Positions 1 to 64,000 are shown, counted from the first letter of the stretch. The stretch is DNA of 64,000 nt from Negativicutes bacterium (GCA_009929485.1 SAAJ01000013.1:1-64000), one strand, 5' to 3'. The notes: generated by a model from the letters alone, not told the origin. Numbers and translations: made by a program.

Positions 1-133
1 TCTAGCCAAAGAATCTACAAAAACATATATCGAGAAATACTGCGATTAAAGAAGAAAATCGAAGCTACTGCTTGTTTATTAAGGGAGGAACAGAGTAACA
101 GAGGGGAATGGAGAAAACAAGGAATGCGAAGTT
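1..133. other. AT-rich segment, no gene seen
   Basis: No reading frame with a ribosome site, no RNA gene and no repeat shared with the rest of the window is visible here. It lies just beyond the ribB terminator. Confidence 0.4.
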
Positions 134-176
134 GAAAAAAGAGCCGCCGGCGCAGCTATAGCGTCGACGGCTCTAT
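134..176 (-). terminator. rho-independent terminator of ribB
   Basis: Read on the minus strand, an AGAGCCGTCG arm pairs with CGGCGGCTCT and is followed by a run of six T. It begins about 10 nt after the ribB stop codon. Confidence 0.8.
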
Positions 177-185
177 TCAACAACG

Positions 186-827
186 TTAGTCAAACTGCAA
201 GCGGTAAGCGATGATATCGTCGACCGTCACAACCGGCATGGCGTGTTTTTGGGCAAAAGCGGCGATTTCCGGCAGACGGGCCATAGTACCGTCAGGATTA
301 GTGAGTTCGCAGAGAACGCCGGCTGGTGCTAAGCCTGCAAGGCGCATGAGATCCACGTTGGCTTCGGTGTGACCGGGGCGATCTAAAACGCCGTTTTTTC
401 GGGCGCGCAGCGGAAACATATGTCCGGGCATGCGCAGATCGGCGGCGGAAGCGTCAGCGGCAACAGCGGCTTTGACGGTGGCGACACGGTCTGCTGCGGA
501 TACGCCGGTAGTCACGCCTTGAGCGGCTTCAATGGAAATGGTGAAGGGGGTCTGGAAACTGCTGGTGTTGTTTGCAACCATCATCGGCAGGCCTAACTGG
601 GCGGTTTTTTCTTCGGTGAGACACAGGCAGACAATGCCGCTTCCTTCGCGAATGAGCAAGGCCATTTGCTGTGGTGTCAAGCTTTGGGCGGCAAAAAAAA
701 TATCGCCCTCGTTTTCCCGGTCCTCATTATCGGTGACCAGGACGCCTTGTCCTTGACGCAAGGCGGCGAGCGCGTTTTCCACCCGTTCTGCGGGTGTGCC
801 AAAAGAGTGAAGTAAAGATTGATTCAT
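186..827 (-). CDS. ribB: 3,4-dihydroxy-2-butanone-4-phosphate synthase
   Basis: Converts ribulose 5-phosphate to formate and the four-carbon precursor of the riboflavin ring. The 213-residue protein has the family's acidic stretch [10 protein letters not shown] near residues 31-40, the RPGHTEA motif and the closing [10 protein letters not shown] segment. It matches stand-alone RibB in length and has no RibA domain. The start is the ATG at 827, preceded by AGGAGGAG; a longer frame back to 950 would run through the riboswitch leader. It is alone in its transcription unit, behind an FMN riboswitch and a strong promoter, so flavin level should set its expression. Confidence 0.95.
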
Positions 828-956
828 AGTAATACTCCTCCTTAATGCTAAGTCGGACTTACCAGAATCAGGGCAAGAAAGAGACAGTAAAAGCAACGCA
901 GTAAAACAAGCCGGACGAAAAAGCGCCGGAACTTGCCAATGCGTTAGCAACTGCCT

Positions 957-1102
957 TATCCTCTTCTATCCGGACTATAACCGTCGGCACTGGCTTGCTA
1001 CCAGTTCTGCTGACCTTCTTGCTTTAGGCAAAAAGCGCTCGCGGGCTCCCCGGCTGTGCCGGGATACCGCCGATGGGGAATTTCACCCCGCCCTGAGAAT
1101 AA
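957..1102 (-). promoter_or_regulatory. FMN riboswitch (RFN element)
   Basis: Reading the minus strand from 1102, the RFN landmarks come in order: GGGGTGAAATTCCC, GGCGGTA, AGCCCGCGAGC, GCCGACGGTTATAGTCCGGA and a closing AGAAG. Just downstream, a CAAG-CCGG hairpin (907-935) followed by TTTT could be the terminator of the expression platform; that part is less certain because its stem is short and bulged. It controls ribB. Confidence 0.93.
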
Positions 1103-1116
1103 GTTCGCTTGCTTTT

Positions 1117-1144
1117 AGTATACTCTTTTGGGAGCGGGTGTCAA
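1117..1144 (-). promoter_or_regulatory. sigma-A-type promoter of the ribB leader
   Basis: On the minus strand TTGACA (1144-1139) and TATACT (1122-1117) are separated by 16 bp, close to consensus. The predicted start site falls a few bases before the FMN riboswitch. Confidence 0.8.
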
Positions 1145-1215
1145 CTCGCAAAAGCAGGCAGGAGTTTGCGGCGTACAGAGGGAATATAGGAGAACTACTA
1201 ATTGGGGAGGCTATT

Positions 1216-1749
1216 ATGGCAGACAGGCAGAATGAGAAAAAAACGTGGAAAGATCACCTGACAACGGTCATCGCGGTTACGACACTGCTTTTGGCGGCGT
1301 GCGCCACGATTGCTTCGTTTAAGGCGGCTGGATATGGAAATCGCATGGTGCTGGCGCAAAATCGCGCTTCGGATCAATGGGCGTACTATCAGGCAAAAAG
1401 CATCAAAGAAACGCAGTATCAAGTGCAGCGAGACTCCATGGCGGCTTTGATGCCCCCGGGAGTGCGTACAGAAGCGGTTGTTAAGCAAATAGCAGTCTAT
1501 GAAGAGGAAATCAAACGGTACAAAAAAGAAAAAAATGAAATTATCCAAGATGCGCAGAAACTGGAAGCGGAGCGAGACGCTGCCAGCCAGTATAATACAA
1601 TGTTCGGCCAGGCGTTGATGTTTTTGCAGGTGGGAATTTTGCTGTCGTCCTTGTCGGCGATCAGTAAAAACTATGGCTACTGGAGTGTGGGCGTTGTTGT
1701 GGGGTCCATTGGCATCGGGTTCTTTTTTTATGCTTGGCTGGTACTGTAG
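1216..1749 (+). CDS. DUF4337-family membrane protein
   Basis: A 177-residue protein with one hydrophobic segment near residues 15-35, a charged helical middle region (about 90-130, rich in K/E, probably coiled coil) and two hydrophobic segments at the C-terminus. This layout and the phrase NRASDQWAYYQAKSIK fit the DUF4337 family, whose function is not known. The start is the ATG at 1216 after GGGGAGG; the frame opens at 1138 but the upstream part overlaps the ribB promoter and has no ribosome site. A palindromic repeat follows the stop codon. Confidence 0.75.
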   Translation: MADRQNEKKTWKDHLTTVIAVTTLLLAACATIASFKAAGYGNRMVLAQNRASDQWAYYQAKSIKETQYQVQRDSMAALMPPGVRTEAVVKQIAVYEEEIKRYKKEKNEIIQDAQKLEAERDAASQYNTMFGQALMFLQVGILLSSLSAISKNYGYWSVGVVVGSIGIGFFFYAWLVL

Positions 1750-1758
1750 CAGATTGAC

Positions 1759-1793
1759 TCAGGGGGACTGGTTCAGCAGAACCGTCCCCCTGA
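1759..1793. repeat. palindromic GGGGGAC/GTCCCCC repeat
   Basis: TCAGGGGGAC-tg-GTTC pairs across a four-base loop with GAAC-c-GTCCCCCTGA. The same core (GGTTCAGGGGGACGGTTC) recurs at 3748-3765, so it is a small dispersed palindrome. It has no T-run of terminator type. Confidence 0.6.
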
Positions 1794-1814
1794 ACCAGAA
1801 GAAAGGTGGTTGGG

Positions 1815-2819
1815 ATGAAGTTTTTGAAGGAACAATGCTCTTTAGCCGTTGCGGCGTTAGCCTGCGCGGCCTTATGGACCGGCTGGCCTTCTGCTGCGTT
1901 GGCGCATAGCGAGAAGGGGCCTTGCCAAGATTGCATGTCGGCGGAAGAATTCAGACTGGCGGATGTGCGCCATTTTTTTCCGGTCGCCCTGGGGCAGAGT
2001 TGGAACTATATTGGGTATGGACAAGAGTTTGCCGGTTTTACGCGGACGGTGACGCAAGTCAAGGATGGGCGGGTGCAAGTAGCGGACAATAATGGCGGGG
2101 CGCAGGTGGCAAGAGTCTTTTCCGTGACGGAAGAGGCTGTAGTGCAGCAAGTAGTGCTGAGTGAAAGTGAACCTGCGGGAGACTTGCTTGCCGCTAAGCC
2201 TAATCAAGAGCTACTGCTTCTTAAGGGACCGCTGCAGCAAGGCGCAACCTGGGAAGACGGTGCTTGGAGCTATCGCCTGCTTAGTGTTACTAAGACGGTG
2301 TGGGTGCCGGCAGGATTATTTTCCGGCGTCGTGGAGGTGCAGGCGCGATCCTTGACTAGGCCCAACGAGGTGCTGGTAGCCTGTTATGCGCCGGAAGTAG
2401 GCTTGGTACGACGGGATTATTACAGCGGCGACGGGACGCAAATCAGTGCGCAGCTGCAAAGTATGAGTGTAGTCGGACAGAACGCGCTGCCGCAGGAGAA
2501 AATATCGTTGCCTGATTTTTTTAGTGGTGTCGTGAAGCAACAGGCATCGGAAGAGGTAGCCGCCGAAGTTCGTTTTGCTCGAATTCGCACGTTAAAAGAT
2601 AAAGGGCATGAACACTATGCGGCTATTGTCGATATTTATCGCGCTCCTGCCGGTTTTAACGGCGATCCGCTGGCGATGCCGGAAAGCTGGAAAGCCGCTG
2701 GCTGGCAGGTGACGATAGAAGCTGCCTATCAGGCGCAGTTTCAGCGTAAAATAGAAGGCGGCCAAGCGAACTATCTGCTGACGGAATGGCTGCCCGCGAA
2801 GGAAAACTATCCGAAATAA
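1815..2819 (+). CDS. secreted protein of unknown function
   Basis: A 334-residue protein with a signal peptide: MKFLKE, a hydrophobic core, then AALA before HSEK. The mature part begins with a CQDC pair and a segment (about 45-55) reading VRHFFPVALGQSWNY. That opening resembles a class of Firmicute secreted proteins in which a short beta-rich domain is followed by measurement-like repeats, but I do not recognise a named family. It should act outside the cytoplasmic membrane. The start is the ATG at 1815 after AAAGGTGG; an in-frame GTG at 1806 lies inside that ribosome site and is unlikely. No enzyme motif is seen. Confidence 0.6.
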   Translation: MKFLKEQCSLAVAALACAALWTGWPSAALAHSEKGPCQDCMSAEEFRLADVRHFFPVALGQSWNYIGYGQEFAGFTRTVTQVKDGRVQVADNNGGAQVARVFSVTEEAVVQQVVLSESEPAGDLLAAKPNQELLLLKGPLQQGATWEDGAWSYRLLSVTKTVWVPAGLFSGVVEVQARSLTRPNEVLVACYAPEVGLVRRDYYSGDGTQISAQLQSMSVVGQNALPQEKISLPDFFSGVVKQQASEEVAAEVRFARIRTLKDKGHEHYAAIVDIYRAPAGFNGDPLAMPESWKAAGWQVTIEAAYQAQFQRKIEGGQANYLLTEWLPAKENYPK

Positions 2820-2841
2820 TGAAGAACGAAAAATGAGCAAA

Positions 2842-2930
2842 AAACGAACAAGAGAATCAGAGTGACCGGAGGGTACGATAGAGGATTATTTTAACAGGAG
2901 TAAAGTGAGTAAAGGGAGGGCTACGGTTTT
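2842..2930 (+). repeat. dispersed repeat family R3 (GAACAAGAG...GGGAGGG)
   Basis: Contains AACAAGAGAATCAGAGT, then GGAGGGTACG, then GAGTAAAGTGAGTAAAGGGAGGG-type triplet-like repeats. A second copy in the same orientation lies at 3622-3725, and reverse-complement versions (CGTGACTCTTGTT) occur at 3040-3085, 3786-3835, 7736-7780, 33990-34085, 37395-37520 and 63895-63955. It is always intergenic. Confidence 0.55.
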
Positions 2931-2993
2931 TTATGGAGTTAGAATCGTGGCTTTGATTTATCATAGACTGTTCGAACTTTTTGGAGCCCAATT

Positions 2994-3028
2994 AAAAAGG
3001 CAGCAGGTTTTCGGCCTGCTGCCTTTTG
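2994..3028. terminator. bidirectional terminator downstream of skp
   Basis: AAAGGCAGCAGG and CCTGCTGCCTTT form a 12-bp perfect stem with A/T runs on both sides. It best serves the minus-strand skp gene (T5 on that strand) and would also stop readthrough from the plus-strand gene ending at 2819. Confidence 0.85.
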
Positions 3029-3085
3029 CGTAACCCTCAGCGTGTCCTCCCTTGACTCACGTGACTCTTGTTTGTCTACCGAGCT

Positions 3086-3517
3086 CTACTTTTTTAGCTT
3101 TTGGAGGACATCGAGGGTGATATCCGTGCCGCCTAAGGCGACGCTGTTTTTGTAGATGACTAGAGAGAAGCCTTTTTCATCGGCAACGGCTTTCATAGCG
3201 ACTTGAATGCTGTCGGCAATGGGCTTAAATAGCTCTTGGCGTTTTTGCGCCAGTTGCTTGCCAAGCTGCTGGTCCAGGGCTTGTTTGTCTTGGTCGCTCA
3301 ACCCGGCGGATTTTGTAGTAAACTCTTGGCGCAGTTGTGTTTGCTCGGTCTGCAGGGTTGCGTTGGCTTGGGCTACATCGGGATGATTATTGATTACATA
3401 CATAATATCCACGACGCCGACCGGAAGTTCCGCTGCGGCTGCCGTACCGGGGATAGACAGGCAAAGGGCAAGAGCTAAGGCTGTAAAATAGGCTTTAAAA
3501 CAAGATGACCATTTCAT
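3086..3517 (-). CDS. Skp/OmpH-family periplasmic chaperone
   Basis: Chaperone for outer-membrane proteins in transit across the periplasm. The 143-residue protein has a signal peptide (hydrophobic core, then TAAAA before ELPVG), the N-terminal strand VGVVDIMYVIN, a K/Q-rich coiled-coil arm (about 45-95) and the closing ADEKGFSLVIYKNSVALGG strand typical of the family in Negativicutes. Its presence implies an outer membrane. The start is the ATG at 3517 after AGAAGG; the frame extends to 3577 but without a ribosome site. It is a single-gene unit here, not in a bam/lpx cluster. Confidence 0.88.
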   Translation of the reverse strand: MKWSSCFKAYFTALALALCLSIPGTAAAAELPVGVVDIMYVINNHPDVAQANATLQTEQTQLRQEFTTKSAGLSDQDKQALDQQLGKQLAQKRQELFKPIADSIQVAMKAVADEKGFSLVIYKNSVALGGTDITLDVLQKLKK

Positions 3518-3621
3518 AAATGTAGCCTTCTTTCTATTTTTATTTTTAGTAAGACTGCTAGGATTACTATTATACAAACTATACGGCTTTAAAATTGCTT
3601 ATGTCAAGATTAATCCCAAGA

Positions 3622-3840
3622 TTGAACAAGAGAATCAGAGTCGCGGGAGGGTACGCAGGAGAAGAACAAGGCACGTGATTTTAAACAAGAGTAAAGTGAG
3701 TAAAGTGAGTAAAGGGAGGGCTCGATAGAGGCGGTGGCGGCCATTCTGGTTCAGGGGGACGGTTCTCCCGAACCAAAAACGTGCATCCCGTAACCCTCCG
3801 TCTTATCCTCCGATTCTCATCGCGACTCTTGTTCAATCCT
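3622..3840. repeat. repeat-filled spacer between skp and hcp
   Basis: Holds an R3 repeat (3622-3725, with GAGTAAAGTGAGTAAAGTGAGTAAAG-like tandem units), a second copy of the GGTTCAGGGGGAC palindrome (3747-3775) and a reverse-oriented R3 end (3786-3835, CGCGACTCTTGTTCAATC). No coding frame is supported. Confidence 0.6.
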
Positions 3841-3876
3841 CATCTTCTCACATTGTGCTGTTACTCGCAGAAGTAC

Positions 3877-3906
3877 GAAAAAAGCCCGTCCTTTTGGACG
3901 GGCTTT
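3877..3906 (-). terminator. terminator of hcp
   Basis: On the minus strand AAAGCCCGTCC pairs with GGACGGGCTTT across a short AAAA loop and ends in T6. It starts 10 nt after the hcp stop codon. Confidence 0.9.
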
Positions 3907-3916
3907 AAGGCGCTTT

Positions 3917-5560
3917 TTAGGAGAAGAACATTTTCAGGTCGTCTTCTACATTGGTAATGCCGCCAATGCCGAAAGTTTCCACGAGAACCTTGGCGACATT
4001 AGGCGAGAGGAAGCCAGGCAGCGTAGGACCGAGGTGGATGTTTTTCACGCCCAGGTACAACAGCGCCAGCAGTACGATAACGGCTTTTTGCTCGTACCAA
4101 GCAATGTTGTAGGAAATGGGGAGCTTGTTGACATCGTCCAGGCCGAAAGCTTCTTTGAGTTTCAAGGCGATAACGGCCAAGGAATAGGAGTCATTACACT
4201 GACCAGCGTCCAGAACGCGGGGGATGCCGCCGATATCGCCGAGAGGCAGCTTGTTGTAACGGTATTTGGCGCAGCCAGCGGTGAGAATGATGGCATCCTG
4301 CGGCAGAGCTTTAGCGAACTCGCTGTAGTAGTCGCGGCTCTTCATACGGCCATCACAGCCGGCCATAACGAAGAAGCGTTTTACGGCGCCGCTTTTTACG
4401 GCTTCAATGACTTTGTCAGCCAGGGCCAGCACTTGGTTGTGGGCGAAGCCGCCGACGATTTCGCCGTCTTCCAGCTTGGTAGGCGAAGGACACTGTTTGG
4501 CATGGGCGATGAGGGCCGAGAAGTCTTTCGTTTTGCCGGCTTGGCGAGGGGCAATCTTTTTGAGTCCTTCAAAGCCGACAACACCGGTGACATAAACGCG
4601 GTCTTTATAGCTGTCCTTAGGCGGCACCAGACAGTTGGTGGTCAGCAGCACAGGACCGTTGAAGGTTTCAAATTCTTTATCCTGCAGCCACCAGGAGTTG
4701 CCGTAGTTGCCGACAAAGTTGTCATATTTTTTGAAGAAGGGGTAATAATGAGCCGGCAGCATTTCGCCGTGCGTATAGACATCGACGCCGGTTCCTTTGG
4801 TTTGTTCCAGCAGTTCTTCGAGGTCTTTGAGGTCGTGGCCGCTAATAAGAATGGCCGGGTTGTTGCGTACGCCAAGGTTGACTTTGGTAATTTCCGGCGA
4901 GCCGTAGGTAGTGGTGTTGGCTTTGTCCAAGAGCGCCATAACGTCCACACCGAATTTGCCGCATTCCATGACCTGGGCAACCAACTCGTCTGCGCTAAGT
5001 GCGTTGTTGGTGGTAGCGACCAGGGCTTTTTCCATAGCGGCGAAAATGGCGTCGTCTGCATAGCCTAAAACATAAGCGTGCTCGGCATAGGCGGCCATGC
5101 CTTTAACGCCGTAAATAATGAGTTCGCGCAAGGAACGAACATCTTCATTTTCGGTAGAGAGGACACCGACCGTAGCCGCCTTGGCTTCAAACGCTTCGAC
5201 ATTGTCAGCATACCACAGCGCGCTGTCATGAGCGGCTTTAGGTGTCAAGCCAGCTTTGATTAAGGCGTTTTTGACGTCTTCGCGTACCACCAGGGCTTCC
5301 TTGATCCAAGCGACAAAACGTTCTTTGTCGAAGTTAGCATTGGTGATGGTGGCAAAAAGACCTTCCATGATGAATTTGTCCGCTCCGCCTGTAGGCAGCT
5401 TGGCTTCACGGGCTTCCAAAGCATACGCGGAAATTCCTTTAAGGGTGTAAATCAGAAGATCCTGCAGATTGGCTACATCCGCCGTTTTTCCGCAGACGCC
5501 GCGCATGGTGCAACCGGTTCCTTTAGCTGTTTCTTGACACTGAAAGCAAAACATTGACAT
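3917..5560 (-). CDS. hcp: hybrid-cluster protein (hydroxylamine/NO reductase)
   Basis: Reductively removes nitrogen-oxide stress products: hydroxylamine to ammonia in vitro, and NO to N2O as the likely role in cells. The 547-residue cytoplasmic protein has the N-terminal cubane ligands C5, C8, C17 and C23 in the CxxC-x8-C-x5-C spacing of the class used by strict anaerobes. Later come the hybrid-cluster regions [36 protein letters not shown] and GQCNDSYS. The start is the first ATG of MSM, 7 nt after GGAGG. No hcr reductase gene is adjacent. A Crp/Fnr-type operator at -42 of a -10-only promoter suggests activation by an HcpR- or Fnr-like regulator that is not in this window. Confidence 0.96.
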
Positions 5561-5642
5561 AGTGTTCCCTCCTTATAATATGCAAAGTGACAGTAAATCC
5601 GTGTGAAAACTGCTGAAGTTATAGGTAATGCAGTTCTGTTGA

Positions 5643-5693
5643 CAAACGTAGTATACCAAGGAGCTTTACGCGGCGTCTGTGATGCAGGTCACA
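5643..5693 (-). promoter_or_regulatory. activator-type promoter of hcp with Crp/Fnr-family site
   Basis: TGTGATGCAGGTCACA (5678-5693) has perfect TGTGA/TCACA arms around six bases. On the minus strand it lies upstream of a TATACT -10 (5655-5650). With a start site near 5643 the operator centre is about -42, the class II activator position, and no good -35 is present. HcpR and related Crp/Fnr proteins are known to control hcp genes in anaerobes. Confidence 0.7.
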
Positions 5694-5838
5694 TAAACCA
5701 AAAAATGCTGCAGAAAAACATAAGGTCTTAATTTTCCGTCTAAAGCATTTTAAGAAACAATTTCGACAAAGAAAAGTATTTTCCTGCTAGAATTATTTTT
5801 ACTTTAAAGGGCACGGAAAATGGAGGGGCGGTGCAGCG

Positions 5839-7101
5839 TTAAGAACGCTGTTTGCCTGCAATGTAGCGGGTGGTGATGGCGGCAGCATTTTGGGTATAGA
5901 GAAAATGCTGCAACTGCTCTACAGGGGAAGCCGTTTGGAGATGTCTTGCTGGCTGCAGCACCAGCGCGTCTAGCTCAGAGCCGGCTTCGAAGCTGCCGAC
6001 CTGCCCGAAAAAACGGCCGCCTCCTTTAGTAGCCAGGTAAAAAGCTTCACTGAGAGTAAGCGGCTTTTGCGATGCATCCTGCAAAAAGGCCAGCTTGGAA
6101 AGCTGCACGGCCCGGACGATGGCTTGGGGCATGCTGAAAGTGTGTCCGGCGCCGACGTCGCTGCCGAGGCCTACCGGAACCCCTGCGTCCAGGAAGCGCC
6201 GTGCTGGCATGATGCCGCTGCCTAGGTTGAGGTTGGAATCAGGGCAATGCACGGCAAAAACTTGTTTTTCGCGCATGCGCTCTAGCGCGGCCTCGCTAAG
6301 GTGCACGCAATGCGCCATGAGCGTCGGCATTTGGCCGAATAAGCCGTAGTAGTCATAGACATCATGATAGCCGGCTCGCTCTGGGAAGAGCTGATTCACC
6401 CAGGCGATTTCTTCTTTGTTTTCGGACAGATGGGACTGCACCGGCATTTGATAGCGCGCCGCCAGCTGTCCTAGGCCTTGGAGCAGTTCGCGACTGCAGG
6501 TGGGCGCAAAACGCGGCGTAACGATACCCCGCACCAAGGGGCCTTTTACATAGGAAGATAGAAACGACTCGGCATTTTCCAGGGCTTGGGTCGTATCTTC
6601 TTTAAGATACTCAGGACAGTTGCAGTCCATACTGACTTTACCTACATAGGCGCTCAGGCCGTATTTTTCTAAGGCCTGGCAAAGCAACCGAGCGCTTTCC
6701 TCGTGAATGGTAGCCCAGGTAACAACACGGGTCGTTCCCTGTTGCAGCAGTTCGGCGGCGAAAGCATCATAGATCTCGTGAGCGTAGGCAAGGGAAGAAA
6801 AACGCTGTTCTTCAGGGAAGGTATACGTTTCCAGCCAGGGTAAGAGCGGCAAATCGAGTCCCAGACCTCGCTGGCGGAATTGTGCAGCATGGGTGTGCAA
6901 ATCTACAAAACCGGGAATTAGCAAGTGGCCGCTGTAATCGGCGATGGGGGCGCCTGCGTACTTCTCCGGCAGCTCCGGCGTTAAGGATACGATGCGGCCT
7001 TGGCGGACTGCTAAATAGTGTTCCTTGTGGCAAGTAAACGAGGCGGCCGAGGGGGTATGAAGGAAAGTTCCCTTTAAGATGCTCAGGTCATTTTTGTTCA
7101 T
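5839..7101 (-). CDS. guaD: guanine deaminase
   Basis: Hydrolyses guanine to xanthine and ammonia. The 420-residue amidohydrolase has the zinc-binding strand PGFVDLHTHAAQ followed by QRGLGLDLPLLPWL and TFPEE, a signature of guanine deaminases. Further metal and substrate regions are QSHLSE, MAHCVHL, HCPDSNLNLGSG and GLGSDVGAG (the catalytic Asp). The start is the ATG at 7101 behind AAGGAGG. It is divergent from a ppnP-type nucleoside phosphorylase, and the two promoters share a palindromic operator, so both probably serve purine salvage or breakdown. No terminator is obvious downstream. Confidence 0.9.
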   Translation of the reverse strand: MNKNDLSILKGTFLHTPSAASFTCHKEHYLAVRQGRIVSLTPELPEKYAGAPIADYSGHLLIPGFVDLHTHAAQFRQRGLGLDLPLLPWLETYTFPEEQRFSSLAYAHEIYDAFAAELLQQGTTRVVTWATIHEESARLLCQALEKYGLSAYVGKVSMDCNCPEYLKEDTTQALENAESFLSSYVKGPLVRGIVTPRFAPTCSRELLQGLGQLAARYQMPVQSHLSENKEEIAWVNQLFPERAGYHDVYDYYGLFGQMPTLMAHCVHLSEAALERMREKQVFAVHCPDSNLNLGSGIMPARRFLDAGVPVGLGSDVGAGHTFSMPQAIVRAVQLSKLAFLQDASQKPLTLSEAFYLATKGGGRFFGQVGSFEAGSELDALVLQPARHLQTASPVEQLQHFLYTQNAAAITTRYIAGKQRS

Positions 7102-7170
7102 GGAAGATGCACCTCCTTACTAATTTTATGATACAGCAAATCGCTTCGATAATAAAGAAAGACTCTGTAA

Positions 7171-7185
7171 TTGTATACAATTGTA
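7171..7185. promoter_or_regulatory. overlapping palindromes between guaD and ppnP
   Basis: TTGTATACAA (7171-7180) and TACAATTGTA (7176-7185) are two perfect 10-bp palindromes overlapping by five bases, in the 160-bp gap between the divergent genes. The first has the T-GTA-TAC-A form used by many GntR/FadR-type repressors. A shared operator is likely; the regulator is unknown. Confidence 0.45.
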
Positions 7186-7267
7186 CAGGGGCAGGAGTAT
7201 AAGCGCGGGCGGAGAATAACATTGACGTACAACTATGATAACAGTAAGTGTGGCGGAGGAGAAAATG

Positions 7268-7585
7268 ATGAGTGAATTTGTAAATGTGACAGCCGTAAAA
7301 GAAGCTAATATCTACTTCGAGGGCAAGGTGACCAGCCGGACGCTGCTTTTTGCGGACGGTACGCGCAAAACCTTGGGCGTTATGCTGCCTGGAGAATATG
7401 AATTTGGCACCGATGCGGCGGAATTAATGGAAATGCTCCAAGGAGAGATGGACGTACTGCTGCCGGGAGAAAGTACCTGGCGGACGGTCAAAAGCGGCGA
7501 TTCCTTCCGAGTGCCGGCAAAATCTAAATTTCAACTGCAGGTAAAGCAAGTGGCGGATTATTGCTGCTCGTATTTGCCGGAATAA
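7268..7585 (+). CDS. ppnP: pyrimidine/purine nucleoside phosphorylase (DUF1255, PpnP)
   Basis: Family members split nucleosides with phosphate into base and ribose 1-phosphate. The 105-residue single-cupin protein shows [26 protein letters not shown], the [14 protein letters not shown] strand and a final [15 protein letters not shown], matching E. coli PpnP along its length. GGAGG sits 8 nt before the ATG at 7268; the ATG at 7265 is an equal alternative. It is divergent from guanine deaminase, which fits a route from guanosine to xanthine. Confidence 0.88.
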
Positions 7586-7596
7586 AGCAATCCAAG

Positions 7597-7629
7597 AAGC
7601 AGGCTTTTCAAATGGGAAGCCTGCTTTTT
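7597..7629 (+). terminator. terminator of ppnP
   Basis: AAGCAGGCTT pairs with AAGCCTGCTT across a ten-base loop and runs into TTTTT. Confidence 0.85.
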
Positions 7630-7785
7630 CGTCCTGCGGACCGGCTTGCTCCAATAAAAGTCTCAAATACAATCACGGCTGCCGCAGCCTCATTGAGCTC
7701 TTACTTTACTTCTCTGGCCGTTTTCTGATTTGTGTTTCGTCCCTTCTCCTGCGTGTCCTCCCGTGACTCCTGTTCGGCAGCACGA
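7630..7785 (+). repeat. dispersed repeat R1 followed by R3
   Basis: 7630-7687 is a copy of family R1: CGTCCTGCGGACCGGCTTG, then CTCCAATAAAAGTCTCAAA and TACAATCACGGCTGCCGC. 7736-7780 is a reverse-oriented R3 end (CCTCCCGTGACTCCTGTTC). The same R1-then-R3 order is seen at 33.9, 37.3 and 63.8 kb. Nothing else is visible in this 300-bp gap. Confidence 0.7.
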
Positions 7786-7892
7786 AGAAATATTTGACTT
7801 TTCTGCCTATACAGAAGGGATTCAATATAGGCGCAAGGAATTTAAACGTAATAATAAAGATGGATTTTTGCCTGGAAAAGGAGGGGCCGCAT

Positions 7893-10364
7893 ATGCTTAA
7901 AAATGAGTGGAGCCGGTTGACGCCGGGTAAGATTGTTGCCGCATATGTGCTGGCAAGCTGGCTTTGGATTGCAGTCTCGGATCAGCTTTTGTATGCCTTG
8001 CCTTTTCCAGAGCATATGAAAACATTAGTGGCGACAGCAAAAGGCACGCTCTATATCCTTGCTATTGCGCTGATGCTGTATGGACTTTTGCGCGGTTATA
8101 CCCGCGAAGTGGAGCGTTCCGGGGCCAAGTTCGCCAAAGTGTTTCAACAGGCGGTTGATGTGATTTTGATTGTTCGCATGCAGGATTTGCAGCTGCTGGA
8201 AGCGAGTTCGGCTTTTTTTTCAACCTTCGGCTATTCCCAAAGTGAGATGAGCCGCCAGTCCTTCGACAAAGCCCGCTTATGGCAAGAGGGAAAACAATGG
8301 CGGCAAATGGTGCAAGCCTTGACAGACGAAGGTTCGGTGCGGGGGCAATTGGTATCTTGGCAAACGAGGAGCGGTGAAGTATATTCTGGCCGCTGCTATG
8401 GCGATACGCTGGAACTGAATGGCGAGCCGTGCTTGCTTTTAGTCTGGCATAATGTGACGGAACAGTTGCAGGCGGAGGCGGCGCTGGTAGCTTCGCGCAA
8501 CTATCTGGATAAAATCATTCAAGCCATTCCCGACCCTGTGTTTGTCAAAAATAGGGCGCACCAATGGGTGCTCTTTAATGAAGCGTTGTGTCGTATGATG
8601 GGGAAAGAAGCGACGGATATCCAAGGGAAAAGCGACTATGATTATTTCCCGCCGGAAGAGGCAAAAGTCTTCTGGGACCAAGATGAACGGGTGTTTATTA
8701 ACGGCGGGGAAAGTGTAAATGAAGAAACCTTTACCGATGTAAGTGGAAATAAATACACAATTGTAACAAAAAAGAAGCTCTACACGAACGAACAAGGGGA
8801 GCCGTTCATTGTCGGCGTCATTCGCGATATAACGCTTTTGAAAGAAACGGAAGAAAAGCTGCGGCAAGCTAAAAATGATTTGGAATGCAAAGTGGAAGAA
8901 CGTACGCAGGAACTCATGGCGATGAATGAAGAAATGATTTCTGTAAATGCCGAATTGATTACGGCCAAGGAGGCGGCGGAAGCGGCCAATTTGGCGAAAA
9001 GCTTTTTTGTGGCCAATATGTCTCATGAAATTCGTACGCCTTTGAATGCGGTGCTAGGTTTTGGACAGTTGTTGCAACGGGACGAAACGCTTTCTCCAAG
9101 CCAAAAAGAGCACTTAGAACGCATTCATACGGCAGGGGAACATTTGCTGCGGCTGATCAACGACATTCTGGAAATTTCGAAAGTGGAGGCTGGCCGTACG
9201 AAATTGCAGCTGGCGCCTTGCTCGCTGGATAAGCTTTTGCATGAGGTGGAGCAGATGTTCCGCCTGCGCTTAGAGGAAAAGGGGCTGCGTTTTGTGCTGG
9301 AACGGGGCGAAGCCGTACCGGAGCGGATTATAACGGATGAAGGCAAGCTGCGGCAGATTTTGCTGAATCTAATGGGCAATGCCGTGAAATTTACCCAAGA
9401 GGGATTTGTGGCGCTGCGCGTGCAAGCCCAGGAAGCGGGAGATGGTTATGTGCGGCTTGAACTGGAAGTGGAAGATTCCGGTTCTGGCATGAACCAGGAA
9501 GAATTGGAACAGCTCTTTAAGCCGTTTCAGCAGCTTCACGCTGGTAAGGCTCAAGGCAGCGGCACGGGGTTGGGCTTAGCCATCAGCCAGGAATATGCCA
9601 AGCTCATGGGCGGGAGAATTGCAGCGCACAGTCAGCGCGACGCGGGCAGCCTCTTTACGCTGCAGGTCCTTGTGCAACAAGCCGGTGATGAAGAGATTGT
9701 AATGGAAGAACGACGTGTTTTGCGTGTTATAGACAAAAAGCCAAAAGTACTGCTGGTCGACGACGAGAAGGTGAATTGCGAGCTTTTGACCCAGCTGCTG
9801 CAGCCGCTGGGCTTTCAGACGCGCTGTGCGCAGCATGGGCAGGCCGCGTTGGAACTGTATGAAGAGTGGAAGCCGGATTTGATGCTTTTAGATATGAGGA
9901 TGCCGATTATGGACGGACACGAGGTCCTCAAACGCGTCCGGCTGAAAGACGAACAGGTGCCGATTATCGCTGTTACGGCGAGCAGCTTTCATGATGAGCG
10001 GCAGAAAATATTTGACGAAGGCGCAAATGATTATTTGAGCAAACCTTTTCGCGAAGGGGAATTGCTGAATAAAATCAAAACAGCCCTTGCTGTAGAGTAT
10101 CAGTATGCGGAAGAGGAACCGCTGACGCTAGAAAAGACCTGTTTGGAAAAAGTACGCCGCGAGGAGCTCGATGTTTTACCGCCCGAACTGCGGATGGAGT
10201 TGTATAGGGCGGTGGAAAGCGGGGACTACTATTTAACCTTGAATCTCTTGGAGGAAGTCAAAGTATTGGATAGTGAATTGGCGGAAAAACTGGCAAAAAT
10301 GGCGCGGGCTTTTTCTTTTGAAACGATGTTGGAATTGCTGCAGCCGAAGGAGGGCCTTTCGTGA
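7893..10364 (+). CDS. hybrid sensor histidine kinase/response regulator
   Basis: Membrane-bound sensor that autophosphorylates and relays phosphate to its own receiver. In the 823-residue protein: two membrane segments near residues 13-31 and 47-66 with almost no loop between them; a PAS domain (about 75-195); a second PAS (about 210-330); a coiled coil; HisKA with H378 in SHEIRTPL; HATPase with NLMGNAVKF and GTGLGLA; a receiver with D667 in LLLDMRMP; and a helical Hpt-like tail. The start is the ATG at 7893 after AAGGAGGGG; the frame opens at 7794 but lacks a site there. It overlaps the next gene by 4 bp, so the two form one signalling unit. The stimulus is unknown. Confidence 0.9.
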
Positions 10365-11452
10365 AGCAAACGATGTTTAACCGTCAACCGTTATTGCTGG
10401 TAGTCGATGATATGCCGGATAACTTGGAACTTTTGGCGAGGATGTTTAAAGAAGAAGGCTATCAAGTGCGCTTGGCGCCGTCTGGGGCGTTGGCGCTGAA
10501 AGCGGTGCAGGTGCAAGCGCCGGATTTGATTTTGCTGGATATCAATATGCCGGAAATGAATGGCTTTGAGGTTTGCAAGCGGCTGAAAGAACAGGAACAG
10601 TGGCGGCAAATCCCCATTATCTTCATTAGTGCTCTAGGCGATGCGAAGGCAAAATTGGAGGCTTTCGAAGCCGGCGGCGTAGATTATGTGACCAAGCCGT
10701 TCCAGTTTACTGAGGTTGAGGCGCGGGTGCGCACGCATTTGCAGCTGCATTTTTACCAGGAAAATCTGGAACAAATGGTGGCGGCTCAGGTCAAAGAGAT
10801 TGCCGATACCCAGTTGAGCACCATCTTTGCGTTGGCCAAATTGGCTGAGTCTCGCGATGACGAAACCGGCGACCATTTGGAACGGGTGCGTACTTGCTGC
10901 CGCTTGCTGGCGGAAGCCTTGCTGCAGCTTCCGGAGTGCGGTGAAGTAACGGATGAAAGCTTTGTGCGGACCATGGAGCAAGCCAGCTCGCTTCATGACA
11001 TTGGCAAGGATGGCATTCCCGATGGAATTCTGCTCAAGCCGGGCCGGCTGACACCGACGGAATTTGAAAAGATGAAAGAACACACGCTGATTGGCGCGCA
11101 TACCTTGGAATCGGTGCGCGAGCGGTACCCTCACAATATGTTTTTGGCCACGTGCATTGAAATTGTGCGCTGGCATCATGAACGGTGGGACGGGGCGGGT
11201 TATCCAGACGGCTTGAATGGCGGCGTGATTCCGGTTTCAGCGCGCATTATGGCGGTAGCTGACGTATATGACGCTCTTCGTTCGCGTCGTTGTTACAAGG
11301 CGGCGTTAAGTCACGAAGAAAGCCGGCAGATTTTACAAAAAGGCAGCGGCAGCCAGTTTGATCCGCTGGTGATCAAAGCTTTTTTGACGGTGGAAGCGGA
11401 AATTGTGGCGGCCTATGAGGCCATACAGGAAAGTAATTCGGATTATGAGTGA
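10361..11452 (+). CDS. response regulator with HD-GYP phosphodiesterase domain
   Basis: Probably hydrolyses cyclic di-GMP in response to the upstream kinase. In the 363-residue protein a receiver domain (about 8-125, phospho-acceptor D60 in [11 protein letters not shown], conserved Lys in VTKPFQ) is joined by a helix to an HD-GYP domain (about 145-345). That domain carries [26 protein letters not shown] and [10 protein letters not shown]. The start is GTG at 10361, overlapping the kinase stop as GTGA, with GGAGGG seven bases upstream. The coupling makes it the likely output partner of the hybrid kinase. Confidence 0.93.
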
Positions 11453-11494
11453 AAGTTACGGTGCGCGGCAGTTGCTGCGCGCCGTAGCTTTTCT
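11452..11494 (+). terminator. terminator of the kinase/HD-GYP operon
   Basis: A GC-rich hairpin (TACGG-GCGCG-CAG with CTG-CGCGC-CGTA) opens directly at the stop codon and is followed by TTTTC TT. The next gene's ribosome site lies just after it. Confidence 0.7.
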
Positions 11495-11509
11495 TAAGGA
11501 GGGGGAACG

Positions 11510-12490
11510 GTGAAGCCTTGGCAACGCGGGCGAGGACCTCTTGCGTTTATTTGCATGGCTGTAGTGGGACTTTGCTTGCTGTCTTATTGGCTGCCTCAAC
11601 CCAGAGTTGCAGCGACTTATAGTCGTATCGTACTTATGGCAGATGCGCACTTGCCGGTGCGAACCGAAGTGGTGCAGGATGTGGCGAAACAGCTGCGAAT
11701 TGAAGCGGCTAAGGAAAAAACGCTGCAAGATATTAATGGCTGGGACGATGTAGCGCAAGTGGCTGTGCTGGGCGATATTACGGCGGAGCGGGGCACGGTA
11801 GAAGAATATGCGTATGCAGTTCGCTATTTCGAGGCGCTGAAAAAAACGCTTTTTCCTATGGTGGGAAATCATGACTATATGTATGCGGATACACTTTCGG
11901 AAAAGGGAAAACACCTGCGGGCGGATGCAAGAGAACGTCAGGAAAAACTGGAGCGCTTTAAGGCGGCGTTTCATTTGCCGGAAGTGTATTATAGTAAGCA
12001 AGAAGCAGGCTATTTGTTACTGTTTCTTTCGCCGGACTCCCTAGACGGCAAGTATTTGACAGAGCTTTCACCGCGGCAGCTGGCCTGGGCGCAGCAGCAG
12101 CTCGAGGCCAAGCCGCAGCTGCCGACCATCGTCTTTTTTCATGCGCCCTTGGCGGGAACACTAGCGCCATATAATAAAGAAGCCAATACGCCTAATTTTA
12201 TCGCCCAGCCGGAAGCGGCGCTGGCGGAGCTTATTCAAAGGCATCCGCAAATTTTTCTTTGGGTGTCAGGGCATACCCATACGCCGGCGACCAATGCAAG
12301 TTTTGCGTCGCCTGTAAATGTGTACGCTGGTCGGGTGACTACTATTCATAATGCGGATATGGATCGGGAAACCATCTGGACGAATTCGCTCTATTTATAC
12401 CCGGACCGGGTGGTGGTCAAGACCTTTGATCATAAAAGCGGGGCTTGGCTGGAACAGCTAGAGCGTACGGTATATCTGCCGAAGCGTTGA
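11510..12490 (+). CDS. membrane-anchored calcineurin-like metallophosphoesterase
   Basis: A 326-residue phosphoesterase with an N-terminal anchor or signal segment (about 11-30), so the catalytic domain should lie outside the cytoplasmic membrane. Metal-binding motifs appear in order: LMADAHL (D-x-H), VLGDIT (GD), MVGNHDY (GNHD), FFHAPL (H) and VSGHTHTP (GHxH). The start is GTG at 11510 after AAGGAGGGGG. The substrate cannot be told from sequence. It follows the terminator of the signalling operon and is probably transcribed separately or by readthrough. Confidence 0.85.
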   Translation: MKPWQRGRGPLAFICMAVVGLCLLSYWLPQPRVAATYSRIVLMADAHLPVRTEVVQDVAKQLRIEAAKEKTLQDINGWDDVAQVAVLGDITAERGTVEEYAYAVRYFEALKKTLFPMVGNHDYMYADTLSEKGKHLRADARERQEKLERFKAAFHLPEVYYSKQEAGYLLLFLSPDSLDGKYLTELSPRQLAWAQQQLEAKPQLPTIVFFHAPLAGTLAPYNKEANTPNFIAQPEAALAELIQRHPQIFLWVSGHTHTPATNASFASPVNVYAGRVTTIHNADMDRETIWTNSLYLYPDRVVVKTFDHKSGAWLEQLERTVYLPKR

Positions 12491-12623
12491 AACTCACTAG
12501 GGCGGGAGAGAAAACAGAATTTTGGCGGCGTTTGTCAATATGGATAGGCGAATAGGCCGAAGTATGGTAAGATACTGGCAGATAGTCTGTGGGACTGCAA
12601 AACAAAGCTAGGGGAGAGACAAT

Positions 12624-13121
12624 ATGTCGAGAAGCAAGGAAGAACTGGCCGGCATCAGTCATTTAGGAAGCCAGAATACAAAGTATCAGTACGCTTATGC
12701 GCCGGAGGTGCTAGAGGCGTTTGAAAACAAACATCCGGGCAATGACTACTGGGTAAAATTCAACTGCCCGGAGTTTACCAGCCTTTGCCCGATGACAGGG
12801 CAGCCGGATTTTGCCACTCTTTACATCAGCTACATTCCTGGTGAAAAGATGGTGGAAAGCAAATCCTTAAAGCTCTATTTGCTCAGCTTCCGTAACCATG
12901 GAGATTTTCATGAGGATGTAGTGAACATTATTATGAAGGATTTGTTCAAGCTGATGCAGCCGAAATACATTGAGGTATGGGGGAAATTCCTGCCGCGAGG
13001 AGGCATTTCTATTGATCCTTACTGCAACCTGGCCAATGGCGAAGCAAAGTATGAAAAGCTGGCCTGGCACCGTATGGAGCAGCATGATCTCTATTGTATG
13101 GATAAGGTAGACAACCGTTAA
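12624..13121 (+). CDS. queF: NADPH-dependent 7-cyano-7-deazaguanine reductase
   Basis: Reduces preQ0 to preQ1 in queuosine biosynthesis. The 165-residue protein is the short, unimodular form and carries the catalytic Cys55 in [13 protein letters not shown], with D62 of the QPDF segment. The NADPH/substrate loop [16 protein letters not shown] and the closing IDPYC segment are also present. The ATG at 12624 follows GGGGAGAG. No other queuosine genes are adjacent. The 130-bp leader does not match preQ1 riboswitch consensus. Confidence 0.96.
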
Positions 13122-13141
13122 GGTTCCGAACCCTGCAATTT

Positions 13142-13170
13142 GCCGCCGTCGTTTTGACGGCGGCTTTTTC
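13142..13170 (+). terminator. terminator of queF
   Basis: GCCGCCGTC and GACGGCGGC form a nine-bp stem followed by TTTTTC. Confidence 0.88.
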
Positions 13171-13319
13171 GATGTTTATAGCCCCTCCATGGCGCATCCA
13201 GCGCCGTCGCCGATTCTCGTCGCGGTTCTTGTTCAAGCCCTGTTCTCCGGCCTGTTCTATCGCTCTTTCTTTGTGTGTCGAAAAATGGTAAAGTATACAG
13301 TATTGCAGCTTACAGATGG

Positions 13320-13348
13320 TTGACTTTACCAGATAAAAGAAGGATAAT
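13320..13348 (+). promoter_or_regulatory. promoter of the amino-acid permease gene
   Basis: TTGACT (13320-13325) and GATAAT (13343-13348) with a 17-bp spacer. The predicted start site is about four bases before an ATG (13359) that opens a 22-codon frame overlapping the permease start. Confidence 0.5.
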
Positions 13349-13407
13349 TGTGAATACTATGGAAACAAAAAGCGCTGCAGGCAATACACAAGGGGGTACA
13401 GTTCGCG

Positions 13408-14811
13408 GTGAAAGGAAAAGAATTTGAAGAAAATTTAGAACGAGGGTTAAAGGAACGGCATATTCAGCTAATCGCTTTAGGCGGAGCTATCGGCGTAGGC
13501 TTGTTTTTAGGCTCGGCAACGGCGATTAAGACAGCGGGGCCGGCGCTTTTGCTATCGTACATCATTGGCGGCATCTTTATTCTGTTTATTATGCGCTCCT
13601 TGGGGGAGCTGGCGGTAGCCTATCCGGTCAGCGGCTCTTTTAGCGCCTATGCCAACAAGTTTATTGGTCCGTTGGCAGGTTATATTACGGGCTGGACCTA
13701 TTGGTTTATGTGGGTAGTGACCTGTATGGCGGAGATTACGGCGGTAGGGGTGTATGTGCAGTTTTGGTTTCCCGACGTGCCGCAGTGGATTCCGGCCATG
13801 CTGGCCTTGGTGGCTATGACCATTGTCAATGTGGTGGCGGTGTCCGCCTTTGGGGAGTTTGAGTTTTGGTTTGCCATGATTAAAATTATTACCATTTTGG
13901 TGATGATTGTCGTTGGGGCGATGATGATTTTCTTTGGCCTTGGCAACGACGGGATTCCGACGGGGTTGACGAATCTGGTCGCCCATGGCGGCTTTATGCC
14001 GATGGGCGTTGAAGGCGTTGTCATGTCCTTGGTGATGGTGATGTTCGCCTATTTGGGTATTGAACTGGTCGGCGTAGCTGCCGGGGAAGCCAGTAATCCG
14101 GAGAAAACCATACCCGCGGCGATTGACAAGGTGTTTTGGCGCATTTTGGTCTTTTACGTAGGGGCCTTGGTCGTTATTATGAGTCTCTATCCTTGGAATC
14201 AGCTGGGGACCATCGGCAGTCCCTTTGTCTTTACCTTTAAAAAGTTGGGCATCGCGGCGGCGGCGGGCATTATTAACTTTGTTGTGCTCACGGCGGCTCT
14301 TTCTTCCTGTAACAGCGGGATTTTCAGCACCGGCCGCATGCTCTATAACCTAGCGCTGCAGGGCAAGGCGCCGGCTTGCTTCGGTAAACTGAGCAAAAAC
14401 CGCGTGCCGCTCAATGGCATTTTGGTGTCTTTTTGTTTCTTGTTTATCGGCGTAATTCTGAACTATTTGGTTCCGGCGCAGGTGTTTGTTTATGTGACCA
14501 GCGTGGCTACGTCGGGCGCCCTTTGGGTGTGGGCGATTATTTTGATTGCGCAGATGCGTTTTCGCCAGAGTCTGACGCCGGAGCAGGTAGCGAAGCTAAA
14601 ATACCCGTCCTTGTTGTATCCGGTGAGCAACTGGGCTACTTTGGCGTTTCTGGTCTTTGTAGTCATCGTCATGGCCTTTGACCCGGATACGCGCGTGGCC
14701 CTCTATGTAGCGCCGGCCTGGTTTGGGTTGCTTTTGGCCTGTTATTATGCTTTCGGCCTGCATAAGCCAGCGGAAAAGCCTTTGGCCCGTGCGGCGGGCG
14801 GTAGGAATTAA
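13408..14811 (+). CDS. APC-family amino-acid permease (ProY/GabP type)
   Basis: Proton-coupled uptake of an amino acid across the cytoplasmic membrane. The 467-residue protein has about 12 membrane segments and opens with LERGLKERHIQLIALGGAIG, the hallmark of the amino-acid transporter subfamily that holds proline, aromatic and GABA permeases. Conserved loops SLGELAVAYPVSGSF and AGEASNPEKTIP are present. The substrate is not determined. The start is taken as GTG 13408; the nearest ribosome site (GGGGG) is 11 nt away, which is long. The gene stands alone between two terminators. Confidence 0.85.
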   Translation: MKGKEFEENLERGLKERHIQLIALGGAIGVGLFLGSATAIKTAGPALLLSYIIGGIFILFIMRSLGELAVAYPVSGSFSAYANKFIGPLAGYITGWTYWFMWVVTCMAEITAVGVYVQFWFPDVPQWIPAMLALVAMTIVNVVAVSAFGEFEFWFAMIKIITILVMIVVGAMMIFFGLGNDGIPTGLTNLVAHGGFMPMGVEGVVMSLVMVMFAYLGIELVGVAAGEASNPEKTIPAAIDKVFWRILVFYVGALVVIMSLYPWNQLGTIGSPFVFTFKKLGIAAAAGIINFVVLTAALSSCNSGIFSTGRMLYNLALQGKAPACFGKLSKNRVPLNGILVSFCFLFIGVILNYLVPAQVFVYVTSVATSGALWVWAIILIAQMRFRQSLTPEQVAKLKYPSLLYPVSNWATLAFLVFVVIVMAFDPDTRVALYVAPAWFGLLLACYYAFGLHKPAEKPLARAAGGRN

Positions 14812-14834
14812 GATTCGGACTGGAAATAAAGCAG

Positions 14835-14880
14835 CAAAGGGCGGTCGAGAGAAGCGCGTTTTCTCTTGATCGTCCTTTTT
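14835..14880 (+). terminator. terminator of the permease gene
   Basis: AAAGGGCGGTCGAGAGAA pairs with TTCTCTTGATCGTCCTTT and ends in a T run. Confidence 0.85.
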
Positions 14881-14976
14881 AATATTGTTCAATCTCTCGG
14901 AAAGATTTGACAAAAGGGAATTGTGCAGCTGTGTCGAAAAGCATACGGTAAGATAGATAATACTTTGGAGGCAAAG

Positions 14977-16701
14977 ATGGGGCAAAAACGGTTGCTGCAA
15001 GAAGCGCTGTCTTGTAAAGGCAAACTGGCCTTGCTAGGGACTTCTAGTTTGGCTGGCGCCGTTTTAGCGGTTGCTCAGGCGGCGCTTATAGCAGCACTTT
15101 TGGATGGCGTTTTTCTGCAAGGAAGCAGCCTGGAAGAACTACATGGGCAGTGGCTGCTTTTGGGCGGCGTGCTGTTGTTGCGAGTGCTGGCGTTTTGGGG
15201 CGGTGAATCTTGTGGCGCGTATTTGGCGGCGGCCATAAAGACTTCCTTGCGGCGGCGGTTGGCGGGGCAGCTTTTAGCCATGGGGCCGGTACGCGGGGCC
15301 AGCGAAGCTACGGGTGAGCTGTTAGCCGTCTTAGGAGACGGGGTAGAACACTTAGAAGCGTACTTTGTGCGCTATTTGCCTAGCCTCTTTGCGGCGGCGG
15401 CGGTGCCGCTGTTAATTTTAGCGGTTATTACGCCGCGGGACTGGCCGTCGGCGCTTTTGATGCTGGTAACGGCGCCTCTTATACCTATTTTTATGACGCT
15501 CATTGGTCGGATGGCGCAATGGCGCACTCGTAAGCAGTGGGATCGCCTGCAACGCCTTGGGGCGCATTTTTATGACATGCTGCAGGGCATGCTGACTTTG
15601 AAGCTTTTTGGCCGCAGCAAACAGACTGTGAAAAGTGTTGCTTCGGCTAGTGAGGATTTTCGCGAGGTGACCTTGGATGTGCTGAAAGTGGCCTTCCTTT
15701 CGGCATTGGTGCTGGAACTATTGGCGACGATCAGCACGGCCTTGATTGCCGTGGCGGTAGGGTTGCGTTTGCTCTATGGAAGCATGGAGTTTTACGATGC
15801 TATGTTTGTGCTTCTTTTAGCGCCGGAGTTTTACCAACCGCTGCGGCAATTGGGAGCGCATTTTCATGCGGCCTTGGCGGGGAAAGCGGCGGCGGAGCGC
15901 ATCTATTCGTTATTGAAAGCGGAGCAGGCACCGCAGCAGGAGCCGGAAACTTGGCGTTTTGCCGGGCCTGTAGCAGTGGCGCTGGAAGATGTGTCGTTTG
16001 CGTATGAGGGCGGTGCAGAGGTGCTGCGGCATGTTTCACTGCAATTGCAGCCAGGGAAAATAACTGCTTTGGTGGGAAGTAGCGGCGCTGGTAAAAGCAC
16101 GATAATGTCTTTGCTCTTAGGCATGATGGCGCCTGCAGCAGGCTGTATTCGCATCAATGAACGTGTCTTGAATGCGGCGGGAATTGAAGCGTGGCTGCGG
16201 CATGTGGCATATGTGCCGCAACAGCCATATTTGTTCCAGACCAGCTTGCTTGAGAATATTCGTATGGCCAAGCCGGAGGCGTCGGCGGAAGAAGTGGAAG
16301 CGGCGTTTGCGTTGGCTGGCGGAGCGGCCCTGGCGGCTGCCTTACCTAGCGGTTATGGGACGATGTTAGGGGCGGGCGGCGTGGAGTTGTCCGGTGGCGA
16401 AAGGCGGCGCGTGGCGTTGGCGCGGGCTTTTTTGGCGGATGCGCCGGTATTGCTTTGCGACGAAGCGACAAGCGGCTTGGATCCGGAGAGCGAGGCCGCT
16501 TTGCAGCAGGCTTTTGAGAGACTTTGTCAGGGAAGAACGGTGCTGGTTATTGCCCATCGTTTAGGTACGGTGCGGCGAGCGGACCAAATTGCTGTTTTGG
16601 AAAGCGGCCGGATTATTGAGGCGGGAAATCATAAAGAATTACTGGCGCAGCAAGGGGTCTATGCGGCGTTGTTAGCTGCTGCCAAGGGGGCGAGCGCATG
16701 A
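14977..16701 (+). CDS. cydD: ABC exporter subunit CydD (cytochrome bd assembly)
   Basis: Half of the CydDC exporter, which moves glutathione/cysteine-type thiols to the outer face of the membrane and is needed for cytochrome bd assembly. The 574-residue protein has an N-terminal six-helix membrane domain (to about 315) with the CydD-typical APEFYQPLRQLG segment. The ATPase has Walker A GSSGAGKST, Q-loop YVPQQP, signature LSGGERRRVAL and Walker B VLLCDEATSGLD. The start is the ATG at 14977 after GGAGG; upstream in-frame codons lack a site. It overlaps cydC by 4 bp. cydAB is not in the window. Confidence 0.92.
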   Translation: MGQKRLLQEALSCKGKLALLGTSSLAGAVLAVAQAALIAALLDGVFLQGSSLEELHGQWLLLGGVLLLRVLAFWGGESCGAYLAAAIKTSLRRRLAGQLLAMGPVRGASEATGELLAVLGDGVEHLEAYFVRYLPSLFAAAAVPLLILAVITPRDWPSALLMLVTAPLIPIFMTLIGRMAQWRTRKQWDRLQRLGAHFYDMLQGMLTLKLFGRSKQTVKSVASASEDFREVTLDVLKVAFLSALVLELLATISTALIAVAVGLRLLYGSMEFYDAMFVLLLAPEFYQPLRQLGAHFHAALAGKAAAERIYSLLKAEQAPQQEPETWRFAGPVAVALEDVSFAYEGGAEVLRHVSLQLQPGKITALVGSSGAGKSTIMSLLLGMMAPAAGCIRINERVLNAAGIEAWLRHVAYVPQQPYLFQTSLLENIRMAKPEASAEEVEAAFALAGGAALAAALPSGYGTMLGAGGVELSGGERRRVALARAFLADAPVLLCDEATSGLDPESEAALQQAFERLCQGRTVLVIAHRLGTVRRADQIAVLESGRIIEAGNHKELLAQQGVYAALLAAAKGASA

Positions 16702-18419
16702 GGTCGCTGTGGACGTTGCTGCGCTGCTTGCCGAAGCCTTGGCTGAGTATGCTGCTGGCGTTGCTTTTGGCTTGGCTAACTGGAGCGGCTGGCCTGGGTC
16801 TCTTGGCTGCGTCGGCTTGGCTGATCGCGATGGCGGCGCTGCATCCTTCGATTACGGTTTTATCACTGGCTATTGTTGGCGTGCGTTTTTTTGGGCTTGC
16901 CCGAGCTGTTTGCCGCTATGGCGAGCGTTATGTCTCGCACGACGCTACGTTTCGCATTTTGGCGCATTTGCGTGTATGGCTGTACCGACGCATTGAACCG
17001 TTAGCGCCGTTTTATTTGGGAACGCAAAGCGCGGCTTCGCTGTTGGACCGCTTGGTAGGCGATGTGGAGGTTTTAAAAGACCTTTTTTTACGTGCGTTTT
17101 TGCCGCCGGCGACGGCGTTTTTTTCCTGCCTGGCTTTTGCTGCTTTTTCGTGGTTCTTTGTGGGTCCTTGGCCGGCTTTGGTGGTGCTGGGAGCGTACTT
17201 GACGGCGGCGGTAATTCTGCCGTTGTGGTTGGCCGGCACGTGGCGGCGCGGCGCAGAAGCGGTGGCGGCAGAGCGGGAATGCTTGCAGACGGCGGCTGGT
17301 GATTTGCTGGGCGGTTTAGGAGAACTCTGGGCTTTTCGGCAAACTCGGGAGCAAGCGCGGCTCTTGGGCGCAGCGGCGCAGCGGCTAGCTATAGCGCAGC
17401 GCCGGCAGAGCCTGCTCAGCGGAGCGGGGGAAGCTTTTGGCATGGCTGTAGGCTATGGCGCGCTATGGCTTTTGTTATGGGGAGGCATTCCCTTGGTACA
17501 AAGCGGGCAATGGTCTGGCGTGGACTTATCGGTGTTAGCCTTAAGTGTTCTCGCGTTAGGAGAGTTTTTTCTGCTTATGCCGGCTGCAGCTCGTTATCTA
17601 GCCGATGGCGCAGCGGCAGCCGAACGAATTTGGGAGACTGCCGCGCGGCAAAGACCTGAAAAAGGAAAAGCGGTGTGTGCAGGCGGTAAGCTGGAGGTGC
17701 AAAATCTGTCGTTTGCGTACGCTGATAATTTGGCACCGGCTTTGCAGGAAATTTCTTTTTCGTTGGAAGAGGGGAAAAGCATTGCTGTTGTTGGCGCCAG
17801 CGGCGCTGGCAAGAGCACGCTGGTGTCATTGCTGCTGGGCTTTCGCCAGCCGACGGTAGGAACCATTTCTCTGGGAGGAATGGCGGCGGACTCTTGCTGT
17901 GAGGAAAGCTGGCGCAGCCATTTTGCCGTAGTACCGCAACAACCTTATTTTTTTCATTTGTCCTTAGCGGACAATTTGCGGGTGGCTCGCCCGGAAGCGT
18001 CCCTAGATGAGTTGCGGTCGGTGTTGGCGCAGACGCAGATGCTTTCTTGGCTGGAAGCCGAGCCTCAAGGCTGGGAACGTTCCGTTGGCGAGGGAGGAGG
18101 CGGCCTTTCGGGCGGACAACGGCAGAGGCTGGCTATTGCCAGGGCGCTTTTGAAGGAGGCGCCTTATTGGCTGTTGGATGAGGCGACTGCCGGCTTGGAT
18201 GCGCTGACGGCCCAAGAAATTATCGCTTTGCTGCGGCTGGCAACGGTAGATAAGGGCGTCCTGTGGATTACGCATCATCTGCAGGGGCTGGAAGCCGTAG
18301 ATGAAATTATTGTTTTGCAGCAGGGGCGCATTGTCGAGCGAGGCTGCATGCGAGAGCTGATTGAAAAGCAAGGCGCCTTTTATCGTATGTGGATGACGGA
18401 GAAGGAAGCTTGTATTTGA
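16698..18419 (+). CDS. cydC: ABC exporter subunit CydC (cytochrome bd assembly)
   Basis: Partner of CydD in the heterodimeric thiol exporter. The 573-residue protein has a membrane domain with the CydC-specific GVRFFGLARAVCRYGERYVSH segment (about 55-75). The ATPase carries GASGAGKST, VVPQQPYFF, LSGGQRQRLAIARALL and WLLDEATAGLD. The ATG at 16698 overlaps the cydD stop (ATGA), so the two are translationally coupled. No strong terminator follows; a new promoter for the next gene begins inside its last codon. Confidence 0.92.
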   Translation: MRSLWTLLRCLPKPWLSMLLALLLAWLTGAAGLGLLAASAWLIAMAALHPSITVLSLAIVGVRFFGLARAVCRYGERYVSHDATFRILAHLRVWLYRRIEPLAPFYLGTQSAASLLDRLVGDVEVLKDLFLRAFLPPATAFFSCLAFAAFSWFFVGPWPALVVLGAYLTAAVILPLWLAGTWRRGAEAVAAERECLQTAAGDLLGGLGELWAFRQTREQARLLGAAAQRLAIAQRRQSLLSGAGEAFGMAVGYGALWLLLWGGIPLVQSGQWSGVDLSVLALSVLALGEFFLLMPAAARYLADGAAAAERIWETAARQRPEKGKAVCAGGKLEVQNLSFAYADNLAPALQEISFSLEEGKSIAVVGASGAGKSTLVSLLLGFRQPTVGTISLGGMAADSCCEESWRSHFAVVPQQPYFFHLSLADNLRVARPEASLDELRSVLAQTQMLSWLEAEPQGWERSVGEGGGGLSGGQRQRLAIARALLKEAPYWLLDEATAGLDALTAQEIIALLRLATVDKGVLWITHHLQGLEAVDEIIVLQQGRIVERGCMRELIEKQGAFYRMWMTEKEACI

Positions 18420-18444
18420 ATTTGCGGAAAAATCATGCTATGCT
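18416..18444 (+). promoter_or_regulatory. promoter of the DUF2225 gene
   Basis: TTGAAT (18416-18421) and TATGCT (18439-18444) are separated by 17 bp. The -35 overlaps the cydC stop codon. Confidence 0.5.
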
Positions 18445-18497
18445 GATTCGAGAAGGTTTTATGGTGGAACGTCAAAGCAAGGAGTGTTGAGACGATT

Positions 18498-19214
18498 ATG
18501 TCGGAATATACCTATGTATCTCAGAAAAAATGTCCCATTTGTCAGAATGAGTTCGAAGCAACTCAGGTGAAAAGCCGAGTGCCTATGCGAGTGCAAGATA
18601 CGGACTTCTGCACACTTTTTAAAGATTTCAATCCTTATTTTTATAGTGTTTGGGTGTGTAATCATTGCGGCTATGCCGGTGCAGACAGTTGGTTCAGCGA
18701 ACCGGGGCCGGCGGCGGTAGAAAAAATTCGCGCGTTCTTAGCTGGTAGGGATGTGCATCTGGATCTGGGCGGAGAGCGTACCTTTGAAAAAGCGGTTAAC
18801 GCTTACAAGATGGCGATTTTCTATGCGGAACTTGTGAAGGCTCCAGCAAGCAGGCTGGGCGGGCTGCTGCTCAAACTGGCCTGGGTCTACCGCTTGGAAG
18901 GCAAGCAGGAAGAAGAGCGCGGTGTACTGGAAAAAGCGGTGGCGGCTTATGAAGAGGCTTTGTCGAAGGAACGGATGCCTATTGGCAATATGACGGAAGT
19001 GACGCTGACGTATCTGGTCGGCGAATTACTGCGGCGCCTTGGCAATTACCAGCGGGCTAAGCTGTATTTTAATCAAGTGATTTCTAATCCCCTGGCCCGG
19101 GGCGAGCGCAATGTCTTCAAAATGACACGTGATGCTTGGAATGAGATCCGTGAGGAAGAAAAACGGCAGAAAGAAGAAGAAGAAGCTCAAAAAGCAGAGA
19201 AAAACATGGCTTGA
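18498..19214 (+). CDS. DUF2225 zinc-ribbon/TPR-like protein
   Basis: Function unknown. The 238-residue cytoplasmic protein starts with a zinc-ribbon: CPIC near residue 13 and CNHCGYAGADSWF near residue 55 give two Cys pairs. A helical region (about 95-215) follows with TPR-like phrases such as VLEKAVAAYEEAL and LGNYQRAKLYFNQVI. The tail is a run of K/E (EEEKRQKEEEEAQKAEK) and is probably disordered or coiled coil. GGAG lies 13 nt before the ATG at 18498, a wide spacing. It has its own promoter. Confidence 0.85.
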   Translation: MSEYTYVSQKKCPICQNEFEATQVKSRVPMRVQDTDFCTLFKDFNPYFYSVWVCNHCGYAGADSWFSEPGPAAVEKIRAFLAGRDVHLDLGGERTFEKAVNAYKMAIFYAELVKAPASRLGGLLLKLAWVYRLEGKQEEERGVLEKAVAAYEEALSKERMPIGNMTEVTLTYLVGELLRRLGNYQRAKLYFNQVISNPLARGERNVFKMTRDAWNEIREEEKRQKEEEEAQKAEKNMA

Positions 19215-19219
19215 ACGGA

Positions 19220-19248
19220 TTGTAATTTTTGCCGAACTTATGTATAAT
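19220..19248 (+). promoter_or_regulatory. promoter of tRNA-Ala
   Basis: TTGTAA (19220-19225) and a perfect TATAAT (19243-19248), spacer 17 bp, about 30 bp before the tRNA. Confidence 0.7.
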
Positions 19249-19279
19249 AAATCTCGGCGGTTATCAATGCCGCATCTAT

Positions 19280-19355
19280 GGGGGCGTAGCTCAGATGGGA
19301 GAGCGTTTGGTTCGCATTCAAAAGGTCAGGGGTTCGATTCCCCTCGTCTCCACCA
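19280..19355 (+). tRNA. tRNA-Ala (anticodon CGC)
   Basis: A 76-nt cloverleaf. The acceptor arm GGGGGCG pairs with CGTCTCC and contains the alanine identity pair G3:U70. The anticodon loop TTCGCAT gives CGC between TTTGG and TCAAA arms (one G-U pair). The T arm is GGGGTTCGATTCCCC and CCA is encoded. A decayed integrated island lies immediately downstream, and tRNA 3' ends are common integration targets. I found no second copy of the tRNA 3' end within the window. Confidence 0.95.
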
Positions 19356-19363
19356 AGTAATCT

Positions 19364-19450
19364 ACCATCTATTGATAAAACGATTTTTATCAATAGATGG
19401 TTTTTGTTTTGCCCGAAAGTGCTGTAATTACGGTGCTTTCGGGCTTTTTT
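19364..19450 (+). terminator. two consecutive terminators after tRNA-Ala
   Basis: First hairpin: ACCATCTATTGATAAAA with its complement (19364-19401), then TTTTTG. Second hairpin: GCCCGAAAG (19411-19419) with CTTTCGGGC (19436-19444), then T6. Confidence 0.85.
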
Positions 19451-19525
19451 GTTTTCCGCTATAGGTGTTTTGCAGGCCTTTTCCGGAGGGCCGTTGATTT
19501 GCACCAGTCTTTATCGGCGGCTTAC

Positions 19526-19625
19526 TTTTAACGATTCTATGGCAAATCGTTAAATTTGAACCGAAGATAGGGGTATCTTTTAACGATTCGCGAAAAGGGT
19601 GTGCATTGAACCTTGCCGTTAAAAG
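19526..19625. repeat. TTTTAACGATT repeat cluster at the island edge
   Basis: TTTTAACGATT occurs at 19526-19536 and 19578-19588. Inverted versions are AAATCGTTAAA (19544-19554) and GTTAAAAG (19618-19625). Spacing is about 52 bp between direct copies. The cluster lies between the tRNA terminators and the recombinase tail, where recombinase or excision-factor sites of an integrative element would be expected. Confidence 0.45.
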
Positions 19626-19635
19626 ATAATTGTCG

Positions 19636-19668
19636 AGGAAAAAACAGCCCACCCGAAGGTGAGCCGTG
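19636..19668 (-). terminator. terminator of the recombinase remnant
   Basis: On the minus strand GGCTCACC-ttcg-GGTGGGC forms a tight hairpin followed by T6. It lies 10 nt past the remnant's stop codon. Confidence 0.8.
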
Positions 19669-19678
19669 GTTTTAAAGA

Positions 19679-19945
19679 TTATGCTGTAACTTCCGAACCG
19701 TTTTTAAACCTGAATGTCATCGTGCCATCCTGAGCCACCGTGGCGGTATCGGTGACAGCCAGCCATAATTTTTCGTCAAAATCGGTGATGACAAGGGGGC
19801 GGCTTTTGATGTCCTTAATAAAACCATCGATGGTTCTTGCCTTGCCGAGTCTCTCTCTCTCTCTCTTGGTGGCTTCCAATTCATCTACACGCTCCGTGAC
19901 TTTGTGTTGGCGCTCAAGGTAGGCACTGCTGCGCTCAGACCAAGG
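19679..19945 (-). pseudogene. C-terminal tail of a large serine recombinase
   Basis: About 85 codons remain. They give a coiled coil (LERQHKVTERVDELEATK, then RERERLGKARTIDGFIKDI) and the closing ITDFDEKLWLAVTDTATV and TMTFRFKNGSE, the usual end of large serine recombinases of integrative elements. Going upstream the frame meets a stop near 19958, and the opposite strand there already encodes a DNA methylase fragment, so the catalytic and DNA-binding domains are lost by deletion. Its own terminator is kept. Two shorter remnants of the same tail lie at 22560 and 23779. Confidence 0.8.
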
Positions 19946-19956
19946 ACAGCTTTGTC

Positions 19957-20976
19957 ATGGGACGCTCGCCGTATCAATGGCAACACGAGCCGATTCTCTA
20001 TGGCTGGCTCAAAACAGGAACACACAAATGGTACGCAGGACGCAGCGAAGCTACCATCTGGAACTTCGCCAAGCCCAAAAAGAACAGCGATCACCCCACG
20101 AGTAAGCCCCTGGACCTACTCGCATATCCGATAAATAATAGTAGCCAAGCCAACGGCATCGTCCTTCCCATGGAGACGGTGCAAGCAGCCTACGAACAAG
20201 CCAAACAGAATCCCGCAGAAGAGATGCACTTTCGGCAGTTTCGCTTAAATGAGTGGTGTAACGCCGATATTAGGTGGATGCCGATGGACAAATGGGATGT
20301 CTGCGGTGAGGATTTGAACCCGGAGGACTACGAGGGGCGTGAATGCTACTGTGGCCTGGATTTGTCTTCTACAGGCGACTTGACCGCGCTTGTTCTGGTA
20401 TTTCCACCTGGTCCGGGCGACGCGAAGTACACAATCTTGCCGTTCTACTGGCTGCCGGAGGATGTGATTGACCTGCGCACGCGCCGCGATCACGTTCCTT
20501 ATGCCGTGTGGAAGAAGATGGGCGTGTTCAACACCACCGAGGGCAATGTCGTGGACTATGACTACAATGTAGCGTTCATCGCTAAGCTTACGGAGCGTTT
20601 TCGCATTCGTGAGATTGCCTATGATCGCTATGGGGCGGAGAAAATACGTCGAGATCTTGAGGAACTGGGAGCCGAACACGGTTTTGTGGTATTTCCTTTT
20701 GGTCAAGGCTTTATATCGATGTCCCCTCCATCAAAGGACTTTTTTCAGTTCGTCATGGAAGGACGGATTCGGCACGGCCGTCACCCAGTGCTCGATTGGA
20801 ACATGGCGAACGTCATTGTTGACCAGGACGCGGCGGGCAACATCAAACCCAACAAAAAGAAATCTACTGAAAAGATTGATGGCGTGGTTGCGCTTGTCAT
20901 GGGGCTTGCCAGAGCTACCATTGGCGGCGGAGTCGCAGAAAGCGTTTACGACGGGAGAGGGATTTTGTTTGTGTAA
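19957..20976 (+). pseudogene. chimeric phage remnant: DNA methylase C-terminus fused to terminase nuclease domain
   Basis: A 339-codon open frame made of two unrelated parts. Codons 1 to about 63 (SPYQWQHEPILYGW ... DHPTSKPLDLLAYPINNSS) are the C-terminal end of a phage-type adenine or cytosine-N4 methylase. In-frame sequence before the ATG (DSFVMGRS) continues the methylase, so 19957 is not a true start. From about codon 66 (VLPMETVQAAYEQAK ... YCGLDLSSTGDLTALVLVF ... IREIAYDRYGAEKIR) it is the nuclease half of a large terminase, with the Asp of GLDLSSTGD, ending in KKKSTEKIDGVVALVMGLARA. The joint is in frame. No ribosome site was found, so expression is doubtful. Confidence 0.75.
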
Positions 20977-20994
20977 TTTTCAAATATGTAATTG

Positions 20995-21030
20995 TTGAGC
21001 GTTGCGGCATAATTGTGGTATAATTAAGCC
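20995..21030 (+). promoter_or_regulatory. promoter and dyad operator of the toxin-antitoxin pair
   Basis: TTGAGC (20995-21000) and TATAAT (21019-21024) are 18 bp apart. The imperfect dyad GGCaTAATT...AATTAaGCC (21006-21030) covers the -10, the usual place for toxin-antitoxin autorepression. Confidence 0.6.
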
Positions 21031-21050
21031 ATAAAAGGGGGCTGATGATT

Positions 21051-21311
21051 ATGCCACAAATCATTCCAATTCGGGATTTGAAAAATACCAGCGAAATATC
21101 ACAAAGGTGCCACGCAGCCAACGAACCTATTTTTGTTACGAAAAACGGTTATGGAGACATGGTAATCATGAGCATAAAAATGTACGAAGAGAAGATGGCT
21201 ATGCTTGATGTTTATAGCAAACTTGCTGAAGCTGAAAAACAACAAGCAGAAGGAAAAATGCTTGATGGTGACAGTTCGTTAAAAAGCCTAAGAGAAAAAT
21301 ATAATGTATAA
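21051..21311 (+). CDS. Phd/YefM-type antitoxin
   Basis: An 86-residue protein with the Phd/YefM N-terminal DNA-binding fold (IIPIRDLKNTSEISQRCHAANEPIFVTKNGYGDMVIMS, shown here in parts) and a flexible C-terminus that would clamp the toxin. It should repress its own promoter and neutralise the next gene's product. The ATG at 21051 lies 9 nt after AGGGGG; the ATG at 21045 is too close. It overlaps the toxin gene by 8 bp. Both frames are intact although surrounded by phage debris. Confidence 0.88.
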   Translation: MPQIIPIRDLKNTSEISQRCHAANEPIFVTKNGYGDMVIMSIKMYEEKMAMLDVYSKLAEAEKQQAEGKMLDGDSSLKSLREKYNV

Positions 21312-21612
21312 GCTGGTCATAACAGAACTTGCACATCAAGACTTGGATCGCATTGTTTCGTACATCGTCGTACAATTGTCCAACTCTAAAGCAGCTGGAG
21401 ATTTTCTTGATGAAGTGACAGCTTGTTACGGATTTTTGAAAAGTACCCCGATGATGTACGAACGGTGCCAAGATAGGCGGCTGGGGGAAGAAGGGTACCG
21501 GAAAGCGGTAATTAAGAATTACGTGCTTGTGTATAAAATCAGTGAAGAGTCTAAAACGGTTAGTATTATGCGTTTTTTCTATGGTGCGCAGGATTACACG
21601 AAGTTAATATGA
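21304..21612 (+). CDS. RelE/ParE-family toxin
   Basis: A 102-residue protein with the ParE/RelE fold: YKLVITELAHQDLDRIVSYI, a helical hairpin, then GYRKAVIKNYVLVYKISEES and the last strand SIMRFFYGAQDY. ParE members poison gyrase while RelE members cut ribosome-bound mRNA; which applies cannot be told. It starts inside the antitoxin gene (8-bp overlap), so it is translated from the same mRNA. Confidence 0.87.
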   Translation: MYKLVITELAHQDLDRIVSYIVVQLSNSKAAGDFLDEVTACYGFLKSTPMMYERCQDRRLGEEGYRKAVIKNYVLVYKISEESKTVSIMRFFYGAQDYTKLI

Positions 21613-21687
21613 TGTATTATAAGCGATTTAAAGCATCTGAATTTATTTACAGGTGCTTTTTTCATGCCCATTTTTAGGAGGTGACTC

Positions 21688-21951
21688 ATGAAAATCCCTT
21701 TTTTATCAAGACTATTTCAAACAAGAGCCAGTCCGAATAATAGCTTTTGGGGCAGCGCCTACAGCTTTTTCTTTGGCTCAAGTTCCAGCGGCAAGACGGT
21801 AAATGAGCGAACGGCGCTGCAAACCACAGCAGTCTATGTTCCGGCTATCGCGTCGGAGGCAAAAACTATTGCCTTTGGTGATTTCAGCTACTACTGGGTG
21901 GCGGACCGGCAGGGTCGAGCATTCCAACGTCTTAACGAACTCTATTCCTAA
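21688..21951 (+). pseudogene. chimeric phage remnant: portal N-terminus fused to major capsid C-terminus
   Basis: An 87-codon frame behind a strong AGGAGGTGA site. Codons 1 to about 49 (MKIPFLSRLFQTR ... SSGKTVNERTALQTTAVY) are the start of an HK97-type portal protein. From about codon 50 (PAIASEAKTIAFGDFSYYWVADRQG, RAFQRLNELYS) it is the C-terminal part of an HK97-type major capsid protein. The rest of portal, protease and capsid are missing and the junction is in frame. The product could be made but cannot assemble a head. Confidence 0.75.
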
Positions 21952-22052
21952 TAGGCGAAAGTCAGGGGGCTTTGCGTAAAAGTATGGATTGGAAGAGTCC
22001 AAACGCATCAATTTATTAGATGCATTTCGCATTGAAGCCGTGACACTTCCTA

Positions 22053-22202
22053 TTAAAGCTGACGAGGAGAAGTGCCATAGTACTGTTTAAAGGCCTTATA
22101 GAAATTGCTGCTATTACTGTATCCAAGCATATCAGCAATTTTTTCAATGGAAAGATCCGTATGATCCAATAATAGCTTGGCTTTTCGCATGCGTGATTCA
22201 GC
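22053..22202 (-). pseudogene. C-terminal HTH remnant of an AraC-family regulator
   Basis: About 50 codons ending at the stop at 22053: MRKAKLLLDHTDLSIEKIA, DMLGYSNSSNFYKAFKQYYG, TSPRQL. This is the second helix-turn-helix of AraC-family regulators. The N-terminal side is cut by the flavin-reductase fragment on the other strand. Confidence 0.8.
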
Positions 22203-22487
22203 TAGCAGAACTTATAATGATGATGGAACCGTGAATGTGATGAATTTGCATGAGTGTATGAGGACGAATGCCGGTGATCTCGCATTATGTATTGGTCCAC
22301 GTAGTAAGACGCATGAGAACATTAAAAAGAGACGCGCATTTACGGTTGCACTGGTTAATCAGAATTTGATAGAAGAAGTGGATTACTTTGGAATTGTATC
22401 CGGCCATAGAGTTCCTGAAAAATTTGCAAAAACAGGCTTGAAGGCTGTAAAAAGTGAACGCGTCAATGCACCTAGTGTCGGTGGTTG
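22203..22487 (+). pseudogene. internal fragment of a flavin-reductase-like FMN-binding protein
   Basis: About 95 codons read CMRTNAGDLALCIGPRSK, THENIKKRRAFTVALVNQNL, DYFGIVSGHRVPEKFAKTGL and VNAPSV. This follows the flavin reductase domain from its mid-part to near its end but lacks the N-terminal FMN-binding segment. The frame is open back to 22177 across the joint with the AraC fragment, and no ribosome site is seen. Confidence 0.65.
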
Positions 22488-22559
22488 AACTATTACAAAA
22501 ACATGCGTTGTATTTGCGCCTTAACAGTTGCCAATATACAAAGCCGTAGAAATTAAATA

Positions 22560-22601
22560 TTATGCTGTAATTTCCGAACCGTTTTTAAATTTGAATGTAC
22601 C
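22560..22601 (-). pseudogene. second recombinase tail remnant
   Basis: Fourteen codons, GTFKFKNGSEITA plus stop, match the end of the recombinase remnant at 19679 (MTFRFKNGSEVTA) and share its nucleotide sequence across the stop codon. Confidence 0.65.
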
Positions 22602-22717
22602 ATGGCCAGGATGGAGAAAATCAGGAAGCCTTGTTCTGGCCTGTTCTAATTAAGGGGATAAGCCCACGAACCACTTCGGCGGCACTCTGCTTTTTTTTAA
22701 TGGTTTTGCTTTGGTTG

Positions 22718-22748
22718 TTGACCTTGCCCTAACGGGAAGTTGTATACT
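22718..22748 (+). promoter_or_regulatory. MerR-type promoter with 19-bp spacer
   Basis: TTGACC (22718-22723) and TATACT (22743-22748) are 19 bp apart. The spacer holds CTTGCCCTAACGGGAAG, a dyad of the kind bound by MerR-family activators that untwist over-long promoters. It is 48 bp upstream of the merR-type gene, so autoregulation is expected. Confidence 0.75.
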
Positions 22749-22796
22749 AATCTTAACCTAGGTTGCTTGGAAAAAATAAGTCTTGGGGGTAATTTG

Positions 22797-23597
22797 ATGC
22801 TGCCTATAGGCGAATTTTCAAAAATATGTAACGTTACAACCAAAACACTAAGATATTATGATGAAATCGGTTTGCTTAAGCCGGCTATTGTCAACGAGCA
22901 TAACGGCTACCGCTACTATGATGTTGCGCAACTCAAAACGATTCTTTTTATCAACAAACTGAAAACGTATTGCTTCTCACTAGAAGAAATAGAGGAAGTG
23001 TTGAGAGACCAAAGCGAGGAAAAATTATCTCGACTGATCAGGCAAAAGCAAAAACTTATTCGGGAAAAAATGGAAAACTATAATTATGTCCTACATCAAC
23101 TCAATGAAGATATTCTAAACTTGGAAAGGGGTATAGACCTTATGGCATATTTAGATAATATCAAAGTGGAACTGATTGAAACAGAGCCGAAAAATATTCT
23201 GTTTTCACGGCAAAAAATGAGTATTGATGAATACTGTAAATATTTCGGCAAACTGTTTGCAGCTGTAGCGAAAGAACAATTGACATGCATTGGAGCACCT
23301 ATCGCTATTTATCACGATGAGGAATTTGATCCAACAAATAATGATACTGAAATTGCCATTCCTATTGTTGAAAGAGTAAAAGGAACCCGTGAATTAGCGG
23401 GCGGATTATGTGTGAAAGGGGTGCATAAAGGTCCGTATTCAGAGTTGCCGTCCACATATGCAAAAATAGTGCAGTGGATGGAGACTGATAAATACAAATT
23501 AGTCGCTCCACCCTATGAAATTTATGTAACAGACCCTGAAAAGACGATTTCTCCAGAGGATTATATTACTGAAATATATTTTCCTGTGAAGAAGTAA
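22797..23597 (+). CDS. MerR-family regulator with GyrI-like effector domain
   Basis: A 266-residue transcription regulator of the BmrR/TipA type. Residues 1-70 are the MerR DNA-binding domain (IGEFSKICNVTTKTLRYYDEIGL, shown in part; then NGYRYYD). A long coiled coil follows (about 80-110). Residues 120-265 are a GyrI-like ligand-binding domain (GLCVKGVHKGPYSEL, YEIYVTDPEKT, YITEIYFPVKK). The start is the ATG at 22797 after GGGGGT. No efflux gene is adjacent, so its target is not obvious. It is more AT-rich than neighbouring chromosomal genes and sits in the decayed island. Confidence 0.88.
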   Translation: MLPIGEFSKICNVTTKTLRYYDEIGLLKPAIVNEHNGYRYYDVAQLKTILFINKLKTYCFSLEEIEEVLRDQSEEKLSRLIRQKQKLIREKMENYNYVLHQLNEDILNLERGIDLMAYLDNIKVELIETEPKNILFSRQKMSIDEYCKYFGKLFAAVAKEQLTCIGAPIAIYHDEEFDPTNNDTEIAIPIVERVKGTRELAGGLCVKGVHKGPYSELPSTYAKIVQWMETDKYKLVAPPYEIYVTDPEKTISPEDYITEIYFPVKK

Positions 23598-23643
23598 AAT
23601 AAAGACGAGAGGCCTTTGCTATGGAGGTCTCTCGTCTTTATTT
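23597..23643 (+). terminator. terminator of the MerR gene
   Basis: AAATAAAGACGAGAG pairs with CTCTCGTCTTTATTT; the stem begins inside the stop codon. Confidence 0.85.
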
Positions 23644-23778
23644 GAAAAATATGTAGCTGAATGACTCAACTTTCGCACCTCAAAAATAACTTTAAAGCCT
23701 TGCTGTTCATGTGGTAAAAGATACAAACCAGCGCTATGGCACAGGCAGAAGCGAACGCTAAAAGAACTATACCAGGCG

Positions 23779-23835
23779 CCATTCTTAAACCGGAATACCA
23801 TTGTGTTGTCCTGAGCTATGTTGCGTGTGTTGCGA
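23779..23835 (-). pseudogene. third recombinase tail remnant
   Basis: Minus-strand codons read IAQDNTMVFRFKNG, matching VAQDGTMTFRFKNG of the remnant at 19679. The flanks diverge. Otherwise the 300-bp gap before ettA shows only its ribosome site region. Confidence 0.55.
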
Positions 23836-23905
23836 TGACGGGGTATGTTATAATTATATGCAGATAATTGCACTCGTTTTTATAAAAAACTTAAGAGGTG
23901 AGTAA

Positions 23906-25588
23906 ATGAGTCAAGAAATAGACAAAATTATTTATTCCATGATCCGTGTATCTAAAAAACACGGGCAGAAAGAAGTCCTCAAGGATATTTCGCTCTCTTA
24001 TTTTTACGGAGCAAAAATTGGTGTGCTGGGTCTGAACGGATCCGGCAAAAGCTCGCTCCTTAAAATACTGGCTGGCGAAGATCAGAGCTTTGAAGGTAAG
24101 ACCGTTCTCGCTCCCGGCTACACCATCGGTTACCTTCCTCAGGAACCGTTGGTGGATGAAACCCGCACCGTGCGCGAGGTGGTGGAAGAAGGCTTAGCGG
24201 AACTGGTTCAGATTCGTGACGAGTACGAAGCCATCAACGCCAAATTTTTCGAGCCCATGGAACCGGATGAAATGGACGCGCTTATCACCCGCCAGGGTGA
24301 AGTGCAGGATCTTATGGACAGTAAGGATGTCTGGGAACTCGACTCCAGGCTTGAAATGGCCATGGACGCCTTGCGCTGCCCTCCGCCGGACACATCGGTT
24401 TCGGTGATTTCGGGCGGTGAACGCCGTCGGGTGGCCTTGTGCCGCCTGCTGCTGAAAAACCCGGACATCCTGCTGCTGGACGAACCCACCAACCACCTGG
24501 ACGCTGAATCGGTATCCTGGTTGGAACGTTTCTTAAAAACTTTCCCCGGTACTGTAATTGCCGTAACCCATGACCGTTACTTCCTTGACAACGTGGCTGG
24601 CTGGATTCTTGAACTTGATCGCGGTCGCGGCATTCCCTGGCAGGGCAATTACTCTTCCTGGCTGGAACAAAAGCAACAACGTCTGGCCAATGAAGAAAAA
24701 AGCGAATCCGAACGTCAGAAGACCTTGGCCCGCGAACTTGAGTGGATCCGCATGGCCCCCAAAGGACGCCACGCCAAGAGCAAAGCCAGGATCAACGCTT
24801 ATGAAGCCCTGCTTTCACATGAGTCTGAACGCTTGGGCAAGGATTTGGAAATATACATTCCACCGGGTCCGCGCTTGGGCAAGATTGTCATTGAAGCCGA
24901 AAATGTCAGCAAAGCTCTGGGCGATAAAGTGCTCGTGGAAAACATGAGCTTCATGATTCCCGCTGGAGCCATCGTCGGTATCATCGGCCCAAACGGAGCC
25001 GGTAAAACCACGCTTTTCAAGATGGTAACCGGACAGGAAAAGCCAGACAGCGGTACCCTGAAAGTCGGCGAAACCGTTAAGCTGGCTTACGTGGATCAAA
25101 ACCGCGACTCCCTTGAACCCGAAAAAACCGTCTACGAAGTTATCAGCGACGGCAACGACGTTATCAAGCTGGGCAGCCGCGAGATTAACTCTCGGGCTTA
25201 TTGCGCGCGCTTCAACATCATGGGGCAGGACCAGCAAAAGAAAGTGGATGTGCTGTCCGGCGGTGAACGCAACCGCGTTCATCTGGCCAAGATGCTGAAA
25301 ACCGGGGCCAACGCAATCCTCCTTGACGAACCAACCAACGACCTCGACGTGAACACCATGCGCGCCCTGGAAGATGCATTGGAGAACTTTGCCGGTTGCG
25401 TGTTGGTCATCAGCCATGATCGCTGGTTCCTTGATCGCATCGCGAGTCACATCATGGCTTTTGAGGGTGATTCCGTCGTGACCTTCTTTGAGGGGAACTA
25501 CTCGGAGTACGAAGCCGATCGCAAAAAACGCCTTGGCAAAGAAGCCGATCAGCCGCATCGACTGAAGTTTAGAAAACTTACCCGCTAG
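23906..25588 (+). CDS. ettA: energy-dependent translational throttle protein EttA (ABC-F)
   Basis: Soluble ABC-F ATPase that binds the ribosomal E site and gates the first elongation step according to ATP/ADP ratio. The 560-residue protein, close to E. coli EttA in length, has two ATPase cassettes. The first has GLNGSGKSS, ISGGERRRVAL and LLLDEPTNHLDA; the second has GPNGAGKTT, LSGGERNRVHL and LLDEPTNDLD. The arm region and the interdomain linker (WIRMAPKGRHAKSKARI) are intact. GAGGTGAG precedes the ATG. Codon choice (GAACCC, ACCAAC, CTGGAC, many NNC codons) differs from the NNG/NNT-biased neighbours and looks deltaproteobacterial, suggesting transfer. Confidence 0.93.
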   Translation: MSQEIDKIIYSMIRVSKKHGQKEVLKDISLSYFYGAKIGVLGLNGSGKSSLLKILAGEDQSFEGKTVLAPGYTIGYLPQEPLVDETRTVREVVEEGLAELVQIRDEYEAINAKFFEPMEPDEMDALITRQGEVQDLMDSKDVWELDSRLEMAMDALRCPPPDTSVSVISGGERRRVALCRLLLKNPDILLLDEPTNHLDAESVSWLERFLKTFPGTVIAVTHDRYFLDNVAGWILELDRGRGIPWQGNYSSWLEQKQQRLANEEKSESERQKTLARELEWIRMAPKGRHAKSKARINAYEALLSHESERLGKDLEIYIPPGPRLGKIVIEAENVSKALGDKVLVENMSFMIPAGAIVGIIGPNGAGKTTLFKMVTGQEKPDSGTLKVGETVKLAYVDQNRDSLEPEKTVYEVISDGNDVIKLGSREINSRAYCARFNIMGQDQQKKVDVLSGGERNRVHLAKMLKTGANAILLDEPTNDLDVNTMRALEDALENFAGCVLVISHDRWFLDRIASHIMAFEGDSVVTFFEGNYSEYEADRKKRLGKEADQPHRLKFRKLTR

Positions 25589-25633
25589 GAAGCTGCTGAA
25601 AACCCCGGATGTTTGCAGTCAAAAATCCGGGGG

Positions 25634-25694
25634 GGTGCAATAATGCTGCGTGGTGCAATAATGCTGCGTGGTGCAATAATGCTGCGTGGTGCAA
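25634..25694 (+). repeat. 18-bp tandem repeat, 3.4 copies
   Basis: GGTGCAATAATGCTGCGT occurs at 25634-25651, 25652-25669 and 25670-25687, identical in all three, with a partial fourth. Being a multiple of three it encodes repeated MLRGAI in a 44-codon frame from 25643, but nothing else supports coding. Confidence 0.9.
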
Positions 25695-25792
25695 GGTGGT
25701 GCATTGCATCAATAAGTAATTACAGTGCCAGTGATTTCAAGGGTTTGCGGAGATGCAGGCCTTTTTTAATGTGCTAAAAATGCATTTGTAGC

Positions 25793-25859
25793 CCTCTTAA
25801 ATAGAACAGCCGGCAATCACGCCTAGATGACGTGATTGCCGGCTGTTCTATTTAAGAGG
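25793..25859. terminator. perfect 29-bp inverted repeat at the end of the GntR gene
   Basis: CCTCTTAAATAGAACAGCCG (left arm begins 25793) continues to 25821. After a nine-base loop its exact complement runs 25831-25859. The right arm includes the GntR stop codon and last codons. It should act as a strong transcription stop in both directions and closes the foreign island. Confidence 0.8.
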
Positions 25860-26481
25860 CAGGAGGACTAAAAGAAAGCATCAGATGTTCGATGTCGGCT
25901 TTTAAAATGGATACGGCCATTTTGATTTCGCCTTTTTCCAGATAATCGACCAAGGCCAAGTGCAGATCCATCGAAGCGGAATGCTGCTTTTGCACAAAGA
26001 AGATCGTTTGAATGTTTAAAGCGTCTTCTAACAGTTTATAAGCGTAATGGTTGCCGTAGATGGAAAAAAGTTTTAAGTGGAATTCACAGTTGTAGCGCCA
26101 ATGCGACATGAAATCGCCGCTGGGGCAATTGCTGTAGTTGATGCAGATGCTGCGCAGTTCTTGGATCCACGCGGCGTCTATATAGCTGCGGTACATTTCC
26201 AGGAAAGAACATTCTAAAGCCGAACGGAAGCGAATGACTTCCAGCAGTTGTTCGGCGCTTGGCTGTAGAATTTTATAGCCTTGCCGCGGCATACTGGACA
26301 ATAGACGCGTGCCTGTTAGTTGCGTCAAGGCTTCACGGATGGGGGCGCGGCTGACATTGTATTTTTCCATGAGGAATTTTTCGGTCAGGATGGTATCGGC
26401 GGGATAGTTTCCATTGATGATATCAGAAAAAAGAGCATTGTATACTTGCTGCTTTAGTGAGTCGTTAGGATGTTTTGTCAT
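25852..26481 (-). CDS. GntR-family (FCD-type) transcriptional regulator
   Basis: A 209-residue regulator. Residues 5-75 are the winged HTH (LKQQVYNALFSDIINGNYPA, EKYNVSRAPIREALTQLTGT, RQGYKI). Residues 85-205 are a helical FCD ligand-binding domain, usually specific for a small organic acid. ATG at 26481 after AAGGAG. It is divergent from the ATC-hydrolase/cysteine-desulfidase/MFS operon, and the 350-bp gap holds three similar palindromic sites, so it probably controls that operon and itself. Confidence 0.88.
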   Translation of the reverse strand: MTKHPNDSLKQQVYNALFSDIINGNYPADTILTEKFLMEKYNVSRAPIREALTQLTGTRLLSSMPRQGYKILQPSAEQLLEVIRFRSALECSFLEMYRSYIDAAWIQELRSICINYSNCPSGDFMSHWRYNCEFHLKLFSIYGNHYAYKLLEDALNIQTIFFVQKQHSASMDLHLALVDYLEKGEIKMAVSILKADIEHLMLSFSPPAS

Positions 26482-26563
26482 TGCTTATCTCCTTAATGTG
26501 CTACTTTTATTATAGAGTCAAAGAAAAGGCAAGTCAATGAATGCAAGAAGAAAACGTCGAAAA

Positions 26564-26792
26564 CTAGTCATATCACGAAAAAGCGAAGAATATATAAAAA
26601 GTGAACATAAAACAAGCTAAAAATGAGAAATTAAAAGATGTTTTGCCATGGATCGAGAAAAGACAGAAAATACATTGCTTAAGAAAATGAGTTGTGATAT
26701 GATTACGAAAAGCAAAGAGCTGCAGAACTTTGCTTGCTATAAGAGAAGGCTCTATGGAATAAGGGGACTTGTTGTTCTTGTGATCATATCAA
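26564..26792. promoter_or_regulatory. candidate GntR operators, pattern GTGAT-N3-ATCAC
   Basis: Three related 13-mers lie in the divergent gap: CTAGTCATATCAC (26564-26576), GTGATATGATTAC (26694-26706) and GTGATCATATCAA (26780-26792). Each keeps one perfect half-site and a variable second half. The last is 40 bp before the first gene of the operon. The rest of this 350-bp gap is AT-rich and shows no supported gene. Confidence 0.5.
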
Positions 26793-26832
26793 ATGACGAT
26801 TTGGAGTTTGCGATTTTGAAAGGAGAATAACA

Positions 26833-27336
26833 ATGATTGATAACAAAATTAGCATTAAAGGCGATGCTGTAGTAGATATTCAAAGAGGGGCTATCGGTCA
26901 TCGGGCTACTTGGACCGGCCTAACCTACACGCATGCTTGCAAAGCTGGCAAAGCGCAGGAAATGGAAGAAATCATTCGCGCGGCTATCGCGGAAACGGGT
27001 TTGATCCAAGGCGCAGAAATTAAAGCGCAGTGTCCGGATCCGGAGAATGTGACTTCTTTTGCGGATACGTTTTTCTCCCCGAATGTAGTTAAGACCTTTG
27101 AAGTAGAGTTCAAAAGCAAAAGCGCAGACCGGATTGATCTGGAGTTTCATCACTGCCCTCTTTTGAAAGCCTGGCAGGATTTGGGATTTGACGATGAAAC
27201 CTGTGAGAAGCTTTGTGATATGGCGATGGACGGCGATCGGGGCATTGCCAAAGCCATGGGTTATGAATTCCACCTGGGCGATACCATTGCCAACGGTTGT
27301 CCTACCTGCCAAATTTCTTTCTTTAAGAAAGCATAG
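26833..27336 (+). CDS. L-2-amino-thiazoline-4-carboxylate hydrolase family protein
   Basis: The family is named for a Pseudomonas enzyme that opens the ATC ring to N-carbamoyl-cysteine; many members have unknown substrates. In this 167-residue protein the conserved end is clear: LEFHHCPLLKAWQDLGFDDE, CEKLCDMAMDGDRGIAKAMG, then HLGDTIANGCPTCQISFFKK. It includes HHCP and a CPTC pair that could hold a metal. AGGAG sits 7 nt before the ATG. The next gene encodes an L-cysteine-desulfidase-like enzyme, which supports a sulfur amino acid route. The real substrate is unproven. Confidence 0.75.
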   Translation: MIDNKISIKGDAVVDIQRGAIGHRATWTGLTYTHACKAGKAQEMEEIIRAAIAETGLIQGAEIKAQCPDPENVTSFADTFFSPNVVKTFEVEFKSKSADRIDLEFHHCPLLKAWQDLGFDDETCEKLCDMAMDGDRGIAKAMGYEFHLGDTIANGCPTCQISFFKKA

Positions 27337-27371
27337 AATTGTTTTAACGGGCGGGAGAGGAGCAGGCAAGT

Positions 27372-28637
27372 ATGGATGCAAAGCAATATGAAAATTATTT
27401 GACCATCTTAAAAGGGGAATTGATTCCGGCCATGGGCTGTACCGAGCCGATCGCCATCGCCTTTGCGGCGGCAAAAGCCAGAGAAGCCTTAGGACAAATG
27501 CCGGAAGAAATGCTGGCTCGCTGCAGCGGCAATATCATTAAAAATGTGAAGGGCGTTATCGTACCCAATTCGGGCGGGCAAAAAGGCGTAGCCGCCGCCG
27601 CGGTGCTGGGGGCTGTCGCCGGTCAGGCCGAGCGGGAATTAGAGGTCATCAGCCAGGTGACGCCGGAGCAAATAGAAATGGCGCGTCAATTGACGGCGCA
27701 GGGCATTTGTCGCTGCGAATTGGAAGAAGGCGAGGAAAATCTCTTCATTCGCATAGAAGTGAAAGCCGGTTTTCAAGCTGCTGCGGTAGAGGTGCGGACA
27801 AGGCATAATCACATCTATCGTATTGAAAAAAACGGCGAGCTTCTTTTCTCGCAGCCGGAACTGGCGACGTCAACCTTTGGCGATAAAAGTCAGCTTACAA
27901 TTCAGGACATTCTCTGTTTTGCCGATGAGGTACGCCTAGAGGACGTGCGGGATATTATTGCCCGGCAGATTGCCTGCAACTCCGCCATCTCTGAAGAAGG
28001 CCTGAAAAACCCCTGGGGAGCACAAGTGGGACGCACCTTCTTGGAAGCCGGCTGCGACGATGTGCGGACTAAGGCTCGCGCGGCGGCGGCGGCAGGTTCC
28101 GATGCGCGTATGAACGGCTGCGCCATGCCGGTAGTCATCAATTCCGGCAGCGGCAATCAGGGCATTACTTGTACTATGCCGGTAGTGGTGTACGCCCAGG
28201 AGTTGGGAGTTGACGAGGACCGGCTGTATCGGGCGTTGGTCTTGGCGAATCTTCTCTCGCTGCACCAAAAGCGTTATATCGGCAATCTCTCGGCGTACTG
28301 CGGCGCCGTTTCGGCGGGCGCGGCCGCAGCCTGCGGCATTGCGTATCTGCAAGGCGGCGATTATGATGTAATCGGCAGAACCCTGATTAACTCGTTGGGG
28401 AACGTAGGCGGCATTGTCTGCGACGGCGCTAAGGCGTCCTGCGCGGCGAAGATATCCAGCGCCGTAGATGCGGGGATTATGGGGTATGAGCTGGCTAAAC
28501 GGGAGCGGTTTTTTCCCTTTGGCGAAGGCTTGGTAGAGAAGGATTATGAGCAGACTTTGCGAAATATTGGACGTATGGGCTGCTGTGGCATGAAAACTAC
28601 CGATGTGGAAATACTCAATATTATGATTGGCAATTGA
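27372..28637 (+). CDS. L-cysteine desulfidase / serine dehydratase alpha-like enzyme (UPF0597, CyuA/CdsB type)
   Basis: Family enzymes use a [4Fe-4S] cluster to split L-cysteine (or L-serine) into pyruvate, ammonia and sulfide (or water). The 421-residue protein has the MGCTEPIAIAFAAA motif with C23, the glycine-rich NSGGQKGVAAAAV, the SGSGNQGITCTMP loop and later Cys-containing segments SAYCGAVSAGAAAACG and GIVCDGAKASCA that supply cluster ligands. GGAG precedes the ATG. It lies 35 bp after the ATC-hydrolase-like gene and 39 bp before a carrier, forming one operon. Whether cysteine, serine or a derivative is the true substrate is open. Confidence 0.88.
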   Translation: MDAKQYENYLTILKGELIPAMGCTEPIAIAFAAAKAREALGQMPEEMLARCSGNIIKNVKGVIVPNSGGQKGVAAAAVLGAVAGQAERELEVISQVTPEQIEMARQLTAQGICRCELEEGEENLFIRIEVKAGFQAAAVEVRTRHNHIYRIEKNGELLFSQPELATSTFGDKSQLTIQDILCFADEVRLEDVRDIIARQIACNSAISEEGLKNPWGAQVGRTFLEAGCDDVRTKARAAAAAGSDARMNGCAMPVVINSGSGNQGITCTMPVVVYAQELGVDEDRLYRALVLANLLSLHQKRYIGNLSAYCGAVSAGAAAACGIAYLQGGDYDVIGRTLINSLGNVGGIVCDGAKASCAAKISSAVDAGIMGYELAKRERFFPFGEGLVEKDYEQTLRNIGRMGCCGMKTTDVEILNIMIGN

Positions 28638-28676
28638 GTAGTAAAGGAATAATCGATATCTGCGGGAGGAACGCAT

Positions 28677-29912
28677 ATGAAAAAGCGCTGGCTTGTTTTA
28701 GGCGTCTCATGGATCGTGTTTTTCGTAGCTTTTTTGGATCGAGTCAATCTGTCGGTAGCCATGCCGTTGATCTCTAAGGAGTTTTCTTTATCTCCGGAGC
28801 AGGTAGGCTATTTGTTTAGCGCATTCTTTATTTCCTATACGGTCTTTCAGATTCCGGGCGGTTATTTAAGTGATAAAGTGGGACCGAAAAAGGTGCTTCT
28901 TGTGGCGCTCGTTTGGTGGTCTATTATGACGATGGCTACCGGTGTGGCGCGGACCTTTTCGCAATTCTTCATCGTTCGCGTGCTCTTTGGCATTGGCGAA
29001 GGCTTGCAGCCTCCCTGCGCCTTTAAGCTCAACAGCAACTGGTTTCCGAATCAGGAACGGGCTACGGCGAACGCGATCTTTACTTCGGCCTGTTCCTTCG
29101 GACCGGCGATTGCGCCGTCCATTGCGGTGGCAATTATTGGCCTCTGGGGCTGGCATGCGTTGTTCTATATTTTCGGCGCCTTGGGTTTTGTAATTATGCC
29201 GTTACTGTACTTCTTTGTGAAAAACTCTCCCGAAGAGGACCCGGACATTTCCAAGGAAGAGCTGGAATATATTAAGAGCGGCCAGACGGAAATTGTTACT
29301 CAGACGACAGATTCAGAAGAAGTGGGCTTGATGAGCGTGCTCAAAAACCGCAACATTGTGCTTTTGGCGCTTACGTACTTCGGCTTTATGTGCGCCTTCT
29401 TCGGTCTTCTTTCTTGGCTGCCCAGTTATCTCGTAAAAGCCAGAGGCTTTGAACTGGTGAAAATGGGCATTTTTTCGGGGTTGCCCTTCTTAGCGCTGGG
29501 CATTGCCCAACCCTTCGGCGGCTGGCTGTCGGATAAGGTGTTCAAAGGGAAGCGCAAAATACAGGCCATGGTAGTAAATCTGGCCGCAGGCCCGGTTTTA
29601 TACGGTGTCGTAGTGGCGCCGACGGAAACGGTGGCGATGGCGCTCCTGGTATGCACTGGCTTCTTGGTGGGCATGGCCTTTGGTCCTTTGTGGGCGATGC
29701 CGATGGAATCGGTAAAACGCAGCTATGTGGGCATGGCTACAGGTGTGATGAACGCCGGCGGCAGCATCGGCGGCATTTTATCCCCCATTATCATTGGTTA
29801 CTTGGTAGGTATGTCCGGTTATAATGCCGCTTTCGTCTTCATGGGCGGAGCGCTGGTGTTTACGGCGTTGGTAGTATCGCTGGTTAAATTGCCACCAAGA
29901 GCGGAAGCATAA
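28677..29912 (+). CDS. MFS transporter, anion:cation symporter type
   Basis: A 411-residue carrier with 12 membrane segments. It starts with the ACS-family signature (WIVFFVAFLDRVNLSVAMPL, shown in part), followed by SKEFSLSPEQVGYLFSAFF and the GYLSDKVGPKK loop. Relatives import organic anions such as hexuronates, phthalate or pantothenate with protons. It follows the desulfidase gene with GGGAGGA at its start, so its cargo is probably the substrate of the two upstream enzymes. A strong hairpin closes the operon. Confidence 0.85.
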   Translation: MKKRWLVLGVSWIVFFVAFLDRVNLSVAMPLISKEFSLSPEQVGYLFSAFFISYTVFQIPGGYLSDKVGPKKVLLVALVWWSIMTMATGVARTFSQFFIVRVLFGIGEGLQPPCAFKLNSNWFPNQERATANAIFTSACSFGPAIAPSIAVAIIGLWGWHALFYIFGALGFVIMPLLYFFVKNSPEEDPDISKEELEYIKSGQTEIVTQTTDSEEVGLMSVLKNRNIVLLALTYFGFMCAFFGLLSWLPSYLVKARGFELVKMGIFSGLPFLALGIAQPFGGWLSDKVFKGKRKIQAMVVNLAAGPVLYGVVVAPTETVAMALLVCTGFLVGMAFGPLWAMPMESVKRSYVGMATGVMNAGGSIGGILSPIIIGYLVGMSGYNAAFVFMGGALVFTALVVSLVKLPPRAEA

Positions 29913-29916
29913 GCGA

Positions 29917-29978
29917 CGAAATAAAAAAACATGACCTTACCCTTCAAAACAGAAGGTTGAGGTCATGTTTTTATTTCG
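29917..29978. terminator. bidirectional terminator of the cysteine-type operon
   Basis: CGAAATAAAAAAACATGACC pairs with GGTCATGTTTTTATTTCG, with an inner CTTC/GAAG hairpin. Confidence 0.85.
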
Positions 29979-30067
29979 TTGCTGGCAAGCGAGGGGAAGA
30001 TGACGTACAATTAAAATTGTAAAAAAGAGGCAAAAGTTGCTTGTTGATCGTAAAGGGGGAGTCTAAT

Positions 30068-30754
30068 TTGCATTGCAAGTATCGGTTGCTTGCTTGGCTG
30101 TTGTTGTGCGCTCTATTTTTTCTGTTTGGTTCAGTTGGTAATCATAGCGCCGAGGCGGCGAAGAAAGTAGAAGCGCCGCCAGAGGATGTAGCGCCTATGG
30201 ATGTGCGTCAACTACTCATCGTACAATCAGACAGTAAAAACAAGCAGGTAGGTACATTGACGGCTTGGCAGAAAAAAGATGAAAAATGGCTTGTGAAATA
30301 CAAAGACATTCCAGTCAACCTAGGTAGAAGCGGAGTGGTTTCAGCCGCGCAAAAACAAGAAGGAGACGGCGCTACGCCAGCGGGCTTGTATAAGTTGCGC
30401 CGAGCTTTTGGCTATGAGTCGTTCTCTATAAGCATGCCCTACATACAAGTGACAAAGCAACATTATTGGATCGACGATGTGGATTCGCCGTTTTATAACC
30501 AACTGGTTGTAGGAAAAACAGCGGCCAAGTCGTACGAGCTGATGCGGCGCAAGGATGAGCTATATAAACTAGGTTTGGTTATTGAGTACAATACCGAGCC
30601 GGTTGTGGCGGGCAAAGGCAGCGCCATTTTTATGCATATTCGTAAAGGTCCGGGTGTTCCCACCAGCGGTTGTGTGGCGATGGCGGAAAAGGATATAAAG
30701 AAGATCCTCAAATGGCTAAAACCGGAACAAAATCCGGCGGTTTGTATCGAATGA
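30068..30754 (+). CDS. L,D-transpeptidase family protein (YkuD)
   Basis: Cross-links or modifies peptidoglycan stems, or attaches proteins to them, outside the membrane. The 228-residue protein has an N-terminal signal segment (hydrophobic about 7-25, SAEAA before KK). The YkuD domain (about 45-225) contains GDGATPAGLYKL, AIFMHIRKG and the active-site GVPTSGCVAMAE, with catalytic Cys in SGC and His in MHI. TTG at 30068 is preferred because AAAGGGGGA lies seven bases upstream; the frame also runs back to 30041. Confidence 0.87.
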   Translation: MHCKYRLLAWLLLCALFFLFGSVGNHSAEAAKKVEAPPEDVAPMDVRQLLIVQSDSKNKQVGTLTAWQKKDEKWLVKYKDIPVNLGRSGVVSAAQKQEGDGATPAGLYKLRRAFGYESFSISMPYIQVTKQHYWIDDVDSPFYNQLVVGKTAAKSYELMRRKDELYKLGLVIEYNTEPVVAGKGSAIFMHIRKGPGVPTSGCVAMAEKDIKKILKWLKPEQNPAVCIE

Positions 30755-30863
30755 ACTGTTTTAGAAGTAGGCAGGAGAAGTGCAGCAATAAATGGAAGCT
30801 TACTTCTAATTCAAGAGCTTGTGTTAAAGGTTCAGAGAAGGCTTTTTTAAGGGAAGAGGTGTA

Positions 30864-33428
30864 ATGGTGGAGCAGGAATGGGAATTGGCGCTTTTTCAGC
30901 CGCGAGATGCTGCTGGGGTTGTGGCCCTTTATCGGGAAGTGTACGGGGACTCCTATCCGGTGGCGGAGGTTTATGATCCGGCAGCGCTGCTAAAACAGGA
31001 GGAAGAGGGGGCTGCCTGGAGGGCGGTGGCTCGCAGCCATAACGGCGAGGTAATCGGCCACATTGCTTTTTACCGCTCCACGCCGCCGAATCCTAAGTTG
31101 TATGAATGCGGGCAGCTCATGGTGGCCCATGAATGGCGGCAAACTTCCGTGGGCTTTGCGCTGATGGAATATGCGCTGGCAGAAATTCCGCGCCAGCGTG
31201 GCTTAGAGCAGATTTGGGGCGAAGCGGTTTGCAATCATTTGTTCACGCAAATGATGATGACGAAACGGGGCTATCGCGAAACCGGCCTAGAGGTGGCGCT
31301 GATGCCGGGAGACGCTGCCAAGGGAGGTGAGCGAATCTCGACAGTGCTGATTTTTTCATCCCCCGGAGAAAGCGGGCAGACGGTGTATGTGCCGCAAGCG
31401 CATCAAGAAGCGTTCCCTTTGCTCTACGGCGATTTGGCGACAGGGTGTACGTTTATTCCTGCAACGGCCCCGCTGCCACAGGAAGAGGCGACAGCAGGCG
31501 CTATTGAGGTGTTTGGCGGTGCTGGTGTGGCGCGCTTGTCGATTACTAAAATCGGCGCGGACTTTGAGGCGAAGGCAGTCTTGTGGGAAAGCCAGGCTTC
31601 TGCAGCGGGGACTGTGATTTTGCAGGCATTTTTACGGTTGGGGGACGAAACAGTCGGGGCGGCGGTAGAAATATTGCGGCGGCGGGGCTATTTTCTGGGC
31701 GGCGTCTTGCCTGGCTGGTACGGCGGAGACGGCTTGCTCATGCAAAAAGTATCAATTGCCGTAGATGAAAAAGCCATTCATGTATACACCAAGAAGGCTA
31801 AGGCGATGAAGGCGCTGATCTTAAAAGACTGGGCGGAAGTGTGCCCGAAATCTTGGAGCGGGATGCTGCGCTTGGCGGCGACGAGGTGGCCGGAAAAGAC
31901 GGCGGCCGTGTATCCGCAGCAGGGCCGCTCCTATACGTATGCGCAAATGGAGGCAGAAGCGACTCAAGTGGCCAAAGGGCTTATGGCTTTAGGCATGGAG
32001 CGAGGCGAGCATGCCGCTATCTGGGCCTTTAATATTCCGGAATACCTTTCTGTACAGTTTGGCTGCTCTAGAGCGGGGGTGCCGCTGGTGCTGCTGAATA
32101 CGAATTACCGGGCGTATGAGCTGGAATATGTACTGCAGCATTCGGATGCGGCGGTGCTCTTTTTAGAGGCCCAAGGCAGCGGGAAAGAGGCCTGGCTGGA
32201 AGTGCTTCGTTCGGTGCGGGAGCGGCTGCCTAAGCTGCGCAAGGTAGTGTTTTTTAGCGCTGCTGAAGCAGCGGATATCCTTCTCTGGCAGGATTTTTTG
32301 GCTGGCGGAGCGCCGGTGCAGGAAGAAGCATATAGACAGCGGTGCAGCGAGGAACAGGCGCAGGATGTGTTTGTACTGCAATATACGTCGGGAACGACCG
32401 GCGTACCTAAAGGGGTGGTGCAATGCCAGCAGGCATACTTGTATAATGCCAGAGCTTACGGAGAACGTCAGGGACTGACGACCTCTTCGGTGTTGTGTTC
32501 GGCGCTGCCCTTCTTTCATGCCTATGGCAATGCGGTGATTTTGACGGCGCTGTACTATGGCGCCACCTTGGTGGGGGTAGAACGGTTTCAAGCGCCGGTG
32601 GTGCTGCAGGCAATTGCGGAGCAGGGCGTTACCAGCTTATCCGGCACGCCGACGATGTTTGTGGCGCTATTGGAGGAATGGGAACGCAATTCGTATGACA
32701 CGAGCTCGTTATGTACGGGCGATATGGCGGGAGCCAGCTGTCCGCCGGAACTGGTGCAGGCGGTGATTGAGAAGCTGGGAGCTACTGGTTTTAGCTGTCT
32801 ATATGGCTCTACGGAAGTGATCATCGCGTCTTTGGCCGGTCCCACAAGACCGCAAGAAGAGAGGCTACAGTGTGTCGGCACGGCGCTGCCGGGGATGGAA
32901 CTGCGCATTGTTAAAGCAGGGACGACGGAAGAGGTTCCTCTGGGTATTGAAGGTGAGCTGTGCGTACGGGGGCAGTCTTCAATGCTTCGGTATTATAAGA
33001 TGGAAGAAGAGACGCAAAAGGCTGTAGATGATGAGGGCTGGTGGCATAGCGGCGATATGGCCAAAATTGATGCGGCAGGATGCTGCCGTATCACGGGGCG
33101 CATTAAAGACTTGATTATCCGCGGCGGTGAAAATATAGGCCCTGCGGAAATCGAGACCTTTTTGATGACGCACCCCAAGGTGCTCGAGGCGCAGGTGGTT
33201 GGCGTCCCCAGCGAATATTACGGCGAAGATATTGTGGCCTTTGTGCGGTTGCAAAAAGGAGAAACCGCCAAGGTACTGGAACTAAAGCGGTATTGTTGGG
33301 AGCGGATTGCCTTAAACAAGGTACCCTTTATGTTTTTCTTCGTAGAGGAATTTCCTCTGACTGCCAGTGGCAAGGTGCAGAAATTCAAGCTGCGCGAGCT
33401 GGCGCTTGAAAATTTGACCAAGCAGTAA
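30864..33428 (+). CDS. GNAT acetyltransferase / acyl-adenylate ligase fusion
   Basis: An 854-residue protein. Residues 1-150 look like a GNAT acetyltransferase (NGEVIGHIAFYRS, CGQLMVAHEWRQTSVGFALM). Residues 175-300 look like a second, degenerate GNAT-like domain (GYFLGGVLPGWYGGDGLLMQ). Residues 330-850 are an AMP-forming ligase with YTSGTTGVPKG (507-517), the later STEVIIA, GWWHSGDM and GRIKDLIIRGGENIGPAEIE, and the C-terminal lysine region ASGKVQKFKL. It would activate a carboxylic acid as adenylate and load it on the carrier protein encoded next, with a built-in acyltransferase of unknown acceptor. ATG at 30864 after AAGAGG. Confidence 0.85.
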   Translation: MVEQEWELALFQPRDAAGVVALYREVYGDSYPVAEVYDPAALLKQEEEGAAWRAVARSHNGEVIGHIAFYRSTPPNPKLYECGQLMVAHEWRQTSVGFALMEYALAEIPRQRGLEQIWGEAVCNHLFTQMMMTKRGYRETGLEVALMPGDAAKGGERISTVLIFSSPGESGQTVYVPQAHQEAFPLLYGDLATGCTFIPATAPLPQEEATAGAIEVFGGAGVARLSITKIGADFEAKAVLWESQASAAGTVILQAFLRLGDETVGAAVEILRRRGYFLGGVLPGWYGGDGLLMQKVSIAVDEKAIHVYTKKAKAMKALILKDWAEVCPKSWSGMLRLAATRWPEKTAAVYPQQGRSYTYAQMEAEATQVAKGLMALGMERGEHAAIWAFNIPEYLSVQFGCSRAGVPLVLLNTNYRAYELEYVLQHSDAAVLFLEAQGSGKEAWLEVLRSVRERLPKLRKVVFFSAAEAADILLWQDFLAGGAPVQEEAYRQRCSEEQAQDVFVLQYTSGTTGVPKGVVQCQQAYLYNARAYGERQGLTTSSVLCSALPFFHAYGNAVILTALYYGATLVGVERFQAPVVLQAIAEQGVTSLSGTPTMFVALLEEWERNSYDTSSLCTGDMAGASCPPELVQAVIEKLGATGFSCLYGSTEVIIASLAGPTRPQEERLQCVGTALPGMELRIVKAGTTEEVPLGIEGELCVRGQSSMLRYYKMEEETQKAVDDEGWWHSGDMAKIDAAGCCRITGRIKDLIIRGGENIGPAEIETFLMTHPKVLEAQVVGVPSEYYGEDIVAFVRLQKGETAKVLELKRYCWERIALNKVPFMFFFVEEFPLTASGKVQKFKLRELALENLTKQ

Positions 33429-33449
33429 ATGAATAGAGGAGGAGCGAAT

Positions 33450-33698
33450 ATGGACGTAAACGAGATTGAAAAAGTGATTCGAGGTATTTTAGCGGAACGA
33501 GTACCCGGCTTGAAGGTCGAGGATATTGCGCCGCAAGCGGAACTGTCCTCGTTGGGGCTGGATTCTCTGGCTTTCAGCTGGGTTTTGGCCGATTTGGAAG
33601 AAGCTTTTGATATTGTGATGCAGGGTTCGGATATTTTGCACCTAAAAACCTTGGCGGCGGCGGTTGAATACGTAGCCAAGCGGTTGCAGGAAGCATAA
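33450..33698 (+). CDS. acyl carrier protein
   Basis: An 82-residue carrier protein. The phosphopantetheine site is the Ser of LSSLGLDSLAFSW (about residue 36), followed by ADLEEAFDI and the third-helix ILHLKTLAAAVEYV. The start is the ATG at 33450 after GAGGAGG. It lies 21 nt after the ligase fusion, so it should be the acceptor of the activated acyl group. It is not in a fatty-acid operon, and no ketosynthase or thioesterase is nearby. Confidence 0.9.
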   Translation: MDVNEIEKVIRGILAERVPGLKVEDIAPQAELSSLGLDSLAFSWVLADLEEAFDIVMQGSDILHLKTLAAAVEYVAKRLQEA

Positions 33699-33700
33699 CA

Positions 33701-33808
33701 ATAGGAATTGCGCCCTTTGCTATGTTGGCGCTAGGGTATTCTGCGGAAAATCATTTTGTAGATCGTTTTGAGGCTAATCGCATTTACTATGAAAGCTATA
33801 AGTCGTGA
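33701..33808 (+). pseudogene. C-terminal remnant of a nitroreductase
   Basis: Thirty-five codons and a stop read IGIAPFAMLALGYSAENHF then VDRFEANRIYYESYKS. This is the end of NAD(P)H-flavin nitroreductases (usually ..PFALIAIGYPAE..DRFD..RVHYE). No start or FMN-binding part is present; the remnant begins two bases after the carrier-protein stop codon. Confidence 0.7.
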
Positions 33809-33826
33809 TGGCTGACAGACAGTGAA

Positions 33827-33866
33827 GAACCTCAGGCCTGCCGTTTTATGCAGGGCTGGGGTTTTT
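33827..33866 (+). terminator. terminator after the carrier-protein operon
   Basis: AACCTCAGGCCTGC pairs with GCAGGGCTGGGGTT and is followed by TTTTTG. It probably once served the nitroreductase and now ends the ligase/carrier operon. Confidence 0.7.
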
Positions 33867-33882
33867 GATAAGCCAATGTTTT

Positions 33883-34085
33883 CGTCCTGCGGAGCGCCTT
33901 GCTCCAATAAAAGTCTCAAATACAATGACCGCCGCCGTCGCAGCTCTCCAGCGCGCCCTCCCTCTACTCCTGGTGAAAATAAATTTCTTCGTAACCCTCA
34001 GTTTCTGGTGGAGACCGGATGCTACGCCATCCATGGCGCATCCAGCGCTGTCGTCGCGACTCCCGAGACTCTTGTTCAAATCCCC
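33883..34085 (+). repeat. dispersed repeat R1 followed by R3
   Basis: 33883-33940 is R1 (CGTCCTGCGGAGCGCCTTG, CTCCAATAAAAGTCTCAAA, TACAATGACCGCCGCCG). 33990-34085 carries CGTAACCCTCAG and GTCGCGACTCCCGAGACTC then TTGTTCAAATC, the R3 end. In between are short inverted GATGCTACGCCATCC/GGCGCATCC segments. No gene is supported in this 400-bp gap. Confidence 0.7.
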
Positions 34086-34115
34086 GTACCTCTCTGTTTT
34101 CCTCTGCTCCGTGCT

Positions 34116-35525
34116 TTACTCAAACCAGGCTTCTTTTAACAGCTGAATGGCTGTTTTCATTTCTTCCGCCGGGATTTTAGAAAAATAAAGGATGACTTGA
34201 GATGGAGAGGTTGGCGCTTCTCCCAGATAGTAATCCTGCAAAAGCGCGATGCGGCAGCCTTTCGCTAATGCCCGTGCGTATAATTCTTTTGGCGTCAACG
34301 AGGATTTTACCGTTAAAACCAGATGGAGACCGGACTCGGTTTCGTTAATAGCTACCTGCGGGCCTAAGATGGTCCGGATGCTTTCCAGAAAGAGTGCGTG
34401 TTTTTCATTGTAGAGCTTGCGGAGGCGGCGGATTTGCCGCTCCAGGTGGCCATCGGCCATGTAGCGGGCCAGAGCCAATTGCTCTAGGGCGGACGTTGTT
34501 TGGTTGTACAAGGAAGCGCGTTCCCGGTAGCTTTTCAGCAATTGCTCCGGCAGCACCATATAGCTAATACGGATGGACGGGGGAATGACCTTGGAAAAGG
34601 AGCCCATATAAATGACGGAGCCTTCCGTATCCAACCCTTTTAAGGCGGGGAGGGGACGGCCGAAATAGCGAAACTCACTGTCGTAATCGTCTTCAATAAC
34701 CGTAGAGCCTGTTTGTCGGGCCCAGTTTAAAAGCTGCGTCCGTTCGCCGATCGGCATAATATAACCGGTCGGGAACTGATGCGAAGGCGTCACATACACA
34801 AGGCGAGCGCCGCTGCGAGCCAGCTCGTCCGTATCGATGCCTTCTTTTTTTAGGCGGACCGGGATAATTTGAAAGCCCCGGTCTTCCCAGGTGCGGCGGC
34901 CCATTTTAAAGCCTGGTTCTTCAAAGGCAATGCCGTCATGCTCTGGTTTCAGCATGCTGGCCAAAATATTCAACAGGCTTTGTACGCCAGGCCCGACAAT
35001 GACTTGGCCGTAATGGCAATTAACACCTCGTGAACGGATGTAGTTGACAATCTCCTTGCGCAGCTCTATTTCGCCTTGGAGGTCGCCGTAGCGCATGAGA
35101 CGGCTTGGATCTAAGAAGGCTTTATTGATATATCTCTTCCAAAGAGAGAAATCAAAGCCGTCCGCATCCATTTCACCACTGGCCAGATCGTATTTAAACG
35201 TCAGTTCCTGCGAGGATTGTTCTTTGGGAATGACATTTTGCGGCGCAGGCGAAGGCCAAGCGTTTTCTACAAAGCGGTTGACTGCATAACGCGTCCGATT
35301 GCCGCTGGTGATATATCCTTCACAGAGCAATTGCTGGTAGGCTTTTTCTACGGTGATTTTGCTGACCGATAAACTATCCGCCAAAAAGCGGATGGAAGGG
35401 ATTTTTTGATTTTCCTTTAAATTGTTTTGCTCGATTTCCGTGCGGAAATAGCGATAAAGCTGCATATAAAGAGGCTCTTTGCTTTCGTGGTCAAGCAGTA
35501 TCAGTTTAGACATGGTCCTTTTCAT
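34116..35525 (-). CDS. MocR-family regulator (GntR HTH plus aminotransferase-like domain, PdxR-like)
   Basis: A PLP-sensing transcription regulator of 469 residues. Residues 20-85 are a GntR winged HTH (PLYMQLYRYFRTEIEQN, KIPSIRFLADSLSVSKITVE, KAYQQLLCEGYI). Residues 110-465 are a fold-type I aminotransferase domain with TPSHQFPTGYIM, VIEDDYDSEFRY and the PLP-binding lysine of GSFSKVIPPSIRI. It is divergent from pyridoxine kinase and an ECF S-component, the classic setting of PdxR-like regulators of vitamin B6 genes. The ATG at 35513, four codons in, is an alternative start, since neither has an ideal site. Confidence 0.88.
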   Translation of the reverse strand: MKRTMSKLILLDHESKEPLYMQLYRYFRTEIEQNNLKENQKIPSIRFLADSLSVSKITVEKAYQQLLCEGYITSGNRTRYAVNRFVENAWPSPAPQNVIPKEQSSQELTFKYDLASGEMDADGFDFSLWKRYINKAFLDPSRLMRYGDLQGEIELRKEIVNYIRSRGVNCHYGQVIVGPGVQSLLNILASMLKPEHDGIAFEEPGFKMGRRTWEDRGFQIIPVRLKKEGIDTDELARSGARLVYVTPSHQFPTGYIMPIGERTQLLNWARQTGSTVIEDDYDSEFRYFGRPLPALKGLDTEGSVIYMGSFSKVIPPSIRISYMVLPEQLLKSYRERASLYNQTTSALEQLALARYMADGHLERQIRRLRKLYNEKHALFLESIRTILGPQVAINETESGLHLVLTVKSSLTPKELYARALAKGCRIALLQDYYLGEAPTSPSQVILYFSKIPAEEMKTAIQLLKEAWFE

Positions 35526-35528
35526 TCC

Positions 35529-35591
35529 TATCTGTACTTATTTTAAATATAGATTCTGTATATTTTAATGGTACCAGATTTGCTTTATAAT
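35529..35591. promoter_or_regulatory. divergent control region with repeated TCTGTA motifs and pdxK promoter
   Basis: TCTGTA occurs twice in the same orientation about 25 bp apart (near 35530 and 35555), each followed by an AT-rich TATTTTAA stretch. The palindrome-bearing TGGTACCAGA lies just beyond. A perfect TATAAT at 35586-35591 is the likely pdxK -10 and has no good -35. MocR regulators usually bind paired direct repeats like these. Confidence 0.45.
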
Positions 35592-35655
35592 ACAACCAGG
35601 TTTTTATAAAAAAATAAGAAAAAACGTTAAAGTAGTTTGGCAGGAGGAATTTTAA

Positions 35656-36468
35656 ATGAAAGCACCAGCGAAAGCGCTTACCATAGCCGGTTCCGATACA
35701 AGCGGCGGCGCCGGATTGCAGGCGGATATCAAAACCTTTCAGGAGTATGGCGTGTATGGTATGACCGCCATTACGGTTCTTGTGGCCCAAGATCCTAAAA
35801 ACAATTGGGCTCATGATGTGTATCCCTTGTCGTTGGAGACATTGGAAGCGCAGATTGATACGGTTCTTGGCGGTATTGGCGTAGATGCTATGAAGACCGG
35901 CATGCTGGGGACCGTTGAAATTATTTCTCTAGTAGCTAGAAAACTGGATGAATATGCGGTGAAAAATGTTGTCATTGACCCGGTGATGATTTGCAAAGGA
36001 ACCGATGAAGTGCTGCATCCGGAAGCAGCTGTAGCCATCAGCCAGATGCTGGCCCCGAAGGCTACGGTGATTACGCCGAATGTATTTGAAGCCAGTCAAT
36101 TGAGCGGCGTGCGTATTCAGTCTGTGGAGACGATGAAGGAAGCAGCCATTAAAATTCATGCGTTGGGCCCCCAATATGTTTTGATTAAAGGCGGCTCCAA
36201 GCTGGGCACTGACAATGCCATTGATATTTTGTACGATGGCAAGGAATTTACTGTATTTGAAACGCCGAAAATCAATACTACCTACACGCATGGCGCTGGG
36301 TGCACCTATGCTGCTGCGATTACAGCCGGTTTGGCTCAAGGGTTAGCGGTGCCGGAAGCGGTAGGCAAAGCTAAAAATTTCGTCACCCAAGCCATTCAAC
36401 ATGGTTTTCCCATCAATTCATATGTGGGACCGACCTATCATGCAGCACATCGCTTGGCGGAGGCCTAA
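35656..36468 (+). CDS. pdxK: pyridoxine kinase
   Basis: Phosphorylates pyridoxine, pyridoxal or pyridoxamine in vitamin B6 salvage. The 270-residue ribokinase-fold protein follows the B. subtilis-type PdxK closely: KALTIAGSDTSGGAGLQADI, KTFQEYGVYGMTAITVLVAQ, VDAMKTGMLGTVEI, VVIDPVMICKGTDEVL, ATVITPNVFEASQLSG and THGAGCTYAAAI (catalytic Asp/Cys region). Close relatives are often labelled ThiD; the divergent MocR gene and downstream ECF component favour B6. GGAGGA precedes the ATG. Confidence 0.88.
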   Translation: MKAPAKALTIAGSDTSGGAGLQADIKTFQEYGVYGMTAITVLVAQDPKNNWAHDVYPLSLETLEAQIDTVLGGIGVDAMKTGMLGTVEIISLVARKLDEYAVKNVVIDPVMICKGTDEVLHPEAAVAISQMLAPKATVITPNVFEASQLSGVRIQSVETMKEAAIKIHALGPQYVLIKGGSKLGTDNAIDILYDGKEFTVFETPKINTTYTHGAGCTYAAAITAGLAQGLAVPEAVGKAKNFVTQAIQHGFPINSYVGPTYHAAHRLAEA

Positions 36469-36492
36469 GCGGGAAAGGGTGGAAAAAGAAAT

Positions 36493-37026
36493 ATGGAACA
36501 GCATTCTTTAAAACAAACCAAGTATTTGGTGTATGCGGCATTAGGCATTGCGCTTGTCTTTGCGTGCACCGTGTTTGTTAATGTGAGGCTGCCCATTGCA
36601 GCCAATGGCGGCTTGATCCACTTGGGAAATGTGCCGCTCTTTATCATTGCGATCCTCTATGGCCGCTGGCTGGGAGCCTTGGCGGGCGGTTTGGGCATGG
36701 CTTTGTTTGACGTAGTGGGCGGCTGGTTTTTATGGGCGCCCTTTACGCTGGTCATTGTGGGCCTGATGGGCTATACAGTCGGCGCCATTTGCGAAAAGAA
36801 CCAGTCCTTTATGGCCTATGTGCTGGCGCTGCTTGCGGCTTGCACCATTAAGATCGTCGGCTATTACGGTGCAGAGGGAATTATTTACGGCAACTGGATT
36901 GCCCCGCTGGTTTCGGTGCCCGGCAATTTGGTGCAAATTGGCCTGGCTGCAGGGATTGTGCTGCCTGTGGTGCAGAGATTGAAAAAACATGCAGTGGCTC
37001 TTTCGTGGGCGGGAAGCCGTCGGTAA
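36493..37026 (+). CDS. ECF transporter S-component, probably for vitamin B6
   Basis: A 177-residue membrane protein with about five to six segments, beginning LKQTKYLVYAALGIALVFA. The IAANGGLIHLGNVPLFI segment and the AGGLGMALFDVVGG loop are typical of energy-coupling-factor substrate-binding subunits. It would work with a shared ATPase/EcfT module encoded elsewhere. It begins 24 bp after pdxK in the same operon, so a B6 vitamer is the likely cargo, as for predicted PdxU2 proteins. Confidence 0.8.
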   Translation: MEQHSLKQTKYLVYAALGIALVFACTVFVNVRLPIAANGGLIHLGNVPLFIIAILYGRWLGALAGGLGMALFDVVGGWFLWAPFTLVIVGLMGYTVGAICEKNQSFMAYVLALLAACTIKIVGYYGAEGIIYGNWIAPLVSVPGNLVQIGLAAGIVLPVVQRLKKHAVALSWAGSRR

Positions 37027-37085
37027 TCGCCTGCGGGGGACGGGACACAGAGTAGCAGAGGGAACCGAGGGGCTTGGAATATAGA

Positions 37086-37133
37086 AAAGCGGCTGTAATT
37101 CTTGGTAGTTCAAGAATTGCAGCCGCTTTTTTT
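37086..37133. terminator. bidirectional terminator of the pdxK operon
   Basis: AAAAGCGGCTGTAATTCTT pairs with AAGAATTGCAGCCGCTTTTT across an eight-base loop. Confidence 0.88.
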
Positions 37134-37164
37134 ACTGCTGTTAGAATTTCCAATTTCGTGCTTT

Positions 37165-37232
37165 TGCGGTTGGATAATAAATTATGGGGACGTTGCTAAC
37201 GAACCGCGAAATACACGAAAAACGCGAAAGGG
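37165..37232 (+). repeat. CGAA-rich repeat R2 (one copy plus a partial inverted arm)
   Basis: 37197-37232 reads as nine-base units ending in CGAA: AACCGCGAA, ATACACGAA, AAACGCGAA, AGGG. The bases before it (CTTTTGCGGTTGGATAATAA) are the decayed inverted arm seen in full in the array at 39-40 kb. Confidence 0.75.
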
Positions 37233-37263
37233 TTTTTTAGGGGCCAGGAGCTTCTGTATAAAT

Positions 37264-37520
37264 GGCGGCATAACTGTATTTGAGACAAGATTTCCGCGCG
37301 TCTCGCAAAAATAGGAGTCGAAGGGAGGGGGGCGGACCGTCTTGCTCCAAAATAGTCTCAAATACAATCACGGCTACCGCAACCTCCGTCGTACCCTCTC
37401 GTGACTCCGGTTCTCTTGTTCAATCTCGCACTTCGTACCCTCCATCTACTCCCTATACTCCTGTTAAATATCGTAACCCTCAGTCGAACCCTCCCGTGAC
37501 TCCGGTTCTCTTGTTCAATC
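37264..37520. repeat. full-length R1 element with terminal inverted repeats, followed by R3
   Basis: Left end GGCGGCATAACTGTATTTGA (from 37264) and right end GTCTCAAATACAATCACGGC (37354 onward) contain inverted GTATTTGAGAC/GTCTCAAATAC. About 65 bp lie between, including CCGCGCGTCTCGCAAAAATAGG. Two R3 ends (CGTGACTCCGGTTCTCTTGT) follow before 37520. The 490-bp gap has no supported gene. Confidence 0.7.
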
Positions 37521-38729
37521 TTACGTCCCTTCGGTCCTTAAGCGGTTGCGCAAGGGGAGCGTGAGAGGCAGCGTCGCCAAAACAATGCAGGCCAAAAGCA
37601 AGACAACTTGTGAAAGACCGATTACGTCGCCAGCCAAACCGTAGAGAAAGGGGGAGATGGCTCCGGAGCCGATGGTCATGGTATAGAAGATGGCAAAGGC
37701 TTTTTGGCGGTGTGTAGGGGGAACCAATTCCGGTACGCTGCCGTAAAGAACCGATGAGGTTCCATTTAGAGCGACCCCCAAGAGCGGCGCCAGCAGGAGG
37801 GTAGGCAAAAGAGGCAGAAACAGCGTGCTGACAATGCAAAGAGCGGTAACGATTTCCGTCAAAATGACGGAGCGGAGTACGCCGATGCGTAGGGCCAAGC
37901 GGCCGCAAGCCAGCTTGCCGCACGCGCCGCCGGCGAAAATAAGCGACAAAGCAATGCCGGTGTCGGCGATGCTGCCTCCTTTTTGCTGCAGCAAAAACGG
38001 AAAAAAAGTTAAGAAGCCCATGCGAGTGGCGCTATCGATGACACCGATGGAGGATAAAGACCAAAACGGCTTGTAATTGAGCCAGCCTCCTATGGCGGCG
38101 GTTGGCTGCTCGGACGGTGCAGAGGAGATTTTAGAGAGAGAGGGCTTTTGGTGCGGGAAATAGAAGAAAAGCCAGCCTGCGATACAAAGTGTGGCAACAC
38201 CAGCTGCTTGGGCGGCGCTCATCCAGTTAGATTGGCTGACAATAAAGGCGCCTGTAGCCGGCAACGCCAGTTTGCCTAAGTCTCCTGCCACATTAAAGGT
38301 GCTAAGCGCTTTGCGGCGCAGGTCGATTTGTTCGTAGGCGTCTGAAATTAAGGCGGAGGACATAGGGTGCTGCGTGCTGGAACCAAGGCCGCCAAGGACT
38401 AATAGGAAGCCTACAAAATAAATAGTATCAACATTTCCTAGAAACAGCATGGCTGCGCCTAAAAGCAGCGTGCCCCAGGCCAGAAGCTTTTCTTCACCAA
38501 AGCGGGGCGCCAGTGAAGAGACTGGAACCTGCAGGCTGGCCATGGAGCCGGAAAAAAGCGTTTTTAAGATGCCGATTTCGGCAAAGCTTAGCGCAAACTG
38601 CGCCTGCCATAAAGGAAAGAATAGATAGAGCATATCCGAGCAGCCGTCATGAATAAAATGAGCTAAGCTGCCGGCCCATAAAGATTTGGCCGATTCTCTA
38701 GTTTTTGGTTCGGCAGAGGTATTAGACAT
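37521..38729 (-). CDS. MFS transporter, fosmidomycin-resistance (Fsr)-like
   Basis: A 402-residue carrier with 12 membrane segments. It opens with SLWAGSLAHFIHDGCSDMLY, LFFPLWQAQFALSFAEIGIL and a GGLGSSTQHPMSSALI segment, the layout of the Fsr-like group (small-drug or metabolite exporters). The first half carries a loop with RRKALSTFNVAGDLG. GGAG-AAAGGA precedes the ATG at 38729. The stop is followed directly by a repeat-rich gap. Cargo is unknown. Confidence 0.8.
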   Translation of the reverse strand: MSNTSAEPKTRESAKSLWAGSLAHFIHDGCSDMLYLFFPLWQAQFALSFAEIGILKTLFSGSMASLQVPVSSLAPRFGEEKLLAWGTLLLGAAMLFLGNVDTIYFVGFLLVLGGLGSSTQHPMSSALISDAYEQIDLRRKALSTFNVAGDLGKLALPATGAFIVSQSNWMSAAQAAGVATLCIAGWLFFYFPHQKPSLSKISSAPSEQPTAAIGGWLNYKPFWSLSSIGVIDSATRMGFLTFFPFLLQQKGGSIADTGIALSLIFAGGACGKLACGRLALRIGVLRSVILTEIVTALCIVSTLFLPLLPTLLLAPLLGVALNGTSSVLYGSVPELVPPTHRQKAFAIFYTMTIGSGAISPFLYGLAGDVIGLSQVVLLLACIVLATLPLTLPLRNRLRTEGT

Positions 38730-38892
38730 AAATATCTTCCTTTCTCCGTGGCTTGAAGCAGGTATGTTCTTTTACTACTATAAACCTGTCTGGCTTGGTT
38801 CACAACTAACATAACGCTAACAAGAGAGGATTTGTAGGCCGAAGAAGAGTTGCAGGAATTTATCAAGTAAAGGTACAATGAAATGGAGATAA

Positions 38893-39217
38893 TGGCAACG
38901 AACCGCGAACCACGCGAAAAACGCGAAAAGGTTTTGTAAGTTGAATAATAAATTATGGGGAACGGTGATGACGAACCGCGAAATATGCGAACCACACGAA
39001 AGGGTCATGTAAGTGTGATTGTTATCGTTTTCGCGCTTTTTGCGATTTTCGCGGTTGAATAATATCTTTGGGCAAGGCTGATGCTGAACCGCAAACTTGC
39101 GAAATACAAGAAAGGGTTCATGTTTAAAGTATGGGGAACGGTGATGACGAACCGCGAACCACGCGAAAAACGCGAAAGGGTGTTGTAAGTTCAATAATAA
39201 TTATGGGGGCTTTGATC
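38893..39217. repeat. R2 repeat array upstream of the GxxExxY gene
   Basis: Sense copies begin near 38897, 38970, 39084 and 39146 (AACCGCGAA/CCACGCGAA/AAACGCGAA units closing with AAAGGG or AAAAGG). An inverted arm (CGTTTTCGCGCTTTTTGCGA, TTTTCGCGGTTGAATAA) lies at 39027-39060. Between copies run conserved linkers such as AATAATAAATTATGGGGAAC and GGTGATGACG. A long hairpin can form between sense and inverted arms. The segment from 38730 to 38892 shows only the MFS gene's ribosome site and promoter region. Confidence 0.8.
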
Positions 39218-39655
39218 ATGAGTCGCGAAACTGACGAAAAATGCGAAAGTATTTTATATAAAGATGAGTGTTACTTGATTCAAGGCGCTGTTTTTGAAGT
39301 GTACCGTGAAATGGGCGGTGGTTTTCTTGAAGCAGTTTACCAGGAGTGTCTAGAAATCGAACTGAAACGGCGTGGCGTTCCGTTTTGCAGGCAAGTTGTG
39401 TTGCCGTTGGCATATAAGGGAGCGACATTAAAGCAAGCATACATTCCTGATTTGATATGCTATGGTAAAATAATTGTCGAGCTGAAAGCTGTGAAAGAAC
39501 TCGCATCGGAACATCAAGCGCAGTTGCTTAACTATCTAAAAGCAACTAATCTTGAATTGGGATTGCTTGTAAACTTTGGAGCGTTTCCTAAGGCGCAGAT
39601 AATGAGAATGGCAAATCACTTTTCGCATTTGAATAGTAATTGTGGGGAACGATGA
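39218..39655 (+). CDS. GxxExxY-family protein (PD-(D/E)XK nuclease-like)
   Basis: A 145-residue protein. The family motif G35-F-L-E38-A-V-Y41 is followed by a nuclease-like core: PD at 77-78, E88-x-K90 in IVELKAV, and Q101/Q102 in HQAQLLNYL. It ends with LGLLVNFGAFPKAQIMR, as in other members. Function is unknown; the residues fit a PD-(D/E)XK nuclease of the PDDEXK_3 group. ATG at 39218 lies eight bases after GGGGG. The first codons (MSRETDEKCES) are themselves a diverged R2 repeat, and the last codons (NCGER, stop) run into the next repeat copy, so the gene is embedded in the array. Confidence 0.85.
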   Translation: MSRETDEKCESILYKDECYLIQGAVFEVYREMGGGFLEAVYQECLEIELKRRGVPFCRQVVLPLAYKGATLKQAYIPDLICYGKIIVELKAVKELASEHQAQLLNYLKATNLELGLLVNFGAFPKAQIMRMANHFSHLNSNCGER

Positions 39656-40015
39656 TAACGAACCGCGAACCACACGAAAGGGTTATATAAGCTGATTGAT
39701 TTCCTGTGAGTAGTATCATTTGCGCGATTTTCATGCCTTGCACGGTTGGATAATAAATTATAGGGAACGGTGATGACGAACCGCGAAACACGCGAAACAC
39801 GCGAACCACACGAAAGGGTTATATAAGCTGATTGATTTCTTGTGAGTATTATCGTTTTCGCGATTTTCGCGTATTTCGCGGTTGGATAATATCTTTGGGC
39901 AAGCCTGATGCTGACGCGCAAAACTCGCGAAATACACGAAAGGGTTATATAAGCTGCTTGATTTCTTGTGAGTATTGTCATTTTCGCGATTTTCGCGTAT
40001 TTCGCGGTTGAATAA
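39650..40015. repeat. R2 repeat array downstream of the GxxExxY gene
   Basis: Sense copies begin near 39657, 39776 and 39912; inverted arms lie at 39717-39750, 39850-39886 and 39977-40013 (ATTTTCGCGATTTTCGCGTA, TTTCGCGGTTG). Sense and inverted copies alternate strictly, linked by TTATATAAGCTGATTGATTT and AATAATATCTTTGGGCAAGC segments. No cas gene and no unique spacers of fixed length are present. Confidence 0.85.
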
Positions 40016-40076
40016 TATCTCTGGGCAAATGACGAAAGTTAGTTGATAAAATATGAATCAGAACGGGGGACTCAGG

Positions 40077-40895
40077 TTGCGTAAAGGTATAATTGTTTTA
40101 TTGTTGCTGTTACTGACAGCGTCAAGCGCTTGGGCTAATGGAAAGGCGCTTCAAGAACGAGCTTATTTTCCACCAGTACTTATGTATCATGATATTAAAG
40201 TGAAGCCTATCAATGGATTTGATGTTTCGGTGGACGATTTTCAGGCGCAGCTGGCTTGGCTGGCGCAAGAGGGTTATCAAAGTTTGTCTATGGATGAATT
40301 TTTGCAGTATGTTGACGCAAAGCGTCCGTTTCCTGAAAAAGCAGTGTTGATCACCTTTGACGACGGCTATGAGGGCATTTATCAGTATGCGGCGCCGGAG
40401 CTGGCGAAGCATAAGATGAAAGCGACTTTTTTCATCTTCAAAAAAGGCCTTAATTCCGCGTTAACAGGCTATCCGTATATAACCGACAACCAGTTGCGGG
40501 AACTGGCGGCTAATCCGCTTTTCTCCATTCAGTCGCACACGATGACCCATGCCGATCTCAGCGCCATCTCTAAACAAGAGCTGCAGTATGAGCTGAAGGC
40601 TTCAAAGCAATTTATCGAAAGCGTTACTAACAAACCTTGCCGCACCATTGCCTTTCCGTTTGGCCATTATAACAGCGAGGTCTTGAAAACCGCCAAAGAA
40701 GCTGGTTATGAGGTAGCTTTTTCCGTGTCCGACTTGGGGCTGCTTGGACAAGAAGCCAAGTATAGCATTCCGCGTATTTATATGGGCGTGGCCCTGGGGA
40801 AGAACAAACAGGAATTATTTAAGAAGTATCTGCATAGCTATAAAACCATGCCGCCGGAGGCGTTTAAAGAACAATTTGGAGACTTGCCGCAGTGA
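40077..40895 (+). CDS. secreted polysaccharide deacetylase (NodB domain)
   Basis: Removes acetyl groups from a cell-wall or surface polysaccharide outside the membrane. The 272-residue protein has a signal peptide (RKGIIVLLLLLLTASSAWA). The NodB domain shows LMYHDI, the metal and base Asp pair in ITFDDGYEG, SIQSHTMTHADL (metal His pair), RTIAFPFGHYN and a closing GYEVAFSVS. TTG at 40077 is chosen because GGGGGA lies six bases upstream; the ATG at 40053 has no site. It overlaps the next gene by 4 bp. Confidence 0.87.
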   Translation: MRKGIIVLLLLLLTASSAWANGKALQERAYFPPVLMYHDIKVKPINGFDVSVDDFQAQLAWLAQEGYQSLSMDEFLQYVDAKRPFPEKAVLITFDDGYEGIYQYAAPELAKHKMKATFFIFKKGLNSALTGYPYITDNQLRELAANPLFSIQSHTMTHADLSAISKQELQYELKASKQFIESVTNKPCRTIAFPFGHYNSEVLKTAKEAGYEVAFSVSDLGLLGQEAKYSIPRIYMGVALGKNKQELFKKYLHSYKTMPPEAFKEQFGDLPQ

Positions 40896-41824
40896 AAAAA
40901 TTTACTTCCTACCAAGTAGCAGCAGAACACGATGGGCTGACGCTGGAGTCCTATTTGAAACAAGTTTTGCAGTACTCCGGGCGACGGCTCCAGAAGCTGA
41001 CGAGGCAAAAGGGAGTTTTGTTGAACGGCAAGGCTGTATTTTTGCAGAAAAAAGTAAAAGCCGGCGATAGTCTGCGGGTGTTGCTGACGGAAGATGTTTC
41101 GTACGGCGTGCAGCCGGAAGAAGGCTGCGTGGAGATTCTTTATGAAGATGAGTATGTGCTTGTGCTGAATAAGCCTGCCGGGCTGCTGGTGCATCCGGCG
41201 GGGCGGACGATGAGCGGCACCTTGGCGAACTATCTGGCGTATGAACTGCAGCGGCGGGAGGTGCTCTGCGCCATTCGGCCGTTGCACCGCCTTGATCGGG
41301 ACACTTCCGGGTGCGTCATCTTTGCCAAAGATGCTCACAGCCAGTTCCTGCTGGAGCAGCAAATGAAAGAGAAACGGCTGCAGCGAATCTACTGGGCCCT
41401 GGTAAACGGCGAGGTATCGCCGGCGGAGGGAACTATTGATGCGCCGCTCGGCGCGCATCCTAATCGTCCGAATCGCCGGGCGGTGCGTGAGGACGGCGAG
41501 AAGGCGGTTACGCATTATCGCACGCTGGAAAACTATGCGGCGGCCACGCTGTTGGAGCTGACGCTGGAAACCGGGCGAACTCACCAGATTCGACTGCATG
41601 CCTCGCATCTGGGTCATCCCCTTATTGGCGACGGCATGTATGGAAGGCGGACGTCCTGGATGCCCCGGCAGGCGCTGCATGCGGCCTGCGTGCGTTTTGG
41701 GCATCTTAAGGAGCTGCGTGAAGTTACGGTGCAGGGGCCGTTGCCGGAAGATTTTGAGGCAGCCCTTGCGCATTGCCGCCATGTGCGGCGTGAAACGGAA
41801 GGGGTGGGGCTATGGACGCCTTGA
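40892..41824 (+). CDS. RluA/RluD-family pseudouridine synthase
   Basis: Isomerises uridine in rRNA or tRNA. The 310-residue protein begins with an S4-like RNA-binding region (LESYLKQVLQYSGRRLQKL, GVLLNGKAV). The catalytic domain has VLNKPAGLLVHP, the catalytic Asp in PLHRLDRDTSGCVIFAK, and ETGRTHQIRLHASHLGHPLI. GTG at 40892 overlaps the deacetylase stop. Which RNA site it modifies cannot be told. It is translationally coupled on both sides. Confidence 0.92.
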   Translation: MKKFTSYQVAAEHDGLTLESYLKQVLQYSGRRLQKLTRQKGVLLNGKAVFLQKKVKAGDSLRVLLTEDVSYGVQPEEGCVEILYEDEYVLVLNKPAGLLVHPAGRTMSGTLANYLAYELQRREVLCAIRPLHRLDRDTSGCVIFAKDAHSQFLLEQQMKEKRLQRIYWALVNGEVSPAEGTIDAPLGAHPNRPNRRAVREDGEKAVTHYRTLENYAAATLLELTLETGRTHQIRLHASHLGHPLIGDGMYGRRTSWMPRQALHAACVRFGHLKELREVTVQGPLPEDFEAALAHCRHVRRETEGVGLWTP

Positions 41825-42447
41825 CGGTCATTTTTACCCTTTTTGCGGTGCTGTGCGCCATCTGGATCGTTTGGAAGCTTGTTTCCCGGCGAAAAAGCCT
41901 TCCTTGTCCGTCTTGGCTGTACCGCATGGTGGAGATGGAAAATCCTTTAGCGAAAAACAGCCAGGCTAAGACCATTCTTGCTGGCTTGGGCGTAGCCGAA
42001 GGCATGACTGTTTTGGATGCCGGCTGCGGTCCGGGGCGGGTCACACTTCCTTTAGGCAAAGAAGTCGGCCCAAGCGGCAAGGTGATCGCTGTTGATTTGC
42101 AGCAGGGCATGCTGGATGTGGTGCAGCGCAAAGCGCAACAAAAAGGCCTTGCCATGATTGCATTTGAGAAGCTTTCTTTGGGAGAAGGCAAGCTGCCGGC
42201 GTATCAGGCAGATCGCGCGGTGCTGGCGGCGGTGCTGGGTGAAATTCCCCAGCAAGCGGCGGCTTTGCAGGAAGTGTATGCCGCGTTAAAACCGGGGGGC
42301 ATCCTGGCTGTTGCTGAAACCATCTTTGATCCTCATTACCAGCGTAAGTCGCATGTGCTGGATTTGGCCCAGGCTGCTGGCTTTGAGGAAGTCGCTTTCA
42401 ATGGAAATTGTCTGGCCTATACGGTATATTTGCAAAAGCCATCGTGA
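41812..42447 (+). CDS. membrane-anchored class I SAM-dependent methyltransferase
   Basis: A 211-residue protein with one N-terminal membrane helix (about 4-24). The methyltransferase fold shows VLDAGCGPGRVTLPLGKEVG (motif I), VIAVDLQQGMLD (acidic end of strand 2) and ALKPGGILAVAE. The acceptor is unknown; relatives include UbiE/COQ5-like enzymes. It overlaps the pseudouridine synthase by 13 bp, so the three genes form one operon. Confidence 0.82.
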   Translation: MDALTVIFTLFAVLCAIWIVWKLVSRRKSLPCPSWLYRMVEMENPLAKNSQAKTILAGLGVAEGMTVLDAGCGPGRVTLPLGKEVGPSGKVIAVDLQQGMLDVVQRKAQQKGLAMIAFEKLSLGEGKLPAYQADRAVLAAVLGEIPQQAAALQEVYAALKPGGILAVAETIFDPHYQRKSHVLDLAQAAGFEEVAFNGNCLAYTVYLQKPS

Positions 42448-42453
42448 GACGTA

Positions 42454-42492
42454 GATCCGCTCTTTCCTTCTTGGAATGGGCGGATTTTTTAT
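42454..42492 (+). terminator. terminator of the deacetylase operon
   Basis: ATCCGCTCTTTCC pairs with GGAATGGGCGGAT and is followed by TTTTTTA. Confidence 0.8.
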
Positions 42493-42510
42493 TAGGCCAG
42501 AATTTATAAA

Positions 42511-42752
42511 ACGAACCGCGAAATACACGAAAAACGCGAAAGGGGTTTTCAAGAGATTATGTGGTATAAACGGCGGCATAACTGTATTTGAGACAAGATT
42601 TGCGCGCGCCTCGCAAAATGGGCGGCGGCAGTTCCGCGAACTCGCTGGCACTCAGACATACGGAACTTTTCTTCGACGCCTCCTACTTTTGCGTCTTGCA
42701 GACCGTCTTGTTCCCAAAAAAGTCGCAAAAGCAACGGCGGCTGTCACGTTGC
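42511..42752 (+). repeat. R2 copy followed by a diverged full-length R1 element
   Basis: 42511-42546 is an R2 unit (AACCGCGAA, ATACACGAA, AAACGCGAA, AGGGG). About 25 bp later R1 begins (CGGCGGCATAACTGTATTTG at 42571). Its right end near 42704-42752 has drifted (GTCGCAAAAGCAACGGCGGC where other copies have GTCTCAAATACAAT). The order and gap match those at 37.2 kb. Confidence 0.7.
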
Positions 42753-42845
42753 TATTTGTATCATTTTATGACTCTTTCAAAAAAAAAATTCCAATGGGAT
42801 TTTGCGATTATAATTCTGACCTCTATTTAAGGAGCCGCTGATTTA

Positions 42846-42965
42846 ATGAACCCTCCGGCAAAGCGAGAAGTTTTTTTGACAGACGAGGAAGAAAATGCAG
42901 GCATAGCTGCGCTCTGCCGAGGCTTTCTGACGATGTATGGCGGAAAAATAGCCGCTTTGCCGTGA
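42846..42965 (+). CDS. small hypothetical protein
   Basis: A 39-codon frame starting NPPAKREVFLTDEEENAG and ending GGKIAALP. AAGGAG lies 12 nt before the ATG and a TATAAT sits at 42809-42814. Codon use resembles local genes, but there is no family match I can name. It could be a remnant of a longer gene. Confidence that it is expressed is low. Confidence 0.3.
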   Translation: MNPPAKREVFLTDEEENAGIAALCRGFLTMYGGKIAALP

Positions 42966-43013
42966 GAGGTGAATAAATTAGCGGCTCCGTAGTTACAAAT
43001 ATCCGATTTTCGT

Positions 43014-43041
43014 ATAGAATAAACGTACTGTAGTATTCTAT
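43014..43041. promoter_or_regulatory. inverted repeat ATAGAATA/TATTCTAT before the dynamin gene
   Basis: Perfect eight-base arms separated by 12 bp, ending 24 bp before the dynamin start codon. This is a plausible operator; no regulator is adjacent. The rest of the 42.45-43.06 kb gap is covered by repeats and the small frame at 42846. Confidence 0.4.
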
Positions 43042-43065
43042 TTAGCGTATGAAGGGAATTTGCAC

Positions 43066-46000
43066 ATGCTTCAAACTATGAACCGCCCGGCAGATTTACG
43101 GACCTTAAAAGGAAAGCTGGCAGCGGCTTATGACTATGTATTGGCCCATCAGGACTCTGATAATGCGGCAAAAATAAAGCAGCTAGCGGGCAAGCTGGCA
43201 CAGCAAGAGTTTGCCATTGCTTTTTGCGGCCATTTTTCAGCGGGAAAATCTACGATTATAAACCGCTTGGTAGGCGAAAATCTGCTGCCGGCCAGCCCCA
43301 TTCCGACTAGCGCCAATTTGGTAAAGGTCAAGGCGGGCGAAGCCTATGCCAAGGTGTTTTTCAAGAACGAAAAACCGCGTATGTATTTGGCGCCCTATGA
43401 TTACGAGCTGGTGAAGCAGTATTGCAAGGACGGGGACCAGATTCAAGAGATTGAGCTTAGTCAAGCCGACTGCCAACTGCCGCCGCAAGTGGTGGTTATG
43501 GATACGCCTGGCATTGATTCGGCGGATGACGCGCATCGCATCGCCACCGAGTCGGCCATTCATCTGGCGGATTTGATTTTTTATGTCATGGATTACAACC
43601 ACGTGCAGTCCGAATTAAATTTTATGTTTACTAAAGAACTGACGGAAGCGGGTAAAGAGGTTTGCCTGGTCATTAACCAGGTGGACAAGCACTCCGAGCA
43701 GGAGCTTTCCTTTGCCGATTTTCAGGCCAGCGTGGTAAATTCCTTTGCCTCCTGGGGTGTTAAGGCGATGCATATTTTTTATACGTCTCTCAAAAGCGAC
43801 GAGCATGCGCATAATCAGTTCCCGGCGCTGCAGGCCTTTTTGGCGGAGCGGCTGCAGGCGAAAGACTCGCTGCTGTTGCAGTCGGTGTTCCATTCCCTGC
43901 AAAAAATCGTTGGGGATCATCTAACGGCGGCGCGGAAAAAAGGCGAAGATAAATTACAGTCGGCCAGGGAGGTTCTGGGCGAGCTGTCGACGGCGGAGCA
44001 AGAGGAGCTGCAGGCGAACTATGACAAGCTGCTGGCGGAAAAGAACCTGCTGGGCGAAGGCCTTGAAAAAGCAGAGAGTCAGTTTGACCTGGAAGTCAGC
44101 AAAATTATGCAGAATGCTTATTTGATGCCCTTTGAAACGCGGGCGTTGGCGGAAGCGTATTTGGAAGCCTGCCAGGCGGGCTTTAAGGTTGGTTTTTTGT
44201 TTACCAAGCAGAAAACAGAGGCGGAACGGGAAAACCGGTTGGAGCTTTTTTATCAGGGTGTGTTGGAAAAGATAAAATCACAACTAGAATGGCATCTGCG
44301 CGAGTTCCTGGGGCGTTTCTTAAAAGAACGGCGTTTGGAAGACAAGGAATTGCTCGCAAGGGCGCAGCAGTTTACGGCGCATTTGGCCAAGGAAGCGCTA
44401 GTGGGCGCGGTAAAGCCGGGCGCCCGCCTTTCCGGAGAATCGGTCATCAATTATACGGAGAGCGTGGCTAACGAAATTAAACTTGCAGTGAAACGAAATC
44501 TGGCTTCTCTGGAAGTCGATATCCTGGAGGCGCTCCAAGAGCGTACTGCTGCGCTGCAGGTGCGGCTGGCGCAAAAATCAGCCGGTTTGGAGCGTTATAT
44601 TGCCGCACTGGAACAGCTGAAAAAACAGGAAGCCGCCGCTAAGCTGGCGCAGGCGGAAGCGGATAAGCTCCTTAGCCAAGCGAAGGAAATTACAGAAGAA
44701 GCGTTTTGCCTGCTGGCACAGAACGAAGAGGAATTTGACGTTGTTTCGCCGCAAACTGGGCAGGTGGAACTCGTGAAAAAAGCGCCTCCTTGTGTCCAAA
44801 CCAGGCCTAAGGTAAACGAGAAAAAAGCGGCAGCCGTCGAAGCGACGGATCGTATGAAGCAAACGGCAAGCGCCCTCCAACAGACGGCGCATCTTGTGCA
44901 TGATTTGCCTGGTTTTGCAAAACTGGCCAGGGAGCTGGAGGAAAAGGCGGCGCGTTTAGAACATAAAGGCTTTACGGTCGCGTTATTCGGGGCGTTTAGC
45001 GCCGGCAAATCTTCTTTTGCTAATGCTCTTCTTGGAGAGAAAGTGCTGCCGGTTTCGCCGAACCCGACAACAGCCGCGATTAATCAGATTAAGCCGGTGA
45101 ACGAGCTGTACCCTCATGGAACGGTGCGCGTTAAGGTGAAGGACGCCAGCGCTCTGCTGGACGATGTCAATCAGGCGCTGCGCCTGTTTGAAGTGCAGGC
45201 GGCCACGCTGGCTGAGGCCAGGGAAAAAGCAGCCGCTTTAGGACAGGGCGCGTCGGTTGGCGCGGCGGAAAAAACAAGCTATGCTTTTTTGCAGGCTTTT
45301 GCGCGCGGTTACGCCGCCTTTGGGGAGCAGCTGGGGGCTGTGCTGGAAACAACCATGGCGGAATTTGGCGACTATGTGGCGGTAGAGGAAAAATCCTGTT
45401 TTGTAGAATGGATTGACCTGTACTATGACTGTCCCTTGACTCGCAAGGGTATTACGCTGGTAGACACTCCAGGGGCGGATTCCATCAACGCCCGCCATAC
45501 GGGCGTCGCCTTTGAGTTCATCAAAAACTCGGATGCCATTCTCTTTGTTACGTATTATAATCATGCTTTTTCCAAAGCGGATCGGGAGTTCTTGATTCAA
45601 TTGGGGCGGGTAAAAGACGCTTTCCAACTGGATAAAATGTTCTTTATCATCAACGCCATTGACTTGGCCGACAACGAAGAAGAAAAAGAAACGGTCATGG
45701 CTTATGTGCAAGAGCAGCTTGTTAAATACGGCGTTCGCAATCCCCATTTGTACGCGCTGTCCAGCCTGCATGCGTTGAAGGAAAAACAGGCAAAGACGGC
45801 GGTTGCCCCTTCGGGTATGCCTGTATTTGAAGAAGCGTTTTATCACTTTATTGCCAACGATTTGGCTAACCTGGCGGTAGCGGCGTCTGAAAACGAGCTG
45901 CGCCGCGTTGAACAGCGCGTAAGCGCTCTTATTGCCAGCGCCCGCGAGGATGTCTCGGTGAAAGAGCAAAAAAGAGCCAAACTGGAAAGCGAACAAGGCG

Positions 46001-46716
46001 AGGTTGCGTCGTTTTTGGCGCAGCAAACCGTGCAAACGCTGTGCAACAGTCTGCAGCAGGAAATGGAAGAGCTCCTTTACTATGCGAAACAGCGGGTGTT
46101 TTTGCGGTTCAATGATTTCTTCAAAGAAGCCTTCAATCCGGCGGTGTTGCGAGACGATGGCCGGGATTTGAAAAAGGCGCTGCGCCAGTCTTTGGGGGAG
46201 CTGCTGGAGCAGGTCGGTTTTGATTTGGCTCAGGAGCTGCGCGCCACGACGGTGCGTTTGGAACGATTTGCGCAAAAGCAGGCGGCTGAGTATCAGCAGA
46301 GCCTAGCCGAACGACTAGGGGAAATCAACGCCGATGTATCTTTTGCCGCGTTTGAACTGGAAAATCGGGAGCACCTTGAGTTTGCGGCCGCTTTTCAAGA
46401 CGCGCCGTTAGACAAGTTTAGCAAAGCGATGGCTTGCTTTAAAAATCCTAAAGCGTTTTTCGAGCAAGGGGAAAGCAAGGCTATGGGGGAAGCGCTCTAT
46501 GAGCTTCTTAGCGTGCTGGCCGATGAATATCTGCAGAGAGAAAAAATCCGTATGCAGACGAGCTATGACGCAGTTTTAGAGGAAGAATTTACCCGCCTTA
46601 TCGGGCAGATGACGGAACAGGCGGCAGAGTTCTATTTGAGTCTGTTGTCCGCCTTGGACGGCGGCGTGCCGGTAGAGACGCTTCTGGATATTCAGCAGCG
46701 CTTACCCCAAGAATAG
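43066..46716 (+). CDS. double-headed bacterial dynamin-like GTPase (DynA type)
   Basis: Membrane-remodelling GTPase. The 1216-residue protein has two complete dynamin heads in tandem. Head one: G1 loop GHFSAGKST (55-63), switch Thr region PIPTSANLV, VMDTPGIDSADD and VINQVDK. Head two: GAFSAGKSS (642-650), SPNPTTAAIN, LVDTPGADSINARHTG and FIINAIDLAD. Long helical stalk segments follow each head (about 270-600 and 900-1200). The size and tandem layout match B. subtilis DynA, which tethers and fuses membranes and helps against phage and pore damage. ATG at 43066 lies eight bases after AAGGGA; the TTG at 43060 is unlikely. Confidence 0.9.
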   Translation: MLQTMNRPADLRTLKGKLAAAYDYVLAHQDSDNAAKIKQLAGKLAQQEFAIAFCGHFSAGKSTIINRLVGENLLPASPIPTSANLVKVKAGEAYAKVFFKNEKPRMYLAPYDYELVKQYCKDGDQIQEIELSQADCQLPPQVVVMDTPGIDSADDAHRIATESAIHLADLIFYVMDYNHVQSELNFMFTKELTEAGKEVCLVINQVDKHSEQELSFADFQASVVNSFASWGVKAMHIFYTSLKSDEHAHNQFPALQAFLAERLQAKDSLLLQSVFHSLQKIVGDHLTAARKKGEDKLQSAREVLGELSTAEQEELQANYDKLLAEKNLLGEGLEKAESQFDLEVSKIMQNAYLMPFETRALAEAYLEACQAGFKVGFLFTKQKTEAERENRLELFYQGVLEKIKSQLEWHLREFLGRFLKERRLEDKELLARAQQFTAHLAKEALVGAVKPGARLSGESVINYTESVANEIKLAVKRNLASLEVDILEALQERTAALQVRLAQKSAGLERYIAALEQLKKQEAAAKLAQAEADKLLSQAKEITEEAFCLLAQNEEEFDVVSPQTGQVELVKKAPPCVQTRPKVNEKKAAAVEATDRMKQTASALQQTAHLVHDLPGFAKLARELEEKAARLEHKGFTVALFGAFSAGKSSFANALLGEKVLPVSPNPTTAAINQIKPVNELYPHGTVRVKVKDASALLDDVNQALRLFEVQAATLAEAREKAAALGQGASVGAAEKTSYAFLQAFARGYAAFGEQLGAVLETTMAEFGDYVAVEEKSCFVEWIDLYYDCPLTRKGITLVDTPGADSINARHTGVAFEFIKNSDAILFVTYYNHAFSKADREFLIQLGRVKDAFQLDKMFFIINAIDLADNEEEKETVMAYVQEQLVKYGVRNPHLYALSSLHALKEKQAKTAVAPSGMPVFEEAFYHFIANDLANLAVAASENELRRVEQRVSALIASAREDVSVKEQKRAKLESEQGEVASFLAQQTVQTLCNSLQQEMEELLYYAKQRVFLRFNDFFKEAFNPAVLRDDGRDLKKALRQSLGELLEQVGFDLAQELRATTVRLERFAQKQAAEYQQSLAERLGEINADVSFAAFELENREHLEFAAAFQDAPLDKFSKAMACFKNPKAFFEQGESKAMGEALYELLSVLADEYLQREKIRMQTSYDAVLEEEFTRLIGQMTEQAAEFYLSLLSALDGGVPVETLLDIQQRLPQE

Positions 46717-46740
46717 TACAAAAGTTGATAGTTTTTTTAT

Positions 46741-46910
46741 ATGAACCCTGTGGCTGTTTATGGTACATTGAATGCAATTGAGTACAGGTGCCTGCATTAG
46801 TCAAGCCTGTATGCCGCCATTGACTCTACGAGTGATAGAGGGTATGGACTTTTGCAGGTTTTTCTGCTTTTTTCGCCCTCTGGCATGTCACAGAGGGCGA
46901 TTTTATTTTT
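46741..46910 (+). promoter_or_regulatory. structured leader with mutually exclusive hairpins before the RlmN-like gene
   Basis: TACAGG (46783-46788) can pair with CCTGTA (46806-46811), enclosing CCTGCATTAGTC (46791-46802). That enclosed segment can instead pair with GACTTTTGCAGG (46847-46858). The terminator CGCCCTCT/AGAGGGCG (46874-46899, then a T-rich run) competes with AGAGGG at 46837-46842. A small GCAG/CTGC hairpin plus T6 (46854-46873) is a second stop. A 19-codon frame from 46741 ends at 46800 inside the first stem but has no ribosome site. No known riboswitch class was recognised. Confidence 0.5.
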
Positions 46911-46931
46911 CTAAGGGCGGAGGAAGCTGCA

Positions 46932-47789
46932 ATGAATGTAGTAGAAAAACGGCTTAGTTGTGATCAGTCGGAAAAATATCTTGTAAGTTTGGCAGACGGT
47001 CATACCGTCGAAACGCTTTATATGGTGGATGAAGAACGGAGACTGACCTTTAACAGCACGGTCTGTATATCTTCACAAGTGGGCTGTCACATGGGCTGTC
47101 GCTTTTGCGCCACAGGGAGGCAGGGCTTTATTCGCAACCTGACGGCCCAGGAGATTGTCGGTCAGGTGGAGCTTTGCAATCGAACACGTAAAAATGCCAA
47201 AAAAACTTCCTTGGAGGCAGTGGTGTTCGCCGGCATGGGCGAGCCGCTGCGCAATTATGACCAAGTTAAGGCGGCCGTTTTGGAGCTGCGCTCCCGCTGG
47301 GGGCTGCGGCAGTTTGAACTGGCTACGGTGGGGATTGTGCCGAAGATCTATGAGATGATTGAGGATTTTCAAGGCAGTGATATCTCCATTCGCCTGAATC
47401 TTTCGCTCCATGCTTCGGCCGATGAGCAGCGCCGGCAGATTATTCCCATGACGCAGGAATACGGCGTTGAGGAGATTATTCAGGCTGCGGCGGCTTATGC
47501 GGCTGTGTTTAACACCAAAGCGCGCATCCGGTACATGCTGTTTCATGGTTTCAACAACACTGCAGATGATGCGGCTCGTTTGACAACGCTTTTGCAGGGG
47601 AAACCGCTGAAGTTAATTCTTTCGCAGTATAACGAAAACAATATAGAGGGCCTGACGCCGGCGAACCGCTTGGAGGTTTTGGATTTTTATAATACAATGA
47701 AGACAACGGTGGAGGCGGAGATTTTTCATAATTTTGGCAGCGATATTCAAGGCGGCTGCGGACAATTGAAGCAAACCGTGGCGGTATAA
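46932..47789 (+). CDS. short RlmN/Cfr-like radical SAM protein
   Basis: Probably a methyltransferase acting on RNA adenosine. The 285-residue protein has the radical SAM cluster C52-x3-C56-x2-C59 (GCHMGCRFCATG). It has C45 in STVCISSQVGC, equivalent to RlmN's covalent Cys, and C276 in GGCGQL, equivalent to the methyl-carrying Cys. VFAGMGEPL and LSLHA are also kept. It lacks about 65 N-terminal residues of RlmN/Cfr, the helix-hairpin-helix-like accessory domain, so it is a paralogue with perhaps a different RNA target. GGAGG lies seven bases before the ATG. Its leader looks regulated by attenuation. Confidence 0.85.
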   Translation: MNVVEKRLSCDQSEKYLVSLADGHTVETLYMVDEERRLTFNSTVCISSQVGCHMGCRFCATGRQGFIRNLTAQEIVGQVELCNRTRKNAKKTSLEAVVFAGMGEPLRNYDQVKAAVLELRSRWGLRQFELATVGIVPKIYEMIEDFQGSDISIRLNLSLHASADEQRRQIIPMTQEYGVEEIIQAAAAYAAVFNTKARIRYMLFHGFNNTADDAARLTTLLQGKPLKLILSQYNENNIEGLTPANRLEVLDFYNTMKTTVEAEIFHNFGSDIQGGCGQLKQTVAV

Positions 47790-47821
47790 TTTTTCCATAG
47801 GAGAAACAGGAGAAGCAATTG

Positions 47822-48409
47822 ATGAACAAGGTAATTTGCGTATATAGCTCTTCCAGCAGAACCATTGATCCGGTGTATTTTGATGCGGCGCACCATTTAG
47901 GACGGGAAATCGCCGTGAAGGGAGACCGGTTCCTTTTTGGCGGCGGCATCACTGGGCTGATGGGAGCGTGCGCCAAGTCAGTGCATGAGCATCAAGGGCA
48001 GGTAATTGGCGTGATTCCGGAAGCCTTAAATTTGGAAGGCGTTGTCTATGATAAATGTGACGAACTGGTGGTAACCAAATGCATGCGTGAGCGCAAGGCC
48101 GCTATGGACGAGCGATCCGACGCGTTTATCGCTCTACCCGGTGGCTACGGGACCATGGAAGAGGTTCTAGAAATCATTACGCTCAAGCAATTACGCTACC
48201 ATGATAAGCCTATTGTCATTTTGAACATCAATAACTTTTACGATAAGTTACTGGAGCAGTTCGAGACGGCGATTGACCAGCAATTTGCCAAAACGGTTTG
48301 TAATGAACTATATTTTGTGACTGAGGAAATTTCGGAAGCGCTGCAGTATATTGACGCTTATGAGTCACCGGTATTTGCCGAACGATGGCTTACGGATGTA
48401 GAAAAATAA
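47822..48409 (+). CDS. LOG-family protein (nucleoside 5'-monophosphate phosphoribohydrolase-like)
   Basis: Releases a base from a nucleoside monophosphate; in plants and some bacteria the substrate is a cytokinin nucleotide. The 195-residue protein has the nucleotide-binding FLFGGGITGLMGA, the catalytic Arg/Glu region MRERKAAMDERSDAFIALPG and the family signature PGGYGTMEEVLE. ATG at 47822, eight bases after AGGAGA. It follows the radical SAM gene by 32 bp and is probably co-transcribed. Confidence 0.88.
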   Translation: MNKVICVYSSSSRTIDPVYFDAAHHLGREIAVKGDRFLFGGGITGLMGACAKSVHEHQGQVIGVIPEALNLEGVVYDKCDELVVTKCMRERKAAMDERSDAFIALPGGYGTMEEVLEIITLKQLRYHDKPIVILNINNFYDKLLEQFETAIDQQFAKTVCNELYFVTEEISEALQYIDAYESPVFAERWLTDVEK

Positions 48410-48414
48410 AGTTT

Positions 48415-48466
48415 GCAAAACAAAAGGTCCTTGGTGCGTTAACGCGCCAAGGACCTTTTGTTTTGC
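48415..48466. terminator. bidirectional terminator between LOG gene and dcuC
   Basis: GCAAAACAAAAGGTCCTTGG pairs with CCAAGGACCTTTTGTTTTGC around a GCGTTAACGC apex. It serves the convergent genes on both sides. Confidence 0.92.
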
Positions 48467-48480
48467 CATAAATATTTTTA

Positions 48481-49740
48481 TTAGCGGTTTGAAAAGAGAA
48501 TTAAGACGGCCAGTAGAGATAAGAACATGCCGGGCGCGGTACGTTTAGCGATTTCCAACGGATTTACATTGGCGATGGTTGCACAGATAATGGTTGCCCC
48601 TGCGACTGGCGACATGGTACGGCCCAACGCGCCGGAGATAGTGGCCAAAGAACCCATATCCGAAATAGTGAAGCTAAACTGTGTTGCGTGAGGTGTTACG
48701 GCGCCGTTGAAAGCCAGCGCGGCGGCATCGCCGGAACCACTTAAAATTGCCAGTAAATAAGGACCGAAGGTGGCGGCGTATCTGGCAATGTCTTGAGATT
48801 GCTTCATTTGTTCGATCAAGGCGCCGGTTAGGCCAATGATTTGCATGCCTTCGGTAAAGACAGCGGCGGCGACAATGATACCAATAATTTCTCCGTACGA
48901 TTCGCCCATGCCTTTAAAGAAACTTTTGGTAATTTCTTGGACGTTGCTTAAGGTTACGATAAAGCCGAGAATGGCTCCGATAATCATGGCTTGCGGTACG
49001 GTAACTGCAGGCAGAAGAGCAAGCTGTTTACTGCCTAAGACTAATAAAGCAAGGGGGACGATAGGAATCAAAGCTTTGATAAAATTGACGCGCTGTACCT
49101 CTGCGTCCGCTGCAGCGCTAGCAGGCGAGGTTGTCTGCGGACCTTCATGGCGAAGATGGCAAACAACGGTCAAAGTAACGGAAGCGACGGCAAGAGCGAC
49201 AAGCACCGGCAGCGTATGGCCGGCAATAACTGCCATCACATCCATCTGGGCCAGCTTAGCGATAAAAGGATTGTGAACCAAGCCGGGGCTCATAAGGCTG
49301 CCGAAGGTGCCGCCCATGACACAGGCGGCGGCCATAGCCGGATGCACGCCGGATTTGATTAAGGTAGGAATTAAAATCGCGCCGACCGCAGCGGCGCAGC
49401 CGGCGGTACTGGGCAAGGCGATGTTGAGCAGCCAGGTTAGCACTACGGCACCCGGTATCAGCAGAAACTTTACCCGTGTTAGGGCGCCGGTCAAACACTG
49501 TACCAAGTGACTGTCGCAGCCGGTAAGCTTCATGACATACGAAAAGCCCATGACCGTGCAGATCGTAGTTACCAGGCCTTCGTTAACCATAGCTTTGGCA
49601 AAAGCGTCAAAGGCGGCCAGTGGTTTTCCTGCCGCGGCAGCCATGGCCAAACCGGCGGCGAACAGCACCAGCCTTGTTTCGTAACGTTTGACTATGGCGG
49701 CGAAAGTCAGCAGTACAATGAGAACTCCTATCCAAATCAT
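48481..49740 (-). CDS. dcuC: DcuC-family C4-dicarboxylate transporter
   Basis: Exchanges or exports C4-dicarboxylates under anaerobic conditions; some relatives carry lactate or other hydroxyacids. The 419-residue protein has about 12 hydrophobic segments with internal repeat symmetry. LNIALPSTAGCAAAVGAILIPTLI and LSGSGDAAALAFNGAVTPHA are family-typical re-entrant regions, and GRTMSPVAGATIICA closes the second half. AGGAGG precedes the ATG at 49740. It is last in an operon with glcD- and glcF-type genes, so a 2-hydroxyacid or its product is a likely cargo here. Confidence 0.85.
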   Translation of the reverse strand: MIWIGVLIVLLTFAAIVKRYETRLVLFAAGLAMAAAAGKPLAAFDAFAKAMVNEGLVTTICTVMGFSYVMKLTGCDSHLVQCLTGALTRVKFLLIPGAVVLTWLLNIALPSTAGCAAAVGAILIPTLIKSGVHPAMAAACVMGGTFGSLMSPGLVHNPFIAKLAQMDVMAVIAGHTLPVLVALAVASVTLTVVCHLRHEGPQTTSPASAAADAEVQRVNFIKALIPIVPLALLVLGSKQLALLPAVTVPQAMIIGAILGFIVTLSNVQEITKSFFKGMGESYGEIIGIIVAAAVFTEGMQIIGLTGALIEQMKQSQDIARYAATFGPYLLAILSGSGDAAALAFNGAVTPHATQFSFTISDMGSLATISGALGRTMSPVAGATIICATIANVNPLEIAKRTAPGMFLSLLAVLILFSNR

Positions 49741-49798
49741 TACTTCATCCTCCTCAAATTTATAAGTTGGTGAAATGCAGCGGCTTTAACCGGCAGTT

Positions 49799-51025
49799 TC
49801 AAATAACCTGACTGATGTGCATGGCTTTGAATTTGCCGCCGCTTTGGGAGGCGAGCTTATTGAGCTGGACCAGGCAAGTAGGACATTCTGTCACTACGAC
49901 TTGGGCACCGGATTTTTCAATATGCACTTTTTTTTGCTGTAAAATAGAATTGGCGATATCTGGATAATCGGTATGGAAAGAACCTGCGCCGCCGCAACAG
50001 GTATTGGAGCCTGTCATTTCCACATAGTTGCCGGTTGCTTTTAGCAACTGCCGGGGCTGTTTTTTTATGCCTTGGCCGCGTCCTAAGTGACAGGGCTCGT
50101 GAAAAGTCAACGTCGCGTCGAGCTGCTGCCGGGGCTGATAGCCGGCGGCGCAGAGGTATTCGCTGAAACTCATTATTTTTTTGCTGAAAGCCTCGGCGCG
50201 GCTGGCCCAGGCCGGGTCGTCGGCAAAATGTTTTGCCAAGTGCTTGAGGGTGCCGCTGCAACTGGCGCAGTCGCTGACGACTACATCTGCCTGCTCAAAA
50301 AGAGTAATGTTTTCTTTGGCCATTTCCAAGAAGTCTGCTTGTTGACCGTGGGCGAGATGAGGCAGGCCGCAGCAGCGGTTATCGAGGACCAAGGGTTCGC
50401 TTACAGAGCCAAGGACGCGCAGCGATTCGGCAACGGCGTCCGGAAACATCATGCGCAAGCCGCAGCTTTTAAAATAAGCAACCCGCGTTTGGGCATCTAA
50501 TTGCACCGGAGCGTAAGCCGTGGCGCTGCCTAAAGCGGCGGGGCCGGCAAAAGAAGCCAAGTACTGAGCGCGTGTAAACTCTTGCGGCGCCATGCCGTGA
50601 GGAACAAAGCTGTTTAAGCCTAAGACTCGGACTAGCTTTAAGGCTCCGGCGGAAAATTTAACGAGAGACTTGGTTTTCAGCAGCGTACCCAGGGCTTTGT
50701 ATTTGCCGCCCGGGGTGCCTGTGGCATCGGCAAAATGCTGCCGTAAGCGGATCATGGCGTCATCGGTGGGGACTTTGTTCGGACAATTGTCGACGCAGGT
50801 TCGGCACAGCAGACAAAAGTCGAAGGCCTTGCGGACGGCAGTCGTCGGCTCCACTACGCCTTGGAGCAGGCCGCGGGCCAGGTTGTTTTTACCGCGGGCG
50901 CTGGACGATTCGATGTCTTTCGCCTGAAAAAGAGGGCAGACGGTCAGGCAGGTGCCGCAGCGGTCGCATTGTTGGACAATATGTTTTACTTCGTTCAAAG
51001 ATGGCTGATTCGTTGGCAGAGTCAT
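49799..51025 (-). CDS. glcF: glycolate/lactate oxidase iron-sulfur subunit (GlcF-like)
   Basis: Electron-transfer partner of the FAD subunit. The 408-residue protein has two 4Fe-4S sites near the N-terminus (CDRCGTCLTVCP and CLLCRTCVDNCP). Two CCG-type cysteine-rich domains follow (CGLRMMFP ... CCGLPHLAHG ... DCASCSGTLKHL, and EPCHLGRGQG ... NTCCGGAGSF ... ECPTCLVQL), as in heterodisulfide-reductase-like subunits. GGAGG precedes the ATG. It lies between glcD and dcuC on the minus strand. The hydroxyacid specificity (glycolate, D-lactate or other) is not shown by sequence. Confidence 0.9.
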   Translation of the reverse strand: MTLPTNQPSLNEVKHIVQQCDRCGTCLTVCPLFQAKDIESSSARGKNNLARGLLQGVVEPTTAVRKAFDFCLLCRTCVDNCPNKVPTDDAMIRLRQHFADATGTPGGKYKALGTLLKTKSLVKFSAGALKLVRVLGLNSFVPHGMAPQEFTRAQYLASFAGPAALGSATAYAPVQLDAQTRVAYFKSCGLRMMFPDAVAESLRVLGSVSEPLVLDNRCCGLPHLAHGQQADFLEMAKENITLFEQADVVVSDCASCSGTLKHLAKHFADDPAWASRAEAFSKKIMSFSEYLCAAGYQPRQQLDATLTFHEPCHLGRGQGIKKQPRQLLKATGNYVEMTGSNTCCGGAGSFHTDYPDIANSILQQKKVHIEKSGAQVVVTECPTCLVQLNKLASQSGGKFKAMHISQVI

Positions 51026-51037
51026 AGTTGCACCTCC

Positions 51038-52429
51038 TTATTCCCAAATTTTCCCCGGGTTCAGAATGCCTTTGGGGTCAAGGGCTTGCTTGACTAGCTT
51101 TAAGGTGTTTACGCCGGCTTCGCCCAGCGCTTTTTTCAGGTACGGGCGTTTGGTGATGCCGATGCCGTGCTCCCCGGACAAGGTGCCGCCAACCGAGAGG
51201 GCGGCGTCAAAAATTTCATTAATGGCTTGGTGTACTCGTTCTTCCTCGCCTTCTTTCGCTAAATCGCAAAGCACAGACGGGTGGACGTTGCCGTCACCGG
51301 CATGGCCATAGACAGCAATGGTCAAATTGTACTTTTCGCCGATTTGGCGGATGAGGCGGACCACCTCGGGGAAGGCGTCGCGCGGTACGGAAATATCTTC
51401 GCCAAAACGGTTGGGTGCAGCGGCGCCGATGGCGGAACTGAGACCGCGGCGGATGGACCAAATGTCGTCGACTTCCTCCTGCGAAGCGGCTACGCGCATT
51501 TCCAGTACGGCGTGTTTTTGCGCGATGGCTTCGATTTGACGCGCCTGCTTGTCGAGGTCTGCGTCGGTTTCGCCGTCGATTTCCAAAACAACGCAGGCTC
51601 CAATTTCATCCTTGATATCAAGATGGCGGTGCTTAGCTACTGCCTGAATGCTGATTTGGTCCATTAATTCTGCCGCCGCCGGCACGACGCCGGAGGAGAG
51701 CATGCTGTGAATGGTGTTGCAGGCGTTGTCCAAAGTGGGAAACATTAATTGCAGCGTGTTGCGCTTTTTAGGCATGGGAATAAGACGGAGCAGGATCTTG
51801 GTGATAACTCCTAAGGTTCCCTCCGAGCCGGTGAAAAGTTGTGTAAGGTTATAGCCTGTTACATTTTTAATGGCTTTGCCGCCGGTGTGGATGACGCTGC
51901 CATCCGCCAAGACAACTTCCAAGCCCATGACATAGTTGCTGGTGACGCCATATTTTACAGCCCGCATGCCGCCGGCATTTTCGCCGACATTGCCGCCCAG
52001 GGTGGAGTATTTCCAGCTGGCCGGATCTGGCGGAAAGAACAAGCCTTTTTCTGCGCAGGCATTGTAGACATCAATGGTGCGCACTCCTGGTTCCACGGTG
52101 ACCATCATATTTCGCTCGTCAAGCTCCAGAATGTTGGTTAGGCGGTCCGTCGCCAAAGAGATGCCCTGTGCTGTGGGAATGCTGCCGCCGGTGCGGCCGC
52201 TGGCGGTACCGCGAGGCGTGACGGGAATGCTGTATTTGTTGGCAATGGTCATAATCTTGGCTACGTCTTCCGTAGAGCCGGGACGCAGGACCAGGGTGGG
52301 AATGTTTTGTGTCGACATGGGAATAAACGAAGAATCGTAGGAATACCCAAAACATTCGTGAGTGGTCTCGATACAATGCTCTGCGCCTACAACGGCGCGA
52401 AGTTTTTCTTTGACTTCTTTCGCTATCAT
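51038..52429 (-). CDS. glcD: FAD-linked 2-hydroxyacid dehydrogenase (GlcD/D-lactate dehydrogenase-like)
   Basis: Oxidises glycolate, D-lactate or a related 2-hydroxyacid to the keto acid. The 463-residue protein has the FAD-binding domain LVLRPGSTEDVAKIM, PVTPRGTASGRTGGSIP and GGNVGENAGGMRAVKYG, then FTGSEGTLGVITKI. The C-terminal domain has YGHAGDGNVHP and SGEHGIGITKRPYL. The start is the ATG at 52429 after GGAGGG; an in-frame upstream codon at 52450 lies before that site. It is the first gene of glcD-glcF-dcuC, downstream of a LysR gene on the same strand. Confidence 0.92.
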   Translation of the reverse strand: MIAKEVKEKLRAVVGAEHCIETTHECFGYSYDSSFIPMSTQNIPTLVLRPGSTEDVAKIMTIANKYSIPVTPRGTASGRTGGSIPTAQGISLATDRLTNILELDERNMMVTVEPGVRTIDVYNACAEKGLFFPPDPASWKYSTLGGNVGENAGGMRAVKYGVTSNYVMGLEVVLADGSVIHTGGKAIKNVTGYNLTQLFTGSEGTLGVITKILLRLIPMPKKRNTLQLMFPTLDNACNTIHSMLSSGVVPAAAELMDQISIQAVAKHRHLDIKDEIGACVVLEIDGETDADLDKQARQIEAIAQKHAVLEMRVAASQEEVDDIWSIRRGLSSAIGAAAPNRFGEDISVPRDAFPEVVRLIRQIGEKYNLTIAVYGHAGDGNVHPSVLCDLAKEGEEERVHQAINEIFDAALSVGGTLSGEHGIGITKRPYLKKALGEAGVNTLKLVKQALDPKGILNPGKIWE

Positions 52430-52561
52430 ATAAAATCCCTCCGCTTTCACTTGAGCCCGGTTGGTTTTCGAGGCGGGCCTTTCTGTGCCTACCGTAACAT
52501 ACTCGCCAGAAGGAAGGGAAATATGCGATTTCGATAAGATGATAGGTTTTGCCTATAAGAG

Positions 52562-52591
52562 CAAAAAGAAAACGCCTTCCGTAGAAGGCGT
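52562..52591 (-). terminator. terminator between LysR gene and glcD
   Basis: On the minus strand ACGCCTTC-tacg-GAAGGCGT is followed by TTTTCTTTTT. Confidence 0.85.
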
Positions 52592-52605
52592 AGGTTCGAC
52601 ATAGG

Positions 52606-53514
52606 CTATTCTAGCGTCGGGGCGGCAGGTTCTGGTATAACCCGGTAGCGCTGGGAGATGAAATCGACAAAAGCTTGGGAAGCAGTGGATAAGTATTTGT
52701 CTTTTTTCCAAGCTAGGCCAATATCAAAAGTGATGGGCTCAGCAAGCGGAACAATGCCGATTTGCGGCTGGTTTTTAACGACCATATTCATCAGAAAAGA
52801 GATGCCGGAGCCGTTGGCGATTAACCCTAAAATGGTTTTAATTTGGTTGGATGTAAAGATGCGGTTGGGAACAAAGTGTTGGCGCAGGCATTTGCTTAGC
52901 ACTACTTGATGCTGAAAAGCTCGCTCGTGGAGGAGAATGAAATTTTCGTTTTTCAATTGGTCAAAACGAACTGCTTTTTTTCCGCGTAGCGGATGCTGCA
53001 AGGGTACGCAGAGCACCAGCTGTTCTTGCATGATGGGCAGCAGATGCAAAGAGTCCGATGTTTCCGGCAGGATGATCATGGCCAAATCCAACTCGTCGGT
53101 TTCCAACTTGGCAGCGGAATCTAAAGAAGAGGTTTCTTCAAAAGCGATGAGTTCAAGGCCGGGATGGCTTTGGCGGAAGCTGGAGAATATTTCGGGAAAT
53201 AACTCGGATTCGATCATCGGCGGGACGCCAACCTTTACCGTGCCTTTGCGCAGCTCTTTATAGTCTTGAATTTCCTGCACTCCTTGACGGAAATCAGCTA
53301 AAATCCTTTCCATGCGGGCGAGGAAAACCTGGCCTTCGACGGTTAACACCGCTTTTTTCTTGCGGCGGTCAAAAAGCTGTACGCCGATTTCTTCTTCCAG
53401 CTTGCGAATGCCTTGGGTGATTGAGGGCTGCGCCACATGAAGAGCTTCGGCAGCACGGGTAAAGCTGTTCAATTTTCCTACGGTGCAGAAATACTCAATT
53501 TGTCGCAGTTCCAT
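52606..53514 (-). CDS. LysR-family transcriptional regulator (first)
   Basis: A 302-residue regulator with an N-terminal HTH (MELRQIEYFCTVGKLNSFTR, AAEALHVAQPSITQGIRKLE) and a periplasmic-binding-like effector domain (about 90-295). The start is the ATG at 53514 after GGAGGAG; the longer frame to 53562 has no site. It lies upstream of, and in the same direction as, glcD-glcF-dcuC, separated by a terminator, so control of that operon is a reasonable guess. A second LysR gene lies just behind it. Confidence 0.88.
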   Translation of the reverse strand: MELRQIEYFCTVGKLNSFTRAAEALHVAQPSITQGIRKLEEEIGVQLFDRRKKKAVLTVEGQVFLARMERILADFRQGVQEIQDYKELRKGTVKVGVPPMIESELFPEIFSSFRQSHPGLELIAFEETSSLDSAAKLETDELDLAMIILPETSDSLHLLPIMQEQLVLCVPLQHPLRGKKAVRFDQLKNENFILLHERAFQHQVVLSKCLRQHFVPNRIFTSNQIKTILGLIANGSGISFLMNMVVKNQPQIGIVPLAEPITFDIGLAWKKDKYLSTASQAFVDFISQRYRVIPEPAAPTLE

Positions 53515-53600
53515 AAGGCTCCTCCGTATATAGCCGCCTAGCTGGTGGCTTTTTCTAACCATAGCAAAGGCAAGTCGGTTGTGTCAAAGGGGGGCATTTT

Positions 53601-54515
53601 TTATTGGAGCACTTGCTTCATCAATTGGATGAATTCCCGAGCAGCTTGGGAAAGATAGCGGCCTTTGGCAAAAGCGACGATGACGGTGCGCTTAGGAGTA
53701 GGAGAAAGTGAAAAGTAGCAGGGGTTTTTATCGATGCTGCTGGCCCGGATCAGCGTATCTGGCAAAAGAGCGGCGCCCATGCCAGCGCCCACTAGGGCCT
53801 GGGCAGCATTCATGCTTTGCGTTTCCAACAAGATTTTAGGAGTAAAGCGGGCTTTGCCGCATAAAGAGAAAAGCGTGTCGTGTAATTTTTGCCCTTGGTC
53901 CATGAGGATAAAGGGCGTATCGGCGACGGCCTTGAGGCGAATCCTTGGAGGCTCGTAATAATCGCCTGGCGTGCGCTTATATCGCAAAGAAAGAGCGTGA
54001 TTAGGCGGCAGGGCTAAGAGCAGCTCTTCTTGGAAAAGCTCTTCGTAGTCAAAAGCCTTTGTATTGATAGGCAGAAGAGAAAGAGAAAAATCCGTTTCAC
54101 CGTTCAGTGCTAGTTCTTCGAGGCTGCGCGTTGTGTCTTCTTTGAGAATGAGTTCGATACCGGGGTATTTCTGTCCAAAAGCGGGAATGATCTGCGAGAG
54201 CAGGTAGGTGCTGCGAAAAGGCGAGCTGCCGATAGTGAGGCGGCCGCGGCGCAGATTGGCAACGTCGGCTACCTTCTTATCGAACTGATCACTCAAGTCC
54301 AGAACCTGCCGGGCTGTTTCCAAGTACAATTCGCCAATATAGGTGAGGCGCAGCGGCGACGCGCTGCGGTCAAAGAGGGGAAAACCGATTTTATCTTCTA
54401 ACTTGATGATGAGCTGGCTGAGGGAAGGCTGCGAAATATAGAGCTTTTTGGCAGCAAGAGAAAAACTTTTTTCCTCGGCTACTTTCAGTACATACTTGTA
54501 TTGACGAAACTCCAC
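53601..54515 (-). CDS. LysR-family transcriptional regulator (second, TtdR-like position)
   Basis: A 304-residue regulator. HTH: EFRQYKYVLKVAEEKSFSLA, AKKLYISQPSLSQLIIKLED. The effector domain starts at about residue 90 (RRGRLTIGSSPFRSTYLL). Start is GTG at 54515 with GGGAGG ten bases upstream. It is divergent from the DASS carrier and ttdAB; E. coli controls its tartrate genes with a divergent LysR protein (TtdR), so this gene probably does the same job. Confidence 0.88.
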   Translation of the reverse strand: MEFRQYKYVLKVAEEKSFSLAAKKLYISQPSLSQLIIKLEDKIGFPLFDRSASPLRLTYIGELYLETARQVLDLSDQFDKKVADVANLRRGRLTIGSSPFRSTYLLSQIIPAFGQKYPGIELILKEDTTRSLEELALNGETDFSLSLLPINTKAFDYEELFQEELLLALPPNHALSLRYKRTPGDYYEPPRIRLKAVADTPFILMDQGQKLHDTLFSLCGKARFTPKILLETQSMNAAQALVGAGMGAALLPDTLIRASSIDKNPCYFSLSPTPKRTVIVAFAKGRYLSQAAREFIQLMKQVLQ

Positions 54516-54530
54516 GGTGGCATGCCTCCC

Positions 54531-54589
54531 TATATAACTTTAAAACTATATGAATCATAAAATTATTGGTATTAGACTTATATAAAAGT
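54531..54589. promoter_or_regulatory. candidate LysR operators in the tartrate divergent region
   Basis: TATAACTTTAAAACTATA (inside 54531-54553) is an A/T dyad of the T-N11-A type, and ACTTATATAAAAGT (54576-54589) is a near-perfect palindrome. Both lie between the LysR start and the carrier gene, at spacing normal for LysR regulators. Confidence 0.4.
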
Positions 54590-54699
54590 ATATTCTATCC
54601 TTTAAAGTGTGTAAAGGACAGCGCTGTCAAAACAAAAAACTGATTTTTCTCGATTCTCTACAAACCGAATTTTTTTCGGGCATGCAGGAGGACTAATGT

Positions 54700-56100
54700 A
54701 TGAATCGTTTATTTCGGGGAGGCTTTGTTATAGCGTTGCTGGCCGGCTTATGGTTTTCGCCGACGCCTGCAGGGCTTACGCTGCCCGCATGGCATTTGTT
54801 TGCCGTGTTTGCGGCGACGATCTGCGGCTTTGTTTTGCAGCCGATGCCTTTAGGGGCCGTGGCGCTGGCAGGTATTACTTTTGCGGCGCTCACAGGAACG
54901 CTGAAACCGGCGGAGGCCCTGGCGGGTTTCAGCAATACCACGATCTGGCTCATTGTTTCAGCCTTTCTTTTTGCGAAAGGCTTTATTAAAACCGGTTTAG
55001 GGCGACGGATTTCTTATAAGCTCATCGGCTGTTTTGGCAACAGCACTCTCAAGCTGGGTTATACGTTGGTGCTCAGCGATTTCATTATCAGCCCGGCTAC
55101 GCCGTCTAATACGGCGCGTTCCGGAGGCATCATGTTTCCCATTGTGCGCAGCTTGGCTTCCGCTTTTAAGTCGGAGCCGGGTCCGACGGGGCGCAAGATT
55201 GGCGCATATATTCTAGCGGTTTCTTTTCAGGCAGATGCGCCTATTGCTGCGTCTTTCTTGACAGCCTGCGCGCCAAATCCGTTGATGGCGACACTGGCGC
55301 TGCAGACGGTAGGCATTGAGCTGAGCTGGGGGCTCTGGGCCATGGCGGCCGTGGTGCCAAGCCTCTTGTCTTTGCTGCTGATTCCTTATTTGCTGTACAA
55401 GCTGTATCCGCCGGAGATTAAGCGTACACCGGAGGCGCAGCAGATTGCGCAGGAAGAATTGGCGGCCATGGGGCCTATGAGTCGGGACGAAAAAATTATC
55501 AGCGGCGTCTTTATCGGTGCGCTGCTTTTATGGAGTACGTCGCAGTTGACCCATCTTGACGCCACGGTAGTGGCTTTGCTAGGCGTTACGGTGATGTTGA
55601 TGACGGAAGTGCTGTCTTGGAAGGAAGTGCTGGAAGAACAAGGCGCTTGGGATGGCATGATGTGGATGGGCGGCATTGTTGGTCTGGCGGATGCGCTGAA
55701 CAAAAAAGGCGTGATTGCCTGGTTTGCACAAAGCGTGACCGGCTTGCTTGATGGCGTTTCCTGGATTCCGACGCTGCTGATTTTGTTTGTAGTGTATTTG
55801 TACAGCCATTATGCGTTTGCCAGCCTTTCGGCGCATGCCACAGCGATGTATGCGGCGTTTTTGGCGGTGGCAGTCAGCGCAGGGGCACCGCCGTATTTGG
55901 CGGCGCTGGGACTGGCTTTTTTATCGAATTTGATGGCCGGGCTGACGCATTATGCCACAGGAGCAGCTCCCATCTATTTCGGCGCTGGGTATATCGGCCA
56001 GAAGGAATGGTGGAATATCGGTTTTATCTTGTCGGTGACTAATTTCATCATCTGGATTGGCGTGGGCGCCGTATGGTGGAAATTTATCGGCTTATGGTAA
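54700..56100 (+). CDS. DASS-family anion transporter (CitT/TtdT-like)
   Basis: Takes up a di- or tricarboxylate, or exchanges it for succinate. The 466-residue membrane protein has 12 or so segments with family motifs GFSNTTIWLIVSAFLFAKG, LSDFIISPATPSNTARSGGI and a C-terminal SHYAFASLSAHATAMYAAF with NLMAGLTHYATG. GGAGG lies nine bases before the ATG. It is followed within 50 bp by ttdAB, which makes L-tartrate the likely cargo. Confidence 0.87.
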   Translation: MNRLFRGGFVIALLAGLWFSPTPAGLTLPAWHLFAVFAATICGFVLQPMPLGAVALAGITFAALTGTLKPAEALAGFSNTTIWLIVSAFLFAKGFIKTGLGRRISYKLIGCFGNSTLKLGYTLVLSDFIISPATPSNTARSGGIMFPIVRSLASAFKSEPGPTGRKIGAYILAVSFQADAPIAASFLTACAPNPLMATLALQTVGIELSWGLWAMAAVVPSLLSLLLIPYLLYKLYPPEIKRTPEAQQIAQEELAAMGPMSRDEKIISGVFIGALLLWSTSQLTHLDATVVALLGVTVMLMTEVLSWKEVLEEQGAWDGMMWMGGIVGLADALNKKGVIAWFAQSVTGLLDGVSWIPTLLILFVVYLYSHYAFASLSAHATAMYAAFLAVAVSAGAPPYLAALGLAFLSNLMAGLTHYATGAAPIYFGAGYIGQKEWWNIGFILSVTNFIIWIGVGAVWWKFIGLW

Positions 56101-56146
56101 GCAAAAGATGACTTGCGAGTATAGCAAAAAAGAAAGAGGGATGACG

Positions 56147-57046
56147 ATGAAAAAAGAAGAGGCTGTAGTACGTCTCACCGAGATCATTGCCAATTTTGTA
56201 GGGTATACAGGCAAAGTTTTGCCGGATGATGTGAAGGCAAAGCTGCGGGAACTAGGTGCTCAAGAAGAGACGCCGCTGGCCAAAATCATTTATGAAGCCA
56301 TGTTTAAAAACCAAGAGTTGGCGGTTTCCTTGGATCGTCCAAGCTGCCAGGACACCGGAGCTATACAATTTTTTCTGCAGTGCGGATCGGAGTTTCCGTA
56401 TATTGCGGAGATGGAGCAAATTTTACATGACGCTGTTGTAAAAGCCACCCAAGAAGCTCCTTTGCGGCATAACAGCGTGGAGACTTTTGACGAATACAAC
56501 ACAGGAAAAAATGTCGGTAAAGGCGTGCCTTCTATTTTCTGGGATATCGTTCCCGGCAGCGACGAGCTTTCTGTACACACTTATATGGCGGGCGGCGGCT
56601 GCAGTCTGCCTGGTAAAGCCATGGTGCTCATGCCTGGCGAAGGGTATGAAGGGGTGACGCGTTTTGTGCTGGACGTGATGACCAGTTACGGCCTTAATGC
56701 ATGCCCGCCGCTTTTAGTGGGCGTAGGGATTGCGACTTCGGTGGAAACGGCGGCATTGCTTTCGAAAAAAGCCTTAATGCGTCCTCTTGGTTCGCATAAT
56801 GCCAACGAACGGGCTGCCAAAATGGAGACGCTCCTGGAAGAGGGCATCAACCAGATCGGCTTGGGGCCGCAAGGGCTTACCGGAAAAAATTCGGTATTGG
56901 GCGTGCATATTGAAAATACAGCCAGACATCCGTCAGTAATCGGCGTAGCCGTGAATGTCGGCTGCTGGTCGCACCGGCGCGGACACATTGTCTTTGACCG
57001 GGAATTGAACTATACGATTAACTCTCATGCGGAGGTGGCGTTCTAA
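56147..57046 (+). CDS. ttdA: L(+)-tartrate dehydratase subunit alpha
   Basis: With the beta subunit converts L-tartrate to oxaloacetate and water using a [4Fe-4S] cluster. The 299-residue protein matches E. coli TtdA (303 residues) nearly end to end: [15 protein letters not shown] (first cluster Cys), [37 protein letters not shown] (second Cys), [20 protein letters not shown] and [14 protein letters not shown] (third). The ATG at 56147 lies six bases after GAGGG; the ATG at 56141 touches that site. Related fumarases share the fold, but these motifs are closest to TtdA. Confidence 0.9.
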
Positions 57047-57657
57047 TGGCGAAGAAAATCCTGACAACTCCTATTCAAGCGGCAGATCTGGCGGATATTC
57101 ATGCGGGCGATATTGTATATTTGAACGGTCATATTACTACCTGTCGCGACGTAGCGCATCGGCGGCTCATCGAAGAAGGACGCCAGCTGCCGGTAGATTT
57201 GGATGGCGGCGCTATTTTGCACGCAGGTCCCATTATCCGTACCTGCGGCGAAGACAAGTATGAAATGGTTTCCGTCGGGCCGACCACCAGCATGCGCATG
57301 GAAAAGTTTGAAAAAGAGTTTATCAAAGAGACCGGCGTCAAGCTTATCGTTGGCAAAGGCGGCATGGGTAACGGAACCATGGAAGGCTGCCGGGATTATA
57401 AGGCCGTACATGCTGTTTTCCCTGCAGGCTGTGCGGTGGTAGCAGCGGCTTGCGTAGAAGAAATCGAAGATGCCAACTGGAAGGACTTGGGCATGCCGGA
57501 AACGCTCTGGACTTGCCGAGTAAAAGAATTTGGCCCGCTTATTATTTCCATAGACACACATGGCCGGAATCTGTTTGAAGAAAATAAAATCATCTTTAAC
57601 GAGAAAAAAGAAAAAGCCATTGCGGAGATTTCCGCTCAAGTAGGATTTATTAAGTAA
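57046..57657 (+). CDS. ttdB: L(+)-tartrate dehydratase subunit beta
   Basis: The 203-residue C-terminal-type subunit of class I hydro-lyases. [60 protein letters not shown] and [16 protein letters not shown] match E. coli TtdB closely. Its ATG shares one base with the ttdA stop codon, so translation is coupled. A hairpin terminator follows. Confidence 0.92.
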
Positions 57658-57661
57658 GCCG

Positions 57662-57700
57662 AAAAGGCCGGCAGCGCGCGAGGTGCTGCCGGCCTTTTTT
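57662..57700. terminator. terminator shared by ttdB and the PEP synthase gene
   Basis: AAAAGGCCGGCAGC pairs with GCTGCCGGCC and has T6 on the plus strand and T4 on the minus strand. The genes on each side converge on it. Confidence 0.9.
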
Positions 57701-57702
57701 AG

Positions 57703-58890
57703 TTACGAGGGCTTGGTCAGTTTTTGCTCCATCTCCAGGACGCGCAGGGTGATTTTCATGACCGAGTCTGGATTAAGGGACATGGAGTCGATGCCCTCCT
57801 TAACCAGAAATTCGGCAAACTCAGGGTAATCGCTGGGCGCCTGGCCGCAGATGCCGCTGTGGCGTCCGTTGCGTTTTGCTCCCTGCACGGCTTGGGAGAC
57901 CGTGCGCAGTACGCCGGGGTCACGTTCGTCAAAGTCATGGGCCACAAGGGAAGAATCGCGGTCTACCCCGAGTGTCAACTGGGTGAGGTCGTTGGAACCA
58001 ATGGAAAAGCCGTCAAATACCTGGCTGAATTCATCAATCATAAGTACGTTGTTAGGAATTTCGCACATGACATAGACCTCTAGGCCATTTTCGCCGCGGC
58101 GCAAGCCGTTCTTAGCCATTTCTTCAATCACTTTTTCGGCTTCAGGCACGCGGCGGCAGAATGGGATCATCAAAATCAGGTTGGTTAGGCCCATGGTTTC
58201 GCGGACGCGTTTCATGGCTCGGCACTCCAAGGCGAAGCCTTCGCGGTATTTGTCGTCGTAGTAACGGGACGCGCCGCGGAAGCCGATCATGGGATTTTCT
58301 TCAGCCGGTTCAAAACCGCTGCCGCCGATCAAACTGGCATATTCATTGGTTTTAAAGTCACTCATGCGGATGATGACGGGTTTGGGATAAAAAGCCGCCG
58401 CAATAGTACCTACGCCGCAGGCCAGCTTTTCTACAAAGTATTCGGTTTTGTCTTCATAACCAAAGGTAAGGTCTTCGATTTTGCGAATTACCTCCGTATC
58501 GGTGATCATTTCCGGGTGAACCAAGGCCATAGGATGAATCTGAATGTAGCTGTTGATGATGAATTCCATTCGTGCCAGACCGACGCCGTCGTTGGGAAGC
58601 ATGGACATAGAAAAGGCCAAGTCTGGATCTCCTAAATTCATCATGATTTTTGTGCGAGGCCGTTTTAGGTCTGTCAAGTTGATGGTTTCCATGTGAAAGG
58701 GCAGTAAGCCTTGATAAACTTTGCCCTCTTCGCCGGTAGCGCAGTTGACGGTTACTTCTTCGCCGGTACGGATTGCTTCGGTAGCATGGCCAGTTCCCAC
58801 CACAGCGGGAATGCCGAGTTCGCGGCTGACGATGGCGGCATGGCAGGTGCGGCCGCCGCGGTTGGTTACAATGGCGCCGGCAGCCTTCAT
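57703..58890 (-). CDS. ppsA: phosphoenolpyruvate synthase, C-terminal part (split gene)
   Basis: Carries the phosphohistidine domain and the PEP/pyruvate-binding barrel of PEP synthase. In this 395-codon frame H17 lies in [15 protein letters not shown]. The barrel includes [58 protein letters not shown] and [10 protein letters not shown]. Its ATG overlaps the stop of the N-terminal frame (TAATG), and GGGAG lies six bases before it, so reinitiation is possible. The two frames together give about 805 residues, the normal PpsA size. One extra base near 58910 would rejoin them. Confidence 0.88.
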
Positions 58891-60122
58891 TACAGGCTCC
58901 CAGTCTGCGTGGTAGTATCGGTTACTAAAACTTCTCCCGGTGCAAACTGGGCGAGTTGAGAGGTATGTTTAATGATGCGCGCCTTGCCGCTGCCTATTTT
59001 TTCGCCGACACTTTTACCAGTAGCCAAAAGCGGCCCGTGGCCGTCCAAATAGTATGTCTCCAGAACGTCGAGGAATTTTCCGGAACGTACTGTTTCCGGG
59101 CGGGCTTGTACAATAAATAGCTCGCCGCTCAGGCCGTCTTTGGCCCATTCAATATCCATAGGGCGGTTTTCGCCGGCTTTTTTTGAATAATGCTCTTCAA
59201 TGGTTAGGGCATATTGGGTCAAGGTGAGAATGTCCTCGTCATTCAGACAGAAATGGCGGCGATCCGCCTCTGGTACTTCGATGTTCCGCGTTAAGGCTTT
59301 GGAGCCGCCCAAGCCGTAGACCATTTTAATGCGTTTGTCCCCCAGGTTCTTGCGGATGATGGAGCGGTAGCCCTGGCGGAAGGTAGGCTTAAAAACATAG
59401 TATTCATCAGGCGTGACGGCTCCTTGTACAATGTTTTCGCCCAAGCCGTAGCAGGCGGTGATGAAGACTACGTCACGAAAGCCTGTTTCCGTATCAATGG
59501 TGAAGGTTATGCCGCTAACCGCTAGATCGGAGCGAACCATTTTCATGATGCCGATGGACAAGGCCACCTTGAAATTATCAAAGCCGTTGTTTAAGCGGTA
59601 GGAGATGGCGCGGTCCGTAAAAAGAGAGGCAAAGCACTTGAGGCAGGCTTCGCGCAAAGCGTGTTCGCCTCGGATGTTCAAATAGGTTTCCTGTTGGCCG
59701 GCAAAAGAAGCTGTCGGTAAATCCTCTGCCGTAGCCGAACTGCGCACTGCCACGTCGGTGTCAGGACCGTATTGGGAGCAGAGCTGCGCATAGGCGTTTT
59801 TGACTTCGGTCCAAATCTCTTCTGGAATGCCTGCGTTCAAGATCAAATCTCTAGCCCTCTTGCCGCACAAAGCCAACGCCGCCACATCATGCGTCGTAAC
59901 TTCTGACAACGCTTCTTGCAGCGGACCTAGGACGCCGCCGTCGCTCAAAAGTTTCCAGTAAGCTTCGGAGGTAATGGCGAAGCCGTTGGGAATCTTGATT
60001 CCTTGCGGGGTAAGCTCTCGGTACATCTCCCCTAAAGAAGCGTTTTTGCCGCCTGCAAGCGGCAGGTCTTCCAAACCGACTTTTTCAAACCAACGTATAA
60101 AACGTCCCTGTTGCACCGTCAT
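58890..60122 (-). CDS. ppsA: phosphoenolpyruvate synthase, N-terminal ATP-binding part (split gene)
   Basis: Carries the ATP-grasp domain that phosphorylates the carrier histidine. The 410-codon frame shows [39 protein letters not shown] (given in part of its length), [33 protein letters not shown] and DIEWAKDG. It ends [15 protein letters not shown] where other PEP synthases read LVTD.T..DWEPVM. The change is explained by loss of a single base near 58910. The ATG at 60122 follows AGGCGGG. As it stands the polypeptide lacks the catalytic histidine. Confidence 0.88.
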
Positions 60123-60279
60123 CACATTCCCGCCTTTCTGTAGAAAAACAAATGCGATAGAGTTTTCTGATAATATTATTATATATCGTTAATTGCTTCT
60201 GCGATAGAGCAAGTGTATAATCGTTTCAGGCGTGCCTGAGGTTTTTAACCGGCGCTATCTTAGGAAGGACGAAAAGAGT

Positions 60280-60906
60280 ATGGAAAATATCATTTTTGAT
60301 GTAGACGGAACGTTGTGGGACTCCACGGAAGTGGTGGCCCAGGCCTGGAATAAAGCCATTGCAGAAGTCGGCGGGACCAAGGCAGTGGTGAACGCTGCCA
60401 TCTTGAAACGAGAGTTCGGTAAGACGATGAAGGTTATCGCGGACAATCTGTTTCCGGACGCTGACGAGGCAACGAAAGCCTTGTTGATGAAAAAATGTTG
60501 TGTTTATGAACACGAGGCGCTGGAAGAAAATGAAGAAACCTTATTGTATCCGGCGGTTGTGGAGACGATAAAAGAACTGGCGCAGCGGCACCGTTTGTTT
60601 ATCGTCAGTAACTGCCAGACCGGCTATATTGAGCTGTTTATGAAAAAGGCCGGCGTAGAAGCGTATATTGAAGACTGGGAATGTTTTGGCGATACGGGGA
60701 AAGTCAAAGGAGAGAATATCCGGCTGCTTATGGAGCGCAACAAGCTGGCTGGGGCCGTGTATGTCGGCGATACGCAGGGAGATTACGAAGCTACGCAACT
60801 GGCACGCATACCGTTTATCTTTGCCCAGTACGGTTTTGGCAGCGTAGAAAACCCTGCACAGGCGATTGAATGCTTTGAGGAATTGCTGCCGTTGTTTCGT
60901 AGATAA
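60280..60906 (+). CDS. HAD-superfamily phosphatase (Gph-like)
   Basis: A 208-residue hydrolase of the phosphoglycolate-phosphatase-like group. Motif I IFDVDGTLWDS holds the nucleophile and acid Asp pair, motif II is FIVSNCQTG, the Lys is in TGKVKGENI, and motif III is YVGDTQGDYEATQ. A helical cap domain occupies about residues 15-80. The start is the ATG at 60280; AGGAAGGA lies about ten bases upstream, and the frame back to 60232 lacks a site. Substrate is unknown. Confidence 0.85.
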   Translation: MENIIFDVDGTLWDSTEVVAQAWNKAIAEVGGTKAVVNAAILKREFGKTMKVIADNLFPDADEATKALLMKKCCVYEHEALEENEETLLYPAVVETIKELAQRHRLFIVSNCQTGYIELFMKKAGVEAYIEDWECFGDTGKVKGENIRLLMERNKLAGAVYVGDTQGDYEATQLARIPFIFAQYGFGSVENPAQAIECFEELLPLFRR

Positions 60907-60980
60907 GAATCTTAATTTTCTAGCTGCGCCGGGGTGAACAGAGTAAGCAGAAGCAATACTATGCGACGTAAATAGAGTTA

Positions 60981-61015
60981 ACCGCAATTCCTGGAGCTGG
61001 GAATTGCGGTTTTTC
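60981..61015 (+). terminator. terminator of the HAD phosphatase gene
   Basis: ACCGCAATTCC pairs with GGAATTGCGGT and runs into TTTTTC. Confidence 0.88.
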
Positions 61016-61023
61016 TTATGCTG

Positions 61024-61052
61024 TTGACAATTAGCATACATGCAGATAAAAT
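61024..61052 (+). promoter_or_regulatory. promoter of the arsR-type operon
   Basis: A perfect TTGACA (61024-61029) and TAAAAT (61047-61052) with a 17-bp spacer. AT-rich imperfect dyad sequence (ATACATGCAGATAAAATATG) overlaps the -10, where an ArsR repressor would bind. Confidence 0.7.
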
Positions 61053-61098
61053 ATGATTATAATCGAAAACGTGAATATAAAATAATAAGGAGGGCTCT

Positions 61099-61491
61099 AT
61101 GCTAGAAATTTTTAAAGCCCTTGGCGATGAAAGCCGTATTCGAATTTTAAATTTGTTGCTGCAGGGACCTTTATGCGTATGTGAACTGGAGTTTGTATTG
61201 CAAATGAGCCAAACTAATGTATCGCGGCATTTGGCTAAGCTGAAGCAAGCTAAGATAGTACAAAGCCTTAAGCAGGGGCAATGGATGAATTATCAAATGG
61301 CTCCCTCTTTTTTAGCGCAAGAAGCTAAGCTTGTAGAGTATCTGCAAGAAAAGGTTTCGCAAGATGCGTCGTTTCAAAAAGACTTGACGGCGCTGTTGAA
61401 ACATCAAGAGGAATGGGGCGATTGTTTGACGCCTTCGCGCAAATATTTGCAAGAAAAGCTGCATAGCGAGAATGGTTGTTCTAACGAATAG
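61099..61491 (+). CDS. arsR: ArsR-family metalloregulator
   Basis: A 130-residue repressor released from DNA by a thiol-binding metal(loid). The winged HTH has IFKALGDESRIRILNLLL, the Cys pair C26/C28 in LCVCELEFVLQMSQTNVSRH (given in part) and LAKLKQAKIVQSLKQGQWMN. The CVC pair at the DNA-binding helix is the arsenic/antimony-sensing site type. GGAGGG precedes the ATG. It is first in an operon with a permease, a thioredoxin-like protein and probably DUF2703. Confidence 0.85.
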   Translation: MLEIFKALGDESRIRILNLLLQGPLCVCELEFVLQMSQTNVSRHLAKLKQAKIVQSLKQGQWMNYQMAPSFLAQEAKLVEYLQEKVSQDASFQKDLTALLKHQEEWGDCLTPSRKYLQEKLHSENGCSNE

Positions 61492-61514
61492 AAAGTTACT
61501 TTGAGGTGAAGGAT

Positions 61515-62678
61515 ATGTCGGAAAAACAGAAGTTGCTATTATTAGTAGGGGCGTTTTTATTTGCCTATTGGCTGCCAATGGATCATCCCCGTGTGCAAGG
61601 GGCCGTAGTAGAAGGGTTTGCCATGTTGGGCGACTACGCTAGAGAACACGTGCTCTTGTGTCTAGTGCCAGCTCTCTTTATTGCTGGAGCGGTGTCCGTC
61701 TTTGTGCGCCAGGATGCGGTTATGCGTTATTTGGGGGCGGGCGCGCCGAAAACGATGGCCTATGGAGTCGCGTCGGTGTCCGGGGCGATTTTGGCGGTCT
61801 GCTCTTGTACGGTACTGCCTTTGTTTGCGGGCATTTTTAAACGCGGGGCTGGCCTTGGGCCTGCTGTTGCTTTCTTGTATTCCGGCCCGGGGATTAACAT
61901 TTTGGCGATTGCCATGACAGCTCGAGTATTAGGCCCTGATTTGGGTGTAGCCAGGGCGGTTGGCGCTATCTCATTTTCCTTGATTGCGGGACTTTTGATG
62001 GCGATGATTTTTCGCAGTTCAGAAGAAAAACGGCAGGAAGTATTTGCCGATGCGGAAGTGGGAGAGTTGCCGCGGCAGCTGTGGCAGGAAATCGTCTATT
62101 TTGGAGCGATGATTGGCTTTTTGATTTTTGCCAACTGGGCAAAGCCCATGGGCGATATGGGCTTTGCGATGGCCGTGTATCAAGTTAAATGGTGGTTATC
62201 TGGCGGTTTCTTGGCGCTTACCTTGTATACTTCATTTGCCTGGTTTTCCACGGAAGAACGGAAAGAATGGCTGGAAAGCACCTGGACCTTCACTAAGCAA
62301 ATTATTCCCCTTCTTTTGGGCGGCGTGTTGCTTGCCGGATTTTTACTGGGGCGTCCCGGCCTTGACGCCGGGATTATTCCGGATCATTATATAGCAGATC
62401 TTGTTGGCGGCAACAGTCTGGGAGCGAATTTCTTCGCGGCGATTTCCGGCGCGTTTATGTATTTTGCCACGCTGACGGAAGTGCCTATTCTACAAGGTTT
62501 AATTGGTTCCGGCATGGGCAAGGGGCCCGCGCTATCCCTTCTTTTGGCCGGTCCGGCGCTTAGTTTGCCATCTATGATCGTGTTGCGCCAGATCATGGGT
62601 ACAAAAATGATGGTGACCTATGTTTGCATTGTTGTTGTTCTTTCAACGTTTGTAGGGTATGTGTTTGGAATGATGTAA
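61515..62678 (+). CDS. ArsP_1/DUF318-family permease
   Basis: A 387-residue membrane permease of the group that includes ArsP exporters of organic trivalent arsenicals. It has about eight to ten segments. Two CSC/P-type regions are clear: ILAVCSCTVLPLFAGIFKRG with AFLYSGPGINILAIAMTARV, and a second repeat TLTEVPILQGLIGSGMGKGP with LLAGPALSLPSMIVLRQIMG. GAGGTGAAGG precedes the ATG at 61515. Its position after arsR supports metalloid export, but DUF318 proteins have varied or unknown cargo. Confidence 0.82.
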   Translation: MSEKQKLLLLVGAFLFAYWLPMDHPRVQGAVVEGFAMLGDYAREHVLLCLVPALFIAGAVSVFVRQDAVMRYLGAGAPKTMAYGVASVSGAILAVCSCTVLPLFAGIFKRGAGLGPAVAFLYSGPGINILAIAMTARVLGPDLGVARAVGAISFSLIAGLLMAMIFRSSEEKRQEVFADAEVGELPRQLWQEIVYFGAMIGFLIFANWAKPMGDMGFAMAVYQVKWWLSGGFLALTLYTSFAWFSTEERKEWLESTWTFTKQIIPLLLGGVLLAGFLLGRPGLDAGIIPDHYIADLVGGNSLGANFFAAISGAFMYFATLTEVPILQGLIGSGMGKGPALSLLLAGPALSLPSMIVLRQIMGTKMMVTYVCIVVVLSTFVGYVFGMM

Positions 62679-62722
62679 GTCATGAAACAAATAGAATGAA
62701 AAATGTAATGGAGGGTATACGT

Positions 62723-62959
62723 ATGAAAAAAATTGCTATTTTAGGAACTGGATGTGCAAGTTGTAAGAAACTAGAGGCCAATACCAAGGAAGCGGTTGCA
62801 TCAATGGGGCTGGAAGCGGAAATTATAAAAGTAACCGATATGAATGAAATTGCTGAATATGGGTTAGTGAGGACGCCTGCAATTGCGGTTGATGGAAAGC
62901 TGATCTCGACAGGGAAAGTGCTGGAAGCGGATAAAATAGCGGCATTGCTGCAAAAATAA
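62723..62959 (+). CDS. thioredoxin-like thiol protein (redox-active disulfide protein 2)
   Basis: A 78-residue mini-thioredoxin. The active site is GTGCASCKKLEANTKEAV (C-x2-C near residues 10-13), followed by the cis-Pro strand VRTPAIAVDGKLISTGKV. GGAGGG lies eight bases before the ATG at 62723. Small proteins of this type very often accompany DUF318 permeases and could deliver or reduce the thiol-bound cargo. A terminator follows. Confidence 0.87.
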   Translation: MKKIAILGTGCASCKKLEANTKEAVASMGLEAEIIKVTDMNEIAEYGLVRTPAIAVDGKLISTGKVLEADKIAALLQK

Positions 62960-62970
62960 GAAGTGAGTAA

Positions 62971-63001
62971 AACGGCAAGGGGCAGTCCCTTGCCGTTTTT
63001 T
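62971..63001 (+). terminator. terminator after the thioredoxin-like gene
   Basis: AACGGCAAGGG pairs with CCCTTGCCGTT and continues as T-run. The DUF2703 gene beyond it is either reached by readthrough or has its own promoter. Confidence 0.88.
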
Positions 63002-63114
63002 AGGACTAGGTGAAGAATGTGAGCCTAGAGTCGCAGCCTTTTTTTAAGCGGAGTACAACAGCGCATTCATCAGTAAGAAGACCAGAAAAAATAATTAGAC
63101 AGGAGGGATTTGCT

Positions 63115-63648
63115 ATGAGTAAGCTTCAGACTCGTTCTTGCTGCAGCGGCGGTGATTGCTGTCCGCCAGCGCAAGAAAGCAAGCAAGTGGTGATCGACTT
63201 TCTGTATTTGGATCTTAGCGTCTGCCAGCGTTGCCAAGGAGCGGACCAAAATCTGTCGGAAGCTCTTGAGGAAGTGACTAAGGTGCTATCCTCGGCAGGT
63301 TATGTGGTACAGGTAAATCGGATTCACATGGCGACCAAAGAACTGGCCATACAGTATGAATTTTTGAGCTCTCCCACGATTCGCGTTAATGGCCAAGACA
63401 TCGTTTTGGAGGTTACGGAAAGCACTTGTCAAGATTGCGGCGATCTTTGCGGCGATAGTGTGGATTGTCGCTCTTGGGTTTACGAAGGAAGAGAGTATGC
63501 CGAGCCTCCTAAGGCAATGATTATTGCTTCTATTCTTAAACGGGTGTTTGGAGGTGAGGCGGTCGTGGCTCAACCGAAAGAGCCGTATGTGCTGCCGGAG
63601 AATTTGAAACTGTTTTTTGAAGGCCTTGAGACGGCCAAGCGCCAATAA
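63115..63648 (+). CDS. DUF2703 cysteine-rich protein
   Basis: A 177-residue protein of unknown function. The N-terminal tail SCCSGGDCCPP has five Cys. A thioredoxin-like fold follows: VVIDFLYLDLSVCQRCQGAD (CxxC) and FLSSPTIRVNGQDI (cis-Pro strand). A second Cys group STCQDCGDLCGDSVDCRSW precedes GREYAEPPKAMI. The Cys-rich ends suggest binding of a thiophilic metal or metalloid. DUF2703 genes are frequent near arsenic genes. GGAGGG precedes the ATG at 63115; the frame back to 63010 has no site. Confidence 0.85.
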   Translation: MSKLQTRSCCSGGDCCPPAQESKQVVIDFLYLDLSVCQRCQGADQNLSEALEEVTKVLSSAGYVVQVNRIHMATKELAIQYEFLSSPTIRVNGQDIVLEVTESTCQDCGDLCGDSVDCRSWVYEGREYAEPPKAMIIASILKRVFGGEAVVAQPKEPYVLPENLKLFFEGLETAKRQ

Positions 63649-63650
63649 AT

Positions 63651-63695
63651 AACTCCCTCGAAAGTGAGCAGCAGCTCGTTTTCGGGGGAGTTTGT
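63651..63695 (+). terminator. terminator of the DUF2703 gene
   Basis: AACTCCCTCGAAA pairs with TTTTCGGGGGAGTT, followed by TGTTCG. The T-run is short. Confidence 0.65.
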
Positions 63696-63727
63696 TCGTT
63701 TGCTTGGTGCGAACTGGTAATTTGACG

Positions 63728-63862
63728 GTGAAAGTCCACTGCGGGGGCGAAGAATTCATGGCGGTTTTGCCGGATACAGATGCAGCTGGAGCGGCTCGGT
63801 TGGCGAAAATCATCCGAGAGAAGATTGAAGCTTTTGGGCTGTGGGCCGGCTTGTTCCAATAA
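63728..63862 (+). pseudogene. GGDEF (diguanylate cyclase) domain remnant
   Basis: About 44 codons read VKVHCGGEEFMAVLPDTD then AAGAARLAKIIREKIEAFGL and stop inside an R1 repeat. CGGEEF is the GGDEF active-site loop and the following helix is typical of that domain. There is no start, and the C-terminal end is replaced by the repeat (WAGLFQ, stop). Confidence 0.75.
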
Positions 63863-63955
63863 AAGTCTCAAATACAATGGTCGCCACCGCTTCTCTTGTC
63901 GATTCAATTCTGTCGAGTCTTCCATTTACTCCTTTCACTCTTGTTCAATCCCGCG
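63843..63955 (+). repeat. dispersed repeat R1 followed by R3
   Basis: R1: GGGCCGGCTTGTTCCAATAA then AAGTCTCAAATACAATGGTC and GCCACCGC. R3: CTTTCACTCTTGTTCAATCC near 63937. The rest of the window to 64000 shows no gene. Confidence 0.7.
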
Positions 63956-64000
63956 TAGTCTTCTTCTCGTTCCTCGCAAAGTATACAGTTGTTTAAGCTA

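Follow-up and report, generated by a model that had tools for sequence, protein, structure and literature searches.

Among the described systems closest to the one considered here are the ATC hydrolase of Pseudomonas ON-4a, the founding member of family PF14196, which is described as cleaving the C-S bond of the thiazoline ring (2018 paper, PMC5847659), and the CyuA protein of Methanococcus maripaludis. In the latter the cluster ligands are Cys287, Cys329 and Cys336, and changes to Cys23 and Glu25, both of which are missing from serine dehydratases, inactivate the enzyme; CyuA is also able to hand sulfur to other Fe-S enzymes (PMC12647591). Here we describe a locus in which homologs of these two proteins are encoded side by side, for which gene content, family membership, fold, conserved residues, gene linkage, operator conservation and the terminator were computed.

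In the window (the whole 64-kb stretch of Negativicutes DNA that was analysed), three genes follow each other on the plus strand. The first (26833..27336, 167 aa) encodes a member of the PF14196 'ATC hydrolase' family (81.2 bits against a Pfam cut-off of 28.1), the second (27372..28637, 421 aa) a CyuA-type [4Fe-4S] L-cysteine desulfidase (PF03313, 214.8 bits against 26.4), and the third (28677..29912, 411 aa) an MFS carrier of the anion:cation symporter (DgoT/VGLUT/sialin) type (MFS_1, 265.1 bits against 33.4). The gaps between them are 35 and 39 bp, each gene is preceded by a Shine-Dalgarno-like sequence, and a strong hairpin 3' of the MFS gene, accompanied by a T run, is the predicted intrinsic terminator of the operon (29912..29980, plus strand; RNA fold -43.6 kcal/mol, z -11). 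Divergent from the operon, on the minus strand, lies the gene for an FCD-type GntR transcriptional regulator (25852..26481, 209 aa; GntR 55.1 bits against 27, FCD 34.0 bits against 24.3). The gene calls, Pfam scores, gaps and strands thus bear out the initial annotation in its positions and family calls for all four genes and in its description of a tight operon divergent from the regulator. A long near-perfect hairpin between an ABC-F gene and the regulator gene (25798..25860, assigned to neither strand; RNA fold -58.3 kcal/mol, z -14) is a probable terminator for both. The neighboring ABC-F, L,D-transpeptidase and ligase genes do not accompany the operon in related loci, and we did not count them as members. 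Outside the operon, an 18-base perfect tandem repeat of 3.4 copies (GGTGCAATAATGCTGCGT, 25634-25694) lies downstream of the ABC-F gene, and at 30864-33698 an 854-aa fusion of an acetyltransferase-like part with an AMP-dependent ligase is encoded ahead of an acyl-carrier-like protein; to judge from the sequence alone, these last two genes may form a small biosynthetic unit.

In most related loci, the operon genes likewise diverge from a gene for a close homolog of the regulator. An operator motif with the core TGATATGATYA is common to the regions upstream of 16 related operons; its full form, about TCGTRATATGATYACGA, is an imperfect 17-base dyad. With at most one mismatch, TGATATGATNA is matched 31 times in these 16 regions against 2.5 matches expected, and the maximum among 200 randomised sets was 9. 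The window carries three copies of the core, one with a single mismatch (TGATATGACTA, 26565..26575, minus strand) and two exact (TTGTGATATGATTACGAA, 26695..26705, plus strand; TGATATGATCA, 26781..26791, minus strand), spaced by about 130 and 86 bases; three related loci (L014, L015 and L032) also have three copies each, at similar spacing (127-128 and 80-91 bases). In the whole 64-kb window the exact core has just two occurrences (0.02 expected), both in the intergenic region between regulator and operon. The conservation of the operator and the confinement of its exact copies to this region support control of the operon by the divergent regulator. The GntR/FCD protein would hold the divergent promoters off through the three copies, possibly with DNA looping between them, and binding of the compound or of a product to the protein would bring about derepression.

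To place the first gene, we built a tree of 152 PF14196 members, in which the window protein falls into a large group, here called type II, with the motifs HRATW, FHxCPL and CDxAMDGDR, separated from a type I group by a branch with 95% SH-aLRT support. Among the 300 genomes of a class sample, whose genome set was built differently from that of the public genome scan described next, CyuA lies directly beside all 21 of the 21 close homologs of the window PF14196 gene, 4 of which come from the window's own genus, and because of this the pairing is not a matter of chance. The global sample, from the public scan, comprises 71 loci, many of them truncated, at which the neighbors of the type II gene include CyuA (26/71) and LIV-type binding proteins (24/71). 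Well-supported branches of the tree force at least five separate changes in CyuA linkage. In a phylum sample, two type II genes (L164, L170) have a divergent CyuA next to them and another (L152/L188) a Cys/Met PLP enzyme; on Azospirillum plasmids the genes are ordered RidA, Cds1-type cysteine desulfhydrase (535 bits, below the model cut-off of 600), type II gene, five LIV genes, type I gene, M20 amidohydrolase and an L-pipecolate-oxidase-like FAD oxidoreductase. PLP fold-I matches also lie upstream of the ATC-family gene at L052 and L054, and RidA, which clears the 2-aminoacrylate produced by cysteine-type lyases, recurs near type II genes. Hence three non-homologous sulfur-amino-acid enzymes (CyuA, Cds1-type with RidA, and the Cys/Met PLP enzyme) occupy the same place beside the type II gene; of all the evidence, this replacement of one family by unrelated others argues most strongly that the type II reaction yields cysteine or a near relative of it. 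On the other side, some type II loci have no C-S lyase (L015, L023, L033, L044, L048 and the PepT-linked group L070/L073/L078). The initial annotation had called for such a survey of the hydrolase family and had proposed the uptake and complete breakdown of a sulfur compound by an undescribed route; the repeated linkage to cysteine-destroying enzymes of differing ancestry supports that proposal for a compound of the cysteine type.

The reading that we prefer, to which we give about an even chance, is that the operon imports a cysteine derivative, that the PF14196 protein opens its ring and releases cysteine, and that CyuA destroys the cysteine. The MFS carrier would import a compound that most likely contains a five-membered N,S-ring, for which a thiazoline- or thiazolidine-4-carboxylate, i.e. 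a condensation product of cysteine, is the candidate. The type II protein, a predicted cysteine-releasing ring hydrolase, would cut the C-S bond of the ring, and the CyuA-type enzyme would convert the free cysteine to pyruvate, ammonia and sulfide. In the thiazolidine case one-step hydrolysis would yield free cysteine and a carbonyl compound, which would explain an operon with neither carbamoylase nor aminoacylase. Neighbors of the type II gene in the same 71 loci include DhaK (12/71), SDR, or short-chain dehydrogenase (9/71), and AKR, or aldo-keto reductase (2/71), enzymes whose substrates are ketones or aldehydes. At L176 the ATC-family gene and CyuA are flanked by two DhaK-DhaL pairs, followed by DhaM (129.9 bits against 98.25), an HPr-like gene and PTS enzyme I; the DhaK of L041 scores 478 against an equivalog cut-off of 406, and SDR or aldo-keto reductase genes stand in the DhaK position at other loci. 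From this gene context we infer that the other half of the substrate may be a carbonyl compound. The Azospirillum plasmids could hold a variant that runs from thiazolidine through thiazoline and N-acyl-cysteine to cysteine; the oxidase encoded there would make the thiazoline, and this would account for the presence of the amidohydrolase.

A more ambitious form of the preferred reading is that type II PF14196 proteins act as hydrolases of thiazolidine-4-carboxylates, splitting cysteine-carbonyl adducts (e.g. with dihydroxyacetone), and that they define a widespread, mostly anaerobic route in which the importers, the cysteine lyases (CyuA, Cds1, Cys/Met PLP) and the carbonyl-handling enzymes (DhaK-DhaL-DhaM, SDR, AKR) are each interchangeable. 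We offer this as a tentative generalisation, and in its full extent we think it rather unlikely. The dihydroxyacetone-kinase genes also led us to consider S-glyceryl-cysteine (from lipoproteins) as the substrate, which was rejected as no redox-free route fits L176. At one clostridial locus (L179, 3242-6697, Clostridiales) two MtaA/CmuA-like methyltransferase genes flank the CyuA gene beside the type II gene, and there the substrate is possibly a methylated sulfur compound.

The MFS protein of the window is closest to DgoT (6e9n, E 1.8e-47), the vesicular glutamate transporters and sialin. Its TIGR00893 score of 276.5 bits is below the cut-off of 395, which places it in the same broad symporter family as the D-galactonate transporter, with a specificity that may differ; it is probably an importer. 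Carriers associated with the ATC-CyuA pair vary, from this MFS anion carrier to membrane proteins of 370 and 433 aa, a DASS-type anion carrier and a LIV importer. That amino-acid carriers and organic-anion carriers both occur is consistent with an acidic amino-acid derivative as the substrate, and as the carriers differ between loci, the substrate may differ too. The 433-aa membrane proteins (L017:4675-5973, L021:3730-5109 and six more loci), which stand in the carrier position, gave no significant match in Pfam or NCBIfam, and the model of the L017 type is poor (pLDDT 58.5). A second carrier-like family, of about 370 aa (L012:8131-9234, L025:8004-9131 and six more loci), is found 3' of CyuA, or directly 3' of the ATC-family gene, in eight related operons and gave no match in Pfam.

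Three other explanations have to be weighed against ring opening to cysteine. The initial annotation took the first enzyme as the equivalent of the Pseudomonas ATC hydrolase, and on such an account the PF14196 protein would turn 2-aminothiazoline-4-carboxylate into N-carbamoyl-cysteine, an unlinked carbamoylase would release cysteine, and CyuA would degrade it. Membership of PF14196 agrees with this route, as does the existence of true AtcB-AtcC-like pairs, next to LIV importers, in Pseudomonadota, and the genome does contain one TIGR01879 carbamoylase-family gene (G000:C7:63071-64264, 382 bits against 204). The earlier statement that no carbamoylase is present therefore stands for the operon, none of whose genes encodes one, but falls for the genome, where this gene lies on another contig. 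However, the PF14196 proteins that each adjoin a TIGR01879 carbamoylase in the AtcB-AtcC arrangement (L116, L117, L120 and L126) belong to type I, and the window protein, in the other clade, is 12-16% identical to them; it does not group with AtcB proper, a clade recognised by its AtcC-like neighbor and not by a characterised Pseudomonas sequence. Moreover, across the 71 related loci, no TIGR01879-type carbamoylase adjoins the type II gene. The equivalence with the Pseudomonas enzyme is thus not supported as it was worded, and because the window protein lies outside the carbamoylase-paired clade at this low identity, ATC or carbamoyl-cysteine is only one candidate among substrates. The link to an ATC/N-carbamoyl-cysteine route is weak and the narrow reading is not favored; we regard the route as improbable.

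A second alternative makes the PF14196 protein an accessory of CyuA, a Cys-rich metal or sulfur binder serving as sulfide acceptor, cluster keeper or sensor, in an operon that handles plain cysteine. The AlphaFold2 model of the window protein (pLDDT 97.3) has a TRAPP/V4R-like fold, its best PDB matches being TRAPP Bet3 and the V4R sensor domains of PoxR and MopR (Foldseek probability 1.00, TM 0.5-0.6). A search of the ATC-family profile against PDB sequences returned chance-level helicase matches only, so that the link in fold is drawn from the model and from an earlier remark that V4R, ATC hydrolase and MetOD1 have a three-Cys cluster in common (PMC5847659); a viral structure library yielded nothing matching. 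Across 155 PF14196 members, Cys108, Cys128, Cys159 and Asp135 (window numbering) are conserved at 99, 99, 99 and 97%, and together with Gly155 they are the only residues common to the whole family. We infer that they form a Cys3-Asp metal site, and the invariant set resembles the zinc-binding Cys3-Glu set found in phenol sensors such as DmpR (PMC7264223). Such a likeness, and the capacity of CyuA to pass on sulfur, are what an accessory would call for, but type II proteins occur equally often with LIV importers, DhaK or SDR and without CyuA. In addition, the genome encodes a second CyuA (contig C120, 30% identical to the window copy) that has its own permease gene just before it, named APC-type from the start of its sequence only, and no PF14196 partner at that locus. 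This second pair suggests that free cysteine is probably not what the window CyuA, with its operon, is there to handle, and we consider an accessory role slightly less likely than the ATC route.

The CyuA-type protein of the window aligns over its full length with the solved L-cysteine desulfidases 9he0 and 9fsl (E about 1e-21). The residues Cys23, Glu25, Arg223, Cys287, Cys329 and Cys336 of M. maripaludis correspond to Cys23, Glu25, Arg246, Cys310, Cys350 and Cys357 in the window protein, and all six are invariant in alignment A2. That the enzyme instead acts on another beta-substituted alanine (a serine derivative or an O- or S-substituted alanine), with the operon degrading a non-cysteine compound, is the least probable explanation and very unlikely, for although PF03313 takes in serine dehydratases as well and some partners are general amino-acid importers, Cys23 and Glu25, which serine dehydratases lack, are conserved, and Cds1-type and Cys/Met PLP enzymes substitute for CyuA at other loci. 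Where a sulfur (or serine-like) substrate had been proposed, sulfur is upheld and serine becomes less likely, and a reading in which the substrate is purely a serine derivative was ranked low on these same grounds, i.e. the two retained residues and the cysteine/sulfur-amino-acid lyases that replace CyuA.

PF14196 genes also occur in other settings. A second paralog in the same genome (G000:C8; L174:1676-2173), 15% identical to the window protein, adjoins a MerR-like gene, and an aldo-keto reductase gene lies close by in the same orientation. On a Cetobacterium somerae plasmid (L088, 6959-7465) a PF14196 gene lies between genes for a PepV-type dipeptidase and a 4-hydroxybutyrate dehydrogenase, and on an Enterobacter plasmid (L092, 6815-11769) one has genes for a GntR protein, an amino-acid binding protein, a SIS-domain protein and a PfkB kinase nearby, which together resemble sugar-amine (Amadori) operons; relatives of this last copy are found on many Enterobacter and Klebsiella plasmids. 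The Cetobacterium setting suggests that the family may not be confined to sulfur compounds, and these dissimilar surroundings, with 4-hydroxybutyrate and sugar-phosphate genes, that its chemistry may be broader.

Adducts of cysteine with carbonyl compounds and with cyanide arise spontaneously on any contact of cysteine with aldehydes, sugars or cyanide, the gut and anaerobic sediments being among the places where this happens; to our knowledge their fate in anaerobic bacteria is largely unknown. If ring opening to cysteine is correct, a widespread family that is annotated from one distant Pseudomonas enzyme would gain a testable general role, and a new bacterial source of hydrogen sulfide would be identified; the conserved operator and the recurring gene partners offer direct handles toward the substrate. 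In the open literature, with most subscription journals outside the scope of our search, we found no study or assay of a type II protein or of the operon. The parts are of known kinds, but the pathway and its substrate are, as far as we could find, undescribed.

Compared with known systems, the operon combines familiar elements in a different way. The AtcB-type/AtcC-type system of Pseudomonas shares with it a PF14196 protein with the same three invariant Cys and the Asp, and both AtcB-type and type II genes are linked to LIV importers; however, AtcB-type proteins form part of the type I clade, at the low identity given above, and the window operon has a CyuA in place of any carbamoylase. The V4R domains (PoxR, MopR, DmpR), TRAPP Bet3 and MetOD1 share the fold and the three-Cys cluster with the window protein, but they are ligand-binding or scaffold domains, to which the ATC-family profile has no sequence match. 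Methanococcus maripaludis CyuA (9fsl, 9fyi, 9he0, 9he2), compared by protein only, is homologous over its full length and has all six residues in common with the window protein, of which it is nevertheless a distant relative. Finally, E. coli cyuPA and other CyuA/importer operons likewise join an importer to a CyuA-type desulfidase for cysteine fermentation (PMC9040844), whereas the window operon and its relatives have an additional PF14196 enzyme and an organic-anion MFS or LIV-type importer instead of a cysteine importer, and the window operon appears to be placed under FCD-GntR control with a conserved operator.
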